From the NCBI RefSeq assembly GCF_013113715.1, contig NZ_CP053344.1:2604001-2668000 (forward strand): a stretch of DNA of 64,000 nucleotides. Reading direction: 5' to 3'. The notes below the pieces were generated by a model. The model ran no database searches. It saw only the letters and a program-made list of their open reading frames with translations, and was not told the origin of the DNA. Numbering within the stretch: position 1 is the first letter of the stretch; each line of letters begins with the position of its first letter. This DNA is from Herbiconiux sp. SALV-R1 (GTDB taxonomy: Bacteria; Actinomycetota; Actinomycetes; Actinomycetales; Microbacteriaceae). A program made the translations under genes and the position numbers. Shown in pieces: positions 1 to 64,000 of the stretch.

Positions 1-1
1 C

Positions 2-589
2 ATGAGCGAGAACGACATCCGTGCCATGCGCGCGCTGTTCCGAGAGTACGACCGCACCCACGTCTCGGAGCTCTACGAGCTCGCCCAGATGCTCACGGCG
101 ACGGGCGCCCGGATCGGCGAGACGCTCGCGCTGCGCTGGGAAGACGACGTCGACCTCGCCCAGGGCGTCGTCTACGTCAGCGGCACGCTCATCGACGACG
201 GGAAGCTCATCCGACAGGGGCACCCGAAGAGCGACCTCGGCAACCGCGGCCTGCAGCTGCCGCCGACCGTGCTGGCGATGCTCACGCAGCGTCGCGTGAA
301 CGCCGAGTACCCAATGGTGTTCCCATCGGCGACGGGCACCTACCGCTGGCCGGCCAACACGCGCCGGCAGTGGCGCCAGGCGCTCGTAGACACCCCGTAC
401 GAGGGCAAGACGCCGAAGGATTACCGGAAGGCTGTCGCGACTCACCTGGCGCGGAAGGTGGGCACGAAGGCCGCCGCCGAGCAGCTCGGGCACTCGGAGG
501 AGATCACGAAAGAGTTCTACGTCGAGCGTCAGGCCGAGGTCGCAGATTTCGCGGGAGTCATCGAGACGTTGTTTCAAAGTAGCGAGTAA
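2..589 (+). CDS. Tyrosine recombinase (phage-type integrase), C-terminal catalytic part, 5' end outside window
   Basis: Site-specific DNA recombinase of the tyrosine (lambda Int) family, which would integrate or excise a mobile element. The visible 195 residues are the catalytic domain: the first Arg lies in TGARIGETLALRW, the beta-hairpin Lys in HPKSD, the second-Arg box reads TPKDYRKAVATHL, then LGHS, and the nucleophile Tyr is in EFYVER. The His of the usual HxxR box is replaced by Lys, a substitution seen in other family members. The reading frame is open to the window edge and the N-terminal core-binding domain is missing, so the ATG at base 2 is probably internal. The gene ends 78 bases before the encoded CCA of tRNA-Lys, the usual arrangement for an integrase beside its attachment site. 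Family call is firm; activity is inferred. Confidence 0.88.
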   Translation: MSENDIRAMRALFREYDRTHVSELYELAQMLTATGARIGETLALRWEDDVDLAQGVVYVSGTLIDDGKLIRQGHPKSDLGNRGLQLPPTVLAMLTQRRVNAEYPMVFPSATGTYRWPANTRRQWRQALVDTPYEGKTPKDYRKAVATHLARKVGTKAAAEQLGHSEEITKEFYVERQAEVADFAGVIETLFQSSE

Positions 590-630
590 GTAGCGGATCC
601 GGCGCTCGCGCTGACTTCCGGGCGCAACAA

Positions 631-665
631 AAAACCGCCCAGATCGTTGAGATCTAGGCGGTTTT
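631..665. terminator. Bidirectional Rho-independent terminator between integrase and tRNA-Lys
   Basis: Inverted repeat: AAAACCGCC then AGATC pair with GATCT then GGCGGTTTT around loop GTTGA, with one C/A mismatch. On the minus strand a run of six T follows, just after the tRNA 3' end; on the plus strand the stem ends in TTTT. It can end tRNA-Lys transcription and integrase transcription. Confidence 0.85.
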
Positions 666-667
666 CG

Positions 668-743
668 TGGTGCACCCCCAGGGACTTGAACCCTGAACCC
701 ACTGATTAAGAGTCAGTTGCTCTGCCGATTGAGCTAGAGGTGC
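668..743 (-). tRNA. tRNA-Lys (anticodon CTT)
   Basis: The reverse complement folds as a standard cloverleaf: acceptor GCACCTC pairs with GGGGTGC (one G-U), D-arm AGCTCAATCGGCAGAGC, anticodon stem CTGA/TCAG with loop CTCTTAA, T-arm containing GGTTCAAGTCC. The anticodon CTT reads AAG. The CCA end is encoded (TGG at 668-670 on the plus strand). A TAATGT -10-like box lies at 768-773, and GGCCC-gagc-GGGCC just upstream (746-759) could fold in the precursor. The gene is intact even though an integrase lies next to its 3' end, as expected if the element's att site restored the tRNA. Confidence 0.97.
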
Positions 744-801
744 GAGGCCCGAGCGGGCCAGTCGTCAACATTAGCATGCTCGGGCGGGGTGCGCGAACCG
801 G

Positions 802-1338
802 TCAGGATGCGACGCCCGCGAGGGTGCCGGAGACCTTGTTCGAGGGGTCGTAGACGAGGCAGAGCACCTCGTGGTCTCCGCCCTTCGTCCAGGAGTCGGC
901 GGTGGGGGTGAGGTGGTTGAAGTCGTAGGCGGACTGCTCGTAGGGGATGCCGATGAACGTCGCGAAGGAGGCCCCGCATCCGTTCGTGGCTGCCTCGTCG
1001 ACGGCCTCGTCGCCCGGGTAGTCGTCGCCCGGGATGTCGAAGGCCTCGTACACCTCGTAGTCGTGGGCGGCGGCGCAGTCGACCTGCTGCACGTCTTGCA
1101 CCGACTGGGACTCGCCGTCGTTGAAGCAGTCGCCCACCGAGAGCAGGAAGACGTCGGTGGTCTCGGAACCGGCCGGTGCGGAGTCTGAGGTGGCGGGAGC
1201 GGCGGGACCCTCGTCGCCCCCGCCTCCGCTCGACGGGGCGGGGAGCGAGATGCAGCCGGCGAGAGTGACGAGGGTGAGGGCGGCGAGGCCGGTGAGGGCG
1301 GCCGTGCGAAGCGTGCTGTGCAGGGAATGGAGGGTCAT
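802..1338 (-). CDS. Septum-formation-type lipoprotein
   Basis: A 178-residue exported lipoprotein. The N-terminus has a hydrophobic segment (about residues 12-27) ending in a lipobox LAGC, then a Ser/Gly/Pro linker. The rest (about residues 60-178) matches the actinobacterial septum-formation (Septum_form) pattern: VGDCF, VDCAAAHDYEV and a later CLVYDP, with four Cys likely paired in two disulfides. This domain occurs in membrane-anchored proteins of Actinobacteria, often with DUF4190; its biochemical role is not established. It is divergent from the bcp gene, with 97 bases between start codons. Confidence 0.72.
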   Translation of the reverse strand: MTLHSLHSTLRTAALTGLAALTLVTLAGCISLPAPSSGGGGDEGPAAPATSDSAPAGSETTDVFLLSVGDCFNDGESQSVQDVQQVDCAAAHDYEVYEAFDIPGDDYPGDEAVDEAATNGCGASFATFIGIPYEQSAYDFNHLTPTADSWTKGGDHEVLCLVYDPSNKVSGTLAGVAS

Positions 1339-1423
1339 GGGGGTAGGTTCTCAGGCATCGGTCGGGGTGAGTTCTGAGCAATTCCTACTCAGCGGAGAGC
1401 GCACGGTGACCTCACGGCCCTGG

Positions 1424-1429
1424 GATACT
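1424..1429 (+). promoter_or_regulatory. -10 box of bcp
   Basis: GATACT ends 6 nt before the ATG at 1436, close to TANNNT. A GGAGG lies in the same interval, so leaderless versus short-leader initiation is undecided. Confidence 0.45.
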
Positions 1430-1435
1430 GGAGGC

Positions 1436-1918
1436 ATGACCGACACGACTGCGCGCATCCAGGCCGGCGACACCGCCCCCGAGTTCACCCTCGTCGACGA
1501 GGACGGCGTCTCGCGATCGCTCGCCGACTACCGCGGCCAGCGGGTCATCCTGTACTTCTACCCCGAGGCCGGCACCCCCGGCTGCACGACCGAGGCCTGC
1601 GACTTCCGCGACAACCTCAACTCGCTGAAGAGCGCCGGCTACACGGTGCTCGGCGTGTCACGCGACAAGCCGGCGAAGCTGCGCGGCTTCGTCGACGAGC
1701 AGAACCTCAACTTCACCCTGCTCTCCGACCCCGACTCCGCCGTGCACGAGCTCTACAGCGCGTGGGGCGAGAAGTCGCTCTACGGCAAGACGGTGGTGGG
1801 CGTCATCCGCTCGACCTTCGTCATCGACGAACAGGGCGTCGTGACGCTAGCGCTCTACAACGTGAAGGCCACCGGCCACGTGGCGTCGCTGCGCAAGAAG
1901 CTGGGCGTCGACGCCTGA
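1436..1918 (+). CDS. bcp: Peroxiredoxin, Bcp/PrxQ type (thioredoxin-dependent thiol peroxidase)
   Basis: Cytoplasmic thiol peroxidase of 160 residues that reduces hydrogen peroxide and organic hydroperoxides using thioredoxin. The catalytic stretch is PEAGTPGCTTEACDFRDN: Cys50 is peroxidatic and Cys55 resolving, the close CxxxxC spacing of the atypical 2-Cys Bcp/PrxQ class; Thr47 and Pro48 are the conserved TP of the active site. The frame is open far upstream, but the family N-terminus (AGDTAPEFTL) begins right after the ATG at 1436, which has GGAGG just before it. It is monocistronic, convergent with a small membrane-protein gene. Confidence 0.93.
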   Translation: MTDTTARIQAGDTAPEFTLVDEDGVSRSLADYRGQRVILYFYPEAGTPGCTTEACDFRDNLNSLKSAGYTVLGVSRDKPAKLRGFVDEQNLNFTLLSDPDSAVHELYSAWGEKSLYGKTVVGVIRSTFVIDEQGVVTLALYNVKATGHVASLRKKLGVDA

Positions 1919-2007
1919 AGCTTCGGCGCTGGGCCTGATGCCGGGGCCCGACGCCTGGGGCCTGATGCGGCGGGCCTGACGCCGGGGGCATGCCTGACCG
2001 CCCCCGC

Positions 2008-2454
2008 TCAGAGCCGCCGTGTCGCCGCCACGACCGTCGGCGAGAACAGCAGCACCAGGCTGAGCACCGCGGGCACGAGTAGGTACCAGCCGACCTCGGG
2101 CGACGCCACCAGCCCCTGGAAGCAGCCGATCGCGATGACGATCTGGAGCAGCTGCCAGACCAGGGTCGCCGCCCTCGTCCAGGGCTGGGCGCGCAGCGTG
2201 TGCACGGCGACGAAGGCGAGGAAGATCGCGGCGATCGCCGCTAGCACGAGGATGGCCATGGCCGTCTCGTAGGAGGCCGGGCGCTCGGTGAGCAGCTCGA
2301 CGACGAGCCACAGCACGACCCCCGCCATCACCAGCGCCTCGGCGCCGACGATGACCGCCAGGAGCACCAGCAGCACGGGGCGACGCGCCGGTCGACGGCC
2401 TGATGACACCGAAGATTCACTCGATGTCGAGGGGTCGTTCATCTCGTCGCTCAC
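2008..2454 (-). CDS. Small four-helix membrane protein, function unknown
   Basis: A 148-residue protein with a Ser/Arg-rich cytoplasmic N-terminus (about 25 residues) and four predicted transmembrane helices at about 27-52, 64-85, 98-115 and 120-142. The sequence looks like short integral membrane proteins common in Actinobacteria with no assigned function; I recognise no catalytic motif. The start used is GTG at 2454, with GGAG a few bases upstream; an in-frame ATG lies four codons downstream. The short spacer toward bcp (1919-2007) repeats GCCTGA-type words. Confidence 0.6.
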   Translation of the reverse strand: MSDEMNDPSTSSESSVSSGRRPARRPVLLVLLAVIVGAEALVMAGVVLWLVVELLTERPASYETAMAILVLAAIAAIFLAFVAVHTLRAQPWTRAATLVWQLLQIVIAIGCFQGLVASPEVGWYLLVPAVLSLVLLFSPTVVAATRRL

Positions 2455-2522
2455 GCCCGTACTCCAGAGAAAAGCCTTGATTTTGCAAATACCAGTATGC
2501 GACCATATTCGAGGTCAATGTT

Positions 2523-2540
2523 GCTCACAGTGACGTGAGC
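2523..2540. promoter_or_regulatory. Inverted repeat in the whiB1 promoter region
   Basis: GCTCAC-agtgac-GTGAGC is a perfect 6-6-6 inverted repeat. A TTGCTC (2522-2527) and TGTAGC (2544-2549), 16 bp apart, could be the -35 and -10 boxes, placing the palindrome over the spacer. It would give a leader of roughly 90 nt to the whiB1 ATG. Symmetry is seen; the role as an operator is inference. Confidence 0.5.
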
Positions 2541-2645
2541 GGGTGTAGCCTCCTCTGGCTGCAGCGTCCACCGTGCCATTGACCTTCTCACCCGAATCAC
2601 CTGGTCATTCGACCGATGCACCCTGGCAATAAGGAGCACCCGCTT

Positions 2646-2894
2646 ATGGATTGGCGCGACAAAGCCGCCTGCCTGACTGCAGACCCCGAACTGTTCTTCC
2701 CCGTCGGGAACACCGGGCCCGCCGTCGACCAGATCGACAAGGCCAAAGCCGTCTGCGCCCGCTGCTCCGTCACCGAGGTCTGCCTCCAGTACGCCCTCGA
2801 GACCGGTCAGGACTCCGGAGTCTGGGGTGGCCTCAGCGAAGACGAGCGCCGCGCTTTGAAGCGTCGCGCCGCGAGGGCACGCCGCGCCTCCTGA
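2646..2894 (+). CDS. whiB1: WhiB-family iron-sulfur regulator, WhiB1 type
   Basis: An 82-residue WhiB-like protein. The four Cys that ligate the [4Fe-4S] cluster are Cys9, Cys37, Cys40 and Cys46 (CxxC spacing in VCARCSVTEVC). They are followed by the beta-turn GVWGG and a basic DNA-binding tail DERRALKRRAARARR. The N-terminus MDWRDKA and the PELFFPVGN block are typical of WhiB1, an essential NO-responsive transcription factor in mycobacteria that partners the primary sigma factor. The ATG at 2646 has AAGGAG at 2631-2636; an upstream in-frame ATG at 2616 would precede that site and is not favoured. Its convergent neighbour is PdtaS, the same pair as Rv3219/Rv3220c. Confidence 0.9.
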   Translation: MDWRDKAACLTADPELFFPVGNTGPAVDQIDKAKAVCARCSVTEVCLQYALETGQDSGVWGGLSEDERRALKRRAARARRAS

Positions 2895-2939
2895 TCGTGC
2901 AGGCGCTATCGCGCCCGCCGCGCCTCCTGATCCTGAGCC

Positions 2940-4433
2940 TCACGGCTTCTTCAACCACCTGAACGGGATCTCGATCGTCACGACCGTCCCACTGCCCACC
3001 ATCGTGTGCCAGTCGATCGTGCCGCCGAGCTCTCCCTGAATGAGGGTGCGCACGATCTGGGTTCCGAGCCCCGAACCGACCTTGCCCTCGGGCAGGCCCG
3101 TTCCGCTGTCTTTGACCTCGACCGTCAGCGTCTCCTCCGAGCGGGTGGCGACGATCTCGACCTCACCCTCCTGCCCGGCGAGCCCGTGCTCCACGGCATT
3201 GGTGACGAGCTCGGTGAGCGCGAGGGCGAGGGGCGTCGCATACTCACTCGGCAGCACCCCGAAGCTCCCCGACGATTTCGGATGCACGGTGGTGTTGTGC
3301 GCCGACGCGACCTCCGCGACGAGCAGCAGCACACGGTCGAACACCGTGTCGAAGTCGACCCGCTGGTTGAGCCCCTCCGAGAGGGTGTCGTGCACCACAG
3401 CGATCGCAGCGACCCGGCGCATGGCCTGAGTGAGCGCGTCGCGGGCCTCGTCGGAGTGGGTGCGGCGGGCCTGGATGCGCAGCAGCGACGCCACCGTCTG
3501 CAGATTGTTCTTCACCCGGTGGTGGATCTCGCGGATCGTGGCGTCTTTGGTGATGAGCTCGCGCTCCTGGTGCCGCAGCTCGGTGACGTCGCGGCTCAGC
3601 ACGATCGCGCCGAACCGGTGGCCGCGCGTACGCAGCGGGATGGCGCGGAGCGACACCGTCACACCCCTCGCCTCGATGTCGGTGCGCCACGGCGCCCGGC
3701 CGGTCACCACGAGCGGCAACGACTCGTCGACGACGAGCCGGCCGCTCAGCAGGCCCGTGGTCACCTCGGCGAGCGACTGCCCCTCGAGCTCGCCCGCGAA
3801 CCCCATGCGGTTGAACGCCGAGAGGCCGTTCGGGCTCGCGAAGGTGACGATGCCGTCGACGTCGAGGCGCATCAGACCATCGGATGCTCGCGGGGCTCCC
3901 CGACGAGGCCCGGTCGGCGCACCCAGGTCGGGGAAGTCGCCGGCGGCGATCATGGCGAAGAGGTCGTTGGCGCACTCGTTGAAAGTGAGCTCCTGGCGGC
4001 TGGGGGTGCGCGCCTCACTGAGGTTAGTGTGCCGGGTGATGACGGCGATGGGCCGGTCGGTCGTGGTCTGCTCCGACGCCGAGAGGCGGCGCAGCACGGG
4101 GACGGCCCGCACGCGGGTGGGCGTCTCCTCGTACCAGTCGGGCGCCGCGGTGTCGACGATCTGGGCGCTCTCGAAGGCGTCGGTGACCTGTTTGCGCCAC
4201 TCGGGCTTGATGGTCTGGCCCACGAAGTCGCGGTAGAACAGGGTCGCCGAGCTCGACGGGCGGGAGTGGGCCACGGCGACGAAGGTGCCGTCGTTGGTGG
4301 GCACCCAGAGCACGATGTCGGCGAAGGCCAGGTCGGCGAGGAGCTGGCAGTCGCTCACCAGCAGGTGCAACCAGTCGACATCGGCCTCGGTGGAGCTGCC
4401 GTGCGTGGAGACGAGGTCGCTGAGTGTTGACAC
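2940..4433 (-). CDS. pdtaS: Cytosolic sensor histidine kinase, PdtaS type
   Basis: A 497-residue soluble two-component kinase. An N-terminal GAF-like domain (about 1-165) is followed by a PAS domain (about 185-285), a HisKA_2 dimerisation domain with the phosphoacceptor box IHHRVKNNLQ (His304/305), and a HATPase_c domain with N-box ELVTNAVEHG (about 408-417), DSGTGLP (442-448) and GSGLGTQIV (453-461). No transmembrane helix is seen. PdtaS in mycobacteria phosphorylates PdtaR, an ANTAR RNA-binding response regulator; no pdtaR is in this window. The start is GTG at 4433, with TAGGCT ending 7 nt upstream, suggesting a leaderless mRNA. Confidence 0.88.
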   Translation of the reverse strand: MSTLSDLVSTHGSSTEADVDWLHLLVSDCQLLADLAFADIVLWVPTNDGTFVAVAHSRPSSSATLFYRDFVGQTIKPEWRKQVTDAFESAQIVDTAAPDWYEETPTRVRAVPVLRRLSASEQTTTDRPIAVITRHTNLSEARTPSRQELTFNECANDLFAMIAAGDFPDLGAPTGPRRGAPRASDGLMRLDVDGIVTFASPNGLSAFNRMGFAGELEGQSLAEVTTGLLSGRLVVDESLPLVVTGRAPWRTDIEARGVTVSLRAIPLRTRGHRFGAIVLSRDVTELRHQERELITKDATIREIHHRVKNNLQTVASLLRIQARRTHSDEARDALTQAMRRVAAIAVVHDTLSEGLNQRVDFDTVFDRVLLLVAEVASAHNTTVHPKSSGSFGVLPSEYATPLALALTELVTNAVEHGLAGQEGEVEIVATRSEETLTVEVKDSGTGLPEGKVGSGLGTQIVRTLIQGELGGTIDWHTMVGSGTVVTIEIPFRWLKKP

Positions 4434-4860
4434 GACGACTAGCCTACGATGACCGAACTGAGGGATCGTTCAGACGTTCAGAGCGGAGGACTCCCGTGGC
4501 CGAGTTTCCCTACGAACCGACCACGGGAGCCGCTTGGTTCCGGCCGGGGACTCGGCAGGTCGGGGGCGGGTTCCCGGCCGGAAGATCGTGCGCGTGCAGG
4601 AGAGAGTCCATCACCCGCCGACCGCCTGCCGGTATGAGCAGTTTCCACTCATTCACACGGGCCCGGGGCTCATTCCACAGGGCACAAACGCTTCTGGACA
4701 ACGTCTGTCGACCCTGGTTGAGTGACAACCTCCGGAACCCAGTCGAGCATTGCTCAGAGAAGGCGGTTCGCGGGAACCGGAGGGCGAGAACACATGGGGT
4801 GACTCGCCGATCGACGTCGAGCTTCGCCGCGGCGGGAGCTCATCAGCACGAAGGAGCTCC
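4434..4860. other. 427-base stretch without a confident gene
   Basis: Divergent region between pdtaS and the Rv3235-like gene. Short open frames exist on both strands (for example 4449-4637 plus), but none matches a family I recognise and none has consistent high-GC third positions. It holds the pdtaS -10 box at its left end, a GGTTG-agtga-CAACC inverted repeat at 4716-4730, and AAGGAG at 4851-4856 before the next start. A long leader or an unannotated small RNA is possible but not shown. Confidence 0.5.
4441..4446 (-). promoter_or_regulatory. -10 box of pdtaS
   Basis: TAGGCT on the minus strand, 7 nt before the GTG at 4433; fits TANNNT with the transcript starting at the start codon. Confidence 0.55.
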
Positions 4861-5295
4861 ATGCCCTCGCACGCGACAGTCCTCGCACCCACGCCTTCCT
4901 TCGTCGAGAGCGCTCCGCAGGCTCCGCCCCCGCAGGCTCCGCCTCCCCCGCGCCGGCTGCCAGACCCGCGCCCCCTCGCCGAGGCGCTCGCCCGGTGCGT
5001 CATCGAGATCCTCGCGGGAACCCGCGATCTCGATCAGATCGCCCGATGGCTCACGGCCGAGGTGTACTCGCACCTGCTGAAGCGCGTCGTGCTCTCGCAA
5101 CGCGCCCGCCACGTGCGGGCGGAGTCGCCCAGCCGGCCGATCTTCACCATGGGCAGCACCGTCATCTGCGAACCCGAGAACGGCATCGTCGAGGCGGTCG
5201 TCATCATCCACGGCCGAGCGCGCTCCCGCGCCATTGCGCTGCGGCTCGAGGCGCTTGACACGCGCTGGAGGGCGTGCGCGGTGCACGTGCTCTGA
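4861..5295 (+). CDS. Rv3235-family protein (DUF6459-like), function unknown
   Basis: A 144-residue soluble protein with a Pro/Ala-rich N-terminal third (about residues 1-40) and a conserved C-terminal domain. That domain runs from LARCVIEILAGTRDLDQIAR through VYSHLLKR to a final RWRACAVHVL, a pattern I associate with Rv3235-like proteins, which in Actinobacteria lie near secA. No catalytic residues are evident. The ATG at 4861 has AAGGAG 4 bases upstream. It is convergent with secA, with a 77-base GC-rich gap. Confidence 0.7.
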   Translation: MPSHATVLAPTPSFVESAPQAPPPQAPPPPRRLPDPRPLAEALARCVIEILAGTRDLDQIARWLTAEVYSHLLKRVVLSQRARHVRAESPSRPIFTMGSTVICEPENGIVEAVVIIHGRARSRAIALRLEALDTRWRACAVHVL

Positions 5296-5372
5296 CTCCG
5301 GCCCGGCGCGCCGCAGGGCGGCTCAGAGCGGCTCCGACCCGCGGGCCGCCGCAGGCGCGGCAGCCCGACCGG

Positions 5373-8273
<2,901 letters not shown>

Positions 8274-8402
8274 GGAGTCTCTCCCACTGCAGTCGTACCT
8301 GGGCGCGTCGCACAGGCGATGACCATACTAGTTGCTCGTGCCTGGGCATCGGCGGGGCGTTCGCCGTCGCCCGACCGCAGCGGGAGAGCGCTCGTCTCGG
8401 CG

Positions 8403-9110
8403 TCAGCGCACCGCGGCCGCGACGGTCTCGTCGGTGATCTCGGCGAAGGCCGCCGCGTTCTCGTCGAGGGCGATGACGCCGTAGTCCCAGCCCTTGCGGC
8501 GGTAGACCACGCTCGGGCGACCCGACTCGGAGTCGAGGAAGAGGTAGAAGTCGTGGCCCACGAGCTCCATGTGGTAGAGCGCGTCGTCGACCGTCATCGG
8601 CACGGCGCCGAAGACCTTCTTGCGGATGACGACCGGGCAGTACTCGTCGGTCTCGGCGTCGGAGGCGTCGGCGGTGCCGGGCGCCTCGTCTTCGACGACC
8701 TTGATCGACCCGGTGAGCACCTCGACGTCGGCCGGCCGCACGTCGAGGGCACTGAAGCCGTCGGTGCTGGCCTCGTGCAGCGAGAGCGGGCGGTGCTGAC
8801 CGCGGTGCACCTTCTTGCGGTCTTTGGCCCGGCGCACCCGCTGCATGAGCTTCGCGAGCGCGAGGTCGAACGCGGCGTACTTGTCGCTCGCGGAGCTCTC
8901 GGCGCGCACCAGCGGGCCGGGGCCGATGAGGGTGAGCTCGACGCGGTCGTCGCCGCTCTGGGAACCGGTGGCCGTGTTGTGGCGGCTCACCTTGATCTCG
9001 AGGGCGAGTGCCTTATCGGCGAGATGACCGACCTTCTCCGCCTTCTCGCCCGCGTACTCGCGGAAGCGATCCGTGATGCCTAGGTTTCGTCCGGTGATGT
9101 TGACTTCCAT
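8403..9110 (-). CDS. hpf: Long-form ribosome hibernation promoting factor
   Basis: A 235-residue protein that binds 30S subunits and joins them into inactive 100S dimers when growth stops. The N-terminal S30AE domain (about 1-105) begins MEVNITGRNLGITDRFREYA. After an acidic linker (about 130-175) comes the C-terminal dimerisation domain with EYCPVVIRKKVF, HDFYLFLDSE and VVYRRKGWDYGVIAL. The length and second domain identify the long form. The ATG at 9110 has a strong AGGAGG. It lies between the comF-like gene and secA, all in the same direction. Confidence 0.95.
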   Translation of the reverse strand: MEVNITGRNLGITDRFREYAGEKAEKVGHLADKALALEIKVSRHNTATGSQSGDDRVELTLIGPGPLVRAESSASDKYAAFDLALAKLMQRVRRAKDRKKVHRGQHRPLSLHEASTDGFSALDVRPADVEVLTGSIKVVEDEAPGTADASDAETDEYCPVVIRKKVFGAVPMTVDDALYHMELVGHDFYLFLDSESGRPSVVYRRKGWDYGVIALDENAAAFAEITDETVAAAVR

Positions 9111-9218
9111 GGAGACCTCCTAGCCAGTTGTGATGACGCGGATCCTGCACGCGGCGGGAACATTCGCGCCTTGTGCGGTTCACGCTACCGCGACCTGCAC
9201 CGCAGTGTCACCGATTAA

Positions 9219-10010
9219 TCACCTGGGCGTCGCCTTGCGTTTCACCGTGTGGGCGAGACAGGCGGCTCCGACCACCGCTCCCTGCGCCTCCGACACCGCC
9301 CGCGCCGCCTCGCGGAGCGTCGATCCGGTGGTGACGACGTCGTCGACGAGCAGCACGCACCTCCCTTGCACCATCGGACCCGCCCGCAGCGCTCCGCTGA
9401 GGTTGCGGCGACGCGCGGCGACCGAGAGGCCGGCCTGGTCGTCGACCTCGCGGATCTGCCGGAGCACTCCCGAGGGGGCGGGGCGCCGGCCGGCGAGACG
9501 CACCAGGGTCTCGACCGGGCGGTACCCGCGTGCCCGTCTCGCCTGTGCCGAGGAGGGAACGGCGACCACGAGCACCGGCTCCGACTCCCGTGCGAGCATC
9601 GAGTCGACCGCCGCGCGGAACGGCGGTGCCAGCGCGCGCAGCACCCCGGGTCTGTCGTGCTCCTTCGCCGCGCTGAGCAACGACGACACCACCCCGCCGT
9701 AGTCGAGCGCCGCGGTGGCACGCAGGCCGCCGAGGTCGACCTCCCGCAGCGACGGGACGAGCTCATCGCGGCATCGGACGCAGACGCTGCGGCCGTCGAC
9801 ACCGCAGCCGCCGCACGACACCGGCGCGAGCACCGCCGCCGCGTCGAGCAGCCACGCGGCGAGCGGCCCCGGTGTGGGAATCCCCGGAGCGGGCAGCCAC
9901 GGGGTGAGCAGCCCGGGAGCGGACAGCCAGGGGGCAGGAAGAGAAGTCATGGCACGATGCTGCGCGCCCACGCCGCCGCATCGCACCGCAGCGCCAAATC
10001 TGTGGATCAC
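9219..10010 (-). CDS. ComF-family phosphoribosyltransferase-like protein
   Basis: A ComF-type protein, the family of the Gram-positive competence helicase-complex protein; in Actinobacteria the role is not defined. It has a Cys cluster SCGGCGVDGRSVCVRC (zinc-ribbon-like), then the phosphoribosyltransferase fold, with VVAVPSS, RGYRPVETL and the PRPP-binding loop CVLLVDDVVTTGSTL. The N-terminus carries an odd Pro-rich near-repeat (APWLSAPGLLTPWLPAPGIP). The start is uncertain: GTG at 10010 gives 263 residues and leaves 28 bases to lpqB; ATG at 9950 gives 243 residues. Neither has a good ribosome site; I kept the longer form for operon spacing. Confidence 0.8.
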   Translation of the reverse strand: MIHRFGAAVRCGGVGAQHRAMTSLPAPWLSAPGLLTPWLPAPGIPTPGPLAAWLLDAAAVLAPVSCGGCGVDGRSVCVRCRDELVPSLREVDLGGLRATAALDYGGVVSSLLSAAKEHDRPGVLRALAPPFRAAVDSMLARESEPVLVVAVPSSAQARRARGYRPVETLVRLAGRRPAPSGVLRQIREVDDQAGLSVAARRRNLSGALRAGPMVQGRCVLLVDDVVTTGSTLREAARAVSEAQGAVVGAACLAHTVKRKATPR

Positions 10011-10038
10011 TCCACGAAGAACGCCCCCTGGGGAGAAC

Positions 10039-11775
10039 TCAGTTCTGCACCGCGAGCCTCGTGATGCCGGTCGCCGTCACCTGCCACGCGCTCCCCTGCT
10101 GCTGCAGGATGTCGCCCGTGGCGGTGAGCGCCCGCAGTCCGTCGATGTCGTTCCCGCCCGCGAGGCCGACCGCGTCGGCGGGCGAGCCGAGCGCGGTCGT
10201 GCGGCCGCCGAGCCGCTGCGCGGAGGCGCGCACCTCGCCCGAGGGCAGGGCGGTCGCCGCCGCCACGCTGAACTGGTCGACCCAGGTGGCCCCGACGGGC
10301 GCGCCGGGGGCGCTCACCAGTTCGACGGCCTGACCGAGCCGCTCGGGCACGCCGTCGGCGTTGCGGATGACCGCGGCCACCACGAGCTTCGGCACCCCGT
10401 CGAGCGACAGCGAGGCGACGGCCCTGGTGCCGTCGCGCGACACCTCGAACGAGGTGATGCCGGAGGCGCCGTCCCACGCCGTGGCGATCTCGATCGCCTG
10501 GGAGTCGGGGCCGTAGGCCACCAGTGCGGAGGGGTCGTCGGTAGGCACCGACCACACGTAACCGAACGGGTCGACGGCAGGTGCGATGAGTCCGGCGCGC
10601 TGGTCGAGCGGCGCCGGCGCCGTCGTCGACCCGTTCCCACCGCCCGCGCCCGCCCGCACGGCGAACACGGCACCCGACGCCCCCTTCACGGCGGCTGTGC
10701 CCGAGGTCTCCGAGTAGGCGGCCGAGAGCGGCGTGAGCGACTCGACGGCATCGCTGATGCCCTCGATCGGCGACACCGAATCGCCGCCGAGGTACCCGAA
10801 CACGCCATCGCGCACGACGAGCGGCCGGGCATCGACGCGAGGTGCAGCATCCGGTCGTTTCACCGTCGAACCGGGGATGGCCACGGTGTTCTGGTCGACG
10901 GTGATGGTGACGTTCGAGGCCGAGGCGAGATCGCGCAGGCTCTCGCTCAACTGGTACTGCATGCGCTGCAGGTCGTTCACGTCGGCCTGCAGCACGTTCG
11001 CGGAGAGCTCGACCTGGGTCTGTCCGCCCGAGGTGACGACCGCCGTGGTGTTCGTGCCGTCGGGGAACGCGGTGACGACGGCACCCTCCCCGAGCCACGC
11101 GGTCGGCCCGGCGAGCAGGGCCTTCACGACGCGGGTGCCGACCGAGGTCGACGACGGGAACCAGCGCAGGTCGGGAACCAGGTAGGTGAACGTCGGGTCG
11201 TAGAAGTAGAGGGCGTGCGAGCTGAACACCTGCTCGAAGAAGACGTCCTCGATGACGATGCCGTCGTCGAGACCGCTGATGCGCCACTCGCCGTCGACCT
11301 GGCGGAAGCTGAACTGCAGCCTCGTGGGCGCGGTGGAGAGCGTCGGGGTGTAGCTGCCGTTCTGATCGACCTGGGCGACCGGGGCGATGGTGAGCTCGAG
11401 CGTGCTGTCGTTCACCTCGGTGGTGCTGCGGTTGCCGCTGTCGACGGTGGTCTCGACGTTCGGCTTCCAGCGCGCTGCCGCCTCGTCGGTGAGGTAGCGG
11501 CGGGCGATGGCGTAGTCGTCTTGGGGGCTCTTGGCGGCGAGGATGAAGCCGCTCAAGATCTGCGCCTGCGTCGCCCCGGCCGTCGGGTCGGCGGCGAGGA
11601 AGATCACGTCGATGTCGTCGTCGGTGCCCACGGCGTCTCCCGCCTCGACCGGCCCCGACCGCGGAATGCCGCTGCAGGCGACGACGGCCACGAGCAGCAC
11701 GCCGACGCCGAAGAGGGAGAGGATGCTGCGCAGCAGGTGCCGCAGTGTCGTGCTCGTGCGCCGTGTCTCAGTCAT
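10039..11775 (-). CDS. lpqB: Lipoprotein LpqB, MtrAB accessory
   Basis: A 578-residue lipoprotein that in mycobacteria binds the extracellular part of MtrB and tunes MtrA phosphorylation. The signal peptide (about residues 15-34) ends in lipobox VVAC and is followed by SGIPRSGPV. The middle contains a GerMN-type region (about 180-320), and the C-terminal half looks like a beta-propeller-type LpqB domain with repeated GYVWSVPT and FEVSRDGTRA segments. It overlaps the end of mtrB by 8 bases, so the two are translationally coupled. Confidence 0.94.
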   Translation of the reverse strand: MTETRRTSTTLRHLLRSILSLFGVGVLLVAVVACSGIPRSGPVEAGDAVGTDDDIDVIFLAADPTAGATQAQILSGFILAAKSPQDDYAIARRYLTDEAAARWKPNVETTVDSGNRSTTEVNDSTLELTIAPVAQVDQNGSYTPTLSTAPTRLQFSFRQVDGEWRISGLDDGIVIEDVFFEQVFSSHALYFYDPTFTYLVPDLRWFPSSTSVGTRVVKALLAGPTAWLGEGAVVTAFPDGTNTTAVVTSGGQTQVELSANVLQADVNDLQRMQYQLSESLRDLASASNVTITVDQNTVAIPGSTVKRPDAAPRVDARPLVVRDGVFGYLGGDSVSPIEGISDAVESLTPLSAAYSETSGTAAVKGASGAVFAVRAGAGGGNGSTTAPAPLDQRAGLIAPAVDPFGYVWSVPTDDPSALVAYGPDSQAIEIATAWDGASGITSFEVSRDGTRAVASLSLDGVPKLVVAAVIRNADGVPERLGQAVELVSAPGAPVGATWVDQFSVAAATALPSGEVRASAQRLGGRTTALGSPADAVGLAGGNDIDGLRALTATGDILQQQGSAWQVTATGITRLAVQN

Positions 11776-13459
11776 GCTCCGCTCCTCGGTCGTTGCGGGT
11801 GCCGTCGTGGTGCGGAGGCCGGAGCTCGGCCACCGCGGGTGCCTCGCCGAAGGCGTCGTCGGGCTCGAGCGGCAGCGGCGAGGAGGTGAACGACCTGCTC
11901 TGCACCCGCGGGAGGGTGAGCCTGAAGCAGCTCCCCGCGCCCGGCCTCGACCAGACCTCGAGCGCCCCGCCGTGCAGCGTCGCGTCTTCGAGCGAGATGG
12001 CGAGCCCGAGCCCGGTGCCGCCGATGGTGCGCTTGCGCGAGGGGTCGGCCCGCCAGAACCTGTCGAACACCCGCTCGGCGTCGTCGGGCGTCATGCCGCT
12101 GCCGTAGTCGCGCACCGACAGCGCGACCGCCTGCTCGTCGCTGTCGACGCTCACCACGATCGGCCGCCCCTCGCCGTGCTCGATGGCGTTGCCGAGCAGA
12201 TTGCGCACGATGCGACGGATGCGCCTGCCGTCGACCTCCGCCTCGAAGTAGCCCCCCGGGGCGACGAGCCTCAGGTCGGAGCCCGCCGCCTCGGCGAGCG
12301 ACTGCATCTGGTCGATGGCGTCTTCGGCGAGGCGCACCAAATTGGTGGGCTCGGTGTCGAGGTGGGCCGAGCCCGCGTCGAAACGGCTGATCTCGAGCAG
12401 GTCGGCCAGCAGCAGCTCGAACCGCTCGGTCTGCGTGTGCAGCAGCTCGGCCGTGCGGCCGGTGGCGGGCGGGAAGCTCTCGCGCTGGTCGTAGAGCACG
12501 TCTCCGGCGAGACGGATGGTGGTCAGCGGCGTGCGCAGCTCGTGCGAGACGTCGGAGACGAAGCGCTGCTGCACCTGCGAGAGCTCGGCGAGCTGCGTGA
12601 TCTGCGACTGCATGCTGTCGGCCATGCCGTTGAACGAGCGGGCCAGGGTGGAGATGACGTCTTCGCCGCGCTCGGGGATGCGCACCTCGAGATGGCCGGC
12701 GGCGAGCTTCTCGCTGGTCTCGGCGGCCATGCGGATGGGCTGCACCACGAGACGCACGATGAGCCAGGCCACCAACCCGATGAGCGCCACCAGGGCGAGA
12801 CCGCCGAGCCACAGCGTCTGCTGCACGAACACCAGCGTCTGCTCGGCCTCGGCGAGGTTGTAGCCGATGTAGAGCTCGAAGGCGCCGGCACCCGGGATGG
12901 TGAGCGGGGAGCCGACGATGATGCCGGGGTCGGTTCCCCCGTTCTCGTTCGAGAGCTCGACCGACTGCCAGTACTGGGTGCCCTCGGTGTCGTCGGCGAC
13001 CTGGTCGCGCAGCTCCTCGGTGATGACGCCCGAGGTGGCGAGCTCGGGGCTCGCGAAGGAGAGCACCGTGGTGCCGCCCGTGGTCTGGCCCGGCGTGGCG
13101 TAGAGCGCGATGAGCCGTGACGAGGAGGAGGCGATGATCGCCGACTTCGCCGAGTTGAGCAGCGAGATCGTCGACGCCTCACCGGCCGAGTCGGAGGAGT
13201 CGAAGATGGTCTGGGCGGCTCCCGCGGCGTTCTTCGACTCCACCAGCACCTGCTGCAGCCTCGACTGGAACAGGTCGTTGCCGATGCTCACCGCCATGTA
13301 CGCTCCCGTGGCCACGACGGCGAGCGCCGAGAGCACCACGGTGATGACCACGGTGCGGAACTGCAGCGACCGTCGCCACACGCCGACGACGCGCGCCGGC
13401 CAGCCGCGCCAGTCGCGGAACGCCCGCCCGCGCATCCGGGTCTGCGACCCCGTCGTCAT
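11768..13459 (-). CDS. mtrB: Sensor histidine kinase MtrB
   Basis: A 563-residue membrane kinase of the MtrAB system that controls cell-wall hydrolases and division in Actinobacteria. Transmembrane helix 1 is at about 35-57, an extracellular sensor spans about 58-212, helix 2 is at about 214-236, then HAMP (about 237-290). The phosphoacceptor His306 is in VSDVSHELRTPLTTIR; the ATPase domain has NLLGNAIEHGEG, DYGSGMTPDDAERVFDRF and GGTGLGLAISL. The gene begins 10 bases after mtrA ends and overlaps lpqB by 8 bases, so mtrA-mtrB-lpqB form one operon. Confidence 0.96.
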   Translation of the reverse strand: MTTGSQTRMRGRAFRDWRGWPARVVGVWRRSLQFRTVVITVVLSALAVVATGAYMAVSIGNDLFQSRLQQVLVESKNAAGAAQTIFDSSDSAGEASTISLLNSAKSAIIASSSSRLIALYATPGQTTGGTTVLSFASPELATSGVITEELRDQVADDTEGTQYWQSVELSNENGGTDPGIIVGSPLTIPGAGAFELYIGYNLAEAEQTLVFVQQTLWLGGLALVALIGLVAWLIVRLVVQPIRMAAETSEKLAAGHLEVRIPERGEDVISTLARSFNGMADSMQSQITQLAELSQVQQRFVSDVSHELRTPLTTIRLAGDVLYDQRESFPPATGRTAELLHTQTERFELLLADLLEISRFDAGSAHLDTEPTNLVRLAEDAIDQMQSLAEAAGSDLRLVAPGGYFEAEVDGRRIRRIVRNLLGNAIEHGEGRPIVVSVDSDEQAVALSVRDYGSGMTPDDAERVFDRFWRADPSRKRTIGGTGLGLAISLEDATLHGGALEVWSRPGAGSCFRLTLPRVQSRSFTSSPLPLEPDDAFGEAPAVAELRPPHHDGTRNDRGAEHD

Positions 13460-13469
13460 CTCGGGGCGT

Positions 13470-14147
13470 TCAGGCGCTGCCGGCGCGATAGCCCACGCCG
13501 CGCACCGTCATGACGATGGTGGGGTTGTCGGGGTCTTCCTCGACCTTGGCGCGCAGCCGCTGCACGTGCACGTTCACGAGGCGCGTGTCGGCCTTGTAGT
13601 GGTAGCCCCAGACCTGCTCGAGCAGCATCTCGCGGGTGAACACCTGCTGCGGCTTCGAGGCCAGGGCGAGCAGCAGGTCGAACTCGAGCGGCGTGAGGTT
13701 GATGCGCTCGCCGCCGCGGCGTACCTCGTGGCCGGCGACGTCGAGCCGCAGGTCGCCGATCTGCAGCAGGTCGGGCGAGGTCTCGGGGGCGGGGCGGAGA
13801 CGGGTGCGGATGCGCGCCACGAGCTCCTTGGGGTTGAACGGCTTCACGACGTAGTCGTCGGCGCCCGACTCGAGGCCCTTCACCACGTCGGCGGTGTCGG
13901 TGCGGGCGGTGAGCATGATGATGGGGGTGCCCGACTCGGCACGGATGAGACCGCACACCTCGATGCCGTCGAGGCCGGGGAGCATGAGATCGAGCAGCAC
14001 CAGATCGGGCTTGGTGTCGCGGAACGCGGCGAGCGCCTCGCCGCCGTCGGCGCAGAAGTGCGGGTCGAAGCCCTCCGAGCGCAGCACGATGCCGATCATC
14101 TCCGCCAGGGCGGTGTCGTCGTCGACGACGAGGATGCGAGGATCCAT
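13470..14147 (-). CDS. mtrA: Response regulator MtrA
   Basis: A 225-residue OmpR/PhoB-type DNA-binding regulator. The receiver has the acidic pair at Asp9-Asp11, phosphoacceptor Asp53 (LVLLDLMLPGLDG) and Lys in VVKPFNPKEL. The C-terminal winged helix includes INLTPLEFDLLLALAS, VFTREMLLEQVWGY and VNVHVQRLRAKVE. The start is ATG at 14147, giving MDPRILVVDDD; an upstream-open frame encodes Cys/Gly-rich nonsense and is not used. The 205-base region to the divergent gene at 14353 holds its promoter; no clear hexamers stand out. Confidence 0.97.
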   Translation of the reverse strand: MDPRILVVDDDTALAEMIGIVLRSEGFDPHFCADGGEALAAFRDTKPDLVLLDLMLPGLDGIEVCGLIRAESGTPIIMLTARTDTADVVKGLESGADDYVVKPFNPKELVARIRTRLRPAPETSPDLLQIGDLRLDVAGHEVRRGGERINLTPLEFDLLLALASKPQQVFTREMLLEQVWGYHYKADTRLVNVHVQRLRAKVEEDPDNPTIVMTVRGVGYRAGSA

Positions 14148-14352
14148 GGGCCGTTCTCGCTCACATTCTTTCGCGGGGCCGGCCCGGGCTCCGTCGCCCC
14201 TGGCCCGCCGTGGGGGCGTGCATTGCGACAAGAGTAGTCGAGCCGTTCGTGGGCCCTCTCGACACATGCCGGGAAAAGTCTGAGGGAGTGTGAAAGCATG
14301 GTCGGGAAACACCGGCAGGTCGGACAGGCGGTGGGGGTTCGGAGGATCACCG

Positions 14353-15942
14353 ATGAGCGAGAACGACAGCTGGACGGCGCCCGGTGCCGAGGGGCCCGCG
14401 CAGGGGGCGCAGGTGCCGCCCGCGCAGGAGGCGCAGGTGCCGCCCGCGCAGGAGCCCACGCCGCAGGCCGCGCCGCACGCGCCTGCCGCGCCTCCGCAGT
14501 GGGGGCCGCCGGCCGTACCGCCCGCGCAGCCCGCCTACGGGCAATACGCGCCGCCACCGGCACCCGCGTATGGCCAGTACGCGCCGCCCAGCGCCGCTCC
14601 AGCCGCACCGCCCGCGCCCGCCTATGGCCAGTACCCGCCGCCCGCCGCGCCCGCGCAGGCCCCGTACGGCCAGTACGCGCCGCCACCCGCCGTACCGCCT
14701 GCGCCCGCCTACGGCCAGTACCCGCCGCCCGCGGCGCCTGCGCAGCCCGCGTACGGGCAGTACGCGCCGCCACCCGCCGCACCCGCCGCACCCGCCCCAC
14801 CCGCCTACGGGCAGTACGCTCCCCCGCCGCCCCCGCCCGCGTACGGGCAGTACGCGGCGCAGACGGGGGTGCCCGCGTACGCGCAGCAGGGCTACGCCGC
14901 CCCCGCACCGCAGGGGTGGGCGCCGCCGCCGAAGCCCGGCCTCATCCCGCTGCGGCCGCTCGGGTTCGGCACGCTCATGGGGGCGCCGTTCCAGGTGGTG
15001 CGCCGCAACCCGAAGGCGACCTTCGGCAGCGGCCTGCTCATCCAGCTCATCATCGTCGTGGTGACCGCGCTCCTCGTGGGTGCCGCGGCCGCCTGGGCGA
15101 TCGGCCGCTCGGTGAGCGTCTCCAGCGCCGACTACGACTCCATCGAGGCCGGCAACGTCGCGGTCATCATCATCTCGGCGCTCATCCCGCTCGTGCTCAG
15201 CGTGTTCGCCTCGGCGCTCCTGCAGGGCGTTCTCGTGCTCGAGGTCGCCCGCGGCACCCTCGGTGAGAAGCGGCGCCTGGGCGAGCTCTGGAAAGCGGCG
15301 TTCCGGCGCATCCTCCCCCTCACCGGCTGGCTCCTGCTCTCCGGCGTCGCCATCGTGCTCGCCCTCGGCGTGCTCGTGCTGGTCGTCGTGCTGGGCGCCA
15401 CCATCGGCGACGCCGCGCTGGCCATCGGCATCCTCGCCGCAGTGCTGCTCGCGCTCGGCTTCGGGGTGCTGTTCGCCTGGCTCGGCACGAAGTTCGCCGT
15501 CGTGCCGAGCGTGATCGTGCTCGAACGCGTGGGCGTGTTCGCGGCGATGCGCCGCTCCTGGAGCCTCACCGCCGGCATGCCGAACTTCTGGCGCACGCTC
15601 GGGGTGATCGTGCTGGTGTACCTCATCCTCAACCTCGCCACGCAGCTCATCACCACCCCGTTCTCGTTCCTCCTGCCGATCGTGCTCACGCTCGTCGACC
15701 CGAACAACTCGGGCGCGGGCATCGGCGCGGTGGTGGCCGTGTACCTGCTGCTGGTGGCCGTCTCGGTGGTGATGGGCGCGCTCGCGTCGGTCATCCAGGC
15801 CGCCACCGTCGCCGTCATCTACATCGACCTCCGGATGCGCAAGGAGGGTCTCGACATCGAACTGGTGCGGTTCGTCGAGTCGCGGCAGGACGAGACCTCG
15901 GAGACCTGGCCCGACCCGTACCAGCCCGGACGGCAGAGGTGA
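14353..15942 (+). CDS. Pro/Tyr-rich membrane protein with glycerophosphodiester phosphodiesterase membrane-domain fold
   Basis: A 529-residue protein. Residues 1-195 are low complexity, dominated by about ten copies of a PAYGQYAPPPA-like unit. From about 210 onward lies a polytopic region with about six transmembrane helices and the signature GFGTLMGAPFQVVRRNPKATFG, as in GPDPase_memb/DUF7847 proteins; it has no phosphodiesterase catalytic domain. The ATG at 14353 has GGAGG upstream. It overlaps the next gene by 4 bases (GTGA). It heads the DUF4129-DUF4350-MoxR-DUF58 block and is divergent from mtrA. The Pro/Tyr tail suggests a polar or protein-binding scaffold, by analogy only. Confidence 0.78.
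   Translation: MSENDSWTAPGAEGPAQGAQVPPAQEAQVPPAQEPTPQAAPHAPAAPPQWGPPAVPPAQPAYGQYAPPPAPAYGQYAPPSAAPAAPPAPAYGQYPPPAAPAQAPYGQYAPPPAVPPAPAYGQYPPPAAPAQPAYGQYAPPPAAPAAPAPPAYGQYAPPPPPPAYGQYAAQTGVPAYAQQGYAAPAPQGWAPPPKPGLIPLRPLGFGTLMGAPFQVVRRNPKATFGSGLLIQLIIVVVTALLVGAAAAWAIGRSVSVSSADYDSIEAGNVAVIIISALIPLVLSVFASALLQGVLVLEVARGTLGEKRRLGELWKAAFRRILPLTGWLLLSGVAIVLALGVLVLVVVLGATIGDAALAIGILAAVLLALGFGVLFAWLGTKFAVVPSVIVLERVGVFAAMRRSWSLTAGMPNFWRTLGVIVLVYLILNLATQLITTPFSFLLPIVLTLVDPNNSGAGIGAVVAVYLLLVAVSVVMGALASVIQAATVAVIYIDLRMRKEGLDIELVRFVESRQDETSETWPDPYQPGRQR
14520..14900 (+). repeat. In-frame tandem repeats coding PAYGQYAPPPA units
   Basis: About ten imperfect 33-48-base units, each carrying a variant of GCCTACGGGCAGTACGCGCC, inside the gene at 14353. 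Unit length varies by whole codons, so length change would keep the frame. Confidence 0.85.
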
Positions 15943-16619
15943 CGCCGCTCGCCCTCGTGACGCGTCTGCTCGCCGCTCCCCCGGTCGAGCCCGACGCCGA
16001 CCAGGCGCGCGACTGGATCGTCACCGAGCTCGGCAAGCCGCCCTACCAGGCCGCGCGGCCGACGTGGTTCGACCAGGTGTCGAAGGCCATCAGCGACTGG
16101 CTGGGCTCGCTGCGGGTGCCCGACGGCTCCGGTCTCGGCGGTCTCGTGCCGCTCATCGTGGTGATCGTCGTGGTGGTGCTCATCGTCGTCGCCTTCCTGG
16201 TGTTCGGCAGGCCCCGCCTCAACCGGCGCAGCCGCTTCGAGGCGGGCGCCCTGTTCGGCGCCGACGACACCAGGAGCGCCGCCGAGCTGCGGGCCGCCGC
16301 CCAGCGCGCCGCTGCAGAGGGCGACTTCGACACCGCGATCGAGGAGGCGTTCCGGGCGCTGGCGCGACAGCTCGCCGAGCGCACGGTGGTGTTCACCGCT
16401 CCCGGCACGACCGCGCAGGACTTCGCCGGGCGGGCCGGCCGCTCCTTCCCGGGTTCGGCCGGCGAGCTCGAGGCCTGCGCCGGACTGTTCGACGAGGTGC
16501 GCTACCTCGACGTGCCGGGCACGCGCGCCGGCTACGACCGCGTGCGCACCCTCGACGACCGCGTGCGCGTCGAGCGCCCGGCGGCCCTCGACGCGGTCGA
16601 GGCCGAGGTGGTGCGATGA
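15939..16619 (+). CDS. DUF4129-domain membrane protein
   Basis: A 226-residue protein with one central transmembrane helix (about 68-88: LVPLIVVIVVVVLIVVAFLV) and a C-terminal DUF4129 region (about 115-195) containing AAAEGDFDTAIEEAFRALAR and TAQDFAGRA. DUF4129 proteins usually accompany MoxR ATPases and DUF58 proteins; their function is unknown, with a role in envelope assembly suspected. The GTG start overlaps the previous stop, and the stop overlaps the next ATG, so expression is coupled. Confidence 0.82.
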   Translation: MTPLALVTRLLAAPPVEPDADQARDWIVTELGKPPYQAARPTWFDQVSKAISDWLGSLRVPDGSGLGGLVPLIVVIVVVVLIVVAFLVFGRPRLNRRSRFEAGALFGADDTRSAAELRAAAQRAAAEGDFDTAIEEAFRALARQLAERTVVFTAPGTTAQDFAGRAGRSFPGSAGELEACAGLFDEVRYLDVPGTRAGYDRVRTLDDRVRVERPAALDAVEAEVVR

Positions 16620-17908
16620 CGCGCCCCGCCGCACCGGGCCGCCCCGCGGCATCGACCGAGGCAGCGCCAGCCCGGGCCGCCCTGCCGCCCGCCGCACCGG
16701 CCGAGGCTCCGCCGCCCGACGGCACCGTCGAGACCCCACGGCTGCGCTCGGGCCTCCGGCGCTCGGTGTTCTGGGTCGTCGCCGCCGTCGCAGCCCTCGC
16801 CTTCGCCGTGGTGTCGGTGCTCCTCACCTCGAGCGCGGTGCCCGACGCCGATCGGTACTCCATCGGCAACGCCGGGCCCTCCGGCGGCCGGGCAGTCGCC
16901 GAGGTGCTGCGCCAGCAGGGTGTCGACGTCGTCGCCGCCTCCTCGCTCGCCGAGGCGCGCGCCGCAGCCGATTCCGCGGGCGGCGACGCCACTGTGCTGT
17001 TCTCCGACCCCTACGGCTACCTCGAGGGCGACAAGCTCGCCGAGGTGGCCCTGCTCGGCACTCGCCTCGTGCTCCTCGAGCCGGGAGCGACCGAGCTCGA
17101 CGAGTTCGCCCCCGGCGTGCGCAACGCGGGCTCGGCCGACGAGACCGACCCGGTCGCGGCCGCCTGCGCCCTCCCCGCCGCCGAGCGGGCAAGCGAGATC
17201 TCCCGCCCCACCGCCACCTACCGACTCGTCGGCGGGAGCGACGCCGTCGACGACGCCCTCACCTGCTTCCCCTCCTACGACGACGCCTTCGGGGTCATCA
17301 CCCTCGACACCGACGACGGCGTCGTCACGGTCTTCGGCGCCGGCGACGCCCTCACCAACGAGTACGCGCCGCAGTACGGCAACGCCGCGCTCGCCCTGGG
17401 CGTGCTCGGCGAGAACCCCACGCTCGTCTGGTACCAGCCGGGCTACGACGACCTCGAGGGCGGCGCCCCCGAGACGCTCGGCTCGCTCACTCCCGACTGG
17501 GTGACCCCGGTGATGCTGCTGCTCATCGTCGTGGTGATCGCCGCCGGCATCTGGCGCGGGCGCCGCTTCGGCCCGGTCGTGGTGGAGAACCTCCCGGTGA
17601 CGGTGCGCGCCAGCGAGACCATGGAGGGTCGCGCCCGGCTCTACGCCAAGCAGGCGGCCCACGGGCGGGCTCTCGACGCCCTGCGCATCGGCACGGTGTC
17701 GCGCCTGGCGACCCTGCTCAACCTGCCCCGGCACGCCACCGTCGTGGAGGTCAGCCGGGCCGTCGCCGCCGTCACCGGTCGGCACCCCGACGAGGTGCAC
17801 GCCGTGCTCGTCGGTGCGGTGCCGAACAACGAGGCCGAGCTGCTGCAGCTCTCCGACCGTCTGCTCGCCCTCGAACAGGAGGTGACGCGTGCCACCCGGC
17901 TGCTCTGA
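16616..17908 (+). CDS. DUF4350-domain membrane protein
   Basis: A 430-residue protein with an Ala/Pro-rich cytoplasmic N-terminus, a transmembrane helix at about 44-66, a large extracytoplasmic DUF4350 domain, and a second helix at about 300-320 (VTPVMLLLIVVVIAAGIW). The DUF4350 domain starts YSIGNAGPSGGRAVAEVLRQ and resembles the GATase-like fold of gene neighbours of MoxR. A cytoplasmic C-terminal helical tail of about 110 residues follows. The start is ATG at 16616 within ATGA overlapping the DUF4129 stop. The frame stays open further upstream, but that part is a shadow of the DUF4129 gene. Confidence 0.82.
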   Translation: MTRPAAPGRPAASTEAAPARAALPPAAPAEAPPPDGTVETPRLRSGLRRSVFWVVAAVAALAFAVVSVLLTSSAVPDADRYSIGNAGPSGGRAVAEVLRQQGVDVVAASSLAEARAAADSAGGDATVLFSDPYGYLEGDKLAEVALLGTRLVLLEPGATELDEFAPGVRNAGSADETDPVAAACALPAAERASEISRPTATYRLVGGSDAVDDALTCFPSYDDAFGVITLDTDDGVVTVFGAGDALTNEYAPQYGNAALALGVLGENPTLVWYQPGYDDLEGGAPETLGSLTPDWVTPVMLLLIVVVIAAGIWRGRRFGPVVVENLPVTVRASETMEGRARLYAKQAAHGRALDALRIGTVSRLATLLNLPRHATVVEVSRAVAAVTGRHPDEVHAVLVGAVPNNEAELLQLSDRLLALEQEVTRATRLL

Positions 17909-18004
17909 CCACCGGGCGGATGCGCGTGGCCCGGCCCCGTGCATCCGTTCGCTCTCTTCCGCTCCGCCACGAACTCCGTTCCTCCGCACAGATAGGACAC
18001 CCGG

Positions 18005-18991
18005 ATGACCGACCACACCCCCGCCCCCTCCCCCGAGGAAGCCGGCGAGCTGCGCGCCGCGCTGGCCCGCGTGCGCAGCGAGGTCGGCAAGGCCGTCGTC
18101 GGCCAGGAAGGCGCGGTGACCGGGCTCATCATCGCTCTGCTCGCCCGTGGCCACGTGCTGCTGGAGGGCGTGCCCGGGGTGGCGAAGACGCTGCTCGTGC
18201 GCACCCTCAGCCAGACGCTCAGCCTCGACACCAAGCGGGTGCAGTTCACCCCCGACCTCATGCCGGGTGACGTCACCGGCTCGCTCATCTACGACGCGAA
18301 GGCCGGCGAGTTCTCGTTCCGCGAGGGGCCGGTGTTCACGAACATCCTGCTCGCCGACGAGATCAACCGCACACCTCCGAAGACGCAGTCGTCGCTGCTC
18401 GAGGCGATGGAGGAGCGTCAGGTGAGCGCCGACGGCGTCACCCGAAAGCTGCCCGACCCGTTCCTCGTGGCGGCGACCCAGAACCCCATCGAGTACGAGG
18501 GCACCTACACGCTCCCCGAGGCGCAGCTCGACCGCTTCCTGCTGAAGCTCGTGCTCGACCTGCCCGAGCGCGACGTCGAGGTGGCCGTGCTCACCCGGCA
18601 CGCCGGAGGCTTCAACCCGCGCGACCTCACCGCCGCCGGGGTCACCCCCGTGCTCGGCGCCGACCAGCTGCGCCGCGCGCAGGCGGCGGTCACCACGGTG
18701 CAGGCCTCGCCCGACGTGCTCGCCTACATCGTCGACCTCGCCAGGGCGACCCGGCAGAGCCCCTCGGTGAAGCTCGGCGTGAGCCCGCGCGGTTCGACCG
18801 CGCTGCTCGCCGCCGCGAAGGCCTGGGCCTGGCTCAACGCCTCCCCCGGCATCACCCCCGACCACGTGCAGGCGATGGTGCTGCCGGTGCTGCGCCACCG
18901 CATCCAGCTGCGGCCCGAGGCGGAGCTCGAGGGTGTGTCGGTCGACGCGATCCTCCGCTCCATCCTCACCCAGGTGCGGGTACCGCTGTGA
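18005..18991 (+). CDS. MoxR-type AAA+ ATPase
   Basis: A 328-residue AAA+ ATPase of the MoxR family, chaperone-like motors often paired with DUF58/von Willebrand proteins to mature or insert partners. Walker A reads GVPGVAKTLLV, Walker B ILLADEINRTPPKTQSSLL, sensor 1 VAATQNP, and the lid carries the sensor-2 region KLGVSPRGSTALL. It is separated by 96 bases from the DUF4350 gene and by 13 bases from the DUF58 gene, so a second internal promoter is possible. The ATG at 18005 follows a weak AGGACACC site. Confidence 0.93.
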   Translation: MTDHTPAPSPEEAGELRAALARVRSEVGKAVVGQEGAVTGLIIALLARGHVLLEGVPGVAKTLLVRTLSQTLSLDTKRVQFTPDLMPGDVTGSLIYDAKAGEFSFREGPVFTNILLADEINRTPPKTQSSLLEAMEERQVSADGVTRKLPDPFLVAATQNPIEYEGTYTLPEAQLDRFLLKLVLDLPERDVEVAVLTRHAGGFNPRDLTAAGVTPVLGADQLRRAQAAVTTVQASPDVLAYIVDLARATRQSPSVKLGVSPRGSTALLAAAKAWAWLNASPGITPDHVQAMVLPVLRHRIQLRPEAELEGVSVDAILRSILTQVRVPL

Positions 18992-19004
18992 CGGCGGCCC
19001 GCTG

Positions 19005-20312
19005 ATGGCGCTCACCGGAAGGCTGGTGGCGCTCCTGGCCGTCGGCATCGTGCCGGTGGTGCTCCTCGGCGAGCTCTACGACCGGGCCGCCGCGGCCCTG
19101 CTGGGTTGGCTCGCGCTCATCGTGCTGCTCATCGTCGTCGACCTGCTGCTCGCGGCCTCACCGCGCAAGGTCTCGCTCGACCGCACGCTGCCCGGCCGGG
19201 TGCGGCTCGGCGAGACGGCGACGAGCACGCTCTACCTCACGAACACCGGGCGACGGATGCTGCGGGCCGTCGTGCGCGACGCCTGGCAACCCTCGGCGGG
19301 GCCGAGCACGAACCGCTCGCGCGTCGAGGTGCCGGCGAGTGAGCGACGGGCCGTGACGGTCGCGCTCACACCCTTCCGGCGCGGGGAGCGGCGCACCGAG
19401 CGGGTGACGATCCGCTCGACCGGGCCGCTCGGGCTCGCGGCGCGGCAGGCGACGCTGCGCTCGGCGGGTCACATCCGCGTGCTCCCCCCGTTCAACGCGC
19501 GCAAGCACCTGCCCTCGCGGCTCGCGCGGCTGCGAGAGCTCGACGGGCGGGCGAGCGTGATGATCCGCGGGCGGGGCACCGAGTTCGACAGCCTCCGCGA
19601 GTACGTGCGCGGAGACGACGTGCGGTCGATCGACTGGCGGGCCACGGCGCGCCACAGCGACGTGATGGTGCGCACCTGGCGGCCCGAGCGCGACCGCCGT
19701 GTGGTCATCGTCATCGACACCGGGCGCACGCAGGCCGCGCGCATCGGCGACGAGACCCGCATCGACACCGCGTTCGAGAGCGCGCTGCTGCTCGCCGCCC
19801 TGGCCACCCGGTCGGGCGACCGGGTCGACCTGGTGATGTACGACCGCAGGCTGCGGGGTCGCGTGCACGGAGCATCCGGGCCCGAACTGCTCTCGCGCAT
19901 GGTCGACGCCATGGCGCCGGTCGAGCCCGACCTCATCGAGATGGACTGGACGGCCGTGCCGTCGCTCGTGCGCCAGGTGACCACGCAGCGCTCGCTCGTG
20001 GTGCTCGCCACCGCCATCGATGCTCCGGGCATCTCGCGGGAGCTCATGGCGATCGTGCCGCAACTCACCCGCGACCACATGGTGGTGGTGAGCTCGGTGA
20101 CCGATCCGGATGTGGCGGCCGGGGTGATGAGGCGGTCCGACCGCGAGGAGGTCTACCGGGCGGCAGCGGCTGAGCGCGCGCTGCTCGATGTGGCGCGGGT
20201 GACCACGGTGCTGAAGCGGTTCGGGGCCGACGTGATCACGGGGGCGCCCGCCGACCTGCCGCCGGCGCTGGCCGATCGGTACATCGCGCTGAAGGCGGCC
20301 GGGCGGCTCTGA
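19005..20312 (+). CDS. DUF58 membrane protein (MoxR partner)
   Basis: A 435-residue protein. Two N-terminal hydrophobic helices (about 6-25 and 30-50) are followed by a beta-rich segment and the DUF58 signature LREYVRGDDVRSIDWRATAR, then a von Willebrand A-like fold with VVIVIDTGRTQ. DUF58 proteins are putative MoxR clients or effectors. The ATG at 19005 lies 13 bases after the moxR stop; upstream in-frame sequence overlaps moxR and was rejected. The gene ends at a convergent, strongly G-rich gap before the spoIIM-type gene. Confidence 0.88.
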   Translation: MALTGRLVALLAVGIVPVVLLGELYDRAAAALLGWLALIVLLIVVDLLLAASPRKVSLDRTLPGRVRLGETATSTLYLTNTGRRMLRAVVRDAWQPSAGPSTNRSRVEVPASERRAVTVALTPFRRGERRTERVTIRSTGPLGLAARQATLRSAGHIRVLPPFNARKHLPSRLARLRELDGRASVMIRGRGTEFDSLREYVRGDDVRSIDWRATARHSDVMVRTWRPERDRRVVIVIDTGRTQAARIGDETRIDTAFESALLLAALATRSGDRVDLVMYDRRLRGRVHGASGPELLSRMVDAMAPVEPDLIEMDWTAVPSLVRQVTTQRSLVVLATAIDAPGISRELMAIVPQLTRDHMVVVSSVTDPDVAAGVMRRSDREEVYRAAAAERALLDVARVTTVLKRFGADVITGAPADLPPALADRYIALKAAGRL

Positions 20313-20322
20313 GGGCGGTGCC

Positions 20323-20347
20323 GGGCGGGCGGGCGCCGGGGGGCGGG
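20323..20347 (+). other. Putative G-quadruplex motif between convergent genes
   Basis: Runs of three or more G separated by 1-4 bases: GGGcGGGcGGGcgccGGGGGGcGGG. This meets the usual G3N1-7 definition on the plus strand, immediately after the DUF58 stop codon. Folding is not shown. Confidence 0.5.
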
Positions 20348-20397
20348 CGTGCCGGCGGCCCGGGCGGCCCGGTGGCCGGGGTTCGGGCCGGCTCGCC

Positions 20398-21393
20398 TCA
20401 GCCCGCGACGAGCTGGGTGGCGCCCGCCTCGAACTCCTCGAGGTCGCCGGTCTGGCCCGCGCGGTAGGCGCGGCCGCCGACGAACACCATGTAGAACAGG
20501 AACGCCACGAGCGCCAGGGCGCCGATGCCGATCTTGAGCCACCACGGCAGCGGCGACGGCGTGACGAAGCCCTCGATGACTCCCGAGACGAACAGCACGA
20601 ACACGAGGCCGATGGCGACCGTGAAGAGCGCGCGGCCGTTCTCGGCGAGCGAGCGGCCGCGGGTGAGCGCCCCCGGCGCCACCCACGCCCAGAAGATGCG
20701 GAGGCCCGCCGCGGCCGCCACGAAGATGGCGGTGAGCTCGAGCATTCCGTGCGGCATGATGTAGAGGAAGAACACGTCGCCGTGGCCGAACTCGAACATG
20801 ACGGCGGCGTTCACGCCGAGGTTCTGGGCGTTCTGGATGATGACGTACGGCACGAAGACGCCGAGCACGCCGAAGGCGATGCACTGGGCCGCGATCCAGG
20901 CGTTGTTCGTCCAGACCAGACCGGTGAACGAGGCCGCCGGGTTCTCGGAGTAGTAGTCGACGAAGTCCTCCTCGGCGATCTGCTTGAGGTAGGCGTTGTC
21001 GCCGATCGCCGCGAGCACCGGCGGGTTCTGCGAGATCCAGAGGGCGTAGAGGGCGGCGATGATGACGGTCGCGAGCGCGACGGCCAGCGTCAGCCAGCGC
21101 AGGCGGTAGAGGGCGGCGGGCAGCTGCACGGCGAAGAACACCGGGATCTGCCGGAAGACGTTCGCCCCCGCCCCTGTGAAGCGCAGCCGCGCCCGGGAGA
21201 GCGAGACCGACAGGCGGTCGCCGTAGGCGGTGGAGCCGGCGACGGTCTTGATGGCCGAGAGCTGCGTCGAGCCCGACTGGTAGCGCTCGATCAGCTCGTC
21301 GGCCTCGCGGCCCGAGTAGCCGCGGCGGCGCCCCAGCTCGTCGAGACGATCCCAGTCGTCTCGATGCGCGGCGGAGTAGGCGTCGAGGTCCAT
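20398..21393 (-). CDS. SpoIIM-type (stage II sporulation protein M) membrane protein
   Basis: A 331-residue integral membrane protein of the SpoIIM/DUF95 family. In Actinobacteria it is found beside RDD, MoxR and DUF58 genes and is not linked to sporulation. A soluble N-terminus (MDLDAYSAAHRDDWDRLDEL and an Arg-rich stretch) precedes about six to seven helices; the core includes NNAWIAAQCIAFGVLGVFVP and a conserved MPHGMLELTAIFVA. The start chosen is ATG at 21393; ten extra in-frame upstream residues run into the neighbouring gene's promoter. A TATCAT box ends 8 nt upstream, so the mRNA may be leaderless. Confidence 0.86.
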   Translation of the reverse strand: MDLDAYSAAHRDDWDRLDELGRRRGYSGREADELIERYQSGSTQLSAIKTVAGSTAYGDRLSVSLSRARLRFTGAGANVFRQIPVFFAVQLPAALYRLRWLTLAVALATVIIAALYALWISQNPPVLAAIGDNAYLKQIAEEDFVDYYSENPAASFTGLVWTNNAWIAAQCIAFGVLGVFVPYVIIQNAQNLGVNAAVMFEFGHGDVFFLYIMPHGMLELTAIFVAAAAGLRIFWAWVAPGALTRGRSLAENGRALFTVAIGLVFVLFVSGVIEGFVTPSPLPWWLKIGIGALALVAFLFYMVFVGGRAYRAGQTGDLEEFEAGATQLVAG

Positions 21394-21410
21394 CTGCTTA
21401 GATGATATCC
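21394..21410. promoter_or_regulatory. 17-bp divergent promoter core, spoIIM-type / RDD genes
   Basis: Only 17 bases separate the two divergent start codons. The minus strand has TATCAT (21402-21407, 8 nt from the ATG at 21393); the plus strand has TTAGAT (21398-21403, 7 nt from the ATG at 21411). The two -10 boxes overlap by two bases, so the promoters should compete and each -35 region lies in the other gene. Confidence 0.55.
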
Positions 21411-22238
21411 ATGACCGGTCCACGGGACGACGAGCTGCTCACCGGCGAGGCGGTCGCCCTCGACGTGAGGCCGGCGAGCTTCCTGCTGCGGAGCGCCAGC
21501 GGGGCCATCGATTTCGCGGTCTACGTGGGCGCCCTGCTGGCCGGCATCTACCTCTACAGCGTCTTCGCCGCCAGCGGCACCGCCTTCGACCCGGCGCTCG
21601 CGCAGGCGCTGTTCATCATGCTCGTCGTGGCGTGCCTGGTCGTCGCGCCCATCACCGTCGAGGTGGCGAGCCGCGGCAGGTCGCTCGGCAAGCTCGCCAT
21701 CGGCGCGCGGATCGTGCGCGACGACGGCGGCGCCATCACGCTGCGGCACTCGATCGTCAGGGGCCTCGTCGGCTTCCTCGAGATCTACACGACCTTCGGC
21801 GTCATCGCGTTCGTCACGTCGCTGCTGAACTCCCGCTCGAAGCGGCTCGGTGATCTCCTCGCCGGCAGCTACAGCCAGCACGAGCGCGTGCCGCGCCCGC
21901 TGCCCTTCTCGGCGCAGGTACCGCCCGAGCTCCTCGGCTGGGCGGCCACCGCCGACGTCGCGAAGCTGCCCGACCGGCTCTCCCGCCGCATCGTGCAGTT
22001 CCTCACCCAGGCCAGCCGCATGACCCCCGCCACCCGCGAACGCCTCGCGTTCGAGCTCGCCGGCGAGACCGCGCCCTACGTCTCGCCGCTCCCCGACGTG
22101 CACCCGCACGCCTTCCTCCTCGGCGTCGCGGCCATCCGCCGCGACCGCGAGTACACCGCCCTCATGCTCGAGAAGCGCCGCCTCGACCAGGTCGAGCCCA
22201 TCCTGCAGGGCCTGCCGAACGGCTTCCCCGACCGGTAG
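21411..22238 (+). CDS. RDD-family membrane protein
   Basis: A 275-residue protein. The RDD domain (about 15-160) has the family residues in LRSASGAIDFAVYVG and RGRSLGKLAIGARIVRDDGG, with three to four helices, followed by a soluble C-terminal part of about 110 residues (LPDRLSRRIVQFLTQASRM). RDD proteins are small-solute or Na+/H+ exchange candidates, and in Actinobacteria accompany SpoIIM-type proteins. Start: ATG at 21411 is preferred over the ATG at 21402 because of the -10 box spacing. It is divergent from the spoIIM-type gene and convergent with ahcY. Confidence 0.85.
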   Translation: MTGPRDDELLTGEAVALDVRPASFLLRSASGAIDFAVYVGALLAGIYLYSVFAASGTAFDPALAQALFIMLVVACLVVAPITVEVASRGRSLGKLAIGARIVRDDGGAITLRHSIVRGLVGFLEIYTTFGVIAFVTSLLNSRSKRLGDLLAGSYSQHERVPRPLPFSAQVPPELLGWAATADVAKLPDRLSRRIVQFLTQASRMTPATRERLAFELAGETAPYVSPLPDVHPHAFLLGVAAIRRDREYTALMLEKRRLDQVEPILQGLPNGFPDR

Positions 22239-22274
22239 CTGCCGCCGGGGCCGTGCTGCGCGCGGCTCCGGCGG

Positions 22275-22346
22275 GGCGCGCCGCCGCTTCTGCGGCGCGC
22301 CGCGACAGGTGAGCGTGCGGTCGCTGGCGCGGCCGCGCGCTCACCT
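22275..22346. terminator. Two adjacent GC hairpins between RDD and ahcY genes
   Basis: Hairpin 1 (22275-22301): GGCGCGCCGC, 7-base loop, GCGGCGCGCC, perfect. Hairpin 2 (22307-22346): AGGTGAGCG pairs with CGCTCACCT. No T-run follows either, so if they terminate they do so as T-less hairpins, as is proposed for high-GC Actinobacteria. Confidence 0.5.
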
Positions 22347-22396
22347 TGGGTCGTCAGAGGAGGGCCCGTTGCGGTCGACCTCTCGGTGCGGGGTGC

Positions 22397-23902
<1,506 letters not shown>

Positions 23903-23908
23903 GCATCG

Positions 23909-23914
23909 ATTCTC
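23909..23914 (-). promoter_or_regulatory. -10-like box of ahcY
   Basis: GAGAAT (with TGC upstream) ends 6 nt before the ATG at 23902. It departs from TANNNT at the first base pair, so it is weaker than the other boxes. Confidence 0.35.
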
Positions 23915-24010
23915 GCAGGTCGTCGCCGCGAGGAGGCTCCGAGCCGCGAGATCGCCGGACGAACCGGGTGGCGGGTGACAGGCGCTCGGCCGCCGTCGGG
24001 CGCGCTCCGG

Positions 24011-24214
24011 TTACGGGGCGGTGACGTAGCGCATGACCTGCCAGCCCTGCGGGGCGGAGAAGCGCTCGATGTGGCGTGCGCAGAGGTCGTAGCCGTGGGG
24101 CTGCACGACCGGGCTCAGCGGGCCGACGACGACCAGGGAGTCGGCGTAGTCGTAGGTGAGGGTGGTGGTCGCCTCACCGCGGCAGGAGGGCCGCGAGCAT
24201 TCCCGGTTCGTCAT
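24011..24214 (-). CDS. DUF3499-family protein
   Basis: A 67-residue protein with conserved Cys pairs: CSRPSC near the N-terminus and DLCARHIERF near the C-terminus, plus ATTTLTYDYADSLVVVGPL, which matches DUF3499 (Rv3258c). The His/Cys arrangement suggests a small zinc-binding fold; function unknown. The start is ATG at 24214, with TAGTCT ending 7 nt upstream; longer in-frame starts would lie across that box. It is divergent from the metallopeptidase-like gene. Confidence 0.85.
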   Translation of the reverse strand: MTNRECSRPSCRGEATTTLTYDYADSLVVVGPLSPVVQPHGYDLCARHIERFSAPQGWQVMRYVTAP

Positions 24215-24221
24215 CGCCTCA

Positions 24222-24227
24222 AGACTA
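24222..24227 (-). promoter_or_regulatory. -10 box of the DUF3499 gene
   Basis: TAGTCT on the minus strand, 7 nt before the ATG at 24214; supports leaderless initiation and the short start. Confidence 0.55.
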
Positions 24228-24294
24228 GGCCCGCGCATCCGTCGCCCCGGTGAGGCCGCGCCGGTGACGCCGCGCCGTGTCGTGCTCGCGCCCG

Positions 24295-24300
24295 TAGACT
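24295..24300 (+). promoter_or_regulatory. -10 box of the metallopeptidase-like gene
   Basis: TAGACT ends 6 nt before the ATG at 24307 on the plus strand. Confidence 0.55.
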
Positions 24301-24306
24301 TGCCGC

Positions 24307-24750
24307 ATGGCTCGATCGCGTAGACGGCCGGCACGTGCCGCCACCATCCGGGCACGCACCCGCAACCGGCACGGCCGCGATCTGCGCTCCTCGGTGGCGG
24401 GGCCGCACCTGCCGTTCCTGCGCTCGCGCATCGACCTGTTCGATATGACCGTCGCCTCCACCGCGGAGTACCTGCGGAGCCTCTGGCCGAACGAGCTGGC
24501 GCAGGTGTCGTTCGAGGTGGCGACGATGCCCTTCGGCGAGTTCGGCTCGCCCGACCACGTCGACCGGTGGTCGGTGACGAAGAACCGGGTCATCATGTTC
24601 CGGCTGCCGATCGAGCGGATGTCGCGGCTGCATCGCGACGACGAGGTGCACCGCCGGCTCGCCATCGAGGCGTGCGTGTTCCGCGCCGTCGCCGAGTTGC
24701 TCGGCAAAGACCCGTGGGACTTGGCGCCCGACCGCTTCCACCACTTCTGA
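24307..24750 (+). CDS. Metallopeptidase-like protein (zincin-like family, Rv3259 type), catalytic motif degenerate
   Basis: A 147-residue protein. A basic N-terminus (ARSRRRPARAATIRARTRNR) is followed by the conserved domain FEVATMPFGEFGSPDHVDRW and NRVIMFRLPIERMSR, as in Rv3259-like members of the zincin-like metallopeptidase family (PF06262). Where the family has an HExxH-type helix this protein reads DEVHRRLAIEACVFRAVAEL, so the Glu and second His are absent and hydrolysis is doubtful. The C-terminus is DPWDLAPDRFHHF. It is divergent from the DUF3499 gene, the same neighbours as Rv3258c/Rv3259. Confidence 0.78.
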   Translation: MARSRRRPARAATIRARTRNRHGRDLRSSVAGPHLPFLRSRIDLFDMTVASTAEYLRSLWPNELAQVSFEVATMPFGEFGSPDHVDRWSVTKNRVIMFRLPIERMSRLHRDDEVHRRLAIEACVFRAVAELLGKDPWDLAPDRFHHF

Positions 24751-24799
24751 CGCCGCGTACCCGCGCCCGCCCGGGCTTGCGCGCGCCTGCCCGCGCGTA

Positions 24800-24858
24800 C
24801 CGTATGAGAATCGTGCCGCCGAGCCTGGGGGGAGCTCAGCTGCGCGATCCTCATACCG
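24800..24858. repeat. Dispersed palindromic element, copy 1
   Basis: A 59-bp imperfect hairpin: left arm with GTATGAGAATCGTGCCGCC, then GAGC, 9-base loop, GCTC, right arm ending CTCATACCG. It lies between the convergent metallopeptidase-like and DUF5719 genes. A second copy sits exactly 140 bp downstream within a longer imperfect tandem duplication. Confidence 0.85.
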
Positions 24859-24939
24859 CGTGAACGAAGCCGCGCCGCGCGGCGCGGCCTCGCGCGTGCC
24901 CGCGCCTGCCCGCGCTTTGCGCGCGCCCGCCCCGACGAA

Positions 24940-24998
24940 CGGTATGAGAATCGTGCCGCCGAGCCCGGGGGGAGCTCGGCTGCGTGATCCTCATACCG
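24940..24998. repeat. Dispersed palindromic element, copy 2
   Basis: The same 59-bp layout as copy 1: 25-base arms, GAGC/GCTC at the inner ends, 9-base loop, with a few arm mismatches. Sequence flanking both copies (about 24765-24880 and 24905-25020) is also similar, so the pair arose by a ~140-bp tandem duplication. No coding frame spans it. Confidence 0.88.
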
Positions 24999-25023
24999 CG
25001 TGGACGAAGCCGCGCGGCGCGAC

Positions 25024-26466
25024 TCAGGGGTAGATGACGAGCGGCGACGCGTCGGGGCTCGGCGGCGCGATGGCGAACGCCGACGAGCGGCCCTCACCCA
25101 GGTAGTCCACCATCGCCGACACCGGGCCCGACGCCGACACCGTGTAGCTGCTGCCCGCCTTCAGCGCCACCGAGCGGGCGCCGGGCACGAAGGTGTAGCT
25201 CTGGGTCTCGCCGCCGTTCTCGGTGACGGTGACCTCGACATCCGCATCCGTCGTGTTCACGAGGTGCAGGCGCGGGTTGGGGCCGTCGGCGGTGGCCACG
25301 ACGAAGTCGGTGCCGAGCTCGTCGAGGGTCTGGTACCAGGCGAAGTCGGTGACGCCGTTCACCAGCGTGGAGGTGCGCGCGCCCATGACGATCGGCTGGT
25401 CGGACTCGGCCTCGACGGAGTAGGTGCCGTCGGGGATGTCCTGCAGCGGGAACTCGGTGACGATGCCGGGCGTCAGCCCCACCTGGTAGTCGGTGCTCGC
25501 GCCGCCGGTGCGCTCCTCGGCGACGCGGAGGGTGACCGAGGCCGGCTCGGTGCCGGGCACGAACAGGCGCAGCACGCTTTGCAGGTCGGAGTTGTCGGAG
25601 TCGCTCAACCGTTCGGCGATCGACGAGGTGCCCGAGATCTGCACCCCGGCCACGCGCTGCACGGTGGCGGGCGGTGCCGACGGACCGACCAGCTCGACAC
25701 CGCCGGGCTCGAGCCCGCGCACCACGCTCTGCTGCACCGCGGCGCTCACGGCGCCGACGCTCGCCTCGACGTGGATGACCGGGGTGGCGAGATCGGGCGC
25801 CAGCCCCGCCAGCGACAGGATGCGTGTGCTGCGGGCGGGCACGTCGATGTTGCGGCCGCCCGGCGCCTCGATCGCACCGAGGTCGCCGTACACGGTGAGG
25901 TCGACGACCGCGGGGACGTCGCCCGGGTTCGCCAGCACGACGAAGCTGGTGCGGCCCACGGTGGTGGAACCGGCCACAAGCCAGCTCTCGGAGGAGGCCT
26001 CGCCGCACGAGGTGGCCGCGAGGCCCACGAGCTCTCCCGAGGAGATGGTCTGCGACTGTGCGGCGGCGAACAGGGTGGCGTCGGGCGAGCCCGTGTCGGG
26101 CACCGGCAGCGCGACGCGCGAGGGCGCCGTGTCGTCGGTGCTGGCACGGTCGTCGGGGGACGCCAGCGGCGTGACGTCGAGCTGCGCCTCGGGCGAGGTG
26201 CCCGTGACCACGTCGGCGGTGCCGACGCGGGAGATGGCCGTCGCGTCCTGACCGCTGTCGTCGGAGAGGCGCACGAGCGGGCCGGCGCAGGCGCGCACCT
26301 GCTCGGCGGCCTGCGGCTCGACGGAGAACGAGGCGGGCGTGGCCTCGACGCCGGGGAGCGGCAGCAGCAGGGCCGCAGCCACGACGCCGCCGGCGACGGC
26401 CAGGGTGACCACGCCGGTCGCGATCCTCGCGCCCGTGGCGATGCCTTTAGCGGCCATCGTGGTCAC
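25024..26466 (-). CDS. DUF5719-family exported protein
   Basis: A 480-residue protein with one N-terminal membrane anchor or signal segment (about 12-36: GARIATGVVTLAVAGGVVAA) and a large extracytoplasmic beta-rich region: repeated Val/Thr-rich strands, for example FVVLANPGDVPAVVDLTVYG and ITGTSSIAERLSD-like turns. Its position just downstream of, and overlapping by 20 bases, the giant GT2/membrane gene is the usual actinobacterial setting for DUF5719. Function unknown; a partner in envelope glycan assembly is inferred from that linkage. Confidence 0.75.
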   Translation of the reverse strand: MTTMAAKGIATGARIATGVVTLAVAGGVVAAALLLPLPGVEATPASFSVEPQAAEQVRACAGPLVRLSDDSGQDATAISRVGTADVVTGTSPEAQLDVTPLASPDDRASTDDTAPSRVALPVPDTGSPDATLFAAAQSQTISSGELVGLAATSCGEASSESWLVAGSTTVGRTSFVVLANPGDVPAVVDLTVYGDLGAIEAPGGRNIDVPARSTRILSLAGLAPDLATPVIHVEASVGAVSAAVQQSVVRGLEPGGVELVGPSAPPATVQRVAGVQISGTSSIAERLSDSDNSDLQSVLRLFVPGTEPASVTLRVAEERTGGASTDYQVGLTPGIVTEFPLQDIPDGTYSVEAESDQPIVMGARTSTLVNGVTDFAWYQTLDELGTDFVVATADGPNPRLHLVNTTDADVEVTVTENGGETQSYTFVPGARSVALKAGSSYTVSASGPVSAMVDYLGEGRSSAFAIAPPSPDASPLVIYP

Positions 26467-29400
26467 GCTCCTCGTGGTCGGTCGGGGCGGGGGTGTCGCC
26501 GGAGCGGTGCCACTCCGCGTCTTGCTCGTGACGCTCGCGCTCGATGGCGTCGCGCACGCTCACCACGGTCTCGTCGTTGGGGTCGTAGTCGTCGGGCACC
26601 GTCGGCTCGGCCGGTTCCGTGGGCTCCGCGGGTTCCTGCGGGAAGACGGGGAACGCCGGGAGCCCGGCCGGCGCGGGCTGCTCGGTGGGTACGGGCTGCT
26701 CGGCGGGGGCGGCGTCGTCGTCGCCGGGGGTCAGCTGCTCGATGGACGCCGCGTCACTGGTGGCCTGAGGAACCGGATGCTCGGAGGGCTCCTCAGGAGC
26801 GAACGCTTCCTGAGAGAGAGCGTTGACATGAGCGGAGGCGTGCACGGGCGGGAGGGATTGCTCGTCGTCGACGTCCGGGTCGTCGTCTGCCTCGGCGAGC
26901 GGAGCGGGGGCGGAATCGGATTCGGGCGCAGCTTCGGCGGCGGGCTCGGCGGCCGGCAGGTCGGTGACCGTGACGCGGGGTGCGTCTCCGTCACGCGCAT
27001 CCGCCTCGTTCAGCTCGGCGGCATCAGCGAGGTGCTCGTCACGCTCGGCGGGGGTTGTCGTTTTGACGCGTTCTCCAGGCTCGACCGGGCTCACGGCGGA
27101 GGGCTCGCGGTCGTCGCGGTCGGCTGTGGCGGCGGGGAGGGCGATCGCGCCGGCGTCGACGGCAAGGCCCGATGCCGCACCCGCGGTCACCGCGTCGCCC
27201 GAGGGAGCGTGCGGTCCGCCGTGGTGGGCGGCGACGGAGCCGTCGGGTGCCAGGTCGCGCTCCTCGACGGTCTCGAGGGCTTCGGGCTCCTCGCCCACCG
27301 GCACCTCGTCGTCGTACTCGTGGGTCTTCTCCTCGGCGAGGCGTTCCTCGACGGAGTTCGCGGCGGCGACGTGGGCCGTGGCGCTCACCGCGCGGGTGCC
27401 CTGCGTCTGCAGCCGGCCGGCCGGGAGGGCGAGCAGCAGCGCGACGAGGAAGACGAAGCCCTGCACCACGAGCACGAGCACGCCGTACGGGGTGCCGGTG
27501 TTGGTGGGCACGGGGGCGGGCAGTGCGGCGACCTCGCCGTCACCGGCGACCTGCCACAGCTCGCCCACCGAGGTGTCGCCGACGAAGGTGAACTGCGCGT
27601 TGCTGTTGAGGGCGTTGGCGGCGCGACCGCTCACGTCGTCGGCCGCGGCACCGGCCTGCGCGGGCGCGGCGGGGCTGAGCAGCACGAACTCGATGCCGAG
27701 CGCGGTGAGGCGGTCGGCGACGTCGGCGCCCGAGATGGAGGCGAGGTTGCCCACGAGCTCCGAGAGCTCGGCGCCCTCGTCGCCCTCGGCCGCCCCGTCG
27801 GAGAGGTCGGCGGTGGTGGCGAGCGTCGACTGCTCGACGAGCACCGGTCCTGCGCCGTGCACGACCTCGGCGCCGAGACCGCCGTCGGACTGCGGGGCGA
27901 GCAGCAGGGTGCCGACCCGGGGCGTGGTCGAGGCCTCGGCCGTGACGTAAGCGGGCAGCTGCCGCCCGCTGCCCGCGGTGATGTCGGAGGTGCCGAGCAG
28001 CACGCCCAGACCCGTGGGCGCCACGATCACGGCCACGGCCACGGCCGCGACCACGGCGGGCACGCCCGAGAAGCGCGGCAGCGACGACAGGCCGATGACG
28101 GCGGCGCCGACGAGCCCGAGCCAGAACAGGCTGAGCCCCGAGCCCGCCCAGATGGTCACGGCCTCGGAGCCCGAGGTGGTGAGCGCGAGCTGCGTGGAGG
28201 CGACGGCGGTGGCGAAGCCGAGCACCGCGATGACGACGGGGACGACGGCGCGGTAGGAACCGGGGAGGAACAGCGCGGCCAGGGCGATCACCACGAGCGG
28301 GGCCGCGAGCACGAGCAGCACGACGAGCACGAGCGAGGAGTCGATGCCGAACCCGGCGGCGATGGCCTCCCACCGGCCGAGGCCCGCGGTCGGCAGCCCG
28401 ATGAGCAGGTCGAGCACCTGCACCGGGTCGCGCCACACCGGAACACCGGGGTCGGCGAGCAGGGCGAGGGGGGTGCCGCGCTGCACCTGGTCCCAGGCGA
28501 GCGGGCCGAACAGCACGAGGGCCGGGATGGGGATGCCGATCAGCCGGGCGACGTCGCGGCGGCTGGCGACGGTGGCGATGAGCCAGATGACGGTGAGCGC
28601 GGGCCAGAGCGAGGGCGCCACGGAGAGCACGGCCGCCGCGAGGATGGAGGCCATCGCCGACGCCGACCACGACTTGCGGGCGGCGAGACCGGCGAGCATG
28701 AGCCACGGCAGCAGCAGGTGCGCGATGATGGGTGCGATCATGCCGGCGTCGAGGGCGCCGAGGAACGGCGGCGCGATCACCCAGAGCACGGCGGCCAGCG
28801 CGCGCAGCACCGGGCGGTCGGTGAGCCGGGCGGCGCACAGCCACGCGGCGAGCGCGGCGAGCGGCAGGGCCACGAGGTACAGGCACACCACCGCGAACGA
28901 CGGCGACCAGAAGGTGAGGGAGCCGAGCACCGCGAGCACGGCGGCGAACGGGTCGGCGGCGCCGACGAAGCCGAGGCCCACGTCGCGGAATCCGGTGCCG
29001 ATCTGCGACCACAGCCCGCCCACGCTGTCGGCGAGCGGGAGCGCCCCGCCGCCCGTGATGGCCGCGGCGCCGAACACCGGCAGGAAGACGACGAAGCCGA
29101 CCAGCGCGACGATGAGCACCGTCGCCACACCGCCACTGGCGATGAACTGGATGCGGTCGCGATCGCCGCGGAGGTAGGTGAGCGCGATCTCCCGCTGCAG
29201 CGAGCGCCGGCGCCTGATCTCGTCTCCCGGCATGCGCAGCGGTGCGATGGCCTTCCAGCCCACGGTGCGGGAGGCTTTGAAGCGCGAGCGGGCTTCGCCG
29301 ATGCGGGAGCCGAACGCGGTCTTGAAGGCGGCGGCGAACTCGCCGCCGATGGCGCCCGGCTGCTTGCGCACCAGTTGGAAGAGCGACCGCACGACGGCGA

Positions 29401-30205
29401 GCGGCACCAGCGAGAGCCAGTGGAACAGCACCGCGAAGGCGGGGGCGTAGACGAGCCTGCGGTGCAGCTGGGCCGCGCGCCGGGCGGTCTGCCGCTTGCG
29501 TCTCGCCGACCCGCGCGAGGAGCGCCCGGGGCCCGAGAAGCCGTCGCCGTCGGTGGCGACCTTCGCGGCGGGCACGGCGATGACGCGGTGCCCCGCGAGC
29601 CGCACCCTGATGGAGAAGTCGAGGGCGTTGTCGGCCGTGGGCAGCGCCGGGTCGAAGCCGCCGACCTGGTTCCAGACGGTGTGCCGCACCAGGAGGCCGG
29701 CCGCACCCATGCCGAGCACGTCGCTCATGGTGTCGTGCTGCGCCTGGTCGAGCTCGGTCTCGACGAGCGGAACGCTGGCCCCGAGCGCGGTGATCGTCTC
29801 GCCGAACTCGCTGATGTAGGCGGCGTCGTCCCACTCCACCTGCTTCGGACCCGCGGCGGCGACGGAGGGGTTCACCTCGACGGCGGCGAGCAGCGCGGCG
29901 AGGGCGTCGGGCTCGGGGGCGCTGTCGTGGGCGAGCAGCCAGAGCCACTCGTTCTCGTTCTCGGGGGGCGGTGCCACACCGAGGGCGTGGCTCACGGCGG
30001 TGCCGAAGTTCAGGCGGCTCGAGGCGGAGATGAAGCGGGTGGGATGCGCGTTCGCCAGCAGAGTCGCCGTCGCGTCGGTGGAGGCGCAGTCGACGACGAC
30101 CAGCGCATCGGGTGCTCGGGTCTGCGCCGCGATGGCTTCCAGGGTTCGCGGAAGGTGTTCGGCTCCGTTCGAGGAGACGAGGACGGCAGTGACTCGAGCG
30201 TGCAT
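26447..30205 (-). CDS. Giant family-2 glycosyltransferase with polytopic membrane region
   Basis: A 1252-residue protein. Residues 1-250 form a GT-A fold: VTAVLVSSNGAEHLPRTLEA, VVVDCASTDAT, a DSAPEPDALAAL acidic motif and NALDFSIRVRLAGHR. From about 290 to 780 are roughly a dozen transmembrane helices, then an extracytoplasmic segment and one further helix (about 930-950: YGVLVLVVQGFVFLVALLLA). The last 290 residues are acidic and Pro/Ala/Glu-rich, probably disordered. Similar giants lie between DUF5719 and whiB2 in other Actinobacteria; the acceptor is unknown. TAGAGT ends 7 nt before the ATG. Confidence 0.82.
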   Translation of the reverse strand: MHARVTAVLVSSNGAEHLPRTLEAIAAQTRAPDALVVVDCASTDATATLLANAHPTRFISASSRLNFGTAVSHALGVAPPPENENEWLWLLAHDSAPEPDALAALLAAVEVNPSVAAAGPKQVEWDDAAYISEFGETITALGASVPLVETELDQAQHDTMSDVLGMGAAGLLVRHTVWNQVGGFDPALPTADNALDFSIRVRLAGHRVIAVPAAKVATDGDGFSGPGRSSRGSARRKRQTARRAAQLHRRLVYAPAFAVLFHWLSLVPLAVVRSLFQLVRKQPGAIGGEFAAAFKTAFGSRIGEARSRFKASRTVGWKAIAPLRMPGDEIRRRRSLQREIALTYLRGDRDRIQFIASGGVATVLIVALVGFVVFLPVFGAAAITGGGALPLADSVGGLWSQIGTGFRDVGLGFVGAADPFAAVLAVLGSLTFWSPSFAVVCLYLVALPLAALAAWLCAARLTDRPVLRALAAVLWVIAPPFLGALDAGMIAPIIAHLLLPWLMLAGLAARKSWSASAMASILAAAVLSVAPSLWPALTVIWLIATVASRRDVARLIGIPIPALVLFGPLAWDQVQRGTPLALLADPGVPVWRDPVQVLDLLIGLPTAGLGRWEAIAAGFGIDSSLVLVVLLVLAAPLVVIALAALFLPGSYRAVVPVVIAVLGFATAVASTQLALTTSGSEAVTIWAGSGLSLFWLGLVGAAVIGLSSLPRFSGVPAVVAAVAVAVIVAPTGLGVLLGTSDITAGSGRQLPAYVTAEASTTPRVGTLLLAPQSDGGLGAEVVHGAGPVLVEQSTLATTADLSDGAAEGDEGAELSELVGNLASISGADVADRLTALGIEFVLLSPAAPAQAGAAADDVSGRAANALNSNAQFTFVGDTSVGELWQVAGDGEVAALPAPVPTNTGTPYGVLVLVVQGFVFLVALLLALPAGRLQTQGTRAVSATAHVAAANSVEERLAEEKTHEYDDEVPVGEEPEALETVEERDLAPDGSVAAHHGGPHAPSGDAVTAGAASGLAVDAGAIALPAATADRDDREPSAVSPVEPGERVKTTTPAERDEHLADAAELNEADARDGDAPRVTVTDLPAAEPAAEAAPESDSAPAPLAEADDDPDVDDEQSLPPVHASAHVNALSQEAFAPEEPSEHPVPQATSDAASIEQLTPGDDDAAPAEQPVPTEQPAPAGLPAFPVFPQEPAEPTEPAEPTVPDDYDPNDETVVSVRDAIERERHEQDAEWHRSGDTPAPTDHEERDHDGR

Positions 30206-30212
30206 CGCAATG

Positions 30213-30218
30213 ACTCTA
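30213..30218 (-). promoter_or_regulatory. -10 box of the giant GT2 gene
   Basis: TAGAGT on the minus strand, 7 nt before the ATG at 30205. Confidence 0.5.
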
Positions 30219-30309
30219 AGCTCAGCCCCCGCCTAACCAGCTCGTGGTTCGCGGCGTGCCGTCTTTATATGAATCCGATGTGAGACCCGCGAACGCGGGG
30301 CCGGGCGGG

Positions 30310-30630
30310 TCAGCCCGCGCGCTTGCGGAGCTTGCGGCGCTCGCGCTCGGAGAGCCCGCCCCAGATGCCGAAGCGCTCGTCGTTCTCGAGCGCGTAGTCG
30401 AGGCACTGCGCCTTCACCTCGCACGAGGTGCAGATGCGCTTCGCGTCGCGGGTCGAGCCGCCCTTCTCCGGGAAGAAGGCCTCGGGGTCGGTCTGGGCGC
30501 ACAGCGAATCGGCCTGCCAGGCGAGCGGATTCTCGTCGCCGACGTTCTGCCTGACACCGGGTACGCCGAGGTTGATGGGGTCGACGTACCAGTCGTCGGG
30601 AACACCCGAGCGATACTCTGACATGGCCAT
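30310..30630 (-). CDS. whiB2: WhiB-family iron-sulfur regulator, WhiB2/WhmD type
   Basis: A 106-residue WhiB-like protein. Cluster ligands are Cys44, Cys67, Cys70 and Cys76 (SLCAQ; ICTSCEVKAQC), followed by GIWGGLSERERRKLRKRAG. The extended N-terminus with LAWQADSLCAQTDPEAFFPEKGGSTRDAKRI is typical of WhiB2/WhmD, needed for septation in mycobacteria and for sporulation septation (WhiB) in Streptomyces. The ATG at 30630 has GGTGGAG at good distance; a second ATG two codons later is possible. It lies between the giant GT2 gene and the glxA-type gene, with its own promoter (30687-30716). Confidence 0.9.
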   Translation of the reverse strand: MAMSEYRSGVPDDWYVDPINLGVPGVRQNVGDENPLAWQADSLCAQTDPEAFFPEKGGSTRDAKRICTSCEVKAQCLDYALENDERFGIWGGLSERERRKLRKRAG

Positions 30631-30686
30631 ATCACGCTCCACCCTCTGAACCAGTCTGCGACCTGCCGACAAAAACCCCGTTGGCT

Positions 30687-30716
30687 AATTACATAACTGT
30701 AATTCGATTCAGTCAA
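30687..30716 (-). promoter_or_regulatory. whiB2 promoter with overlapping palindrome
   Basis: On the minus strand TTGACT (30711-30716) and TGTAAT (30688-30693) are exactly 17 bp apart, a near-consensus primary-sigma promoter. AATTACA-gtta-TGTAATT (30687-30704), a perfect 7-4-7 inverted repeat, covers the -10 box. This AT-rich stretch stands out from its surroundings. The predicted leader is about 50 nt. A repressor site is the natural inference. Confidence 0.72.
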
Positions 30717-30808
30717 GTCGCGGATGGTAAACCCTCAACCGCTTCTCGAGGGTTAGCGGCTCACACGGCGTGGCGCGCCGGCGTTTGCCGTTTCTCGGTG
30801 AGCATCGA

Positions 30809-30814
30809 TATTCT
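30809..30814 (+). promoter_or_regulatory. -10 box of the GlxA-type regulator gene
   Basis: TATTCT ends 6 nt before the ATG at 30821. Confidence 0.5.
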
Positions 30815-30820
30815 GCCACC

Positions 30821-31777
30821 ATGCTCAAGAAAGTCGTGCTGCTCGCCCTGCCCGGTGTCGCCCCGTTCGAGTTCGGCGTGGTGTGCGAGGCCTTCGGCAT
30901 CGACCGCAGCGCGCACGGCGGCCCGGTGTTCGACTTCACCATCGCCGCGGCGGAGCCCGGCCCTGTCCCCACCAGCCTCGGCTACGACATGATGATCTCC
31001 GGCAGCCTGGCCGCCGCCGCCGACGCCGACCTCATCGCCGTCCCCGCCCACGACATCGACGCCGACGTCGACCCGGCGATCGCCCGGGTCATCCGCGACG
31101 CGGTCGACCGCGGCGCCTGGGTGCTGAGCGTCTGCAGCGGCGCCTTCACCCTCGCCAAGACGGGGGTGCTCGCCGGCCGCAGCGCGACGACGCACTGGAT
31201 GCACGCCGAACGGCTCGCCCGCGAGTTCCCCGACGTCGACGTCGACCCCGACGTGCTCTTCGTCGAAGACGGGCGCATCATCACCAGCGCGGGAACGGCG
31301 GCCGGCATCGACGCGTGCCTGCACCTCATCCGCACCGAGCTCGGCGCCTCGGCGGCGAACGTCGTCGCCCGGCGCATGGTGGTGCCGCCGCAACGCGCGG
31401 GCGGCCAGTCGCAGTACATCGCCACCCCGGTGCCGGTCTCGCGCAGCGACTCGTTCGCCGAGGTGACCGAGTGGATGCTCACCCACCTCGACGAGGAGCT
31501 GACGGTCGACGAACTGGCCCGCAAGGCGCTCATGTCGTCGCGCACCTTCGCCCGGCGCTTCAAGGCCGATCTGGGGGCGACGCCCGGCGCCTGGCTCAAC
31601 CGCCAGCGGCTGCTCCGCGCGCAGCAGCTGCTCGAGGAGAGCGATCTGCCGCTCGACGCCGTCGCCGCCGAGAGCGGTTTCGGCACCGCGGCGGTGATGC
31701 GGCACCACTTCGCCAAGACGCTCAGCACGACGCCGGCGGCCTACCGCCGCACGTTCTCGGTGCGCGCCTCGGCCTGA
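30821..31777 (+). CDS. GlxA-family transcriptional regulator (DJ-1/PfpI + AraC-type HTH)
   Basis: A 318-residue regulator. The N-terminal DJ-1/PfpI (GATase1-like) domain (about 1-170) contains VVLLALPGVAPFEFGV and the nucleophile-elbow-like WVLSVCSGAFTLAKTG. The C-terminal AraC HTH domain (about 215-315) has ELTVDELARKALMSSRTFAR and FGTAAVMRHHFAKTLSTTPA. The family includes regulators of amine, choline or ribose-type catabolism; the ligand cannot be read here. The ATG at 30821 is used because TATTCT lies 6 nt upstream; 17 more in-frame codons upstream would cross it. It is convergent with manA, with only 15 bases between. Confidence 0.88.
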   Translation: MLKKVVLLALPGVAPFEFGVVCEAFGIDRSAHGGPVFDFTIAAAEPGPVPTSLGYDMMISGSLAAAADADLIAVPAHDIDADVDPAIARVIRDAVDRGAWVLSVCSGAFTLAKTGVLAGRSATTHWMHAERLAREFPDVDVDPDVLFVEDGRIITSAGTAAGIDACLHLIRTELGASAANVVARRMVVPPQRAGGQSQYIATPVPVSRSDSFAEVTEWMLTHLDEELTVDELARKALMSSRTFARRFKADLGATPGAWLNRQRLLRAQQLLEESDLPLDAVAAESGFGTAAVMRHHFAKTLSTTPAAYRRTFSVRASA

Positions 31778-31792
31778 CGAGGCCCGCTCCCG

Positions 31793-33073
31793 CTAGGGCA
31801 GCTCGTGCGCCGGGGCGCCGGGCGCCGCGAGGAACACGGTTCCCGTTCCCGCGGCCGACAGCGCACCCTCGTCGGGGGTGATGAACACCGAGTCGCCGCG
31901 CACCAGGGTGTGCGAGCCCGAGGCGCCGGAGAGAGTGACCGAGCCGGAGAGGCAGATGGCGATGGCCGCCCCCAGGGGCGTGTAGTCGACCGTGGCGGGC
32001 GCATCCGCTGCGACGCCGGGCTCGATACGGGCGAGCACGAAGTCGGGCACCGACGGGGTGAACAGCTGCAGGCCCGGCTCGGGCGAGCTCGCCTCGAGGA
32101 AGGGCACGGGCAGCGGGTCGAAGTCGAGCACCTCGAGCAGCTCGGGCACGTCGATGTACTTAGGGGTGAGACCGCCGCGCAGAACGTTGTCGGAGGCCGA
32201 CATGAGCTCGACGCCGAGCCCCGAGAGGTAGGCGTGGATGTTGCCCGCCGGGAGGAACAGCGCCTCACCCTTCTTCAGGGTCACCCTGTTGAGCAGCAGC
32301 GAGATGACGACGCCCGGGTCGCCCGGGTACTCCTCGTTCAGCCGCACCACGGTCTCGAGAGACGGAGTGTACGGGTCGGTGAGGTGGGCGTGGGCGGGGT
32401 GCAGCGCCTTCTCGGCGGTGCGCACGAGGTGGCCGACCAGGGCCTCCACCGCCTCTCCCCCGTCGAGCAGCCACGCCACGACGGAGCGCAGCACCTCGGC
32501 GTCGGTCTCGGTGAGCGTCACGGAGTCCTCGAGCAGGTGCACGATGGGGCCGTAGAGCTCCCAGCGCGGTGCGGTCTGCGCGTTGTCGATGCGCACCAGC
32601 AGGTCGACGATCTCGCGCACCTCCTCGAGCGGACGGAAGCCGCAGAGCGCCTCGTAGCGGTCGCTCAGCGCCACCACCAGCTCGGGCTTGTGCAGCGGGT
32701 CTTTGTAGTTGCGGTTCGGGGCGTCGAGCGGGACGCCCTGCTCGTTCTCTCGGCGGAAGCCCTCGCGGGCGCGCTCGAGAGTCGGATGCGCCTGCAGCGA
32801 CAGCGGGGCCGCGGCGGCGAGGATCTTGAGCAGGAACGGCAGCGAGCCGTCGCGCCCGACGACCCGGGTGGGGTCGGCGGCGATCCACTCGGCGAGGTCG
32901 TGCGCACCGCCCGTGAGCTGCGGGTCGAGGATGCGGCTCGGGCTTCCCGGATGCGCGCCCAGCCAGAGCTCGGCCTGCGGCTCACCGGTGACCGGGGTGC
33001 CGAGGAGCTCGGGGATGTCGGTGACCGAACCCCAGGCGTAGGGGCGGGGCGTGTTGGCAATCGGTACGAACAT
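31793..33073 (-). CDS. manA: Mannose-6-phosphate isomerase, class I
   Basis: A 426-residue zinc enzyme interconverting fructose-6-phosphate and mannose-6-phosphate, the entry to GDP-mannose for wall and capsule glycans. Seen: N-terminus NTPRPYAWGSVTDIPELLG, AELWLGAHP, the zinc-ligand stretch LSLQAHPTLERAREGF, and YKDPLHKPELVVAL with the catalytic-site Lys/His/Glu; the C-terminus carries the second cupin. The start is ATG at 33073; upstream in-frame sequence is antisense to the next gene. The order whiB2-manA recalls Rv3260c/Rv3255c, but the phosphomannomutase gene that lies between them in mycobacteria is absent here. Confidence 0.95.
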   Translation of the reverse strand: MFVPIANTPRPYAWGSVTDIPELLGTPVTGEPQAELWLGAHPGSPSRILDPQLTGGAHDLAEWIAADPTRVVGRDGSLPFLLKILAAAAPLSLQAHPTLERAREGFRRENEQGVPLDAPNRNYKDPLHKPELVVALSDRYEALCGFRPLEEVREIVDLLVRIDNAQTAPRWELYGPIVHLLEDSVTLTETDAEVLRSVVAWLLDGGEAVEALVGHLVRTAEKALHPAHAHLTDPYTPSLETVVRLNEEYPGDPGVVISLLLNRVTLKKGEALFLPAGNIHAYLSGLGVELMSASDNVLRGGLTPKYIDVPELLEVLDFDPLPVPFLEASSPEPGLQLFTPSVPDFVLARIEPGVAADAPATVDYTPLGAAIAICLSGSVTLSGASGSHTLVRGDSVFITPDEGALSAAGTGTVFLAAPGAPAHELP

Positions 33074-33157
33074 GATCCTGATCTCACTCTGCGCCCCGTG
33101 GCGGCCGAAGCCGGTTATGAGCGACCTACAATCCCTGGCGACGGCCCGAGTCGGCCC

Positions 33158-33176
33158 GTTGGTCCAAACTACCAAC
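33158..33176. promoter_or_regulatory. Inverted repeat upstream of the acyl-CoA dehydrogenase gene
   Basis: GTTGGT-ccaaact-ACCAAC, perfect 6-bp arms, in the manA/acyl-CoA dehydrogenase divergent region. A TACAAT lies at 33127-33132 on the plus strand. Likely a dimeric regulator site; the regulator is unknown. Confidence 0.45.
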
Positions 33177-33244
33177 CCCCGCGTGCGCCTCACGAACGAG
33201 CGGTTAAGCTCTGGGCGCCGCAACCCCACCGCAACGGAGCAGAC

Positions 33245-34423
33245 ATGACCTTCGAGCCCCTCGTCAGCGACTTCTACGACTACGCATCCCTCCTCACCGG
33301 CGAGGAGCAGGCGGCTCTCGCCCGCCTGCGCGACTACCTCGAGACCGAGGTGAAGCCGGTCGTGAACGAGCACTGGGAGAAGGCGACGATGCCCGAGGGC
33401 ATCATGAAGGGCCTCGCCGGCACGGGCGCCTTCTCGTTCGCCTGGGAGGAGACCACGCCGTTCGAGAACTCGGCGGTCTTCCGCGGCTTCGTGGCCCTCG
33501 AGCTCGCCCGTGTGGACGCCTCGGTCGCCACCCTGGTCGGCGTGCAGAACGGCCTCGCCATGGGCTCGATCAGCGTGGCAGGCTCGGCCGAGCAGCGCGC
33601 CGAGTGGCTGCCGAAGATGGCGGCCGGCGAGGTCGTCGGCGCCTTCGGCCTCACCGAGCCGCAGTCGGGCTCCGACAGCGCGCAGGGGCTGCGCACCGTG
33701 GCGACCCGCGACGGGGACGAGTGGGTGCTGAACGGGTCCAAGCGCTGGATCGGCAACGCCACCTTCAGCGACATCACCGTCATCTGGGCCAAGGACAGCG
33801 AAGACGGGCAGGTGAAGGGCTTCATCGTCCCCACCTCCACCCCGGGCTACACCGCCACGAAGATCGAGGGCAAGCAGAGCCTGCGCATCGTGCAGAACGC
33901 CGACATCACCCTCGAGAACGTGCGGGTGCCCGAGAGCCTCCGGCTGCAGAACGCGAACTCCTTCCGCGACACCGCCAAGGTGCTGCGCCTCACCCGCGCC
34001 GAGGTCGCCTGGGCAGCCGTCGGCAACTCGATCGGCGCCTACGAGGCGGCCCTCCGCTACGCGAAGGAGCGGGTGCAGTTCGGCAAGCCGATCGCGAGCC
34101 ACCAGCTCATCCAAGACCTGCTGGTGAAGTCGATGGGCAACATCACCGCGAGCCTCGGCATGGTGGTGCGGGTGTCGCAGATGCTCGACGACGGCACCCA
34201 GAAAGACGACCACTCCGCGCTCGCCAAGGCCTTCACCACGGCACGGATGCGCGAGACCGTGTCGTGGAGCCGCGAAGTGCTGGGCGGCAACGGCATCGTG
34301 CTCGACTACGACGTCGCCCGTCACTTCGCCGACGCCGAGGCCCTCTACTCCTACGAGGGCACGCGCGAGATGAACACGCTCATCGTGGGCAGGAGCCTGA
34401 CGGGATTCGCCGCGTTCGTCTGA
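33245..34423 (+). CDS. Acyl-CoA dehydrogenase, glutaryl-CoA-dehydrogenase-like
   Basis: A 392-residue FAD flavoprotein that oxidises an acyl-CoA at the alpha-beta bond. The FAD/substrate loops GAFGLTEPQSGSDSAQGL and LNGSKRWIGNA and the C-terminal GGNGIVLDYDVARHFADAEAL are intact. The catalytic Glu is in YEGTREMNTLIVGRSLTGFAAF, the placement typical of the glutaryl-CoA dehydrogenase branch rather than short- or medium-chain enzymes. The substrate is not decided by sequence alone. The ATG at 33245 follows GGAGCAGAC. Its only obvious link to the surrounding glycan genes is position. Confidence 0.92.
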   Translation: MTFEPLVSDFYDYASLLTGEEQAALARLRDYLETEVKPVVNEHWEKATMPEGIMKGLAGTGAFSFAWEETTPFENSAVFRGFVALELARVDASVATLVGVQNGLAMGSISVAGSAEQRAEWLPKMAAGEVVGAFGLTEPQSGSDSAQGLRTVATRDGDEWVLNGSKRWIGNATFSDITVIWAKDSEDGQVKGFIVPTSTPGYTATKIEGKQSLRIVQNADITLENVRVPESLRLQNANSFRDTAKVLRLTRAEVAWAAVGNSIGAYEAALRYAKERVQFGKPIASHQLIQDLLVKSMGNITASLGMVVRVSQMLDDGTQKDDHSALAKAFTTARMRETVSWSREVLGGNGIVLDYDVARHFADAEALYSYEGTREMNTLIVGRSLTGFAAFV

Positions 34424-34442
34424 CCGCGCCCCGCCGGGTAAG

Positions 34443-34448
34443 TAGGCT
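34443..34448 (+). promoter_or_regulatory. -10 box of the first O-antigen-ligase-like gene
   Basis: TAGGCT ends 7 nt before the ATG at 34456, so the polysaccharide operon may start with a leaderless message. Confidence 0.55.
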
Positions 34449-34455
34449 TCTCGCT

Positions 34456-35826
34456 ATGCGCTACCCCACCGACGCCGCCGCGCGATGGCTCGCCGTGCTC
34501 GTGTTCTTCACGGTCTTCGCCGGCGAGTTCTGGCGCGACCTCATCGGCTGGTGGGGCTACCTGGCCGTCGTGCTCGCCATCACGGCGACCGTCGCCGTGA
34601 TGATGACCCGACGCAGGCTGTGGAAGCGCCTGCGGCCCTCGAAGCTGCCGCGCACCCTCGTGCTGTTCGGCGCGCTCGCGGTGCTCTCGCTCGCCTGGTC
34701 GTTCTACCCGGGGGCGACGGTGCTCGGCATCCTCGCCCAGGCGGCCACGACGCTGGCCGCCCTGTTCCTCGCCGTGGCGCTCAGCTGGCCGCAGGTGATC
34801 GCCGCCGCCTCGCGGGCCCTCACGCTCATCCTGGGTCTGTCGATCGTGTTCGAGCTCATCGTCGCCGTGTTCGTGCGCCAGCCCGTGCTGCCGTTCTTCA
34901 CCGACTACTCGGGGCAGAAGGTGCCGGCGGCGTTCTACTGGTCGCAGGCCGACCTGTTCCACGGCGGGCCCATCCAGGGCATCGTGGGCAACCGCAACAT
35001 CCTCGCCTTCCTGGCCCTGCTCGCCCTCATCACGGTGGGGGTGCAGCTGGCGCAGGGGCTCGTGCGCACCCGGCCCGCCGTCGCATGGCTCGTGACCGCC
35101 GTCGTCGTGCTCGCGCTCACGCGCTCGGCCACGGCCATCGCGGCCGCCGTCATCGTCGCGGCGATGCTCGGAGTGCTCGTGCTCGCCCGGCGCGCGGGGC
35201 CGGGCCGGCGGCTCTGGCTGATGGGCGGCGTCGCCGTGGTGACCGTGCTCGCCCTCGTCGGGGTGAGCGCGTTCTGGAGCTCGCTGCTGAAGCTGTTCGG
35301 CAAGTCGGACGACCTCACCGGCCGCGTCGACATCTGGAACTCCGTCGCCGAGCTCGCCGCCCAGCGGCCCGCGTTCGGCTGGGGCTGGGTGAGTTACTGG
35401 GTGCCCTGGGCGGAGCCGTTCGACGGGCTTGCCGTGCGCAACGGGGTGACCTATCTGCAGGCGCACGACGCCTGGCTCGACGTGTGGCTGCAGCTCGGTG
35501 TCGTGGGGCTCGTGCTCTTCATCGCCCTCGTGGTGGGCACCTCGTACCGCGCCTGGTGGCTGGCGGTCGATCATCCGCTCGACTCCGTCGGCCGGCCGCT
35601 CCCCCGCGTCGCGCTCACGCTCGCGCCGGCGCTCATCCTCACCGCGCTGGTGGCGCAGAGCTTCGTCGAGAGCCGGATGCTCGTGGAGGGCGGCTGGGTG
35701 CTGCTCATCGCGATCGCCGTGAAGACGAAGCTCGAGAACTCCGACGTCGCGCTCGAGCTCGGCGCCGCCGACGCGGGTGACGTCGCGGGCACCGCACCGA
35801 CCACCCGGGCAGCCGCCCCCCGATGA
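34456..35826 (+). CDS. O-antigen ligase / Wzy-like polymerase, paralogue 1
   Basis: A 456-residue polytopic membrane protein with about 11 helices. The Wzy_C/O-antigen-ligase signature is GGPIQGIVGNRNILAFLALL, a large loop carries FGKSDDLTGRVDIWNSVAEL, and FGWGWVSYWVP is typical. Such enzymes join lipid-linked glycan units into a polymer or onto an acceptor on the outer face of the membrane. The start is ATG at 34456, with TAGGCT 7 nt upstream. Its stop overlaps the next start by 4 bases. Confidence 0.87.
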   Translation: MRYPTDAAARWLAVLVFFTVFAGEFWRDLIGWWGYLAVVLAITATVAVMMTRRRLWKRLRPSKLPRTLVLFGALAVLSLAWSFYPGATVLGILAQAATTLAALFLAVALSWPQVIAAASRALTLILGLSIVFELIVAVFVRQPVLPFFTDYSGQKVPAAFYWSQADLFHGGPIQGIVGNRNILAFLALLALITVGVQLAQGLVRTRPAVAWLVTAVVVLALTRSATAIAAAVIVAAMLGVLVLARRAGPGRRLWLMGGVAVVTVLALVGVSAFWSSLLKLFGKSDDLTGRVDIWNSVAELAAQRPAFGWGWVSYWVPWAEPFDGLAVRNGVTYLQAHDAWLDVWLQLGVVGLVLFIALVVGTSYRAWWLAVDHPLDSVGRPLPRVALTLAPALILTALVAQSFVESRMLVEGGWVLLIAIAVKTKLENSDVALELGAADAGDVAGTAPTTRAAAPR

Positions 35827-37154
35827 GCGCGGCTCCGCGGCAGCAACATCCCGTTCTGGCGGGGGTGCTCGTCTTCTTCGGCGCCACCCGGTTCGCCAAA
35901 GCGCTCACCACCGCGATCGTTGCGACGGCGTTCCTGTCGTTCCTCCTCCGCTCGACGCTCGGCTGGCCGGGCCTCGTCGCCATCGTCTGCGCCCTCGTCG
36001 CGTTCGCGACACTGTCGTTCGCCGGGCGATGGAAGCAGCTCGACTGGCACGGGCTGCTGCCGATCTCGCTGCTGATCTTCCTGGCCTGGTGCACGCTCAC
36101 CATCTTCTGGAGCTCGTACGTTCCGTCGAGCCTCAACGGCATCGCGTACCTGCTCGCCTACGCCTTCCTCGGCGTGTACGTCGCGGTGGTGCGCGACCTC
36201 ATCCAGATCGTGCGGGCCGTGGGCGACGTGCTGCGCGTGGTGCTCACGCTCTCGCTCGTGCTCGAGGTGCTCTCGGGGGTGCTGCTCGACGTTCCGCTCC
36301 GCTTCATCGGCATCACAGGGGCCCTGGCGTCGGGCGGGCCCATCCAGGGGGTGCTCGGCACCCGCAACATGGTCGGGTTCGTGGCGCTCCTCGCCCTGGT
36401 CACCTTCGCGGTGGAGCTCGCCACGCGCTCGGTGCGTCGGGGCGTCGCCGTCTACAGCATCGTCATCGCCGCCGGCGCCGCGGTGCTCTCGGGGTCGCCC
36501 GTCACCGCCGGGGTCGCGCTGGTGACCGCCGTCGCGGCCGGCGTGCTGCTGCTGCTCAGGCGGGCCGCGCCCGAGACCAGGCGCACCTGGCACGTGGCGC
36601 TCGTGGCGGTGGCCGTGGCGGCGGCGCTCCTCGCCTTCGTGCTGCGCGGGCGCATCCTCGACCTCCTGTCGACAAGGCGCGAGTTCACCTACCGGCTCGA
36701 GATCTGGCGGGAGCTCGGGCGGCTGATCGACCTCAACCCCATCGAGGGCTGGGGCTGGGTGGGGTACTGGAGGTCGAACGTGTCGCCGTTCTTCGCGCTC
36801 GACGTGGTGGGCGGGCGGGCCCACACCTCGGCGCTCAACGCCTTCCTCGACGTGTACTTCCAGGCCGGGCTCATCGGCTTCGCCGTCTTCACCGTGTTCG
36901 CGCTGCTCGCCTTCGGGAGGGCCTGGGTGGTGGCGGCGTCGCGCAAGAGCATCGTCTTCCTCTGGACGGCGCTCGTGCTCGTGGTGCTCCTGGCCACCTC
37001 CACGGCGGAGAGCATCGTGCTGGTGGAGTACGGCTGGCTGCTGCTCGTCATCTGTTCGGTGAAGGCGGCACGGGACCTGAGCTGGCGCCGCCGGCTCCGC
37101 CCCGCCGACGAACCGCCGCCCGCGCCGCGGCACGAGAGCTTGGAGGCCCCGTGA
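35823..37154 (+). CDS. O-antigen ligase / Wzy-like polymerase, paralogue 2
   Basis: A 443-residue polytopic protein clearly related to its upstream neighbour: shared GGPIQGVLGTRNMVGFVALL, RREFTYRLEIWRELGRLID and GWGWVGYWRSNVSPFFALD. The ATG overlaps the previous stop (ATGA), and its own stop overlaps the next GTG, so three genes are coupled. The two copies may polymerise different linkages or one may ligate while the other polymerises; sequence does not decide. Confidence 0.86.
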   Translation: MSAAPRQQHPVLAGVLVFFGATRFAKALTTAIVATAFLSFLLRSTLGWPGLVAIVCALVAFATLSFAGRWKQLDWHGLLPISLLIFLAWCTLTIFWSSYVPSSLNGIAYLLAYAFLGVYVAVVRDLIQIVRAVGDVLRVVLTLSLVLEVLSGVLLDVPLRFIGITGALASGGPIQGVLGTRNMVGFVALLALVTFAVELATRSVRRGVAVYSIVIAAGAAVLSGSPVTAGVALVTAVAAGVLLLLRRAAPETRRTWHVALVAVAVAAALLAFVLRGRILDLLSTRREFTYRLEIWRELGRLIDLNPIEGWGWVGYWRSNVSPFFALDVVGGRAHTSALNAFLDVYFQAGLIGFAVFTVFALLAFGRAWVVAASRKSIVFLWTALVLVVLLATSTAESIVLVEYGWLLLVICSVKAARDLSWRRRLRPADEPPPAPRHESLEAP

Positions 37155-38032
37155 CCCTCGACATCATGATGCCGTTCTGGGGTCGCCCCGACCACTTCCG
37201 TGAGGCGGTGCGAAGCGTGCTGGCGCAGACGGTCTCCGACTGGCGGCTGGTGATCGTCGACGACGTCTACCCCGACGAGGAGCCGGGCCGCTGGGCGGCG
37301 TCGCTCGGCGACCCGCGGGTGGAGTACCGGCGCAACGCGGTGAACCTCGGCGTGGGCGGCAACTTCCGGGAGTGCGTGCGGCTGGTCGAGCACGAGCGGG
37401 CCGTGCTCATGGGCTGCGACGACCGGATGCACCCGCGGTACGTCGAGCGGGTGGCGGAGCTCGTGGCGGAGCACCCCGAGGCGGCGATCGTGCAGCCCGG
37501 GGTGGAGGTGATCGACTCGGAGGGCCGGGTCGCGCATCCGCTCGCCGACCGGGTGAAGGGGCTGCTGCGCTTCGGCGGCACGGGGCCGCGGATGTTCGGC
37601 GGCGAGCGCCTGTTCACCAGCCTCCTCCACGGCAACTGGGCCTACTTCCCGTCGCTGGTGTGGCGGGCCGACGACCTCAGGCGCTTCGGGTTCCGGCCCG
37701 GCTTCGACGTGGTGCAAGACCTCGCGCTCCTCTCCGACATCGTGCTCGACGGGGGTGCGCTGCTGCTCGACGACGAGGTGGTGTTCTCGTATCGCAGGCA
37801 CGCGGGCAGCGTGTCGTCGCTCAAGGGGCCCGACGGGGCGAAGTTCGTCGAGGAGTCGGCGCTGTTCGCCGAGCTCGCCTCGCGCGCCTCGGCCCGCGGG
37901 TGGCCGCGCGCCGCGCGCGCCGCCACCCTGCACGTCACCTCGCGCCTCAACGCGCTCACCGAGCTGCCCGCGGCGCTCCGCGCCCACGACCCGGCCTCCC
38001 GCCGCGCCCTCCTCCGCCACGCCCTCGGCTGA
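37151..38032 (+). CDS. Family-2 glycosyltransferase
   Basis: A 293-residue GT-A enzyme: DIMMPFWGRPDHFREAVRSV, WRLVIVDDVYPD and the metal-binding MGCDDRMHPRYVERV. The C-terminal part has DLALLSDIVLDGGALLLDDEV followed by a His/Gly-rich YRRHAGSVSS. No membrane helix. The GTG start overlaps the preceding polymerase gene, so it probably adds a sugar to the same glycan. The donor is unknown. It ends convergent with the first LCP gene. Confidence 0.86.
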   Translation: MTLDIMMPFWGRPDHFREAVRSVLAQTVSDWRLVIVDDVYPDEEPGRWAASLGDPRVEYRRNAVNLGVGGNFRECVRLVEHERAVLMGCDDRMHPRYVERVAELVAEHPEAAIVQPGVEVIDSEGRVAHPLADRVKGLLRFGGTGPRMFGGERLFTSLLHGNWAYFPSLVWRADDLRRFGFRPGFDVVQDLALLSDIVLDGGALLLDDEVVFSYRRHAGSVSSLKGPDGAKFVEESALFAELASRASARGWPRAARAATLHVTSRLNALTELPAALRAHDPASRRALLRHALG

Positions 38033-38096
38033 GCGGGCGGCGCGCTGCGCCCCCGCGCCGCGCGCATGTGCCTCGCGTGCGGGCGGCGCGCCGGGG

Positions 38097-39305
38097 CTAC
38101 CCGCTGAACGGGTTGGCGCAGGTCTGCTCGGCGGCGGTCTGGCCCTTGAGGCCCTCGATGACGTCGGGCGAGCTGCTAGCGGGAGGCGCGGCCGGGGCGG
38201 CGGGGCTCGCCGGGTCGGCGGTGTCTCCGACAGTCGAGCTCGAGGTGATCGCGCCCGCGTCGAGGGCGATCGCTTGGTCGGAAGCGATCCGCTCCACCAG
38301 TTGCGCCGCCAGTTCCTCGTTCGGCTGCACGCGATTTGGATCATCGACCCACGCGGTGACCGGATAGGAGACGAACACCACCCTCGACAGGTCGATGTCT
38401 TTCAGCGCCAGCGCGAGGGAGATGAGGGTGTCGGCGCCCCTGAGGCTGGTCGAAGGGGTGATGTTCTGAGCGACGGCCTGAGCGAGTCCGTAGACCTTGA
38501 CGGGATCGCTCAGGGTGCTCGTGCTCTTGATGGTCCGCAGCAGCGAAGCGAGGTACTGCTGCTGCGAGCCGATGCGGGTGAGGTCGCTGCCGTCGCCCAC
38601 GCCATGCCTGGTGCGCAGGAAGGCGAGCGCATCCCGACCGACCAGCACGTGATGTCCCGGCTCCAGGTACAGCCCGGTGTAGTCGTCCTGGGTCACGTCC
38701 GTGACGCAGACGTCAACACCGCCGACGGCGTTGCTCATGGCGATCACGCCGTTGAACGACGTCTCCATCGCGTACGGGATGTCGAGACCGGTCAGAGACC
38801 GCACCGCAGCGACGACGCACCCCAGCCCGTTCTCGCCTCCCCGCGCCCAGGCCGCATTGAGCGGTTGCGCCTCCACCGCATCCGATGCGTCACATTCCGG
38901 CTGAGGCATCATCATGTCGCGCGGCAAGCTGACCACCACGGCATTGCGATGGTCGGCCGCGACGTGCACGAGGATGTTCACGTCGTTCAGCACCGCATCG
39001 CGCTCGCCATACTCGTCGCCCTGGTCCTCGTCGTTGTCGCTGCCGACGATGAGCAGATTGAAGCCGCCTTCGATGGCCCCGAGGAACGGCGGAGGGGGCG
39101 GCGGACTCTCCCCGCCGATGTCGACGGCTGCCTCGTGGAACGTCGACGAGATGCTGGTGACGGCGTAGCCCACAACAGCGAGCGTCGATGTGATCCCTAC
39201 GGCGACGGTGATGCCGATGAACCTGAAGACGAGACCCCGAGCGGTGGGGGTGCGTTGCCGTCCGTGCCGAACGGGGGAATGCACCCGACCCTTTCGCGAC
39301 CTCAT
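38097..39305 (-). CDS. LytR-CpsA-Psr (LCP) family ligase, paralogue 1
   Basis: A 402-residue protein with a cytoplasmic basic N-terminus, one membrane helix (about 28-50) and an extracellular LCP domain. LCP hallmarks: DVNILVHVAADHRNAVVVSLPRD, LNAAWARGGENGLG, NGVIAMSNAVGGVDV and FLRTRHGVGDGSDLTRIGSQQQYLASLL, including the conserved Arg and Asp that handle the pyrophosphate lipid. LCP enzymes transfer lipid-linked glycans to peptidoglycan. A PPPPPP run precedes FLGAIEGG. Codon choice is less GC-rich at third positions than in the neighbouring paralogue. TAAGCT ends 7 nt before the ATG and overlaps a GCTTA-TAAGC inverted repeat (39314-39329). Confidence 0.9.
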   Translation of the reverse strand: MRSRKGRVHSPVRHGRQRTPTARGLVFRFIGITVAVGITSTLAVVGYAVTSISSTFHEAAVDIGGESPPPPPPFLGAIEGGFNLLIVGSDNDEDQGDEYGERDAVLNDVNILVHVAADHRNAVVVSLPRDMMMPQPECDASDAVEAQPLNAAWARGGENGLGCVVAAVRSLTGLDIPYAMETSFNGVIAMSNAVGGVDVCVTDVTQDDYTGLYLEPGHHVLVGRDALAFLRTRHGVGDGSDLTRIGSQQQYLASLLRTIKSTSTLSDPVKVYGLAQAVAQNITPSTSLRGADTLISLALALKDIDLSRVVFVSYPVTAWVDDPNRVQPNEELAAQLVERIASDQAIALDAGAITSSSTVGDTADPASPAAPAAPPASSSPDVIEGLKGQTAAEQTCANPFSG

Positions 39306-39312
39306 GCGCGCA

Positions 39313-39318
39313 AGCTTA
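39313..39318 (-). promoter_or_regulatory. -10 box of LCP paralogue 1
   Basis: TAAGCT on the minus strand, 7 nt before the ATG at 39305, inside the inverted repeat GCTTA-ggtcga-TAAGC. Confidence 0.55.
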
Positions 39319-39368
39319 GGTCGATAAGCTGAGCATTCCCCACTTATCGTGGATGGCGTCCGCCGGGG

Positions 39369-40607
39369 CTACTCGCTGAAGGGGTTGGCGCAGGTCTGCT
39401 CGGCGGCGGTCTGGCCCTTGAGGCCCTCGATGACGTCGGGGGTGTCGGGCGAGTCGGTGGGGGCGTCGCTCGCGGGAGGGGCCGCGGGCGTCGCGGGGGC
39501 GGCGGGGTCGGCCGTGGCGTCGCCCTCGAGGGTGGAGCCGGTGGTGGTGGAGTCGGCGTCGAGGGTGAAGGGCTGGTCGGTGGCGAGGCGCTGCATGAGT
39601 TCGGCGGCGAGCTCGTCGACGGGCTGCACCTTGTTGGGGTCGTCGACGTAGGCGGTGACGGGGTAGGAGACGAACACCACCTTCGACAGGTCGATGTCCT
39701 TCATCGCCAGGGCGAGCGAAACGAGGGTGTCGGTGTCGCTGATGCTCGTCGACGGCGTGATGTTCTGCGCCACGGCCTGCGCCAGTCCGTACACCTTGGT
39801 GGGGTCGGAGAGCGTGCTCGAGCTCTTGATCGTGCGCAGCAGCGACGACAGGTACTGCTGCTGCGACCCGATGCGCGCGAGGTCGCTGCCGTCGCCCACG
39901 CCGTGCCTGTTGCGCAGGAACCCGAGCGCATCGGCACCCGCGAGCAGGTGGTGCCCCGGGGTGAGGTAGAGCCCCGTGTAGTCATCGTGCATCACGTCGG
40001 TGACGCAGACATCCACGCCGCCGACCGCGTTGCTCATCTCGATCACGCCGTTGAACGAGGTCTCCATAGCGTACGGGATGTCGAGGCCGGTGAGCGAGCG
40101 CACCGTCGCCACGACGCACCCGAGGCCGTTCGCGCCGCCCCTGCCCCAGGCCGCGTTGAGGGGCTGGGCGGAGACCGCATCCGAATCGTCGCACTCCGGC
40201 TGCGGGATGACGAGGTCGCGCGGCAGGCTGAGAACCACGGCGTTGCGGTGGTCGGCGGCGACGTGCACCAGGATGTTCACGTCGTTCAGGGCGGCGTCGC
40301 GCTCGCCGTACTCGTCGCCCTGGTTTTCGTCGTTGTCGCTGCCGACGATGAGCAGGTTGAAGCCGCCCTCGATGGCTCCGAGGAACGGCGGTGCGGGCTG
40401 CGGTGCGTCTCCCCCGATGTCGACGGCCGCCTCCTGGAAGGTCGACGAGATGCTCGAGACGGCGTAGCCCACCACCACCAGCGTCGACACCACCACGACC
40501 GCCACCGCGATGCCGAGCGTGCGCAGCACCAGCGCCACGGGTGATGCCGCGCTGAGCCTGCCGTGTCGGACGGGGGCTTCGTGGGAGTTCTGGTCGTCGC
40601 GATGCAT
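39369..40607 (-). CDS. LytR-CpsA-Psr (LCP) family ligase, paralogue 2
   Basis: A 412-residue close relative of the downstream LCP gene: the same membrane anchor, LCP motifs (NILVHVAADHRNAVVLSLPR, LNAAWGRGGANGLG, FLRNRHGVGDGSDLARIG) and a nearly identical C-terminus DVIEGLKGQTAAEQTCANPF. The linker before that tail differs (longer Ala/Pro/Asp stretch). The 3' ends match for about 70 bases. TAGTTT ends 7 nt before the ATG at 40607, so both copies appear to have their own promoter. It probably attaches the glycan made by this locus to peptidoglycan. Confidence 0.92.
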   Translation of the reverse strand: MHRDDQNSHEAPVRHGRLSAASPVALVLRTLGIAVAVVVVSTLVVVGYAVSSISSTFQEAAVDIGGDAPQPAPPFLGAIEGGFNLLIVGSDNDENQGDEYGERDAALNDVNILVHVAADHRNAVVLSLPRDLVIPQPECDDSDAVSAQPLNAAWGRGGANGLGCVVATVRSLTGLDIPYAMETSFNGVIEMSNAVGGVDVCVTDVMHDDYTGLYLTPGHHLLAGADALGFLRNRHGVGDGSDLARIGSQQQYLSSLLRTIKSSSTLSDPTKVYGLAQAVAQNITPSTSISDTDTLVSLALAMKDIDLSKVVFVSYPVTAYVDDPNKVQPVDELAAELMQRLATDQPFTLDADSTTTGSTLEGDATADPAAPATPAAPPASDAPTDSPDTPDVIEGLKGQTAAEQTCANPFSE

Positions 40608-40614
40608 CCGCCAG

Positions 40615-40620
40615 AAACTA
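40615..40620 (-). promoter_or_regulatory. -10 box of LCP paralogue 2
   Basis: TAGTTT on the minus strand, 7 nt before the ATG at 40607. Confidence 0.5.
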
Positions 40621-40637
40621 ACGGCGCAAGCTGAGAC

Positions 40638-41435
40638 TTATCCTGTGAGCCGCGCTCGGTCCCGGTTCCGCCGGGCGGCGGTGGCGCGGCGGGTGGCCTC
40701 GGCGATGAGGCGGAGGAACATGATGCGGGCGCGGAGGATGGTGGGCAGGCCCCGGATGCCGAGGGGGGTCTGGTTCGAGCCGTGCAGGCGCCGCTCGACC
40801 ACGACCTCGTCGAGGTGACGGATGCTGCCGCGCACGTTGCCCGTGATGGCGATCCAGATGTCGTGCGACTCGGTGACGTAGGAGGGGATGGGCAGGATGC
40901 CGCCTGCGATCGCCTCCCGCCGGAACCCCATCGCGCAGCCGAAGTAGGGCCGGTAGCCCACGAGCAGCGCGAACAGGTTCGCGACGCGGCGACGCGACTG
41001 GGCGGCCCGCAGCGGCGGGTACCACAGCCGCGCGCCGTTCCGGCCGAGGATGGAGTGGTTCGCGGCGACCACGAGCGAGCGGGAGAGGCCGGCGATCATG
41101 GCCTCGTGCCGCCCGGGGGTCCACACGTCGTCCTGATCGGAGAGGAAGACGTACCTGCCGCGGGCCCGCCTGATGGCGGCCTCGAAGGCCCGCACGTAGC
41201 CCACGTTCGAGTCGGTCTTGGTGAGCAGGATGCGCGACTCACCGAGACGCTCCGCCGTCGCCACGACCACCGAGGCGGTGTCGTCGGTGGAGCAGTCGTC
41301 GACCACCACGAGCTCGTCGTCGGGGCCCAGCTGGGCGACGATCGACTCGATCTGCTCGGCGACGTACGCCGACCCGTTGTAGGTGGCCATGCACACGCTC
41401 GCCCGCACCTGCGAGCTCCCCGACGACCGGCTCAC
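40638..41435 (-). CDS. Family-2 glycosyltransferase, rhamnosyltransferase-like
   Basis: A 265-residue GT-A enzyme. VCMATYNGSAYVAEQIESIV, VVDDCSTDDTASVV and the metal-binding YVFLSDQDDVWTPGRHEAM are typical of WsaF/RfbF-type rhamnosyltransferases, followed by TESHDIWIAITGNVRG. The start is GTG at 41435, overlapping the flippase stop (GTGA), so it is coupled to the flippase. The longer in-frame upstream reading is a shadow of the flippase. Sugar donor is inferred from motif similarity only. Confidence 0.85.
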   Translation of the reverse strand: MSRSSGSSQVRASVCMATYNGSAYVAEQIESIVAQLGPDDELVVVDDCSTDDTASVVVATAERLGESRILLTKTDSNVGYVRAFEAAIRRARGRYVFLSDQDDVWTPGRHEAMIAGLSRSLVVAANHSILGRNGARLWYPPLRAAQSRRRVANLFALLVGYRPYFGCAMGFRREAIAGGILPIPSYVTESHDIWIAITGNVRGSIRHLDEVVVERRLHGSNQTPLGIRGLPTILRARIMFLRLIAEATRRATAARRNRDRARLTG

Positions 41436-42727
41436 GAGGCCTCCCTCTCGACGACTCGGGACCGGCGCAGCGCCAGCGCGTGGATGGCGAGGCCGAGCAC
41501 CGGCCCCAGCAGCAGCGCCAGCACCGACCGCACCCCGGTGTCGAAGGGCAGCAGCAGCACGACCACGGCGAGCGCGGTCGCCGCCAGCCACCCCGCGGAG
41601 TAGGCGCTGTGGCGGTCGAGCGCGAGGCAGAGCGCCCCGGTGACGGTGAGCATGGCCATGGCGGCCGCGGCGACCACGAGACCGGCGACCACCCAGCCGT
41701 CGACCACATAGGCCGGCCCGTAGTACCAGCCGAGCAGCAGCGGACCGAGCAGGCCGCCGAGCACCGCGCCCACCACGGCGATCAGGCCGATCAGCCGGGC
41801 GATCGGCAGCAGCGCCTTGAACCCGAGGTGCCGGTTGTTGAGGAAGTGCGCAATGGCCACACCCTGGTAGGCGTTCAGCGGGATGAGCAGCGGCGCCCGC
41901 GTGAACGTCACGGCGATGAGGAGGCCGGCCGCCGCCTCGTAGGCGGCCTCGCTCGAGGTGAGCCGGAGGATGACGGGGAATCCGACCACGAGCACGGCAC
42001 TGGAGCCCGAGGCGAGGCAGGCGTGCCCGATGCGGCGGAAGAACGGCACCAGCTGCACGTCCGACCGCGCGGCCGCCGCCCTCCGGAGCGTGGGCGAGAA
42101 CGCCAGCCCGATGAGCCAGGTGACGGAGGCGACGCTCGCCGCGACGGCGAGACCCGCGACCGTCGCCGCGATGAGGGCAGCTCCGATGATGAGTCCCAGC
42201 CGCAGCAGCGAGTCGCCGATGACGAGTCGCGCGAAGGTCGCCCACTGCAGGCGACCGCCGAGCACCCCCACGATCACGGCGTGGCCCGAGAAGAGAGCGA
42301 TCGACGCACTGAGCGGGAGCGCGAGCCAGGCGTAATCGGGCCCGAGAACCTGGGGCGCCCACCAGAAGCTCGACGCCCACAGCACCACCCCGAGGGCGAT
42401 GCCCACGCCGAGGCCGACCGCGAGAATCCGTGGTTCACGTCGTTCGTGAGCGGCCTCGGTGCGTCGGTCGCTGTCATGGACTGCCCGCGTCGACTCGGCC
42501 GAGAGCCCGCCCAGGATGCCGAACCAGAGGAACAGGAACGACCAGAAGGCGAGGAAGTCGGTGACGTCGACCTCGTTCGGCAGCACCCGCGGCGCGATGA
42601 GCAGCACGGCGAAGCCGACACCGGCCGAGACGAGGGAGGCGGCCCCCACCCCGATGAACGAGCGGCGCCCGATGGTGGGCGTGGAGCCGGCGGGTGTCTC
42701 CGCCCCGGGCACCCGGCCCTCAGCCAC
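41432..42727 (-). CDS. Polysaccharide flippase (Wzx/MATE-like MOP superfamily)
   Basis: A 431-residue protein with about 12 transmembrane helices, typical of MOP-family exporters that flip lipid-linked oligosaccharides: FIGVGAASLVSAGVGFAVLL, ALFSGHAVIVGVLG, FLNNRHLGFKALL and a helix-rich C-terminus. The ATG at 42727 lies 96 bases from the divergent glycosyltransferase. A TATGAT in that gap on the minus strand could drive it with a ~30-40-nt leader. Which of the locus's glycans it moves is not known. Confidence 0.84.
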   Translation of the reverse strand: MAEGRVPGAETPAGSTPTIGRRSFIGVGAASLVSAGVGFAVLLIAPRVLPNEVDVTDFLAFWSFLFLWFGILGGLSAESTRAVHDSDRRTEAAHERREPRILAVGLGVGIALGVVLWASSFWWAPQVLGPDYAWLALPLSASIALFSGHAVIVGVLGGRLQWATFARLVIGDSLLRLGLIIGAALIAATVAGLAVAASVASVTWLIGLAFSPTLRRAAAARSDVQLVPFFRRIGHACLASGSSAVLVVGFPVILRLTSSEAAYEAAAGLLIAVTFTRAPLLIPLNAYQGVAIAHFLNNRHLGFKALLPIARLIGLIAVVGAVLGGLLGPLLLGWYYGPAYVVDGWVVAGLVVAAAAMAMLTVTGALCLALDRHSAYSAGWLAATALAVVVLLLPFDTGVRSVLALLLGPVLGLAIHALALRRSRVVEREAS

Positions 42728-42823
42728 GACGCGCTCGGCGCGGCAGACGCAGGCAACGGGCTCGGATCATAGAGTGCAAGCATAGTAGGGCCGCCGGGGA
42801 GCTCCCGGGGCGGAGAGGGAGCT

Positions 42824-43750
42824 GTGAACGACGACGTCGCCGCGGTCGTGACGGCCTTCGCACCGGGGGGCGGCCTCGTCGCACTGGTGCGCTCCCTCCT
42901 GCCGCAGGTCACCCGCGTGGTGGTGGTCGACGACGGCAGCGACCCGCGGTTCGACCCCGTCTTCGACGAGGTGCGGGCGGCGGGCGCCCTGGTGGTGCGC
43001 CACCCCGGGAACCGCGGCATTGCGGCGGCGCTCAACACGGGCATCCGCGCCGCGAAGGCCGACGCCGTCGAGGCCCCCGGCTTCTTCGTCACCTTCGACC
43101 AGGACTCCGAGGTCTCACCCGACTTCGTGTCGTGCCTCGTCGGCACCGCCCGCGAGGCCGCTGCGGCGGGCCTCCGGGTGGGCCTCGTCGCCCCCTCCGA
43201 GGTGGAGGGCCTGCCCTCCCCCGTCGCCGGGTACCGCAAGGGCTTCCTGCTCGGCTCCACCCCCATCCAGTCGGGCCTGCTCATCCCGCGCGAGACGATC
43301 GCGCGCGTCGGCCTGTTCGCCGAACCGCTGTTCATCGACGGCGTCGACACCGACTTCGCGCTGCGGGTGGCCCGGGAGGGCCTCGTCGTGGTGCTCTCGC
43401 CCGCCACCAGGCTCGGCCACAGCCTCGGCCGCCGGCACCGCCCGACCGTGCTCGGCAGACCCGTGACCGTGGGCGGCGAACCGCTGGCCCTGGTCTACAG
43501 CGCGCCCTTCCGCTATTACTACCTGGTGCGCAACCGCATCCTGCTGAACCGGATGCACGGCCGCGGCCGCCTCGCCTGGAGCGTTCGCGAGACAGTCGCC
43601 GACCTGCGGCACGTGGCGATCGTGCAGCTGTTCGTGCCCGGGCGCGGGCGCCGCGCCGCCGCCGCGCTCGCCGGGCTCCGCGACGGCTGGGCGGGCCGCA
43701 CGGGCCGCATCCCCGACGCGCTGGAGCGCGCCGTCTCCGGGGAGCGCTGA
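42824..43750 (+). CDS. Family-2 glycosyltransferase, rhamnosyltransferase-like
   Basis: A 308-residue GT-A enzyme: VAAVVTAFAPGGGLVALVRS, VVVVDDGSDPRF, NRGIAAALNTGIRAAK and FFVTFDQDSEVSPDFV, with DGVDTDFALRVAREG and LGHSLGRRHRPTVLG after it, as in RfbF-type rhamnosyltransferases. The start is GTG at 42824 with GGAGAGGGA upstream. It ends 25 bases before the DPM1-like gene. Confidence 0.85.
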   Translation: MNDDVAAVVTAFAPGGGLVALVRSLLPQVTRVVVVDDGSDPRFDPVFDEVRAAGALVVRHPGNRGIAAALNTGIRAAKADAVEAPGFFVTFDQDSEVSPDFVSCLVGTAREAAAAGLRVGLVAPSEVEGLPSPVAGYRKGFLLGSTPIQSGLLIPRETIARVGLFAEPLFIDGVDTDFALRVAREGLVVVLSPATRLGHSLGRRHRPTVLGRPVTVGGEPLALVYSAPFRYYYLVRNRILLNRMHGRGRLAWSVRETVADLRHVAIVQLFVPGRGRRAAAALAGLRDGWAGRTGRIPDALERAVSGER

Positions 43751-43762
43751 GACGCCCTTGGC

Positions 43763-43768
43763 TATGAT
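43763..43768 (+). promoter_or_regulatory. -10 box of the DPM1-like gene
   Basis: TATGAT ends 7 nt before the ATG at 43776, which decides that start over the TTG/ATG codons at 43758-43767. Confidence 0.55.
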
Positions 43769-43775
43769 GGGGCGC

Positions 43776-44531
43776 ATGCCGACCGCCCTCGAACGTACGC
43801 TCGTCGTGATGCCCGCGTACAACGAGGAGGAGGCCGTGGGCGACGTGGTGCGCGAGGTGTTCCAGAAGGTGCCGGGCGCATCCGTTCTCGTCGTCGACGA
43901 CGGGTCGCGCGACGCGACGGCACGGGTGGCGCAGGCCGCGGGGGCCACGGTGCTGCGGCTGCCGATCAACCTCGGTGTGGGCGGCGCGATGCGCGCGGGC
44001 TTCAAGTACGCGCTGTCGAAGGGCTTCTCGAACGTGGTGCAGGTCGACTCCGACGGGCAGCACGACCCGGCGGGCATCGCCGAGCTGGTCGACCGGCTCG
44101 CCGACCATGACCTCGTGCTGGGCGCCCGGTTCGCGGGAGTCGGCGACTACACCGTGCGCGGGCCGCGCAAGTGGGCGATGCAGGTGCTCTCGGGCATCCT
44201 GAGCCGGCTCACCCGCACCCGCCTCACCGACACCACCTCGGGCTTCCGCGCCTCCGGCCCGCGCGCCGTCGCGCTGTTCGCCCGGCACTACCCCTCGGAG
44301 TACCTCGGCGACACCGTCGAGTCGCTCGTCATCGCCTCGCGCTCGGGGCTCAGCGTCACCCAGGTTCCCGTGGCGATGCGCGCGCGGGCGGGCGGCGTGC
44401 CCTCGCACAACCCCTACAAGGCGGCGGTCTATCTCGGCCGCGCCGGCATGGCCCTGTTCGTCGCGCTGATCAGGCCGCGGCTGCCGCTCGAACGAACCGT
44501 CGCACCCCTCGACGAGGCCCTCACCGCATGA
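43776..44531 (+). CDS. Polyprenol-phosphate sugar synthase-like GT2 (DPM1 type, soluble)
   Basis: A 251-residue GT-A enzyme: VVMPAYNEEEAVGDVVREVF, VLVVDDGSRDATARV, NLGVGGAMRAGFKYAL and VVQVDSDGQHDPAGIAELV. The downstream ARFAGVGDYTVRGPRKWAMQ and TDTTSGFRASG match dolichol/polyprenol-phosphate mannose or glucose synthases without membrane helices. It likely supplies a lipid-linked sugar used outside the membrane, for example by the neighbouring DUF2142 protein. Its stop overlaps the DUF2304 start by 4 bases. Confidence 0.87.
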   Translation: MPTALERTLVVMPAYNEEEAVGDVVREVFQKVPGASVLVVDDGSRDATARVAQAAGATVLRLPINLGVGGAMRAGFKYALSKGFSNVVQVDSDGQHDPAGIAELVDRLADHDLVLGARFAGVGDYTVRGPRKWAMQVLSGILSRLTRTRLTDTTSGFRASGPRAVALFARHYPSEYLGDTVESLVIASRSGLSVTQVPVAMRARAGGVPSHNPYKAAVYLGRAGMALFVALIRPRLPLERTVAPLDEALTA

Positions 44532-45007
44532 GCGTCGCGAGTTACCTGCTCGGCATCGTCGCCGCCCTCATCACGCTCGGCGTGGTCGTCGAGTCGCTGC
44601 GCCGCCGGCACCTCAGGGAGCGGCACGCCATCTGGTGGCTGCTCGCCGGCACGGTCGCGCTCGTCATCGGCATCTTCCCGGGCATCCTCGGGTTCCTCTC
44701 GGGGCTCGTCGGGGTGACGGTGCCGTCGAACCTGGTGTTCTTCCTCAGCATCGCCGTGCTGTTCTTCGTCTCCATCCAGCACAGCGGCGAGCTCACCGAG
44801 CTCGAGGGCGAGACCCGCACCCTCGCCGAGGCGGTGGCGCTGCAGGAGCTGCGTATCTCGGAGCTCGAGCGCGCCCTCGCCGAGTCGCAGCGCGCCTCCG
44901 TCGAGACGCCGCGCGCCCTCGCCGAGTCGCAGCGCGCATCCGTCGACGATGCCGGTGCCGACTCCCCCGCCGCCGGCACCCCAGGCACCGACCCAGGAAG
45001 AGCATGA
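44528..45007 (+). CDS. DUF2304-family membrane protein
   Basis: A 159-residue protein with three helices (about 5-23, 36-56, 64-84: VPSNLVFFLSIAVLFFVSIQ) and a charged C-terminal coiled coil carrying two exact ALAESQRASV copies. DUF2304 proteins occur next to DPM1-like GT2 and polymer genes and may act as membrane adaptors. The ATG overlaps the GT2 stop and its stop overlaps the DUF2142 start, giving a three-gene coupled unit. A frame open further upstream is a shadow of the GT2 gene. Confidence 0.8.
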   Translation: MSVASYLLGIVAALITLGVVVESLRRRHLRERHAIWWLLAGTVALVIGIFPGILGFLSGLVGVTVPSNLVFFLSIAVLFFVSIQHSGELTELEGETRTLAEAVALQELRISELERALAESQRASVETPRALAESQRASVDDAGADSPAAGTPGTDPGRA

Positions 45008-46608
45008 CCGCAGTTCCCGCCACGCCCGCCGCCCGCCCCCGTTCCGTGCTGCGCTGGCTGCTGCTGCCGTGGCTGCTGCTGGCCCTGCTCGGCACGCTGT
45101 GGGCGCTCGCCACCCCCATCGGCGGCTCGCCCGACGAGCCCGCGCACGTGGTGAAGGCCGGGTCGGTGGTGCGGGGCGAGCTGCTGCCGGAACGGATGAT
45201 CGCCTCGGGCGGGGTGCTCGACGTTCCGGCCGCGCTCGACTGGGAGTACGAGCAGGGCTGCTTCGCGTTCTACGCCGACACCCCCGCGTCGTGCGCACCC
45301 GAGTTCACGGGCGACCCCGGCGAGATCGTCGAGAGCCACTCCTCGGCGAGCCTGTACAACCCCGTCTACTACTGGCTGGTCGGCTGGCCGTCGCTCGCGC
45401 TCCCCGACACCACGGGCATCTACGCCATGCGCATCATGAGCGCGGTGCTCTGCTCCTTCTTCGTGGCGGCCTCGCTGTTCCTGATCGGATTCTGGCGCTC
45501 GCGCCGCATCCCGACCCTCGCCGTGCTGGCGGGGCTCACGCCCATCGCGCTCTACCTCATGGGCACGGTGAACCCGAACGCGCTCGAGTACACGGGCGGG
45601 CTGGCGATGTTCACGGCGATGCTCTCCATCACCCTGCAGCCCGACCCGAAGAGGCTCCCCGCGCGGCTCGCCCTGCTCACGACGGCGGCGGTGCTGGTGT
45701 CGAACACGAGGGGCATCTCGCCGCTCTGGGTGGCCGTGCTGCTCGTGGTGCCGCTCCTTCTGCTCACCGGGCGCGAGCTCGTGGCGCTGCTGCGGCGGCC
45801 GGCCGTGATCGTCAGCATCGTCGTGATCGTCGCCGGGGCGGCCGTGAGCGCGTGGTGGACGCTGCGCAGCAACTCGCTCGGAACCGCACCGAGCGCGGGC
45901 CCCTCGGTGGTGCCCGACAACGAGGGCGTGGGGCTCAGCCCGATCGAGGGGTTCTTCGGCCTCATCGGCAACTTCTACCAGCAGCTGCGCCAGATGGTCG
46001 GCATTCTGGGTTGGCTCGACACCACGCTGCATCCGGTGGTCTACTACATCAGCTACGCCCTGTTCGCGCTGCTCGTTCTCGGGGTGGTGCTCTGGGTGCG
46101 CGGGCGGCGGCTGGTGTTCGTCATCGCGCTGGCGCTGGTGTTCTTCTTCGCGCCGCCGGTGGTGCAGGCGTTCTACGTGACGCAGGGCGGCTTCATCTGG
46201 CAGGGGCGGTACACGCTCGTGCTGCTGATGGCGCTGCTCGTCGGCATGGCGGCGGCGATCGCCACCTCACCGCGCTTCCTGGCCCGGCCCACGCCGAAGC
46301 TGCTGCCGGTGCTGGCGTGGGTGGGCGCCGGCGCGTGGGCCTTCGCCACGGCGTACGCCTTCGCCACCACGATGCGCCGCTTCGCCTCGGGCTACGCCAC
46401 CGACTGGCCGGCGATGCTCGAGCCCGACGCCTGGGTGCCGCCGCTCGGCTCGTTCACCCTCATCGCGCTCTACGCGGTGGTGACGGCGGCCTTCGGCCTC
46501 ACCGTCGTGCTGCTCGGGCGCGACCGGCGGCCGCGCGACGCCGGAGCGGCCGGCCCCGCGGGGCCCGCAGGGCCCGAGCGCGAGCCGCTCGCTGCCGGAA
46601 CGGTATGA
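45004..46608 (+). CDS. DUF2142-family polytopic membrane protein (GT-C-like)
   Basis: A 534-residue protein with about 11-12 helices. The family hallmark TPIGGSPDEPAHVVKAGSVV follows the first helix, and the acidic DEPAH motif is placed as in GT-C glycosyltransferases that use polyprenol-phosphate sugars, consistent with the DPM1-like gene two genes upstream. The start is ATG at 45004 (ATGA overlap). The last codons GTA TGA lie inside the palindromic element at 46598-46662, so the repeat supplies the C-terminal Val and the stop. Confidence 0.82.
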   Translation: MTAVPATPAARPRSVLRWLLLPWLLLALLGTLWALATPIGGSPDEPAHVVKAGSVVRGELLPERMIASGGVLDVPAALDWEYEQGCFAFYADTPASCAPEFTGDPGEIVESHSSASLYNPVYYWLVGWPSLALPDTTGIYAMRIMSAVLCSFFVAASLFLIGFWRSRRIPTLAVLAGLTPIALYLMGTVNPNALEYTGGLAMFTAMLSITLQPDPKRLPARLALLTTAAVLVSNTRGISPLWVAVLLVVPLLLLTGRELVALLRRPAVIVSIVVIVAGAAVSAWWTLRSNSLGTAPSAGPSVVPDNEGVGLSPIEGFFGLIGNFYQQLRQMVGILGWLDTTLHPVVYYISYALFALLVLGVVLWVRGRRLVFVIALALVFFFAPPVVQAFYVTQGGFIWQGRYTLVLLMALLVGMAAAIATSPRFLARPTPKLLPVLAWVGAGAWAFATAYAFATTMRRFASGYATDWPAMLEPDAWVPPLGSFTLIALYAVVTAAFGLTVVLLGRDRRPRDAGAAGPAGPAGPEREPLAAGTV

Positions 46609-46662
46609 GAATCGCGCCGCCGAGCCCATAGGGAGCTCGGCGGCGCGATTCTCATACCGTTC
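46598..46662. repeat. Dispersed palindromic element, copy 3 (perfect hairpin)
   Basis: A 65-bp structure: perfect 28-base arms around a 9-base loop; the central 59 bp correspond to copies 1 and 2 at 24800 and 24940. The left arm contains TATGAGAATCGCGCCGCCGA. It overlaps the end of the DUF2142 gene and lies 27 bases before the convergent epimerase end. It is G/C-rich with no T-run. Confidence 0.93.
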
Positions 46663-46689
46663 GGCCGCGACCGTGGCGCGCGGGCGCGT

Positions 46690-47763
46690 CTACCGCCCGG
46701 TCTGCTCCGCGATCCAGCTCTGCAGCCCCGCGACACCGCGGTCGACGGGCCAGCGGGGCTCCCAGTCGAGCATGCGCAGGGTGTCGTCGATGGTGCACTC
46801 GGCGTGGCGCACGTCGCCGTCGCGGTACTTGCCCGTGATGTGGGGCGCCGGCGCCTGGTGGTAGGCGGCGATGGCCTCGGCCAGCTGCATGATGGTGGTG
46901 CCGACTCCCGAGCCGACGTCTCCGACGATGGAGGCCTCCTCGGCCGGCAGCGCGAGCGCGGCGACGAAGGCGTCGGCGACGTCGTCGATGTAGACGAAGT
47001 CGCGGGTGATGAGGCCGTCTTCGTAGATCGGGATGCTCTCACCGCGCTGGGCGAGCTGCGAGAACAGCGACACGATGCCGGTGTAGGGGTTCGACAGCGA
47101 CTGGCCGGGGCCGTAGACGTTCTGCAGGCGCAGGGTGGTGAGCGTGGTGTCGCGGGCGTTCACCCAGGCCGAGAGCACGTGCTCCTGCGCGAGCTTGGTG
47201 GAGCCGTAGACGCTGGTGGGCGCCGGCACGGTGACGGCGGCGCGGGAGGCGAGGGGCTTCGCGTCGGGGAAGTCCCACTGCGCCGCCTCGAACTGGGCGT
47301 GCGAGCGCTGGCCCGGGTAGTAGACCTCGCCGCTGCTCTTCTCCCAGGCGCCCTCGCCGTAGACGGCGCGGCTCGACGACAGCAGGAAGCGCTCGGGCAC
47401 GATGCCCCGGGCGCTCAGCGCGTCGAGCATGACGGTGGTGCCGACGACGTTCACGTGCGCGTGCCGGGTGGCTTCGTTGAGCGACTGCGCGGTGCCGGTC
47501 TCGGCAGCCAGGTGGATGACGACGGTGGGCTCGATCTCGGCCAGCACGGTCTCCCAGACGGCCGGGTCGGTGACGTCGCCGACGATGAGCTCCGCCGCCT
47601 CGACGAGCGCGGCGGGGCGCTCCTGCACCTGGTGCACCTGGGGGTGGAGGGAGTCGACCACGACCCACTTCTCCGCCTTCCCGGCGAGCCGCTCGGCGAG
47701 GGCGCAGCCGATGAAGCCGGCACCTCCGGTGACGATGACGCGCTGGCGGGAGAGATCAGTCAT
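46690..47763 (-). CDS. NAD-dependent nucleotide-sugar epimerase/dehydratase
   Basis: A 357-residue extended short-chain dehydrogenase. The NAD-binding loop is VIVTGGAGFIGCALAERLAG, VIHLAAETGTAQSL is the family substrate-side loop, the catalytic Ser sits in LLSSSRAVYGEG, and SVYGSTKLAQEHVL holds a YxxxK. It lies amid polysaccharide genes, so it most likely makes an activated sugar for them (UDP-glucose 4-epimerase or dTDP/GDP-sugar types are possible). The ATG at 47763 has AAGGA upstream. Which epimerase cannot be read reliably. Confidence 0.86.
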   Translation of the reverse strand: MTDLSRQRVIVTGGAGFIGCALAERLAGKAEKWVVVDSLHPQVHQVQERPAALVEAAELIVGDVTDPAVWETVLAEIEPTVVIHLAAETGTAQSLNEATRHAHVNVVGTTVMLDALSARGIVPERFLLSSSRAVYGEGAWEKSSGEVYYPGQRSHAQFEAAQWDFPDAKPLASRAAVTVPAPTSVYGSTKLAQEHVLSAWVNARDTTLTTLRLQNVYGPGQSLSNPYTGIVSLFSQLAQRGESIPIYEDGLITRDFVYIDDVADAFVAALALPAEEASIVGDVGSGVGTTIMQLAEAIAAYHQAPAPHITGKYRDGDVRHAECTIDDTLRMLDWEPRWPVDRGVAGLQSWIAEQTGR

Positions 47764-47840
47764 GGAGTGGAGTCCTTCGTTGCTTCGTGGCGAGGTCTCG
47801 ATGAGACCACCGGAACACCTTAGTACCCCGGGCCTGTGAT

Positions 47841-49797
47841 CTAGACGATGACGGTGGTGCAGCCCAGCCGCGCGTCGTCGGCCGGCGCGACCTCGGGCGC
47901 CGCACCGTCGGAAGACGCCTCCTCCGACGACGGCGACGACGCCGCCGGCGCCGCGTAGGCACACACCCGGTGCTCCCCCGGCGTCACGGGAACCGTGGCG
48001 CTGTACCCGACGGCGTCGCCCAGCCCGGGGTTGGCCTCGGCGACGTCGGCGCGGCTGAGCTCCGCGAGGGTGCTCGCGGCGTACACGTCGTCGACGTAGA
48101 ACACCACCTCGACCGGCTCGGCGCTGTCGGGGTCGGCGGCCCAGCCCTGCACGGTGACCCCCTCGGCAACGGGCTCCGCCGAGTCGAGCGCGCCGAGCGC
48201 CGCACTGCTCTTCACGGTCACCGTGAAGCAGCCGAGCTGCGGGTTGTTGTCGCTCGAGGGCACGTTCACGCCGTAGGCGCAGATGCGGTGGCTGCCCGGC
48301 GAGGCCGGAACGGTGCCGGTGAACCCGTGCTTGTCGCCGAAGCCCGGGTAGAGCGAGGCGACGTCGGGCCGGCTCTTGTCGGCCTTGAGCCGCGAGGTCC
48401 ACGCGTTGTCGACGTAGAACACGACGTCGATGGGGTCGGTGGTGTCGGGGTCGAGGGTCCAGCCCGAGACCTTGATGCCGCCGTCGACGGCGGTCGCGGT
48501 GTCGAAGGAGCCGACCGGCTTGCCTCCGTCGACCGCGAGGGTCGCGCATCCGATCTGCGGGTTGTCGTCCGACGAAGGCGTGTTCACCGCGTAGGCGCAC
48601 ACCTTGTGGGTGCCCGCCTTGACCGGCACCGTGGCCGAGAAGCCGTGCCCGCCGCCGTAGCCCGGGAAGACGTACGCCACGTCGCCGCGCACCTGGTCGG
48701 CCTTGGTGGCCGAGGTCCAGCGGTCGTCGACGTAGAACACGACCGAGATGGGGGCCGTGGTGTCGGGGTCGATGGCCCAGCCGGTGACGGCGACTCCGCC
48801 GTCGACGCTGCGGGCGGTCTCGAGGTAGCCGATGGGCTTGCCCGCCATCACGGTGACCGTGGAGCAGCCGAGAAGCGTGTTGCCGTTGCCGCCGGTGTCC
48901 ATGGCGTAGACGCAGATGGTGTTGACGCCGGGCGAAGCGGGGGCGACCACGTCGTAGCCGTGCGCGTCGCCGTAGCCCGGCAGGTAGCGCCCGACGTCGG
49001 GCCGGTTCTTGTCGGCCGTGGTGATCGACTTCAGCCACCCGTTCACGGCGATGTTGATCTGCACCGGGCCCGTCGTGTCGAGGTCGACCGCCCAGCCGCT
49101 CACCCGCACTCCACCGGGGGCGGGATCGGCGCGCTCGAAACCGCCCGTCGGCGGGCCGGCGGTCGAGGTCGTCGTGACGCAGCCGAGCGAGGAGTTGCCG
49201 TTGCCGCCCTTGAGGTCGATGGCCGTGACGCACACCTTGTTCGTGCCGATGGGCACGGCGAGCTTGGTGACCGTCCAGGCGTGGGCGCTGCCGTAGCTCG
49301 GGTACTTCTGGCCGAGGTCGGCGCGACCGATGTTCGCGTCGAAGGTGCCCGCATCCTTCCCGTTCACCGAGATCTGCACCTTGATCGAGGAGGCGGTGTC
49401 GGGGTCGAGCGCCCAGCCGCTGATCTGCAGCGAGGCGCCGGTCTGCTTGTAGTACTCGATGGCGCCGATCGGCGAGCCCGTGGGCGGTGAGACGGTGGGG
49501 CAGCCGAGCGGTTCGTTCTCGCCCGCCCCCACGTTGATGGCGTACAGGCAGTACTGCGTGGGCTTGCCCGTGGCGGGCAGGGAGATGGAGAAGCCGTGGT
49601 TCGCGCCGTTGCCGTAGACCTTGTCGACGTCGGGCCGTGAGCCGTTCGCGGTGAAGGCGCCGGCGAAGCTGCCGGTGAGGTAGTTGCCGCCCGACCAGAC
49701 GTAGACCTGGATGGGGTTCCTGGTGTCGAGGTCCTGCGCCCAGCCGCGCAGGGTCACGGTCTTGAGGTCGGCCGTGGCCCCGTCGATGGAGCCGAAC
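47841..49797 (-). repeat. Six tandem GWALDPDT modules, coding
   Basis: Six diverged ~105-codon units coding GWALDPDTxxPIxVxFYVD, RxDVAxxYPGxGxxHGF and a pair of Cys (CAYAVN and GCxTV). The first two units are most diverged. The same unit recurs five times in the gene at 51851; the DNA of units in both genes is similar enough for gene conversion. Confidence 0.85.
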
Positions 49798-50675
49798 GGG
49801 TTGTGGTTGATCTCGGTGGTGCTGCCGAACCAGTCGGTGTACAGGCGCCAGAAATTGCGGTTGCCGTAGGCCGAGCATCCGTCGCCCGTGCCGTAGAGGT
49901 TCGCGAGTGCCGCAGCGTTGGGCTGGTAGGGCGTGTAGTAGTACAGCGCCGCGGTCGCCCGGTTCTGGATGAGCACGCGGCTCGAGCCGCAGGCGGCGTT
50001 CGGGTTGTAGAGCACGTTGGCGTAGCCGCCCACCGGGTACCAGGTGAAGAAGTTGCTGGTGCCGGGCGGGTTGCCGTAGCGCTTGAACTGCCAGGCCGCC
50101 TTGTAGACCTGGTTGTAGAAACCGAAGTACTCAGAATCGCAGGGGGCCGTGTCAGGGCAGGCGAAGCCGGTGGCGCGCTCGTACTGGGTGGCGGACGGCC
50201 AGGTGTCGGTGACGAGTGACTGCTCCTTCTGCAGCAGCACGAGCAGCACGGCCTGGCTGATGCCGCACGCCTGGCCGACCTTCGCGATGATCTGCGCGGC
50301 GGTCTCGGCACCCGCCCCGCTGTAGGCGTTGCACATGGGGTCGGCGCCGCGCGAGAAGGTGTTGACGCGGTAGTCCTTGAGGCAGGTGTAGCCCGCCCGG
50401 CAGTTCGGCACCTGCCCGTTGAGGAAGTTCTGCACGGCCTGGGCGTTCATCGCCTGCCCGTTGTAGAACTTCGCGTCGGAGATGATGTTGCCGGCCTGGA
50501 AGTCGCCGCCGGTGGCGGCGGAGGCCGAGGAGGCGGTGAGCGGCACGAAGGCGGTGAGCAGCCCGCCCATCACGGCGAGGGTCGCGAGCAGGGCGACGAG
50601 GGCGCGCGGCCGTCGAGGGCGGCGCCGGAGCTCCGGTCGCCCTCGGGCCGGCACGGTGCTGCTCTGCTCGGTCAT
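47841..50675 (-). CDS. Large secreted modular protein with lysozyme-like N-terminal domain
   Basis: A 944-residue exported protein. The signal peptide (about 24-53) ends ASA before ATGG. Residues 60-285 form a Cys-rich domain with QVPNCRAGYTCLKDY, then AQIIAKVGQACGISQAVLLV, then LLQKEQSLVTDTW; Glu151 in a lysozyme/transglycosylase-like context is a candidate catalytic acid. Also seen are FGFYNQVYKAAWQFKRYGNP and ALYYYTPYQPNAAAL. Six C-terminal modules of about 105 residues follow (see repeat entry). Its start overlaps the lipoprotein gene before it (ATGA). Wall hydrolysis or binding is inferred, not shown. Confidence 0.75.
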   Translation of the reverse strand: MTEQSSTVPARGRPELRRRPRRPRALVALLATLAVMGGLLTAFVPLTASSASAATGGDFQAGNIISDAKFYNGQAMNAQAVQNFLNGQVPNCRAGYTCLKDYRVNTFSRGADPMCNAYSGAGAETAAQIIAKVGQACGISQAVLLVLLQKEQSLVTDTWPSATQYERATGFACPDTAPCDSEYFGFYNQVYKAAWQFKRYGNPPGTSNFFTWYPVGGYANVLYNPNAACGSSRVLIQNRATAALYYYTPYQPNAAALANLYGTGDGCSAYGNRNFWRLYTDWFGSTTEINHNPFGSIDGATADLKTVTLRGWAQDLDTRNPIQVYVWSGGNYLTGSFAGAFTANGSRPDVDKVYGNGANHGFSISLPATGKPTQYCLYAINVGAGENEPLGCPTVSPPTGSPIGAIEYYKQTGASLQISGWALDPDTASSIKVQISVNGKDAGTFDANIGRADLGQKYPSYGSAHAWTVTKLAVPIGTNKVCVTAIDLKGGNGNSSLGCVTTTSTAGPPTGGFERADPAPGGVRVSGWAVDLDTTGPVQINIAVNGWLKSITTADKNRPDVGRYLPGYGDAHGYDVVAPASPGVNTICVYAMDTGGNGNTLLGCSTVTVMAGKPIGYLETARSVDGGVAVTGWAIDPDTTAPISVVFYVDDRWTSATKADQVRGDVAYVFPGYGGGHGFSATVPVKAGTHKVCAYAVNTPSSDDNPQIGCATLAVDGGKPVGSFDTATAVDGGIKVSGWTLDPDTTDPIDVVFYVDNAWTSRLKADKSRPDVASLYPGFGDKHGFTGTVPASPGSHRICAYGVNVPSSDNNPQLGCFTVTVKSSAALGALDSAEPVAEGVTVQGWAADPDSAEPVEVVFYVDDVYAASTLAELSRADVAEANPGLGDAVGYSATVPVTPGEHRVCAYAAPAASSPSSEEASSDGAAPEVAPADDARLGCTTVIV

Positions 50676-51214
50676 GAGACGACGACCTCTCCGCTCGCGC
50701 TGCCCTGCGCCGTGCCGTCATCGAACACGACGGTCACCGTCCAGCTGCCGCTCGCCCCCGCCGGGAGCGTCGCGATCATCTCGGCGCAGTAGGTGACGGT
50801 GGCGTCAGCGGTGCTGGTGACCTGCGCCGATGCGCTCTGGTCGCCCTGAACCACGCTGAGCGCACAGCTGCCCGAGCTCGAGATGACGTTGCTCACCAGC
50901 GCGTCGACCCGCACCGTGCCCGCGGCGGGGTCGTAGGAGGAGTTGAGGATCTGCACGCTCGCCTCGGTGGCCGGCGGCTCCTCGGGCGGGGTGGTCGGCT
51001 TCGAGGGCGGCTCGGTGTAGGTCGGCGACGGCACGGGGCCCTCCGTGGCGGTGGGCGTCGGGCTCGGGGTCGACGACGCGGTCGGGGTGGGGGTCGCGGA
51101 TGCGGTGGTGGCGCCGGGCGTCGGCGTCGCGCCGGAGTCGACGCACCCGGTCAGCAGCACGGCCACCAGGCCGCCCGTGATCGCAGCGGCACTCACCCAT
51201 CGTCGCGTCCCCAT
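50672..51214 (-). CDS. Thr/Pro-rich lipoprotein A
   Basis: A 180-residue lipoprotein. The signal peptide ends in lipobox LTGC at about residue 24. A Thr/Pro/Ser linker of about 60 residues follows. The C-terminal domain (about 90-180) has a Cys pair: GSCALSVVQG and VTYCAEMIATL, with Ig-like beta-strand spacing and a final WTVTVVFDDG. The start chosen is ATG at 51214; upstream in-frame codons precede the signal peptide. It overlaps the next gene's start by 4 bases, so it is coupled to the modular protein. Confidence 0.72.
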   Translation of the reverse strand: MGTRRWVSAAAITGGLVAVLLTGCVDSGATPTPGATTASATPTPTASSTPSPTPTATEGPVPSPTYTEPPSKPTTPPEEPPATEASVQILNSSYDPAAGTVRVDALVSNVISSSGSCALSVVQGDQSASAQVTSTADATVTYCAEMIATLPAGASGSWTVTVVFDDGTAQGSASGEVVVS

Positions 51215-51293
51215 CGCTCCACCGTAACCGAGCGGCGCCGGAGCAGCGGGGAGCCCACACCGGCCGTCGGGCAACCGGATGCGCGTTCGCGGC

Positions 51294-51824
51294 CTATTCG
51301 GTGGTGAGTGAGACCCCGACCTCGGCGCACACCGACACCAGCGCGAGGTAGGAGTCGAGGTAGGCGTTGATCTCGTCGGCCGACGACTCGGCTCCCGGGT
51401 AGCTCGTCGCCGCGAAGTTCGCGAACGCGGCGGCGGCGCCCTCCCACTGCGCGTCGTTCGCGGCGGCCTCGGCCGCCTGCGCGGCGGCCTGGTCGCGCGC
51501 GGCGAGCCAGGCGTCGCGGCCGGCGTCGTAGTTCGCGTTGAGGGTCTCGCACGCGGCGACGACGGGGCCGCTGGTGTCGACGGGCTCGGGGGTCGGGGTG
51601 GGAGTGGGGGTCGGCACGGGCGTGGGGGTCGGCGTCGGCGTGGGGCTCGGGGTGGGGGTCGCCGTGCGGGTGGGCGACGGCTTCGTGGGGCTGGGCGTCG
51701 ACGGGTCGCCGCCCGGGTCGACGCAGCCCGAGAGCCCGACGGTGAGGGCGAGGGCTGCGGCCGCGAGGCCCCACCTGGTGGCGCGGCGGGCCGGGGTCGC
51801 CGTGGTGCGCATCCGGTTCGTCAT
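51294..51824 (-). CDS. Thr/Pro-rich lipoprotein B
   Basis: A 176-residue lipoprotein: signal peptide with lipobox LSGC, a TPTPSPTPTP-type linker (about residues 40-80), then an Ala-rich helical domain (about 88-176) with two Cys (VAACETLNANYD and LVSVCAEVGV) and WLAARDQAAAQAAEAAANDA, resembling a small helical bundle. The ATG at 51824 has GAGGAGAA upstream. It lies between lipoprotein A and the second modular protein, all on the minus strand. Function unknown. Confidence 0.7.
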   Translation of the reverse strand: MTNRMRTTATPARRATRWGLAAAALALTVGLSGCVDPGGDPSTPSPTKPSPTRTATPTPSPTPTPTPTPVPTPTPTPTPEPVDTSGPVVAACETLNANYDAGRDAWLAARDQAAAQAAEAAANDAQWEGAAAAFANFAATSYPGAESSADEINAYLDSYLALVSVCAEVGVSLTTE

Positions 51825-51850
51825 GATGGTTCTCCTCATTCGGTCGCGGC

Positions 51851-53440
51851 TCAGGGCACGGTGACCGTGGCGCAGCCGAGCTGCGGGTTGTCGTTCGACG
51901 CGGGCGTGTTCACCCCGTAGGCGCAGACCTTGTGGCTGCCCTTGGTGGCCGGCACCGTGGCCGAGTAGCCGTGCTTGTCGCCGAAGGCCGGGAACTGGGC
52001 CGCCACGTCGTTGCGGCTCTGGTCGGCCTTCGCGCTGCTCGTCCACCTGTCGTCGACGTAGAAGACGACGCTGATGGGGTCTTTTGTGTCGGGGTCGATC
52101 GTCCAGCCGTTCACCTGGATGCCGCCGGTCACGCCCTTCGCCGAGTCGAGGGCGCCGAAGGGTGCGGTCGAGGCGATGGTGACGGTCGAGCAGCCGAGCA
52201 GCGTGTTGTCGTTCGACGAGGGCCAGTTCACGCCGTAGGCGCAGACGGTGCGGCTGCCCGCCTTGGCCGGCACGGATGCGGTGAAGCCGTGCTTGTCGCC
52301 GTAGCCCGGGTAGGCGGCGGCGACATCGCCGCGGCTGCCGTCGGCGCGTGCCGACGAGGTCCACACCCCGTCGACGTAGAACACCACGTCGATCGGGTTC
52401 GCGGTGTCGGGGTCGAGCGACCAGCCCCGCACCGAGATCGACTCGCGGGCGGCCGAGGCGCCGTCGAGCTTGCCGACCGGCGCCTGGTTCGGCACCGTGA
52501 CCGTGTGGCAGCCGATGAGCGGGTTGTCGTTCGACGACGGCGTGTTCACCGCGTAGCCGCAGATGCGGTGCGAGCCCGGTATGGCGGGCACCGTCGCCGT
52601 GAAGGCGTGGTTCGGCCCCCAGGAGGGGTAGAGCCGCGCGATGTCGGAGCGGGCACCGGAGGCGCGGGTGGCCGAGGTCCACACGTTGTCGACGTAGAAC
52701 ACCACGTCGATGGGGCCCTTGGTGTCGGGGTCGAGCGCCCAGCCGGAGACCTGGATGCCACGGGGCACACCGGATGCCGTGTCGAGCGAGCCGACGGGCT
52801 GGCCGGGGGGCATGTTGATGGTGTGGCACCCGATGAGCGGGTTGTCGTTCGAGGCGGGCGTGTTCACCGCGTAGGCGCAGACCTGGTTGGTGCCGGGGGT
52901 CACCGGCACGGTCGCCGAGAAGGCGTGGGCCGCACCGTAGCCCGGGAAGACCTGCCCCACGTCGGTGCGGCTCTTGTCGGCGCGGGTGGCCGAGGTCCAG
53001 CGGTTGTTCACGTAGAACACGACGTCGATGGGGTCGGTGGTGTCGGGGTCGATCGCCCAGCCGGTGACGTTGATGCCGGCCTCGCCGCGATAGGCGGTGT
53101 CGAAGGAGCCGACCGGCTTGCCCTTCATCATGGTGAGCGTCGAGCAGCCGAGGCGGGTGTCGCCGTCTCCCCCGGTGTCCATCGCGTGCACGCACACCTT
53201 GTGCGAGCCGACGGTGGTGGGCACGAGGATGCCGTAGCCGTGCGCCGCGCCGTAGCCGGGGAGGTAGGAGGCGACGTCGGGCCGGTTCAGGTTGGCGGTG
53301 GTGATCGCCTTCAGCTGACCGTCGATGACGATGTTGATCTGCACCGGGCCGGTGCTGTCGAGGTCGACCGCCCAGCCGCTGAACCAGAGACCCCCGGGTC
53401 GCGCCTCGGCGCGCTCGTAGCCGCCGATGGGCGGGCCGTT
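51851..53440 (-). repeat. Five tandem GWALDPDT modules, coding
   Basis: Five ~315-bp units coding PVGSxDTA, GWALDPDTxDPIDVVFYVD, RxDVAxxYPGYGxxHxF and a Cys pair (VCAYAVNTPSSNDNPLIGC). The spacing is regular at about 103-106 residues. Confidence 0.87.
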
Positions 53441-54370
53441 CGTCTCGGAGACCCTGAGGTCGCCCGGAGCCTGGCCGATGTCGATGTGCTGGTGGTTGCA
53501 GCTGTCGCTGAACTCGTTGGTGAGGTAGCTGTAGCCGAGCGACGCCATGGAGGGTCTGCCGTAGCAGCCGAGCTGGCCGACATGGGTGTTGGCGGGCATG
53601 AACTGGTTGAGCAGCGACAACAGGTCGTTGGTGCCGTCGTTCCAGCCGTTGGTGCTGCGGCCGCCCACGCGGCTGAAGTCGACGGCGACGGCGGGGATGC
53701 GGCAGTGCCAGGGGCTCGGCGGGCGCTTCTCGCCCGTGCAGGTGTAGTCGCCGTCGTTGGCGCACCAGCGGTTGAGGTCGCTGACCCTGAGCGAGCCGAA
53801 GGCCTTGATGGTCACGACGAGCGCCTGCAGCACGCGCTTGTCGATGTCGCAGCGCGCCTCGACGGTGCCGTTCGCGATGGGGCCGATCTCGGTGTCCCAG
53901 ATCTCGTTGATGGCGCTGTCGACGGTGAACTTGCCCTGGTCGCGGGCGTTAAGGAGCCACTGGGCGGCGGCGCGGCCGGTGGCGGGCACGAAGGTGCAGG
54001 GGGCTCCGCAGCCGGGCGCGGCCTGCGCCACGATGTCGGCCGACTGCGGGTCGAGCGGCACCTCGGGCACGGCGGGGGCGTCGGTCGCGGGCTGGTCGTC
54101 AGCGGGCGCTTCGGTCGACGGCGCCTCCGGGGCGGGCGCGTCGGTCGCGGGCGCTTCGGTCGCCGGGGCGTCGGTCGCCGGCGCATCCGTCGCGGGCGCC
54201 TCCGTCGCGGGCTGGTCGTCAGCCGGCGCGTCGGTGGCGGGCGCCTCCGGTGCGGGCTCGACCGCGGCCTGGGCCGCGGAGCCACCGCTCGGCGGGGCGG
54301 CGACGAGGGGGACGACGAGGAACGCCAGCACCATCAGCACCGACCCGAGCACACGCACTACCGAAGACAA
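51851..54370 (-). CDS. Large secreted modular protein with Cys-rich N-terminal domain
   Basis: An 839-residue exported protein. Signal peptide at about 5-35; then a low-complexity region of about 75 residues made of PATDAPA/PATEAPA units; a Cys-rich domain (about 115-310) with CGAPCTFVPATGRAAAQWLL, VLQALVVTIKAFGSLRVSDL, HCRIPAVAVDFSRVGG and SCNHQHIDIGQAPG; then five ~105-residue modules like those of the gene at 47841. The AVDF and HQHID patterns recall M15-type or other wall peptidases but are not diagnostic. The start is TTG at 54370 with AAGGGG upstream; internal GTG codons are alternatives. Confidence 0.72.
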   Translation of the reverse strand: MSSVVRVLGSVLMVLAFLVVPLVAAPPSGGSAAQAAVEPAPEAPATDAPADDQPATEAPATDAPATDAPATEAPATDAPAPEAPSTEAPADDQPATDAPAVPEVPLDPQSADIVAQAAPGCGAPCTFVPATGRAAAQWLLNARDQGKFTVDSAINEIWDTEIGPIANGTVEARCDIDKRVLQALVVTIKAFGSLRVSDLNRWCANDGDYTCTGEKRPPSPWHCRIPAVAVDFSRVGGRSTNGWNDGTNDLLSLLNQFMPANTHVGQLGCYGRPSMASLGYSYLTNEFSDSCNHQHIDIGQAPGDLRVSETNGPPIGGYERAEARPGGLWFSGWAVDLDSTGPVQINIVIDGQLKAITTANLNRPDVASYLPGYGAAHGYGILVPTTVGSHKVCVHAMDTGGDGDTRLGCSTLTMMKGKPVGSFDTAYRGEAGINVTGWAIDPDTTDPIDVVFYVNNRWTSATRADKSRTDVGQVFPGYGAAHAFSATVPVTPGTNQVCAYAVNTPASNDNPLIGCHTINMPPGQPVGSLDTASGVPRGIQVSGWALDPDTKGPIDVVFYVDNVWTSATRASGARSDIARLYPSWGPNHAFTATVPAIPGSHRICGYAVNTPSSNDNPLIGCHTVTVPNQAPVGKLDGASAARESISVRGWSLDPDTANPIDVVFYVDGVWTSSARADGSRGDVAAAYPGYGDKHGFTASVPAKAGSRTVCAYGVNWPSSNDNTLLGCSTVTIASTAPFGALDSAKGVTGGIQVNGWTIDPDTKDPISVVFYVDDRWTSSAKADQSRNDVAAQFPAFGDKHGYSATVPATKGSHKVCAYGVNTPASNDNPQLGCATVTVP

Positions 54371-54451
54371 CGTTCCCCTTACGATCTCCGGGCAGCCTAG
54401 GGCACCGGGTGCCAGAGGCCGGGGAACCGCGCCGGAGTGTGCCGGGTCGGG

Positions 54452-56659
54452 TCAGCGCGCGAACGACTCGATCGCCGCGGTGAGGTCGCGACCGAGGTGC
54501 GGGGCGATGCTGCGGGCGTAGGTGTTGCTCATGTGATTGTTGTCGGCGTAGGTGACGACCCCGCCCACGTAGGTCATGCAGGTCTCGTCGGTGCAGAAGT
54601 ACTGGCTCGTGTCGACCAGCGGGATGTCGCCGTTCTGCGCCAGCGCCTGCAGCACCGTGTCGTCGACGATGGCCTTGTCGCGCGGGTTCGAGCACGGCGC
54701 CACCGCCGGCACGGTGATGCCGGCGAGGCAGGTCGGCACGTCGCCCACCCCGACGCCGGGCACGTCGCGCACGAAGATCACGTCTTTGCCGCTGGCCTGC
54801 ACCGCCGACCAGTTGGCGTCGATCTCGTCGCGGAAGGCCTGCAGCTGCGCCGGGTCTTCCGAGGTGAAGTACGCCCGCGACCAGTCGGTGTACGCCACCA
54901 CGTCGATGTCGTCGCGCGACTCGATGTCGGCGAGCACGTCTTTCGTCCAGTCGGTGCAGGCGATCTGCTCCGCCGCATCCTTCCCCACCATCTGCTCGGG
55001 CACCGTGGTGAGCCCGGGGCAGCCGAAGCGGGTGTACGTGACGACGCGCCAGCCCTGGGTCTTGAAGTACTCGTCGAAGGAGGGGGTCATGGCCGCGGCG
55101 TGCGAGTCGCCCACGATGGCGATGGTGCCGTTGGTGCCCTTCGGGTCGCCGTAGGTGCAGTTGCGCCAGACGTTGTCGAGCTGCACCAGGCACCAGTTCG
55201 GGTCGAGGTCTTGCGAGGCGTAGGCGGTGTCGATGGGCTCGGTGGCCGTGAACACGTCGGCGCAGGCGGCCTGGTCGAGGATGCCGTTGGCGCCGTAGCA
55301 GGGCTGCTCGAGCTGGGTGGTGGCCTGGTTCGCCGCCTCGTCGATCGAGCGCTGGATGAAGGTCATGTTCGCCGCGATCACCGCCACGATGAGGGCGGGC
55401 ACGCCGAGGGCGAAGGCGTAGGAGCGGATGCGCTTGGCCGCCCACCAGCGGTTGTAGCGCGCCGGGTCTTCGACGAAGCGGCTCGACAGCGCGCCCATCA
55501 CGATGGAGAGGAGACCGAGGGCGATGCCCGCCTTGATGCCGATGCCCACCCCGAAGATGAGCGGGAAGAAGACGATGATCGGCCAGTGCCAGAGGTAGAT
55601 GGAGTACGACCACTTGCCGATGCTCTTCACCGGCCAGAACGCGCTCACGGTGCGCAGGCCGAAGCGCTCCGCCGCGGGCGGGTCGACGAGCAGCACGAGC
55701 AGCGCGCCCACGACCGGGATGGCGGCGACGATGCCTGGGAAGGGCAGGCCGCCCGAGAAGGTGTAGGCGGAGACGGCGATGAGCGCGACGCCCACCCACG
55801 GCACGACGGCGCTGATGACGCGCATGCCCCGCGAGCTGCGGTCGAGCTTGCGGCGGTCGGCAAGCCACATCACGGCCACCGAGGCGAGGCCGCCGGCCGC
55901 GAACTCCCACGCACGGACGAAGGTGTTGAAGTACGCGGCGCCGGGGCGGGTGGCGGTGAGGTAGATCGAGTAGATCAGCGAGGCGGCGAAGACGAGCACG
56001 AGCACACCCACCACGAAGGGCCGCAGGCTCTTCCAGGAGTCGGCGTCGATGCGGCGGCGCAGCACCCAGCCGGCCACGAGCACCGTGCCCATGAGCAGCA
56101 GCGGCCAGAGCACGTAGAACTGCTCCTCGACGGCGAGCGACCAGTACTGCTGCACCACGGAGTCGGCGTTGTTCTGCGCCAGATAGTCGACGGCGTTGTT
56201 CGCGAGCACCCAGTTGATGGCGTAGAGGGCGCTCGCACCGATGTTGGTGAGTTCGTCGACACGGTTGCTGAGAGGTACCCAGATGAGCGTGGCCACGAGC
56301 GTGACGGCGAGCACGAGCAGCGACGCGGGGAGGAGCCGACGGATGCGCCTGGCCCAGAACGAACCGATGGCCACCTTTCCGGTGCGGCGGAGCTCGCCGA
56401 GGAGGTGCCCCGAGATGAGGAAGCCCGAGATGACGAAGAACACGTCGACGCCGATGAACCCGCCGGGGAGCACGCCCGGCCACAGGTGGTAGATGACGAC
56501 GACGCCCACGGAGAGGGCGCGCAGGCCCTGGATCTCGGGGCGGAACTCCCGGAGCGCCGCCGACCCCGACGAGCGACGCGAGGCCCGCGTGGCCACCGGA
56601 GCCGTGCCCGCTGCCGCGCCTGCGGCCGCGGCAGGCGCCGGGTGCTCTGAACTGGCCAC
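54452..56659 (-). CDS. OafA-type acyltransferase with SGNH domain
   Basis: A 735-residue protein. The N-terminal acyltransferase-3 region (about 35-400, about ten helices) has EIQGLRALSVGVVVIYHLWP, FIGVDVFFVISGFLISGHLL and RRIRRLLPASLLVLAVTL; the conserved His is in VVIYHLWP. After helix 11 the extracytoplasmic SGNH domain carries AIVGDSHAAAMTPSF (catalytic Ser/Asp-His) at about 515 and a C-terminal TYVGGVVTYADNNHMS. It most likely O-acetylates a surface glycan. An Ala-rich N-terminus precedes the first helix. The ATG at 56659 has AGGAGTGAACG upstream. Confidence 0.9.
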   Translation of the reverse strand: MASSEHPAPAAAAGAAAGTAPVATRASRRSSGSAALREFRPEIQGLRALSVGVVVIYHLWPGVLPGGFIGVDVFFVISGFLISGHLLGELRRTGKVAIGSFWARRIRRLLPASLLVLAVTLVATLIWVPLSNRVDELTNIGASALYAINWVLANNAVDYLAQNNADSVVQQYWSLAVEEQFYVLWPLLLMGTVLVAGWVLRRRIDADSWKSLRPFVVGVLVLVFAASLIYSIYLTATRPGAAYFNTFVRAWEFAAGGLASVAVMWLADRRKLDRSSRGMRVISAVVPWVGVALIAVSAYTFSGGLPFPGIVAAIPVVGALLVLLVDPPAAERFGLRTVSAFWPVKSIGKWSYSIYLWHWPIIVFFPLIFGVGIGIKAGIALGLLSIVMGALSSRFVEDPARYNRWWAAKRIRSYAFALGVPALIVAVIAANMTFIQRSIDEAANQATTQLEQPCYGANGILDQAACADVFTATEPIDTAYASQDLDPNWCLVQLDNVWRNCTYGDPKGTNGTIAIVGDSHAAAMTPSFDEYFKTQGWRVVTYTRFGCPGLTTVPEQMVGKDAAEQIACTDWTKDVLADIESRDDIDVVAYTDWSRAYFTSEDPAQLQAFRDEIDANWSAVQASGKDVIFVRDVPGVGVGDVPTCLAGITVPAVAPCSNPRDKAIVDDTVLQALAQNGDIPLVDTSQYFCTDETCMTYVGGVVTYADNNHMSNTYARSIAPHLGRDLTAAIESFAR

Positions 56660-56784
56660 GTCTGTCGTTCACTCCTCGCAGGATCGGGCCCGGATAGCTC
56701 GGCGCCTCGGGGAATCATAGTTGCTGCCGCCCCGCCGAGCCTGACCGCACGCTGGTGCGCCCGCTTCCCGGCGGAGCCCCGCGT

Positions 56785-58680
56785 TCAGCGCGCGGGCACG
56801 ACGTCGGCGATCGAGAGTCCGTCGATGCAGACGGGGCTGCTCTGTGCACCGATCGCGAGCTCCCCCGGCGCGATGCCGTAGGGCAGGTAGAGCACGACGG
56901 TGCCGGCGCCCGCGGGTCGTTCCACCTCGGTCCAGCGGTTGCCGGCGAATACGGCGAAGGAGTCGCCGGCCGCCGCCGAGTAGTCGATGACCAAGTAGCG
57001 GCCCTTGTCGGCCTTCGTACCGGGATACTCCAGATCGCCGTTGCCGTCGGTGCAGGCGGCACCGTCGCTGGCGGCCTTGACGGCGTCGAGCGTCGCGGGC
57101 CCGGCCGTGCCGTCGGCGCCGACCACCCAGGCGCCCTCGAGCGAGCTGGTGAAGGCCACCTCGCGTCCGAACACCGGCAGCATTGCCGAGGTCATGTTGT
57201 AGGGGTAGAGCGAGGCGAGCGCGACGGGCTCGGGCAGCGGCGAGTCGATCAGCGGCGGCGGGTCGGCCGGCAGCGTGCGCTCCATCGTCTCCACCCAGGC
57301 CCTCGCCTTCGGGCCCGGGTTGGCGGTGACGATGCGGTCGAACGAGCCGACCCAGGCCACCGCCGAGACCGCCACCAGCCCCGCTACGGCGAGGGCGGCG
57401 ACGACGGAGGCGATGAGACGGCCGGTGCGCCGACCGCCCGGGAGCGTCGCGGCTGCCGACCCCGACCCCGGCGCCGACGCCGACGCCGCGAGGCCCGCAC
57501 GCGCATCCGCCCGCCGTCGCAGCTCGAGCAGCGTGCTCACCACCACGACGCCGATGGCCGCCCAGAGCAGCGCGGTGTTCTCGAGGTGGTAGCGCAGCTC
57601 GCGACCGGCGCCGATGCCGATGACGTCGGCACGGCGCGAGAGCACGAAGGTGTTCGCCAGCACGACCACCACGGTGAACAGCCACACGCCGGCGTTCGAG
57701 CGCTTGACGACGACGGTGGTCACGACGAACGCGGCGAAGAGCAGGCAGGTGACGATGATGACGGGGTTCAGCAGGGTGACCGGCGCGTACACCAGGTCGA
57801 AGCCGAACAGCGACGGGACGAGCCCGCCCAGTGCGCTGTGCAGCATGAACCGCACCGTGGTGGAGCCGGAGGGCGACCCGTCGGACTCGGCAAGGTAGGG
57901 CCCACCCAGGTAGAGGTAGAGCTCGGCGAGCGAGATGACGATCACGCCGACCCACACCGGCCAGCTGCGCAGCACGCTCTTCACGCGTTCGAGCACGGGT
58001 CGTCCGCGCCAGATGACCAGCACGCACCACAGGAAGAGGTGCATCGAGAACAGCAGCGACTTCTCGCTCGAGGCGAGGGCGAGGGCGTAGAGCACGAGGC
58101 CGGCGGCGAGGCTGCCCCAGCGCGTCCAGCGCGTTCCCACCACGAAGCGGGTGAGGCAGCCGAAGGCCGCGAGCGACACAGCGAGCGCAACGGTGTTGTT
58201 CAGGCTCGCCGCCCACCACAGCCGAAGCGCGATCGGGCCGAGCGAGAGCGAGAAGGCGAGCCCGGCGAGCAGCGCCATGCGGCGAGCGCCCGTCACCGCG
58301 TCGACGATGCGCACCAGAGCGGTGAAGGCCCCGGCGTGGATGACGCCGATGATCACGGCCGCGGCCGGCCAGGAGAGCCCGAATACGGCGAGGAACCCGG
58401 CAATGCTCGCCGCGTAGGCGGGCATGAGGTGGCCGAACCAGCTCCGGGTGAGCGAGTCGACACCGAACGGGAACTCGCGGAAGTAGGCCGGGAAGAACAG
58501 GTCGTCGGCGAAGAAGTACGACTGCCAGGCGAAGGCGGCGGTGAGGCCGAGCACCAGCACGATCGCGACCGGCAGCTCCCACCGGCGACGGGGGGCCGTG
58601 ACGAAGCGCGAGAGCGCCGCCGCCCAGGCCCACGCGCCGTCGCCCGACGCCGTCGTGGCGGCGGGGGCTGGTGAACGCAT
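56785..58680 (-). CDS. Polytopic membrane protein with extracytoplasmic C-terminal domain, function unknown
   Basis: A 631-residue protein. About ten helices span 40-420, starting ELPVAIVLVLGLTAAFAWQS and including WPAAAVIIGVIHAGAFTALV; an Ala/Gly linker follows at about 395-430, then one more helix and a C-terminal extracytoplasmic domain of about 180 residues (GREVAFTSSLEGAWVVGADG, YSAAAGDSFAVFAGNRWTEV). The topology recalls GT-C glycosyltransferases, but I see no DxD/DE motif after helix 1 that I would trust. TATACT ends 7 nt before the ATG at 58680. Confidence 0.68.
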   Translation of the reverse strand: MRSPAPAATTASGDGAWAWAAALSRFVTAPRRRWELPVAIVLVLGLTAAFAWQSYFFADDLFFPAYFREFPFGVDSLTRSWFGHLMPAYAASIAGFLAVFGLSWPAAAVIIGVIHAGAFTALVRIVDAVTGARRMALLAGLAFSLSLGPIALRLWWAASLNNTVALAVSLAAFGCLTRFVVGTRWTRWGSLAAGLVLYALALASSEKSLLFSMHLFLWCVLVIWRGRPVLERVKSVLRSWPVWVGVIVISLAELYLYLGGPYLAESDGSPSGSTTVRFMLHSALGGLVPSLFGFDLVYAPVTLLNPVIIVTCLLFAAFVVTTVVVKRSNAGVWLFTVVVVLANTFVLSRRADVIGIGAGRELRYHLENTALLWAAIGVVVVSTLLELRRRADARAGLAASASAPGSGSAAATLPGGRRTGRLIASVVAALAVAGLVAVSAVAWVGSFDRIVTANPGPKARAWVETMERTLPADPPPLIDSPLPEPVALASLYPYNMTSAMLPVFGREVAFTSSLEGAWVVGADGTAGPATLDAVKAASDGAACTDGNGDLEYPGTKADKGRYLVIDYSAAAGDSFAVFAGNRWTEVERPAGAGTVVLYLPYGIAPGELAIGAQSSPVCIDGLSIADVVPAR

Positions 58681-58687
58681 CCGGTCG

Positions 58688-58693
58688 AGTATA
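58688..58693 (-). promoter_or_regulatory. -10 box of the 631-residue membrane-protein gene
   Basis: TATACT on the minus strand, 7 nt before the ATG at 58680. Confidence 0.6.
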
Positions 58694-58722
58694 TGGGCCG
58701 GTTCCGGGTGCGAACTGCCCTG

Positions 58723-58728
58723 TAGCCT
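58723..58728 (+). promoter_or_regulatory. -10 box of the three-module glycosyltransferase gene
   Basis: TAGCCT ends 6 nt before the ATG at 58735. It is divergent from the box at 58688, about 30 bp away. Confidence 0.5.
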
Positions 58729-58734
58729 TGGTGG

Positions 58735-61700
58735 ATGCGTGTCTTGCTCGTCAACCACAGCTCGGCGGAGAACGAACTCGGCGGTGCGGAACGGTCGTTG
58801 CTGGCGCTCGGCGAGGAGTGGGCACGGCGCGAACCCGGCCTCGAGATCGAGGTGGTCACGGCCTCGGCCGAGGGCGAGTTCGCCCGCGCCGTGCGTTCGC
58901 GCGGCTGGCAGCTGTTCGCCGTCGAGTTCTGGCCCTGGGCCATCCCCCACCTCTACCGCCCGGGCGAGAACCGCTTCGACAACGCACGCCGCGACGGGCG
59001 GGCCGTGCTGGCGATCGAGAAGCGCATCCGCGACACCTCCCCCGACCTCGTCGTGACCAACTCGGTGGTGAACCCGTGGGGTGCCGTCGCTGCGGGGCTC
59101 ACCGGCACCCCGCACGTGTGGTTCGCGCGCGAGTTCGGCGACCTCGACCACGGCCTGCAGTTCGTCATCGGCGTCGAGCAGAGCTGGCACGACGTCGGGC
59201 TCCTCTCCGATCTCGTGGTGGCGAACTCCGAGGCTGTGCGCGCGCACGCCGAGTCGTTCCTCCCCGGTCGCGAGGTGCTCGTCACCTATCCCCCGGTCGA
59301 CGTCGAGACGCTGCGCACGGCACCCGTCTCCGCCGAGGCGGGTTCGGTGGCGGCACAGGCGACGGATGCTCGCGACGGTCACGAGGGCACCCTCGACCTC
59401 CTCATGGTCGGCACCGTCGGCCCGGCCAAGCGCCAGCACCTCGCCGTCGAGGCGCTCGGGGAGCTCCGCGCGCGCGGTGTCGACGCGCGCCTCACCCTGG
59501 TGGGCCCGCTCGACCACCCCGAGTACCACAGCGCCCTGCTCGACACGGCGGCACGGCTCGGCGTCGCCGACCGGGTGCGCGTCGAGGGCTACCGCGAAGA
59601 CCCGCGCCCCTACATCCGTGACGCCGACGTCGCCCTCATGCTCTCGCGCAGCGAGGCGTTCGGGCGCGTCACCCTGGAGTACCTGGCGCAGGGAACGCCG
59701 GTGGTCGGCATCGACGCCGGAGGAACGAGCGAGCTCATCGCCGACGGCAGCTCGGGCTTCGTCACCTCGGCCGAGGTCTCCGACATCGCCGACGCCCTGG
59801 CCCGCTACGCCGCCGACCCGGCCCTGCTGCGCGCCCACGCCGCCGCAGCGCCCGGCGACGCCGCGGCAGTGGCCGGCCGCTACCCGCTCTCCGACGTCAT
59901 CGCGGCGATGACCGAGCTGGCGCGCACCGCCCCGCGGGTGCCGAAGCTGCCCCACCTCACCGAGTTCTGGATCGGCCTCGCCGACGACGTCGAGCTCATG
60001 CGCGACGAATGGCAGACGGTGCGGAACCCCACCCTCGACGACACGGTGCGGCAGTTCGAGGAGGCTCGGGTGCGCTCGGGCCGCGCCGGCACCGCAGCTT
60101 CGGCCGCACTGGCCGCGGGCGCCGAAGACCTCAGCCCTCCCCCGCCCGTGACCATCGTGGTGCCCGTCTACGGCGACCTGCCCTCGCTCGAGCGCTGCGT
60201 GCAGAGCGTGCTCGAGCACGGCGGCCTCCCGCGCAACCGCCTGCTGCTGGTGAACGACGTCGGGCCAGACGCCGACGCCATCGAGACGCGACTGCTCGAG
60301 CTCATCGACGGCGTCGAGAACGCCTTCTACGCCCGCAACCCGAAGAACCTCGGCTTCGGCAGCACGTGCAACCGGGCCGCCTTCGAGCTCGACGACTCGG
60401 GCAACGACGTGCTGCTGCTCAACAGCGACGCGGTGCTGCTGTCGGGGGCCGTCGAAGAACTCGCCCGCGTGCTGCACGCCGGCGAGAAGCACGGCGTCGT
60501 GTGCCCGCGCAGCAACCACGCCACCATCGCCTCCTTCCCCTTCGTGTCGAGGCCCCGCCGCGGGCCCGACGACATCGAGCACTCGCTCCGCAAGTTCGCG
60601 TCGCTGCGCGACGAACTGCCGCGCTACACGGTCGCCCCCGTGGCCATCGGCTTCTGCTTCCTGGTGCGCCGGTCGCTGCTCGACCAGTTCGGGCTGTTCG
60701 ACGAGGTGTTCAACCCGGGCTACGGCGAAGAGGTCGACTTCTGCCTGCGCATCAACACCCACGGCTACTCCTCGTTGTTCGCCAACCACGCCTACGTCAT
60801 CCACGAGGGCAGCCGGAGCTTCAGCGAGAGCGAGTTCGACTCCGACGGGCTGCGCACGCGCAACGAGGAGCTCATCTTCGAGCGCTACCCGCACTTCCGC
60901 TCCTCCATCGACCAGTACCTCGAGCACGACATCGACCCGATCGACTGGTTCGCCGACTTCATCGACGGCAACGACCCCGACAAGCGTGTGCTGATCGACC
61001 TCTACGACCTCACGCTCCGCTACGACGGCACCTCGCGCAACGCGCTGTCGTTCCTCACCCTGCTGTCGGAGAAGCAGGCCAGGGGCGAGCTCGACGCCGA
61101 GTTCGTCATCGCCTCCTCCATCGAGGCGCAGAAGTTCTTCGGGCTCGACCGCTTCGGCTTCCGCAGCATCTGGAACCACGACGTCAACGAGCTCTTCGAC
61201 CTCGGCATCGCCCTGGTGCCGCTCGGGCACGAGAAGCAGATCCTGCGCTTCAACCGCTTCTGCGCCCGCTGGGTGGTCACCCACCTCGACATCATCGGCA
61301 CCAGACTGCTGTCGCTGCGCGAGAACGACGCCGCCCGCAAGCAGGTGCTGCGCGACTCGCTCGCCTACGCCGACCGCACCGTGGCCATCAGCCAGGCCAC
61401 CGTCGACGACACGCTCGCGTACTTCCCCGAGGTCACAGCCGAGGCGCGCAGCCGCATCACGGTCGTGCACCAGGGTGCCGCCAGGGTCGAGCTGGAGGCG
61501 AAGAACGACGGCGACGCCCTGAGCGAGCGGCAGCGCGCCGCGGTCGCAGCCGCCGGCTACGTGCTCGTGGTGGGCAACTCCTACCCGCACAAGCAGCTCG
61601 CCGAGACCGTCGACGCCCTCCGCGGCGGCGGCCGCCCCGTCGTCGTGTTCGGCGGCGAGTTCGACGACCGCGGCGACGAGATCGTGCCGATCCGTGGCGG

Positions 61701-62289
61701 CCTGCTCTCCGACCGGCAGGTGTCGAGGCTCTACGCCGGCGCCTCGGTGGTGGTGTTCCCGTCGGCGTACGAGGGCTTCGGGCTGCCGATCGCCGAGGCG
61801 GCGAAGCACGGCAAGCCCGTCGTGCTGTTCGACACCGAGGTGGCGCACGAGGTGGTCGACGGGCTCGGGCTGGGCGACGGCACCGTCTTCTTCTCCCGGT
61901 TCGCCGAGCTCCCCGCGGCCGTCACCGCGGCCGAGGGGCTCACGGTCACCGTGACACCGGACGAGGTGCGGTCGCTCGACGACTACAACGCGCGACTGCT
62001 CGAGATCGTCGACGAGGAGCTCGCGCTGCCCGTCGACCTCGCGCGGCTGCGCCGCAGGTTTCTCTACTTCCGCTCGGTCGCCGCCTACACGGCGCGCATC
62101 GCCGAGCGCTTCGCCGAGGCCTCCTACGACAACGAGCTCATCAGGGCCCGACGCGCCTACAAGGTCGTCGAGGCCGTCGACACGGGCGCCGCACGCGCGC
62201 GCCAGGTGCGCGGACAGGTGCAGGAGCTCGGCCCGAAGGGCGTGCTGCGCGCCATCAAGCGGCGGCTGCCGGGCGGCAAGGAGCGGTAG
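58735..62289 (+). CDS. Three-module glycosyltransferase (GT4 - GT2 - GT4)
   Basis: A 1184-residue protein with three catalytic modules. Module 1 (about 1-395, GT-B): VNHSSAENELGGAERSLLAL, GTVGPAKRQHLAVEAL and the donor motif SRSEAFGRVTLEYLA. Module 2 (about 470-735, GT-A): PVTIVVPVYGDLPSLERCVQ, NLGFGSTCNRAAF, LLLNSDAVLLSGAVEEL and GYGEEVDFCLRI. Module 3 (about 748-1120, GT-B): FPSAYEGFGLPIAEAAKHGK and LVVGNSYPHKQL. Each module keeps its donor-site signature, so all could be active. The start is ATG at 58735. Acceptor and sugars unknown; three successive additions to one wall glycan are the simplest guess. Confidence 0.88.
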   Translation: MRVLLVNHSSAENELGGAERSLLALGEEWARREPGLEIEVVTASAEGEFARAVRSRGWQLFAVEFWPWAIPHLYRPGENRFDNARRDGRAVLAIEKRIRDTSPDLVVTNSVVNPWGAVAAGLTGTPHVWFAREFGDLDHGLQFVIGVEQSWHDVGLLSDLVVANSEAVRAHAESFLPGREVLVTYPPVDVETLRTAPVSAEAGSVAAQATDARDGHEGTLDLLMVGTVGPAKRQHLAVEALGELRARGVDARLTLVGPLDHPEYHSALLDTAARLGVADRVRVEGYREDPRPYIRDADVALMLSRSEAFGRVTLEYLAQGTPVVGIDAGGTSELIADGSSGFVTSAEVSDIADALARYAADPALLRAHAAAAPGDAAAVAGRYPLSDVIAAMTELARTAPRVPKLPHLTEFWIGLADDVELMRDEWQTVRNPTLDDTVRQFEEARVRSGRAGTAASAALAAGAEDLSPPPPVTIVVPVYGDLPSLERCVQSVLEHGGLPRNRLLLVNDVGPDADAIETRLLELIDGVENAFYARNPKNLGFGSTCNRAAFELDDSGNDVLLLNSDAVLLSGAVEELARVLHAGEKHGVVCPRSNHATIASFPFVSRPRRGPDDIEHSLRKFASLRDELPRYTVAPVAIGFCFLVRRSLLDQFGLFDEVFNPGYGEEVDFCLRINTHGYSSLFANHAYVIHEGSRSFSESEFDSDGLRTRNEELIFERYPHFRSSIDQYLEHDIDPIDWFADFIDGNDPDKRVLIDLYDLTLRYDGTSRNALSFLTLLSEKQARGELDAEFVIASSIEAQKFFGLDRFGFRSIWNHDVNELFDLGIALVPLGHEKQILRFNRFCARWVVTHLDIIGTRLLSLRENDAARKQVLRDSLAYADRTVAISQATVDDTLAYFPEVTAEARSRITVVHQGAARVELEAKNDGDALSERQRAAVAAAGYVLVVGNSYPHKQLAETVDALRGGGRPVVVFGGEFDDRGDEIVPIRGGLLSDRQVSRLYAGASVVVFPSAYEGFGLPIAEAAKHGKPVVLFDTEVAHEVVDGLGLGDGTVFFSRFAELPAAVTAAEGLTVTVTPDEVRSLDDYNARLLEIVDEELALPVDLARLRRRFLYFRSVAAYTARIAERFAEASYDNELIRARRAYKVVEAVDTGAARARQVRGQVQELGPKGVLRAIKRRLPGGKER

Positions 62290-62333
62290 GCCACCGCCCG
62301 GGCGCGTTGCCCGGCGCGGCTCGGCCCGCGGCG

Positions 62334-63416
62334 TCAGCGGGCGAAGTCGGCGAACACGCGGCGGCGGGCGGCGGCGCTCGTGCGCCGACGTTCCCGCAGC
62401 AGCGCGGGGGTCAGTCGCAGCACGCTGACGAAGTAGAGCCTCCACCCCGCGCGGGAGAGGAACGCACCCGACCCCGGGCCGCGACCGTGGTGACGCATGC
62501 CGCGCACCGCATCCGTCGCCGCCCGCGCCGCCGTGCGCGCCAGCACCGCCAGCACCGCGCGCCCTGGCGCGTTCTTCAGCATCGTGAGACTGCGATTGCG
62601 GATGCTGTAGGTGCGCACCAGCGGCGAGTCGTGGTCGCTCGACCCGGCATGGCGGTGCACCACCCGCGCGCCGGGCTCGTAGACGATGTCGTAGCCGGCG
62701 AGGCGCATCCGCCACGACAGGTCGACGTCTTCGTAGTACATGAAGAAGCGGGTGTCGAGGCCGCCGAGCTCGTCGAGCACCCGACGGCGCAGGAACACCG
62801 CACCCCCGGTGAAGGCGAACAGGCGGGGAGACGACGGATGCGCGGGCCCGGCCTCCGTGGGCCGCAGCCAGTCGCGGTCGTAGCAGTTGCCGGAACGCGT
62901 CAGCACGACCCCGGTGCTGTTCGTGAGCTCGACGCCCCCGGCAGCCCCGTCGGGGAGACGCAGCCAGCGCTCGCCGTCGATGCCGACCAGCGTGCCCGTG
63001 CCCGAGCGCTCGGCGGAGCCGGCGGGGCGGTAGCGCCCCTCGAGCACGACGTGGGCGGCCACGGCGGCGACAGTGGGCGGCTCGGCGGCGAGCCGCGCGA
63101 GGCCCGCCCGCAGGAAGTCCGCGTCGGCCACGGCGTCGTTGTTGAGCAGCACGATCACCTCGCCCGAGGCGCGGGCGATGCCGCTGGTCACCCCGCCCGC
63201 GAAGCCCTCGTTGCCCGGGTTCACGACGACGACGGCCTCGGGCACGCGGGTGCTCCAGAAGGCTTCGGCGTCGGGGCCCGCCTCGTTCTCGACGATGACG
63301 ATCTCGGCGCCCTGCCCCCGCACCGACTCCACGGCCCGCTCGGTGAGGGCGGGCTGCCGCCAGTTCACGATCACGACGCTGGTCGAGGGCGTCGGAGCGC
63401 CCGAGTTCTCTGCCAC
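62334..63416 (-). CDS. Family-2 glycosyltransferase
   Basis: A 360-residue GT-A enzyme: STSVVIVNWRQPALTERAVE, NPGNEGFAGGVTSGIARA, EVIVLLNNDAVADADFLRAG and FFMYYEDVDLSWRMRLAGYD, followed by a C-terminal membrane-proximal helical region. The GTG start at 63416 is preceded by TAGGAT 9 nt upstream. It is convergent with the three-module enzyme and divergent from the next glycosyltransferase. Related to rhamnosyl- or galactofuranosyl-transferases by motif; donor unknown. Confidence 0.86.
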   Translation of the reverse strand: MAENSGAPTPSTSVVIVNWRQPALTERAVESVRGQGAEIVIVENEAGPDAEAFWSTRVPEAVVVVNPGNEGFAGGVTSGIARASGEVIVLLNNDAVADADFLRAGLARLAAEPPTVAAVAAHVVLEGRYRPAGSAERSGTGTLVGIDGERWLRLPDGAAGGVELTNSTGVVLTRSGNCYDRDWLRPTEAGPAHPSSPRLFAFTGGAVFLRRRVLDELGGLDTRFFMYYEDVDLSWRMRLAGYDIVYEPGARVVHRHAGSSDHDSPLVRTYSIRNRSLTMLKNAPGRAVLAVLARTAARAATDAVRGMRHHGRGPGSGAFLSRAGWRLYFVSVLRLTPALLRERRRTSAAARRRVFADFAR

Positions 63417-63425
63417 GGTTCCCCG

Positions 63426-63431
63426 ATCCTA
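63426..63431 (-). promoter_or_regulatory. -10 box of the GT2 gene at 62334
   Basis: TAGGAT on the minus strand, 9 nt before the GTG at 63416; spacing is longer than at the other genes. Confidence 0.45.
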
Positions 63432-63503
63432 TCCGTTCAGGGAGCACGCCCTAGAGTGGACAGGGCCACGAGCGCCCGTCACGAACAGCAGGAGCCCGCA
63501 CCC

Positions 63504-64000
63504 ATGATCTCTTCCACCGGCTCGGTCTCGGTCGTCGTCGTCAACTTCCGCGGCGCCGACGACACCATCGAGTGCGTCACGCAGACGCTCGCGCTCCCCT
63601 CGAAGCCGGGCGCGCTCGAGGTGGTGGTCGTCGAGAACGGCTCGGGCGACGACAGCCTGGCCCGGCTCACCGCCGCGTTCTCGGGCGACAAGCGGGTGCG
63701 CATCGTCACGAGCAAGGAGAACCTCGGCTTCACCGGCGGCTCGAACCTCGGTGCCGCCTCGGCCAAGGGCGAGTTCCTCGCCTTCCTCAACAACGACGCC
63801 AAGCCCGACGCCGCCTGGATCGACAAGGCGCTCGAGCAGTTCGACGTCTCCCCCGCCGTCGCGGCCGTCGGCAGCAAGGTGCTCGACTGGGAGGGTCGCA
63901 TCATCGACTTCGCCGGCCCCGGGCTCACCTGGTTCGGCATGGGCTTCAAGCCGAACCTCGGCAAGCCCGACGGCCCCGGTTTCGACGAGCCCCGCGACAT
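63504..64000 (+). CDS. Family-2 glycosyltransferase, 3' end outside window
   Basis: The first 165 codons of a GT-A enzyme; the frame is still open at the right edge. Seen: SVSVVVVNFRGADDTIECV, VVVENGSGDDSLARL, NLGFTGGSNLGAASAKGE and FLAFLNNDAKPDAAWIDKAL. It closely parallels the minus-strand GT2 gene at 62334 in motif layout. ATG at 63504 has AGGAGC at 63490-63495. It continues the polysaccharide region beyond the window. Confidence 0.87.
   Translation, partial: MISSTGSVSVVVVNFRGADDTIECVTQTLALPSKPGALEVVVVENGSGDDSLARLTAAFSGDKRVRIVTSKENLGFTGGSNLGAASAKGEFLAFLNNDAKPDAAWIDKALEQFDVSPAVAAVGSKVLDWEGRIIDFAGPGLTWFGMGFKPNLGKPDGPGFDEPRD

What the first reader, a model, noticed from the sequence alone, without database searches (positions are those of the whole stretch)
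47841..54370. A four-gene secreted block built on eleven copies of one ~105-residue Cys-paired module
Two large exported proteins (944 and 839 residues) carry six and five tandem modules with the pattern GWALDPDTxxPIxVxFYVD ... YPGxGxxHGF ... C ... GCxTV. Between them lie two Thr/Pro-rich lipoproteins. The N-termini differ (lysozyme-like with Glu151 versus a Cys/His-rich domain), while the module arrays are shared. The regular Cys pair, Asp-rich turn and position inside a surface-polysaccharide locus suggest a wall- or glycan-binding stalk with two different catalytic or receptor heads, plus lipoprotein partners. I know of no described system with this architecture.
Basis: partly seen in the sequence, partly recalled or inferred. 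Interest (0 to 1): 0.72.

Follow-up and report, generated by a model that had tools for sequence, protein, structure and literature searches.

The report
Wall-binding repeats on two exported enzymes
A soil actinobacterium carries two secreted proteins, probably cell-wall-cutting enzymes, tethered by the same family of uncatalogued repeats, each beside its own small lipoprotein; the repeats turn up on many actinobacterial secreted enzymes and resemble the anchor of some phage lysins.

Summary
In detail: 6 + 5 copies of a ~106-residue Cys-paired module on exported proteins A (944 aa) and D (839 aa), two lipoproteins between. Heads and modules have no significant Pfam or NCBIfam match. Three lines point to a wall- or surface-glycan-targeting repeat. 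(1) In 84 head-A homologues the slot after the head holds these modules in 31; 52 others were scanned and gave LGFP 15, CWB2 9, LysM 4 and more; the paralogue in the same genome has CWB2. (2) Elsewhere the module sits on GH25, Amidase_2, CHAP, M23, SpoIID, glucosaminidase and M15_4 hydrolases, but also on GH6, GH43, subtilases and others. (3) Its profile matches the anchor of enterococcal phage lysins (hhalign 34.2; best of 200 shuffles 17.5). Head D keeps an H/D/HxH set like LAS/M15 peptidases, head A a Lys-Glu pair; no fold was shown and no structure obtained. The 'four-gene system' is better read as two head-plus-lipoprotein cassettes, [B+A] and [D+C], each also found apart, in a wall-polysaccharide locus. 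New variant of a known kind.

The parts
47841..50675 (-). Protein A, 944 aa, exported: head A + six modules
   Evidence: no Pfam/NCBIfam match at E up to 1
49806..50675 (-). Head A with signal peptide (residues 1-290); Lys150-Glu151 and eight Cys kept in 84 of 84 homologues
49479..49805 (-). Module A1 (position-specific class shared with other genera)
49158..49478 (-). Module A2
48843..49157 (-). Module A3 (pairs with D1)
48525..48842 (-). Module A4
48207..48524 (-). Module A5
47844..48206 (-). Module A6 (with an acidic insert before the last Cys)
50672..51220 (-). Lipoprotein B, 182 aa; small Cys-paired domain, overlaps start of A by 4 nt; member of a lipoprotein family found just before head A elsewhere
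51294..51824 (-). Lipoprotein C, 176 aa; homologue after D in G014 and G716
51851..54370 (-). Protein D, 839 aa, exported: Ala/Pro/Thr-rich linker + head D + five modules
53438..54370 (-). Head D with signal and linker (residues 1-311); H222, D231, H293, H295, D297 invariant in 16 rows
53123..53437 (-). Module D1
52805..53122 (-). Module D2
52487..52804 (-). Module D3
52169..52486 (-). Module D4
51854..52168 (-). Module D5
54452..56659 (-). AT3-SGNH acyltransferase (best NCBIfam match SucT, below its cut-off), before D on the same strand
46690..47766 (-). NAD-dependent epimerase/dehydratase, after A on the same strand
38097..40607 (-). Two LytR-CpsA-Psr proteins (38097-39305 and 39369-40607)

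Best explanation
A and D are exported cell-wall enzymes (autolysin type) of a Herbiconiux species. The module array is a repeat that holds the enzyme on the wall, most likely on the wall polysaccharide made by the surrounding genes; many weak sites in tandem give avidity and reach. Head D most likely is a LAS/M15-like zinc peptidase (Zn on H222, D231, H295; H293 as base) that trims or cuts peptide stems. Head A most likely is a glycan-strand or other wall hydrolase using Glu151. Each enzyme comes with its own small membrane-tethered lipoprotein (B for A, C for D), inferred to hold or regulate it at the membrane. Shown: the sequence anatomy, domain exchange, co-occurrence and conservation. Inferred: binding, catalysis, partner role.
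For: Slot exchange: 84 head-A ORFs in 80 named loci; 31 carry modules, 1 dropped for Ns, 52 scanned: LGFP 15, CWB2 9, LysM 4, SH3_3 3, PG_binding_1 1, SLH 1 (a member may count twice). The same genome's paralogue of head A carries CWB2 (L213). Module on known wall hydrolases: GH25, Amidase_2, CHAP, M23, SpoIID, glucosaminidase, M15_4; on named plasmids a GH25 lysozyme of Curtobacterium and a CHAP protein of Miltoncostaea. Module profile vs C-terminal domain of Enterococcus/Listeria phage lysins: hhalign probability 79%, score 34.2; 200 column shuffles at most 17.5, reversed 9.6; seven other profiles at most 13.4. Head A-like domain fused to NlpC/P60 on a viral contig. Head D H/D/HxH invariant in 16 rows. 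Polysaccharide genes beside head A: 37 of 134 flanking ORFs from 67 loci match GT2 (no base-rate control).
Against: No structure and no experiment. Modules also occur on GH6, GH43, GDSL, subtilase, CAP and matrixin-like proteins, so they need not be specific to peptidoglycan. Head A vs SLT is inconclusive: 14.0, 26.4 and 23.8 with three SLT sets (14.2, 26.5, 25.2 with phage rows added), against 22.9 as best of 100 shuffles of the third set. Head D vs M15_3: 23.8 against at most 17.3 in 60 shuffles, but over 13 columns only; M15_4: 14.1 against 17.9, no match; the H-to-D spacing is longer than in the M15 motif as I recall it. Of 17 non-A/D module ORFs scanned in the first set 3 had no family, nor had the 868-aa module ORF L120:13325-15928. 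Module and head-D scans of viral contigs and a module search of phage records found no relative directly.
Confidence: 0.62

Rival explanations
1. The array is a general extracellular glycan-binding or matrix-anchoring repeat (exopolysaccharide, plant or soil glycans), and the peptidoglycan link is secondary.
For: Modules on GH6 (3), subtilase (2), CAP (2), GH43 (1) among 39 ORF parts and on a GDSL hydrolase; neighbourhood of polysaccharide genes.
Against: Wall hydrolases are the largest class of heads in the two sets scanned; exchange with LGFP, CWB2, LysM and SLH repeats; likeness to the phage-lysin anchor.
Confidence: 0.25
2. The array is only a stiff disulphide-braced spacer without ligand, lifting the head through the wall.
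For: Regular length, conserved Cys pair (C82 93% of 206, C99 94% of 199 modules), copy number from 1 to 10 per protein.
Against: 15 of 46 module ORFs in L309-L347 have a single module, too short for a stalk; conserved G-W, R-x-D and H-G-F are partly kept in the phage domain, which serves as the only C-terminal domain of a lysin.
Confidence: 0.1
3. The heads are inactive receptors or scaffolds, and the block builds a surface adhesin rather than an autolysin pair.
For: No head matches a known enzyme family by sequence.
Against: Lys-Glu of head A 84 of 84; H/D/HxH of head D 16 of 16; head A with NlpC/P60 in a viral contig.
Confidence: 0.15

Closest known systems
C-terminal anchor ('unknown CWB', UCWB) of enterococcal phage lysins such as EfAmi1
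   Same: Shared pattern G.(L/I)D ... V.GW ... R.DV ... Y ... GF; hhalign 79%, 72 columns; C-terminal to a wall hydrolase (PMC10167349 abstract and passages, PMC10630273 passages).
   Different: Single copy, no matching Cys pair or GC.TV end; the first search against the PDB sequence was not significant (E 0.12).
CWB2 (PF04122), LGFP (PF08310), LysM, SLH repeats of wall proteins
   Same: Occupy the same slot behind head A; CWB2 and a module occur together in L199.
   Different: Proteins A and D match none of these models.
LAS/M15 zinc D,D-peptidases (head D)
   Same: S-x-H ... A-V-D and H-x-H-x-D arrangement (motif recalled).
   Different: Not matched by Pfam M15 models; H-to-D spacing longer; profile match covers 13 columns.
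Lysozyme-like transglycosylases, SLT (head A)
   Same: Glu151 is aligned to the SLT Glu by hhalign.
   Different: Score near shuffles and 14 with one SLT set; eight invariant Cys; no Pfam match.

Membership tests
LAS/M15 zinc peptidase (head D) | Matches a curated M15 model | tested here: not met
   No M15 hit for D in Pfam or NCBIfam; PF08291 and PF13539 give no match in G000
LAS/M15 zinc peptidase (head D) | Zn ligands His, Asp, His and HxH motif (motif recalled) | tested here: met
   H222, D231, H293, H295 invariant in 16 rows; spacing of the first pair differs
LAS/M15 zinc peptidase (head D) | Profile relation to M15 | tested here: inconclusive
   M15_3 23.8 vs 17.3 over 13 columns; M15_4 14.1 vs 17.9
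LAS/M15 zinc peptidase (head D) | Fold and Zn binding | not tested
   structure job not accepted
Lysozyme-like / SLT (head A) | Profile relation to SLT | tested here: inconclusive
   hhalign 14.0, 26.4, 23.8 with three SLT sets; best of 100 shuffles of the third 22.9
Lysozyme-like / SLT (head A) | A conserved Glu that could be catalytic | tested here: met
   E151 84 of 84
Lysozyme-like / SLT (head A) | Fold | not tested
   job unfinished
Known wall-binding repeats (CWB2, LGFP, LysM, SLH, SH3) | Match of the module-bearing protein to the model | tested here: not met
   A none at E up to 1; D only four weak unrelated matches
Phage-lysin UCWB domain | Homology of the module by profile | tested here: met
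   34.2 vs at most 17.5; with 28 non-window rows alone 33.0
Phage-lysin UCWB domain | Same fold and ligand | not testable with these tools
   that domain was absent from the EfAmi1 crystal (PMC10167349 passages); ours not obtained
Single four-gene system | Four genes co-occur across genomes | tested here: not met
   besides the window genome, a full-length head D match only in G014 among 60 relatives; the pairs occur apart

The most novel reading that the evidence does not exclude
The GW-DPD module is a large uncatalogued wall-anchoring superfamily that links actinobacterial autolysins with Gram-positive phage lysins, and head A with its lipoprotein is a new class of wall-cutting enzyme held by a dedicated membrane partner, acting where new wall polysaccharide is attached; arrays are copied as blocks onto new heads to build new enzymes.
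Probability: 0.3. Interest if true: 0.68.

Novelty: new variant of a known kind. Interest (0 to 1): 0.52.

Why it matters
If right, one profile would give a likely role to a widespread class of unnamed extracellular repeats (61 of 199 genomes of the family sampled, window genome included), point to an uncatalogued wall enzyme found in 35 of 37 genomes of the family searched, and give 'unknown' anchors of phage lysins a set of bacterial relatives. It makes a direct test possible: does the array bind the polysaccharide made by the genes next to it?

Tried and rejected
Pfam, NCBIfam, PHROGs and PDB sequence searches of A, D, heads and modules gave no usable family. Viral-contig scans with the module and head D profiles gave no relative; phage records gave none for two modules or head A. 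Glucosaminidase (PF01832) as kin of head A: no match in the 16 genomes of the genus, 2 of 40 genomes in all and below cut-off, so no profile could be built. Idea that D arose by copying the A array as a whole: only D1+A3 is a supported pair (100); the deeper groupings of the others have support 26-37, so I claim only local exchange. Literature: no paper with the module string; listings named no description of module or head A, but I read passages of two papers only and the library lacks most subscription journals.

One search used a wrongly sliced head D query (length not a multiple of three) and found nothing; one search repeats it correctly. One search failed on a wrong key and was repeated. 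The lipoprotein scan uses a loose pattern without a chance control; it gave 17 of 75 ORFs, and L113 looks like an epimerase tail (16 of 75 without it). The phage alignment holds 7 of the 8 stretches fetched (L160, nearly the same as L159, left out).

Full report
Organism and observation. The window most likely lies in a Herbiconiux genome: G006, of the same genus as G000, has a contig of the length of H. moechotypicola NZ_JANLCN010000009 (193,244 bases). Two exported proteins, A (944 aa) and D (839 aa), carry six and five copies of a module of about 106 residues; two lipoproteins B and C lie between. Module matches in this genome occur only here. An AT3-SGNH acyltransferase, D, C, B, A and an epimerase lie on one strand with gaps of 81, 26, 73, -4 and 74 nt (from the coordinates, with the starts I chose), so they look like one transcription unit (inference).

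Neither heads nor modules are catalogued. Pfam and NCBIfam gave nothing for A at E up to 1, and for D only four weak Pfam matches (E 0.14 or more); the PDB by sequence gave nothing significant, PHROGs likewise.

Head A. It occurs in 41 of 60 relatives, window genome included, and in 35 of the 37 genomes of the family among them. Lys150, Glu151 and eight Cys are kept in 84 of 84 (its numbering is 22 lower). What follows the head varies: modules in 31; one ORF dropped for Ns; of the other 52, LGFP 15, CWB2 9, LysM 4, SH3_3 3, PG_binding_1 1, SLH 1, DUF4214 1, FG-GAP 1, TIG 1, a few odd matches, and an unstated number without a match (a member may count twice). The second head-A protein of the window's own genome carries CWB2 (L213). 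So the modules fill the slot that known wall-binding repeats fill in homologues. Distant relatives stand alone in large phage contigs, and on a 10-kb viral contig a head-A-like part is fused to NlpC/P60. Profile comparison with SLT places Glu151 on the SLT glutamate, but the scores are 14.0, 26.4 and 23.8 for three SLT sets against 22.9 for the best of 100 shuffles of the third: inconclusive.

Head D. Its 16-row alignment keeps H222, D231, H293, H295 and D297. This is the arrangement of LAS/M15 zinc peptidases as I recall it, with a longer first spacing; hhalign with M15_3 scored 23.8 against at most 17.3 in 60 shuffles, over 13 columns only, and M15_4 did not match (14.1 against 17.9). I infer a peptidase and do not file it in M15. 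Distant matches to head D lie in 44 plasmid records, most often of Clavibacter and Curtobacterium (15 rows seen, 29.7-36.0% identity).

The module elsewhere. Genomes with a match, window genome included: 24 of 60 relatives, 61 of 199 of the family, 19 of 394 of the class, 24 of 296 of the phylum (11 of these 24 have a best E above 1e-6 and are weak). In loci L193-L228, 34 module ORFs: 10 head A, 1 head D, 23 others, of which 17 were scanned: GH25 4, Amidase_2 2, SpoIID 2, M23 2 (one just under its cut-off), CHAP 1, GH18 1, GDSL 1, matrixin below cut-off 1, none 3. In L309-L347, 46 module ORFs: 6 head A, 1 head D; the other 39 gave GH25 4, CHAP 3, GH6 3, Amidase_2 2, subtilase 2, CAP 2, fn3 2, and M23, glucosaminidase, GH43, M10 and others 1 each; the call does not say how many matched nothing. 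One ORF joins two modules to M15_4. Thus wall hydrolases are the largest class in these two sets, not the only one; the loci were chosen from the best or most varied matches, not at random. Two named plasmids agree: a GH25 lysozyme in Curtobacterium and a CHAP protein in Miltoncostaea.

Relation to phage lysins. The module profile weakly hit the C-terminal part of EfAmi1 (E 0.12). I searched phage records with that part (57 records), fetched eight stretches, aligned seven and compared profiles: probability 79%, score 34.2, 72 columns. 200 column shuffles reached at most 17.5, the reversed profile 9.6, seven other profiles at most 13.4; without window rows 33.0, with the 11 window modules alone 30.9. 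PMC10167349 (abstract and passages) calls this domain of unknown structure and function and suggests carbohydrate binding from a predicted model; PMC10630273 (passages) calls such C-termini unknown cell-wall-binding domains shuffled among phage lysins. I saw no binding experiment on it in these passages.

Two cassettes, not one system. Among the loci compared, the full block with its flanks is kept in G014 only (full-length head D match only there among 60 relatives). A head D with eight modules, and a lipoprotein C homologue (61% over 89 aa) 270 nt after it, occurs in another genus, G716, with no head A in the 40 kb looked at. Lipoprotein B homologues lie just before head A in G003 and Agreia, and 3.3 kb before it in H. 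moechotypicola. A lipoprotein-like gene abuts head A in 17 of 75 ORFs (16 without L113), with modules 8 of 30 and without 9 of 45 (loose pattern). Fifteen of these, with B and that of G003, share a Cys pair in 17 of 17 rows (E-values for a database of 16 sequences). So a head plus its lipoprotein looks like the unit.

Array evolution. D1 groups with A3 (100). Module A1 belongs to a position-specific class (100 with G003, 86 with Agreia and G018 added). In G003 a trypsin-like-looking head (no Pfam match) about 12 kb from its A carries modules 1-3 that pair with modules 1-3 of its A (98, 99, 89). This suggests that arrays are copied onto new heads; the other window modules are unresolved.

Setting. 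Beside head A, 37 of 134 flanking ORFs from 67 of 80 loci match GT2, 10 epimerase, 6 DUF2142, 3 LytR-CpsA-Psr (12 loci under 14 kb and L126 left out; simple gene calls). I infer that these enzymes act on, or are held by, the wall polysaccharide made there.

Limits. No structure was obtained, no base-rate control was made for the neighbour counts or the lipoprotein scan, and the head families rest on profiles built here. Binding, catalysis and the lipoprotein role remain inferences.

Noticed in passing
L151:2-973 (viral contig IMGVR_UViG_3300046837_000409): Head A-like part fused to NlpC/P60, upstream of a terminase-like ORF (by eye): possible phage wall hydrolase.
   Followed up: partly
L153:3674-4456 and L154:1688-2308: Small stand-alone relatives of head A (260 and 206 aa) in 150-173 kb viral contigs keep LQKEQSLV and the LY.YTPW motif.
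   Followed up: partly
L214:3206-6403 (G003): Trypsin-like-looking head with four modules, the first three pairing with those of the genome's own protein A, 12 kb away.
   Followed up: partly
L308 (G048:C263): Two modules followed by a Peptidase_M15_4 domain in one ORF.
   Followed up: partly
L313:709-3165: Five modules behind a Cys-rich domain that looks like a methylamine dehydrogenase light chain (label recalled), an odd head.
   Followed up: no
window 5373-8273 (-): ORF of 966 aa that looks like SecA from its start (recalled, not searched).
   Followed up: no
L113:7545-9632: Head A ORF whose repeat array may change frame near its end.
   Followed up: no
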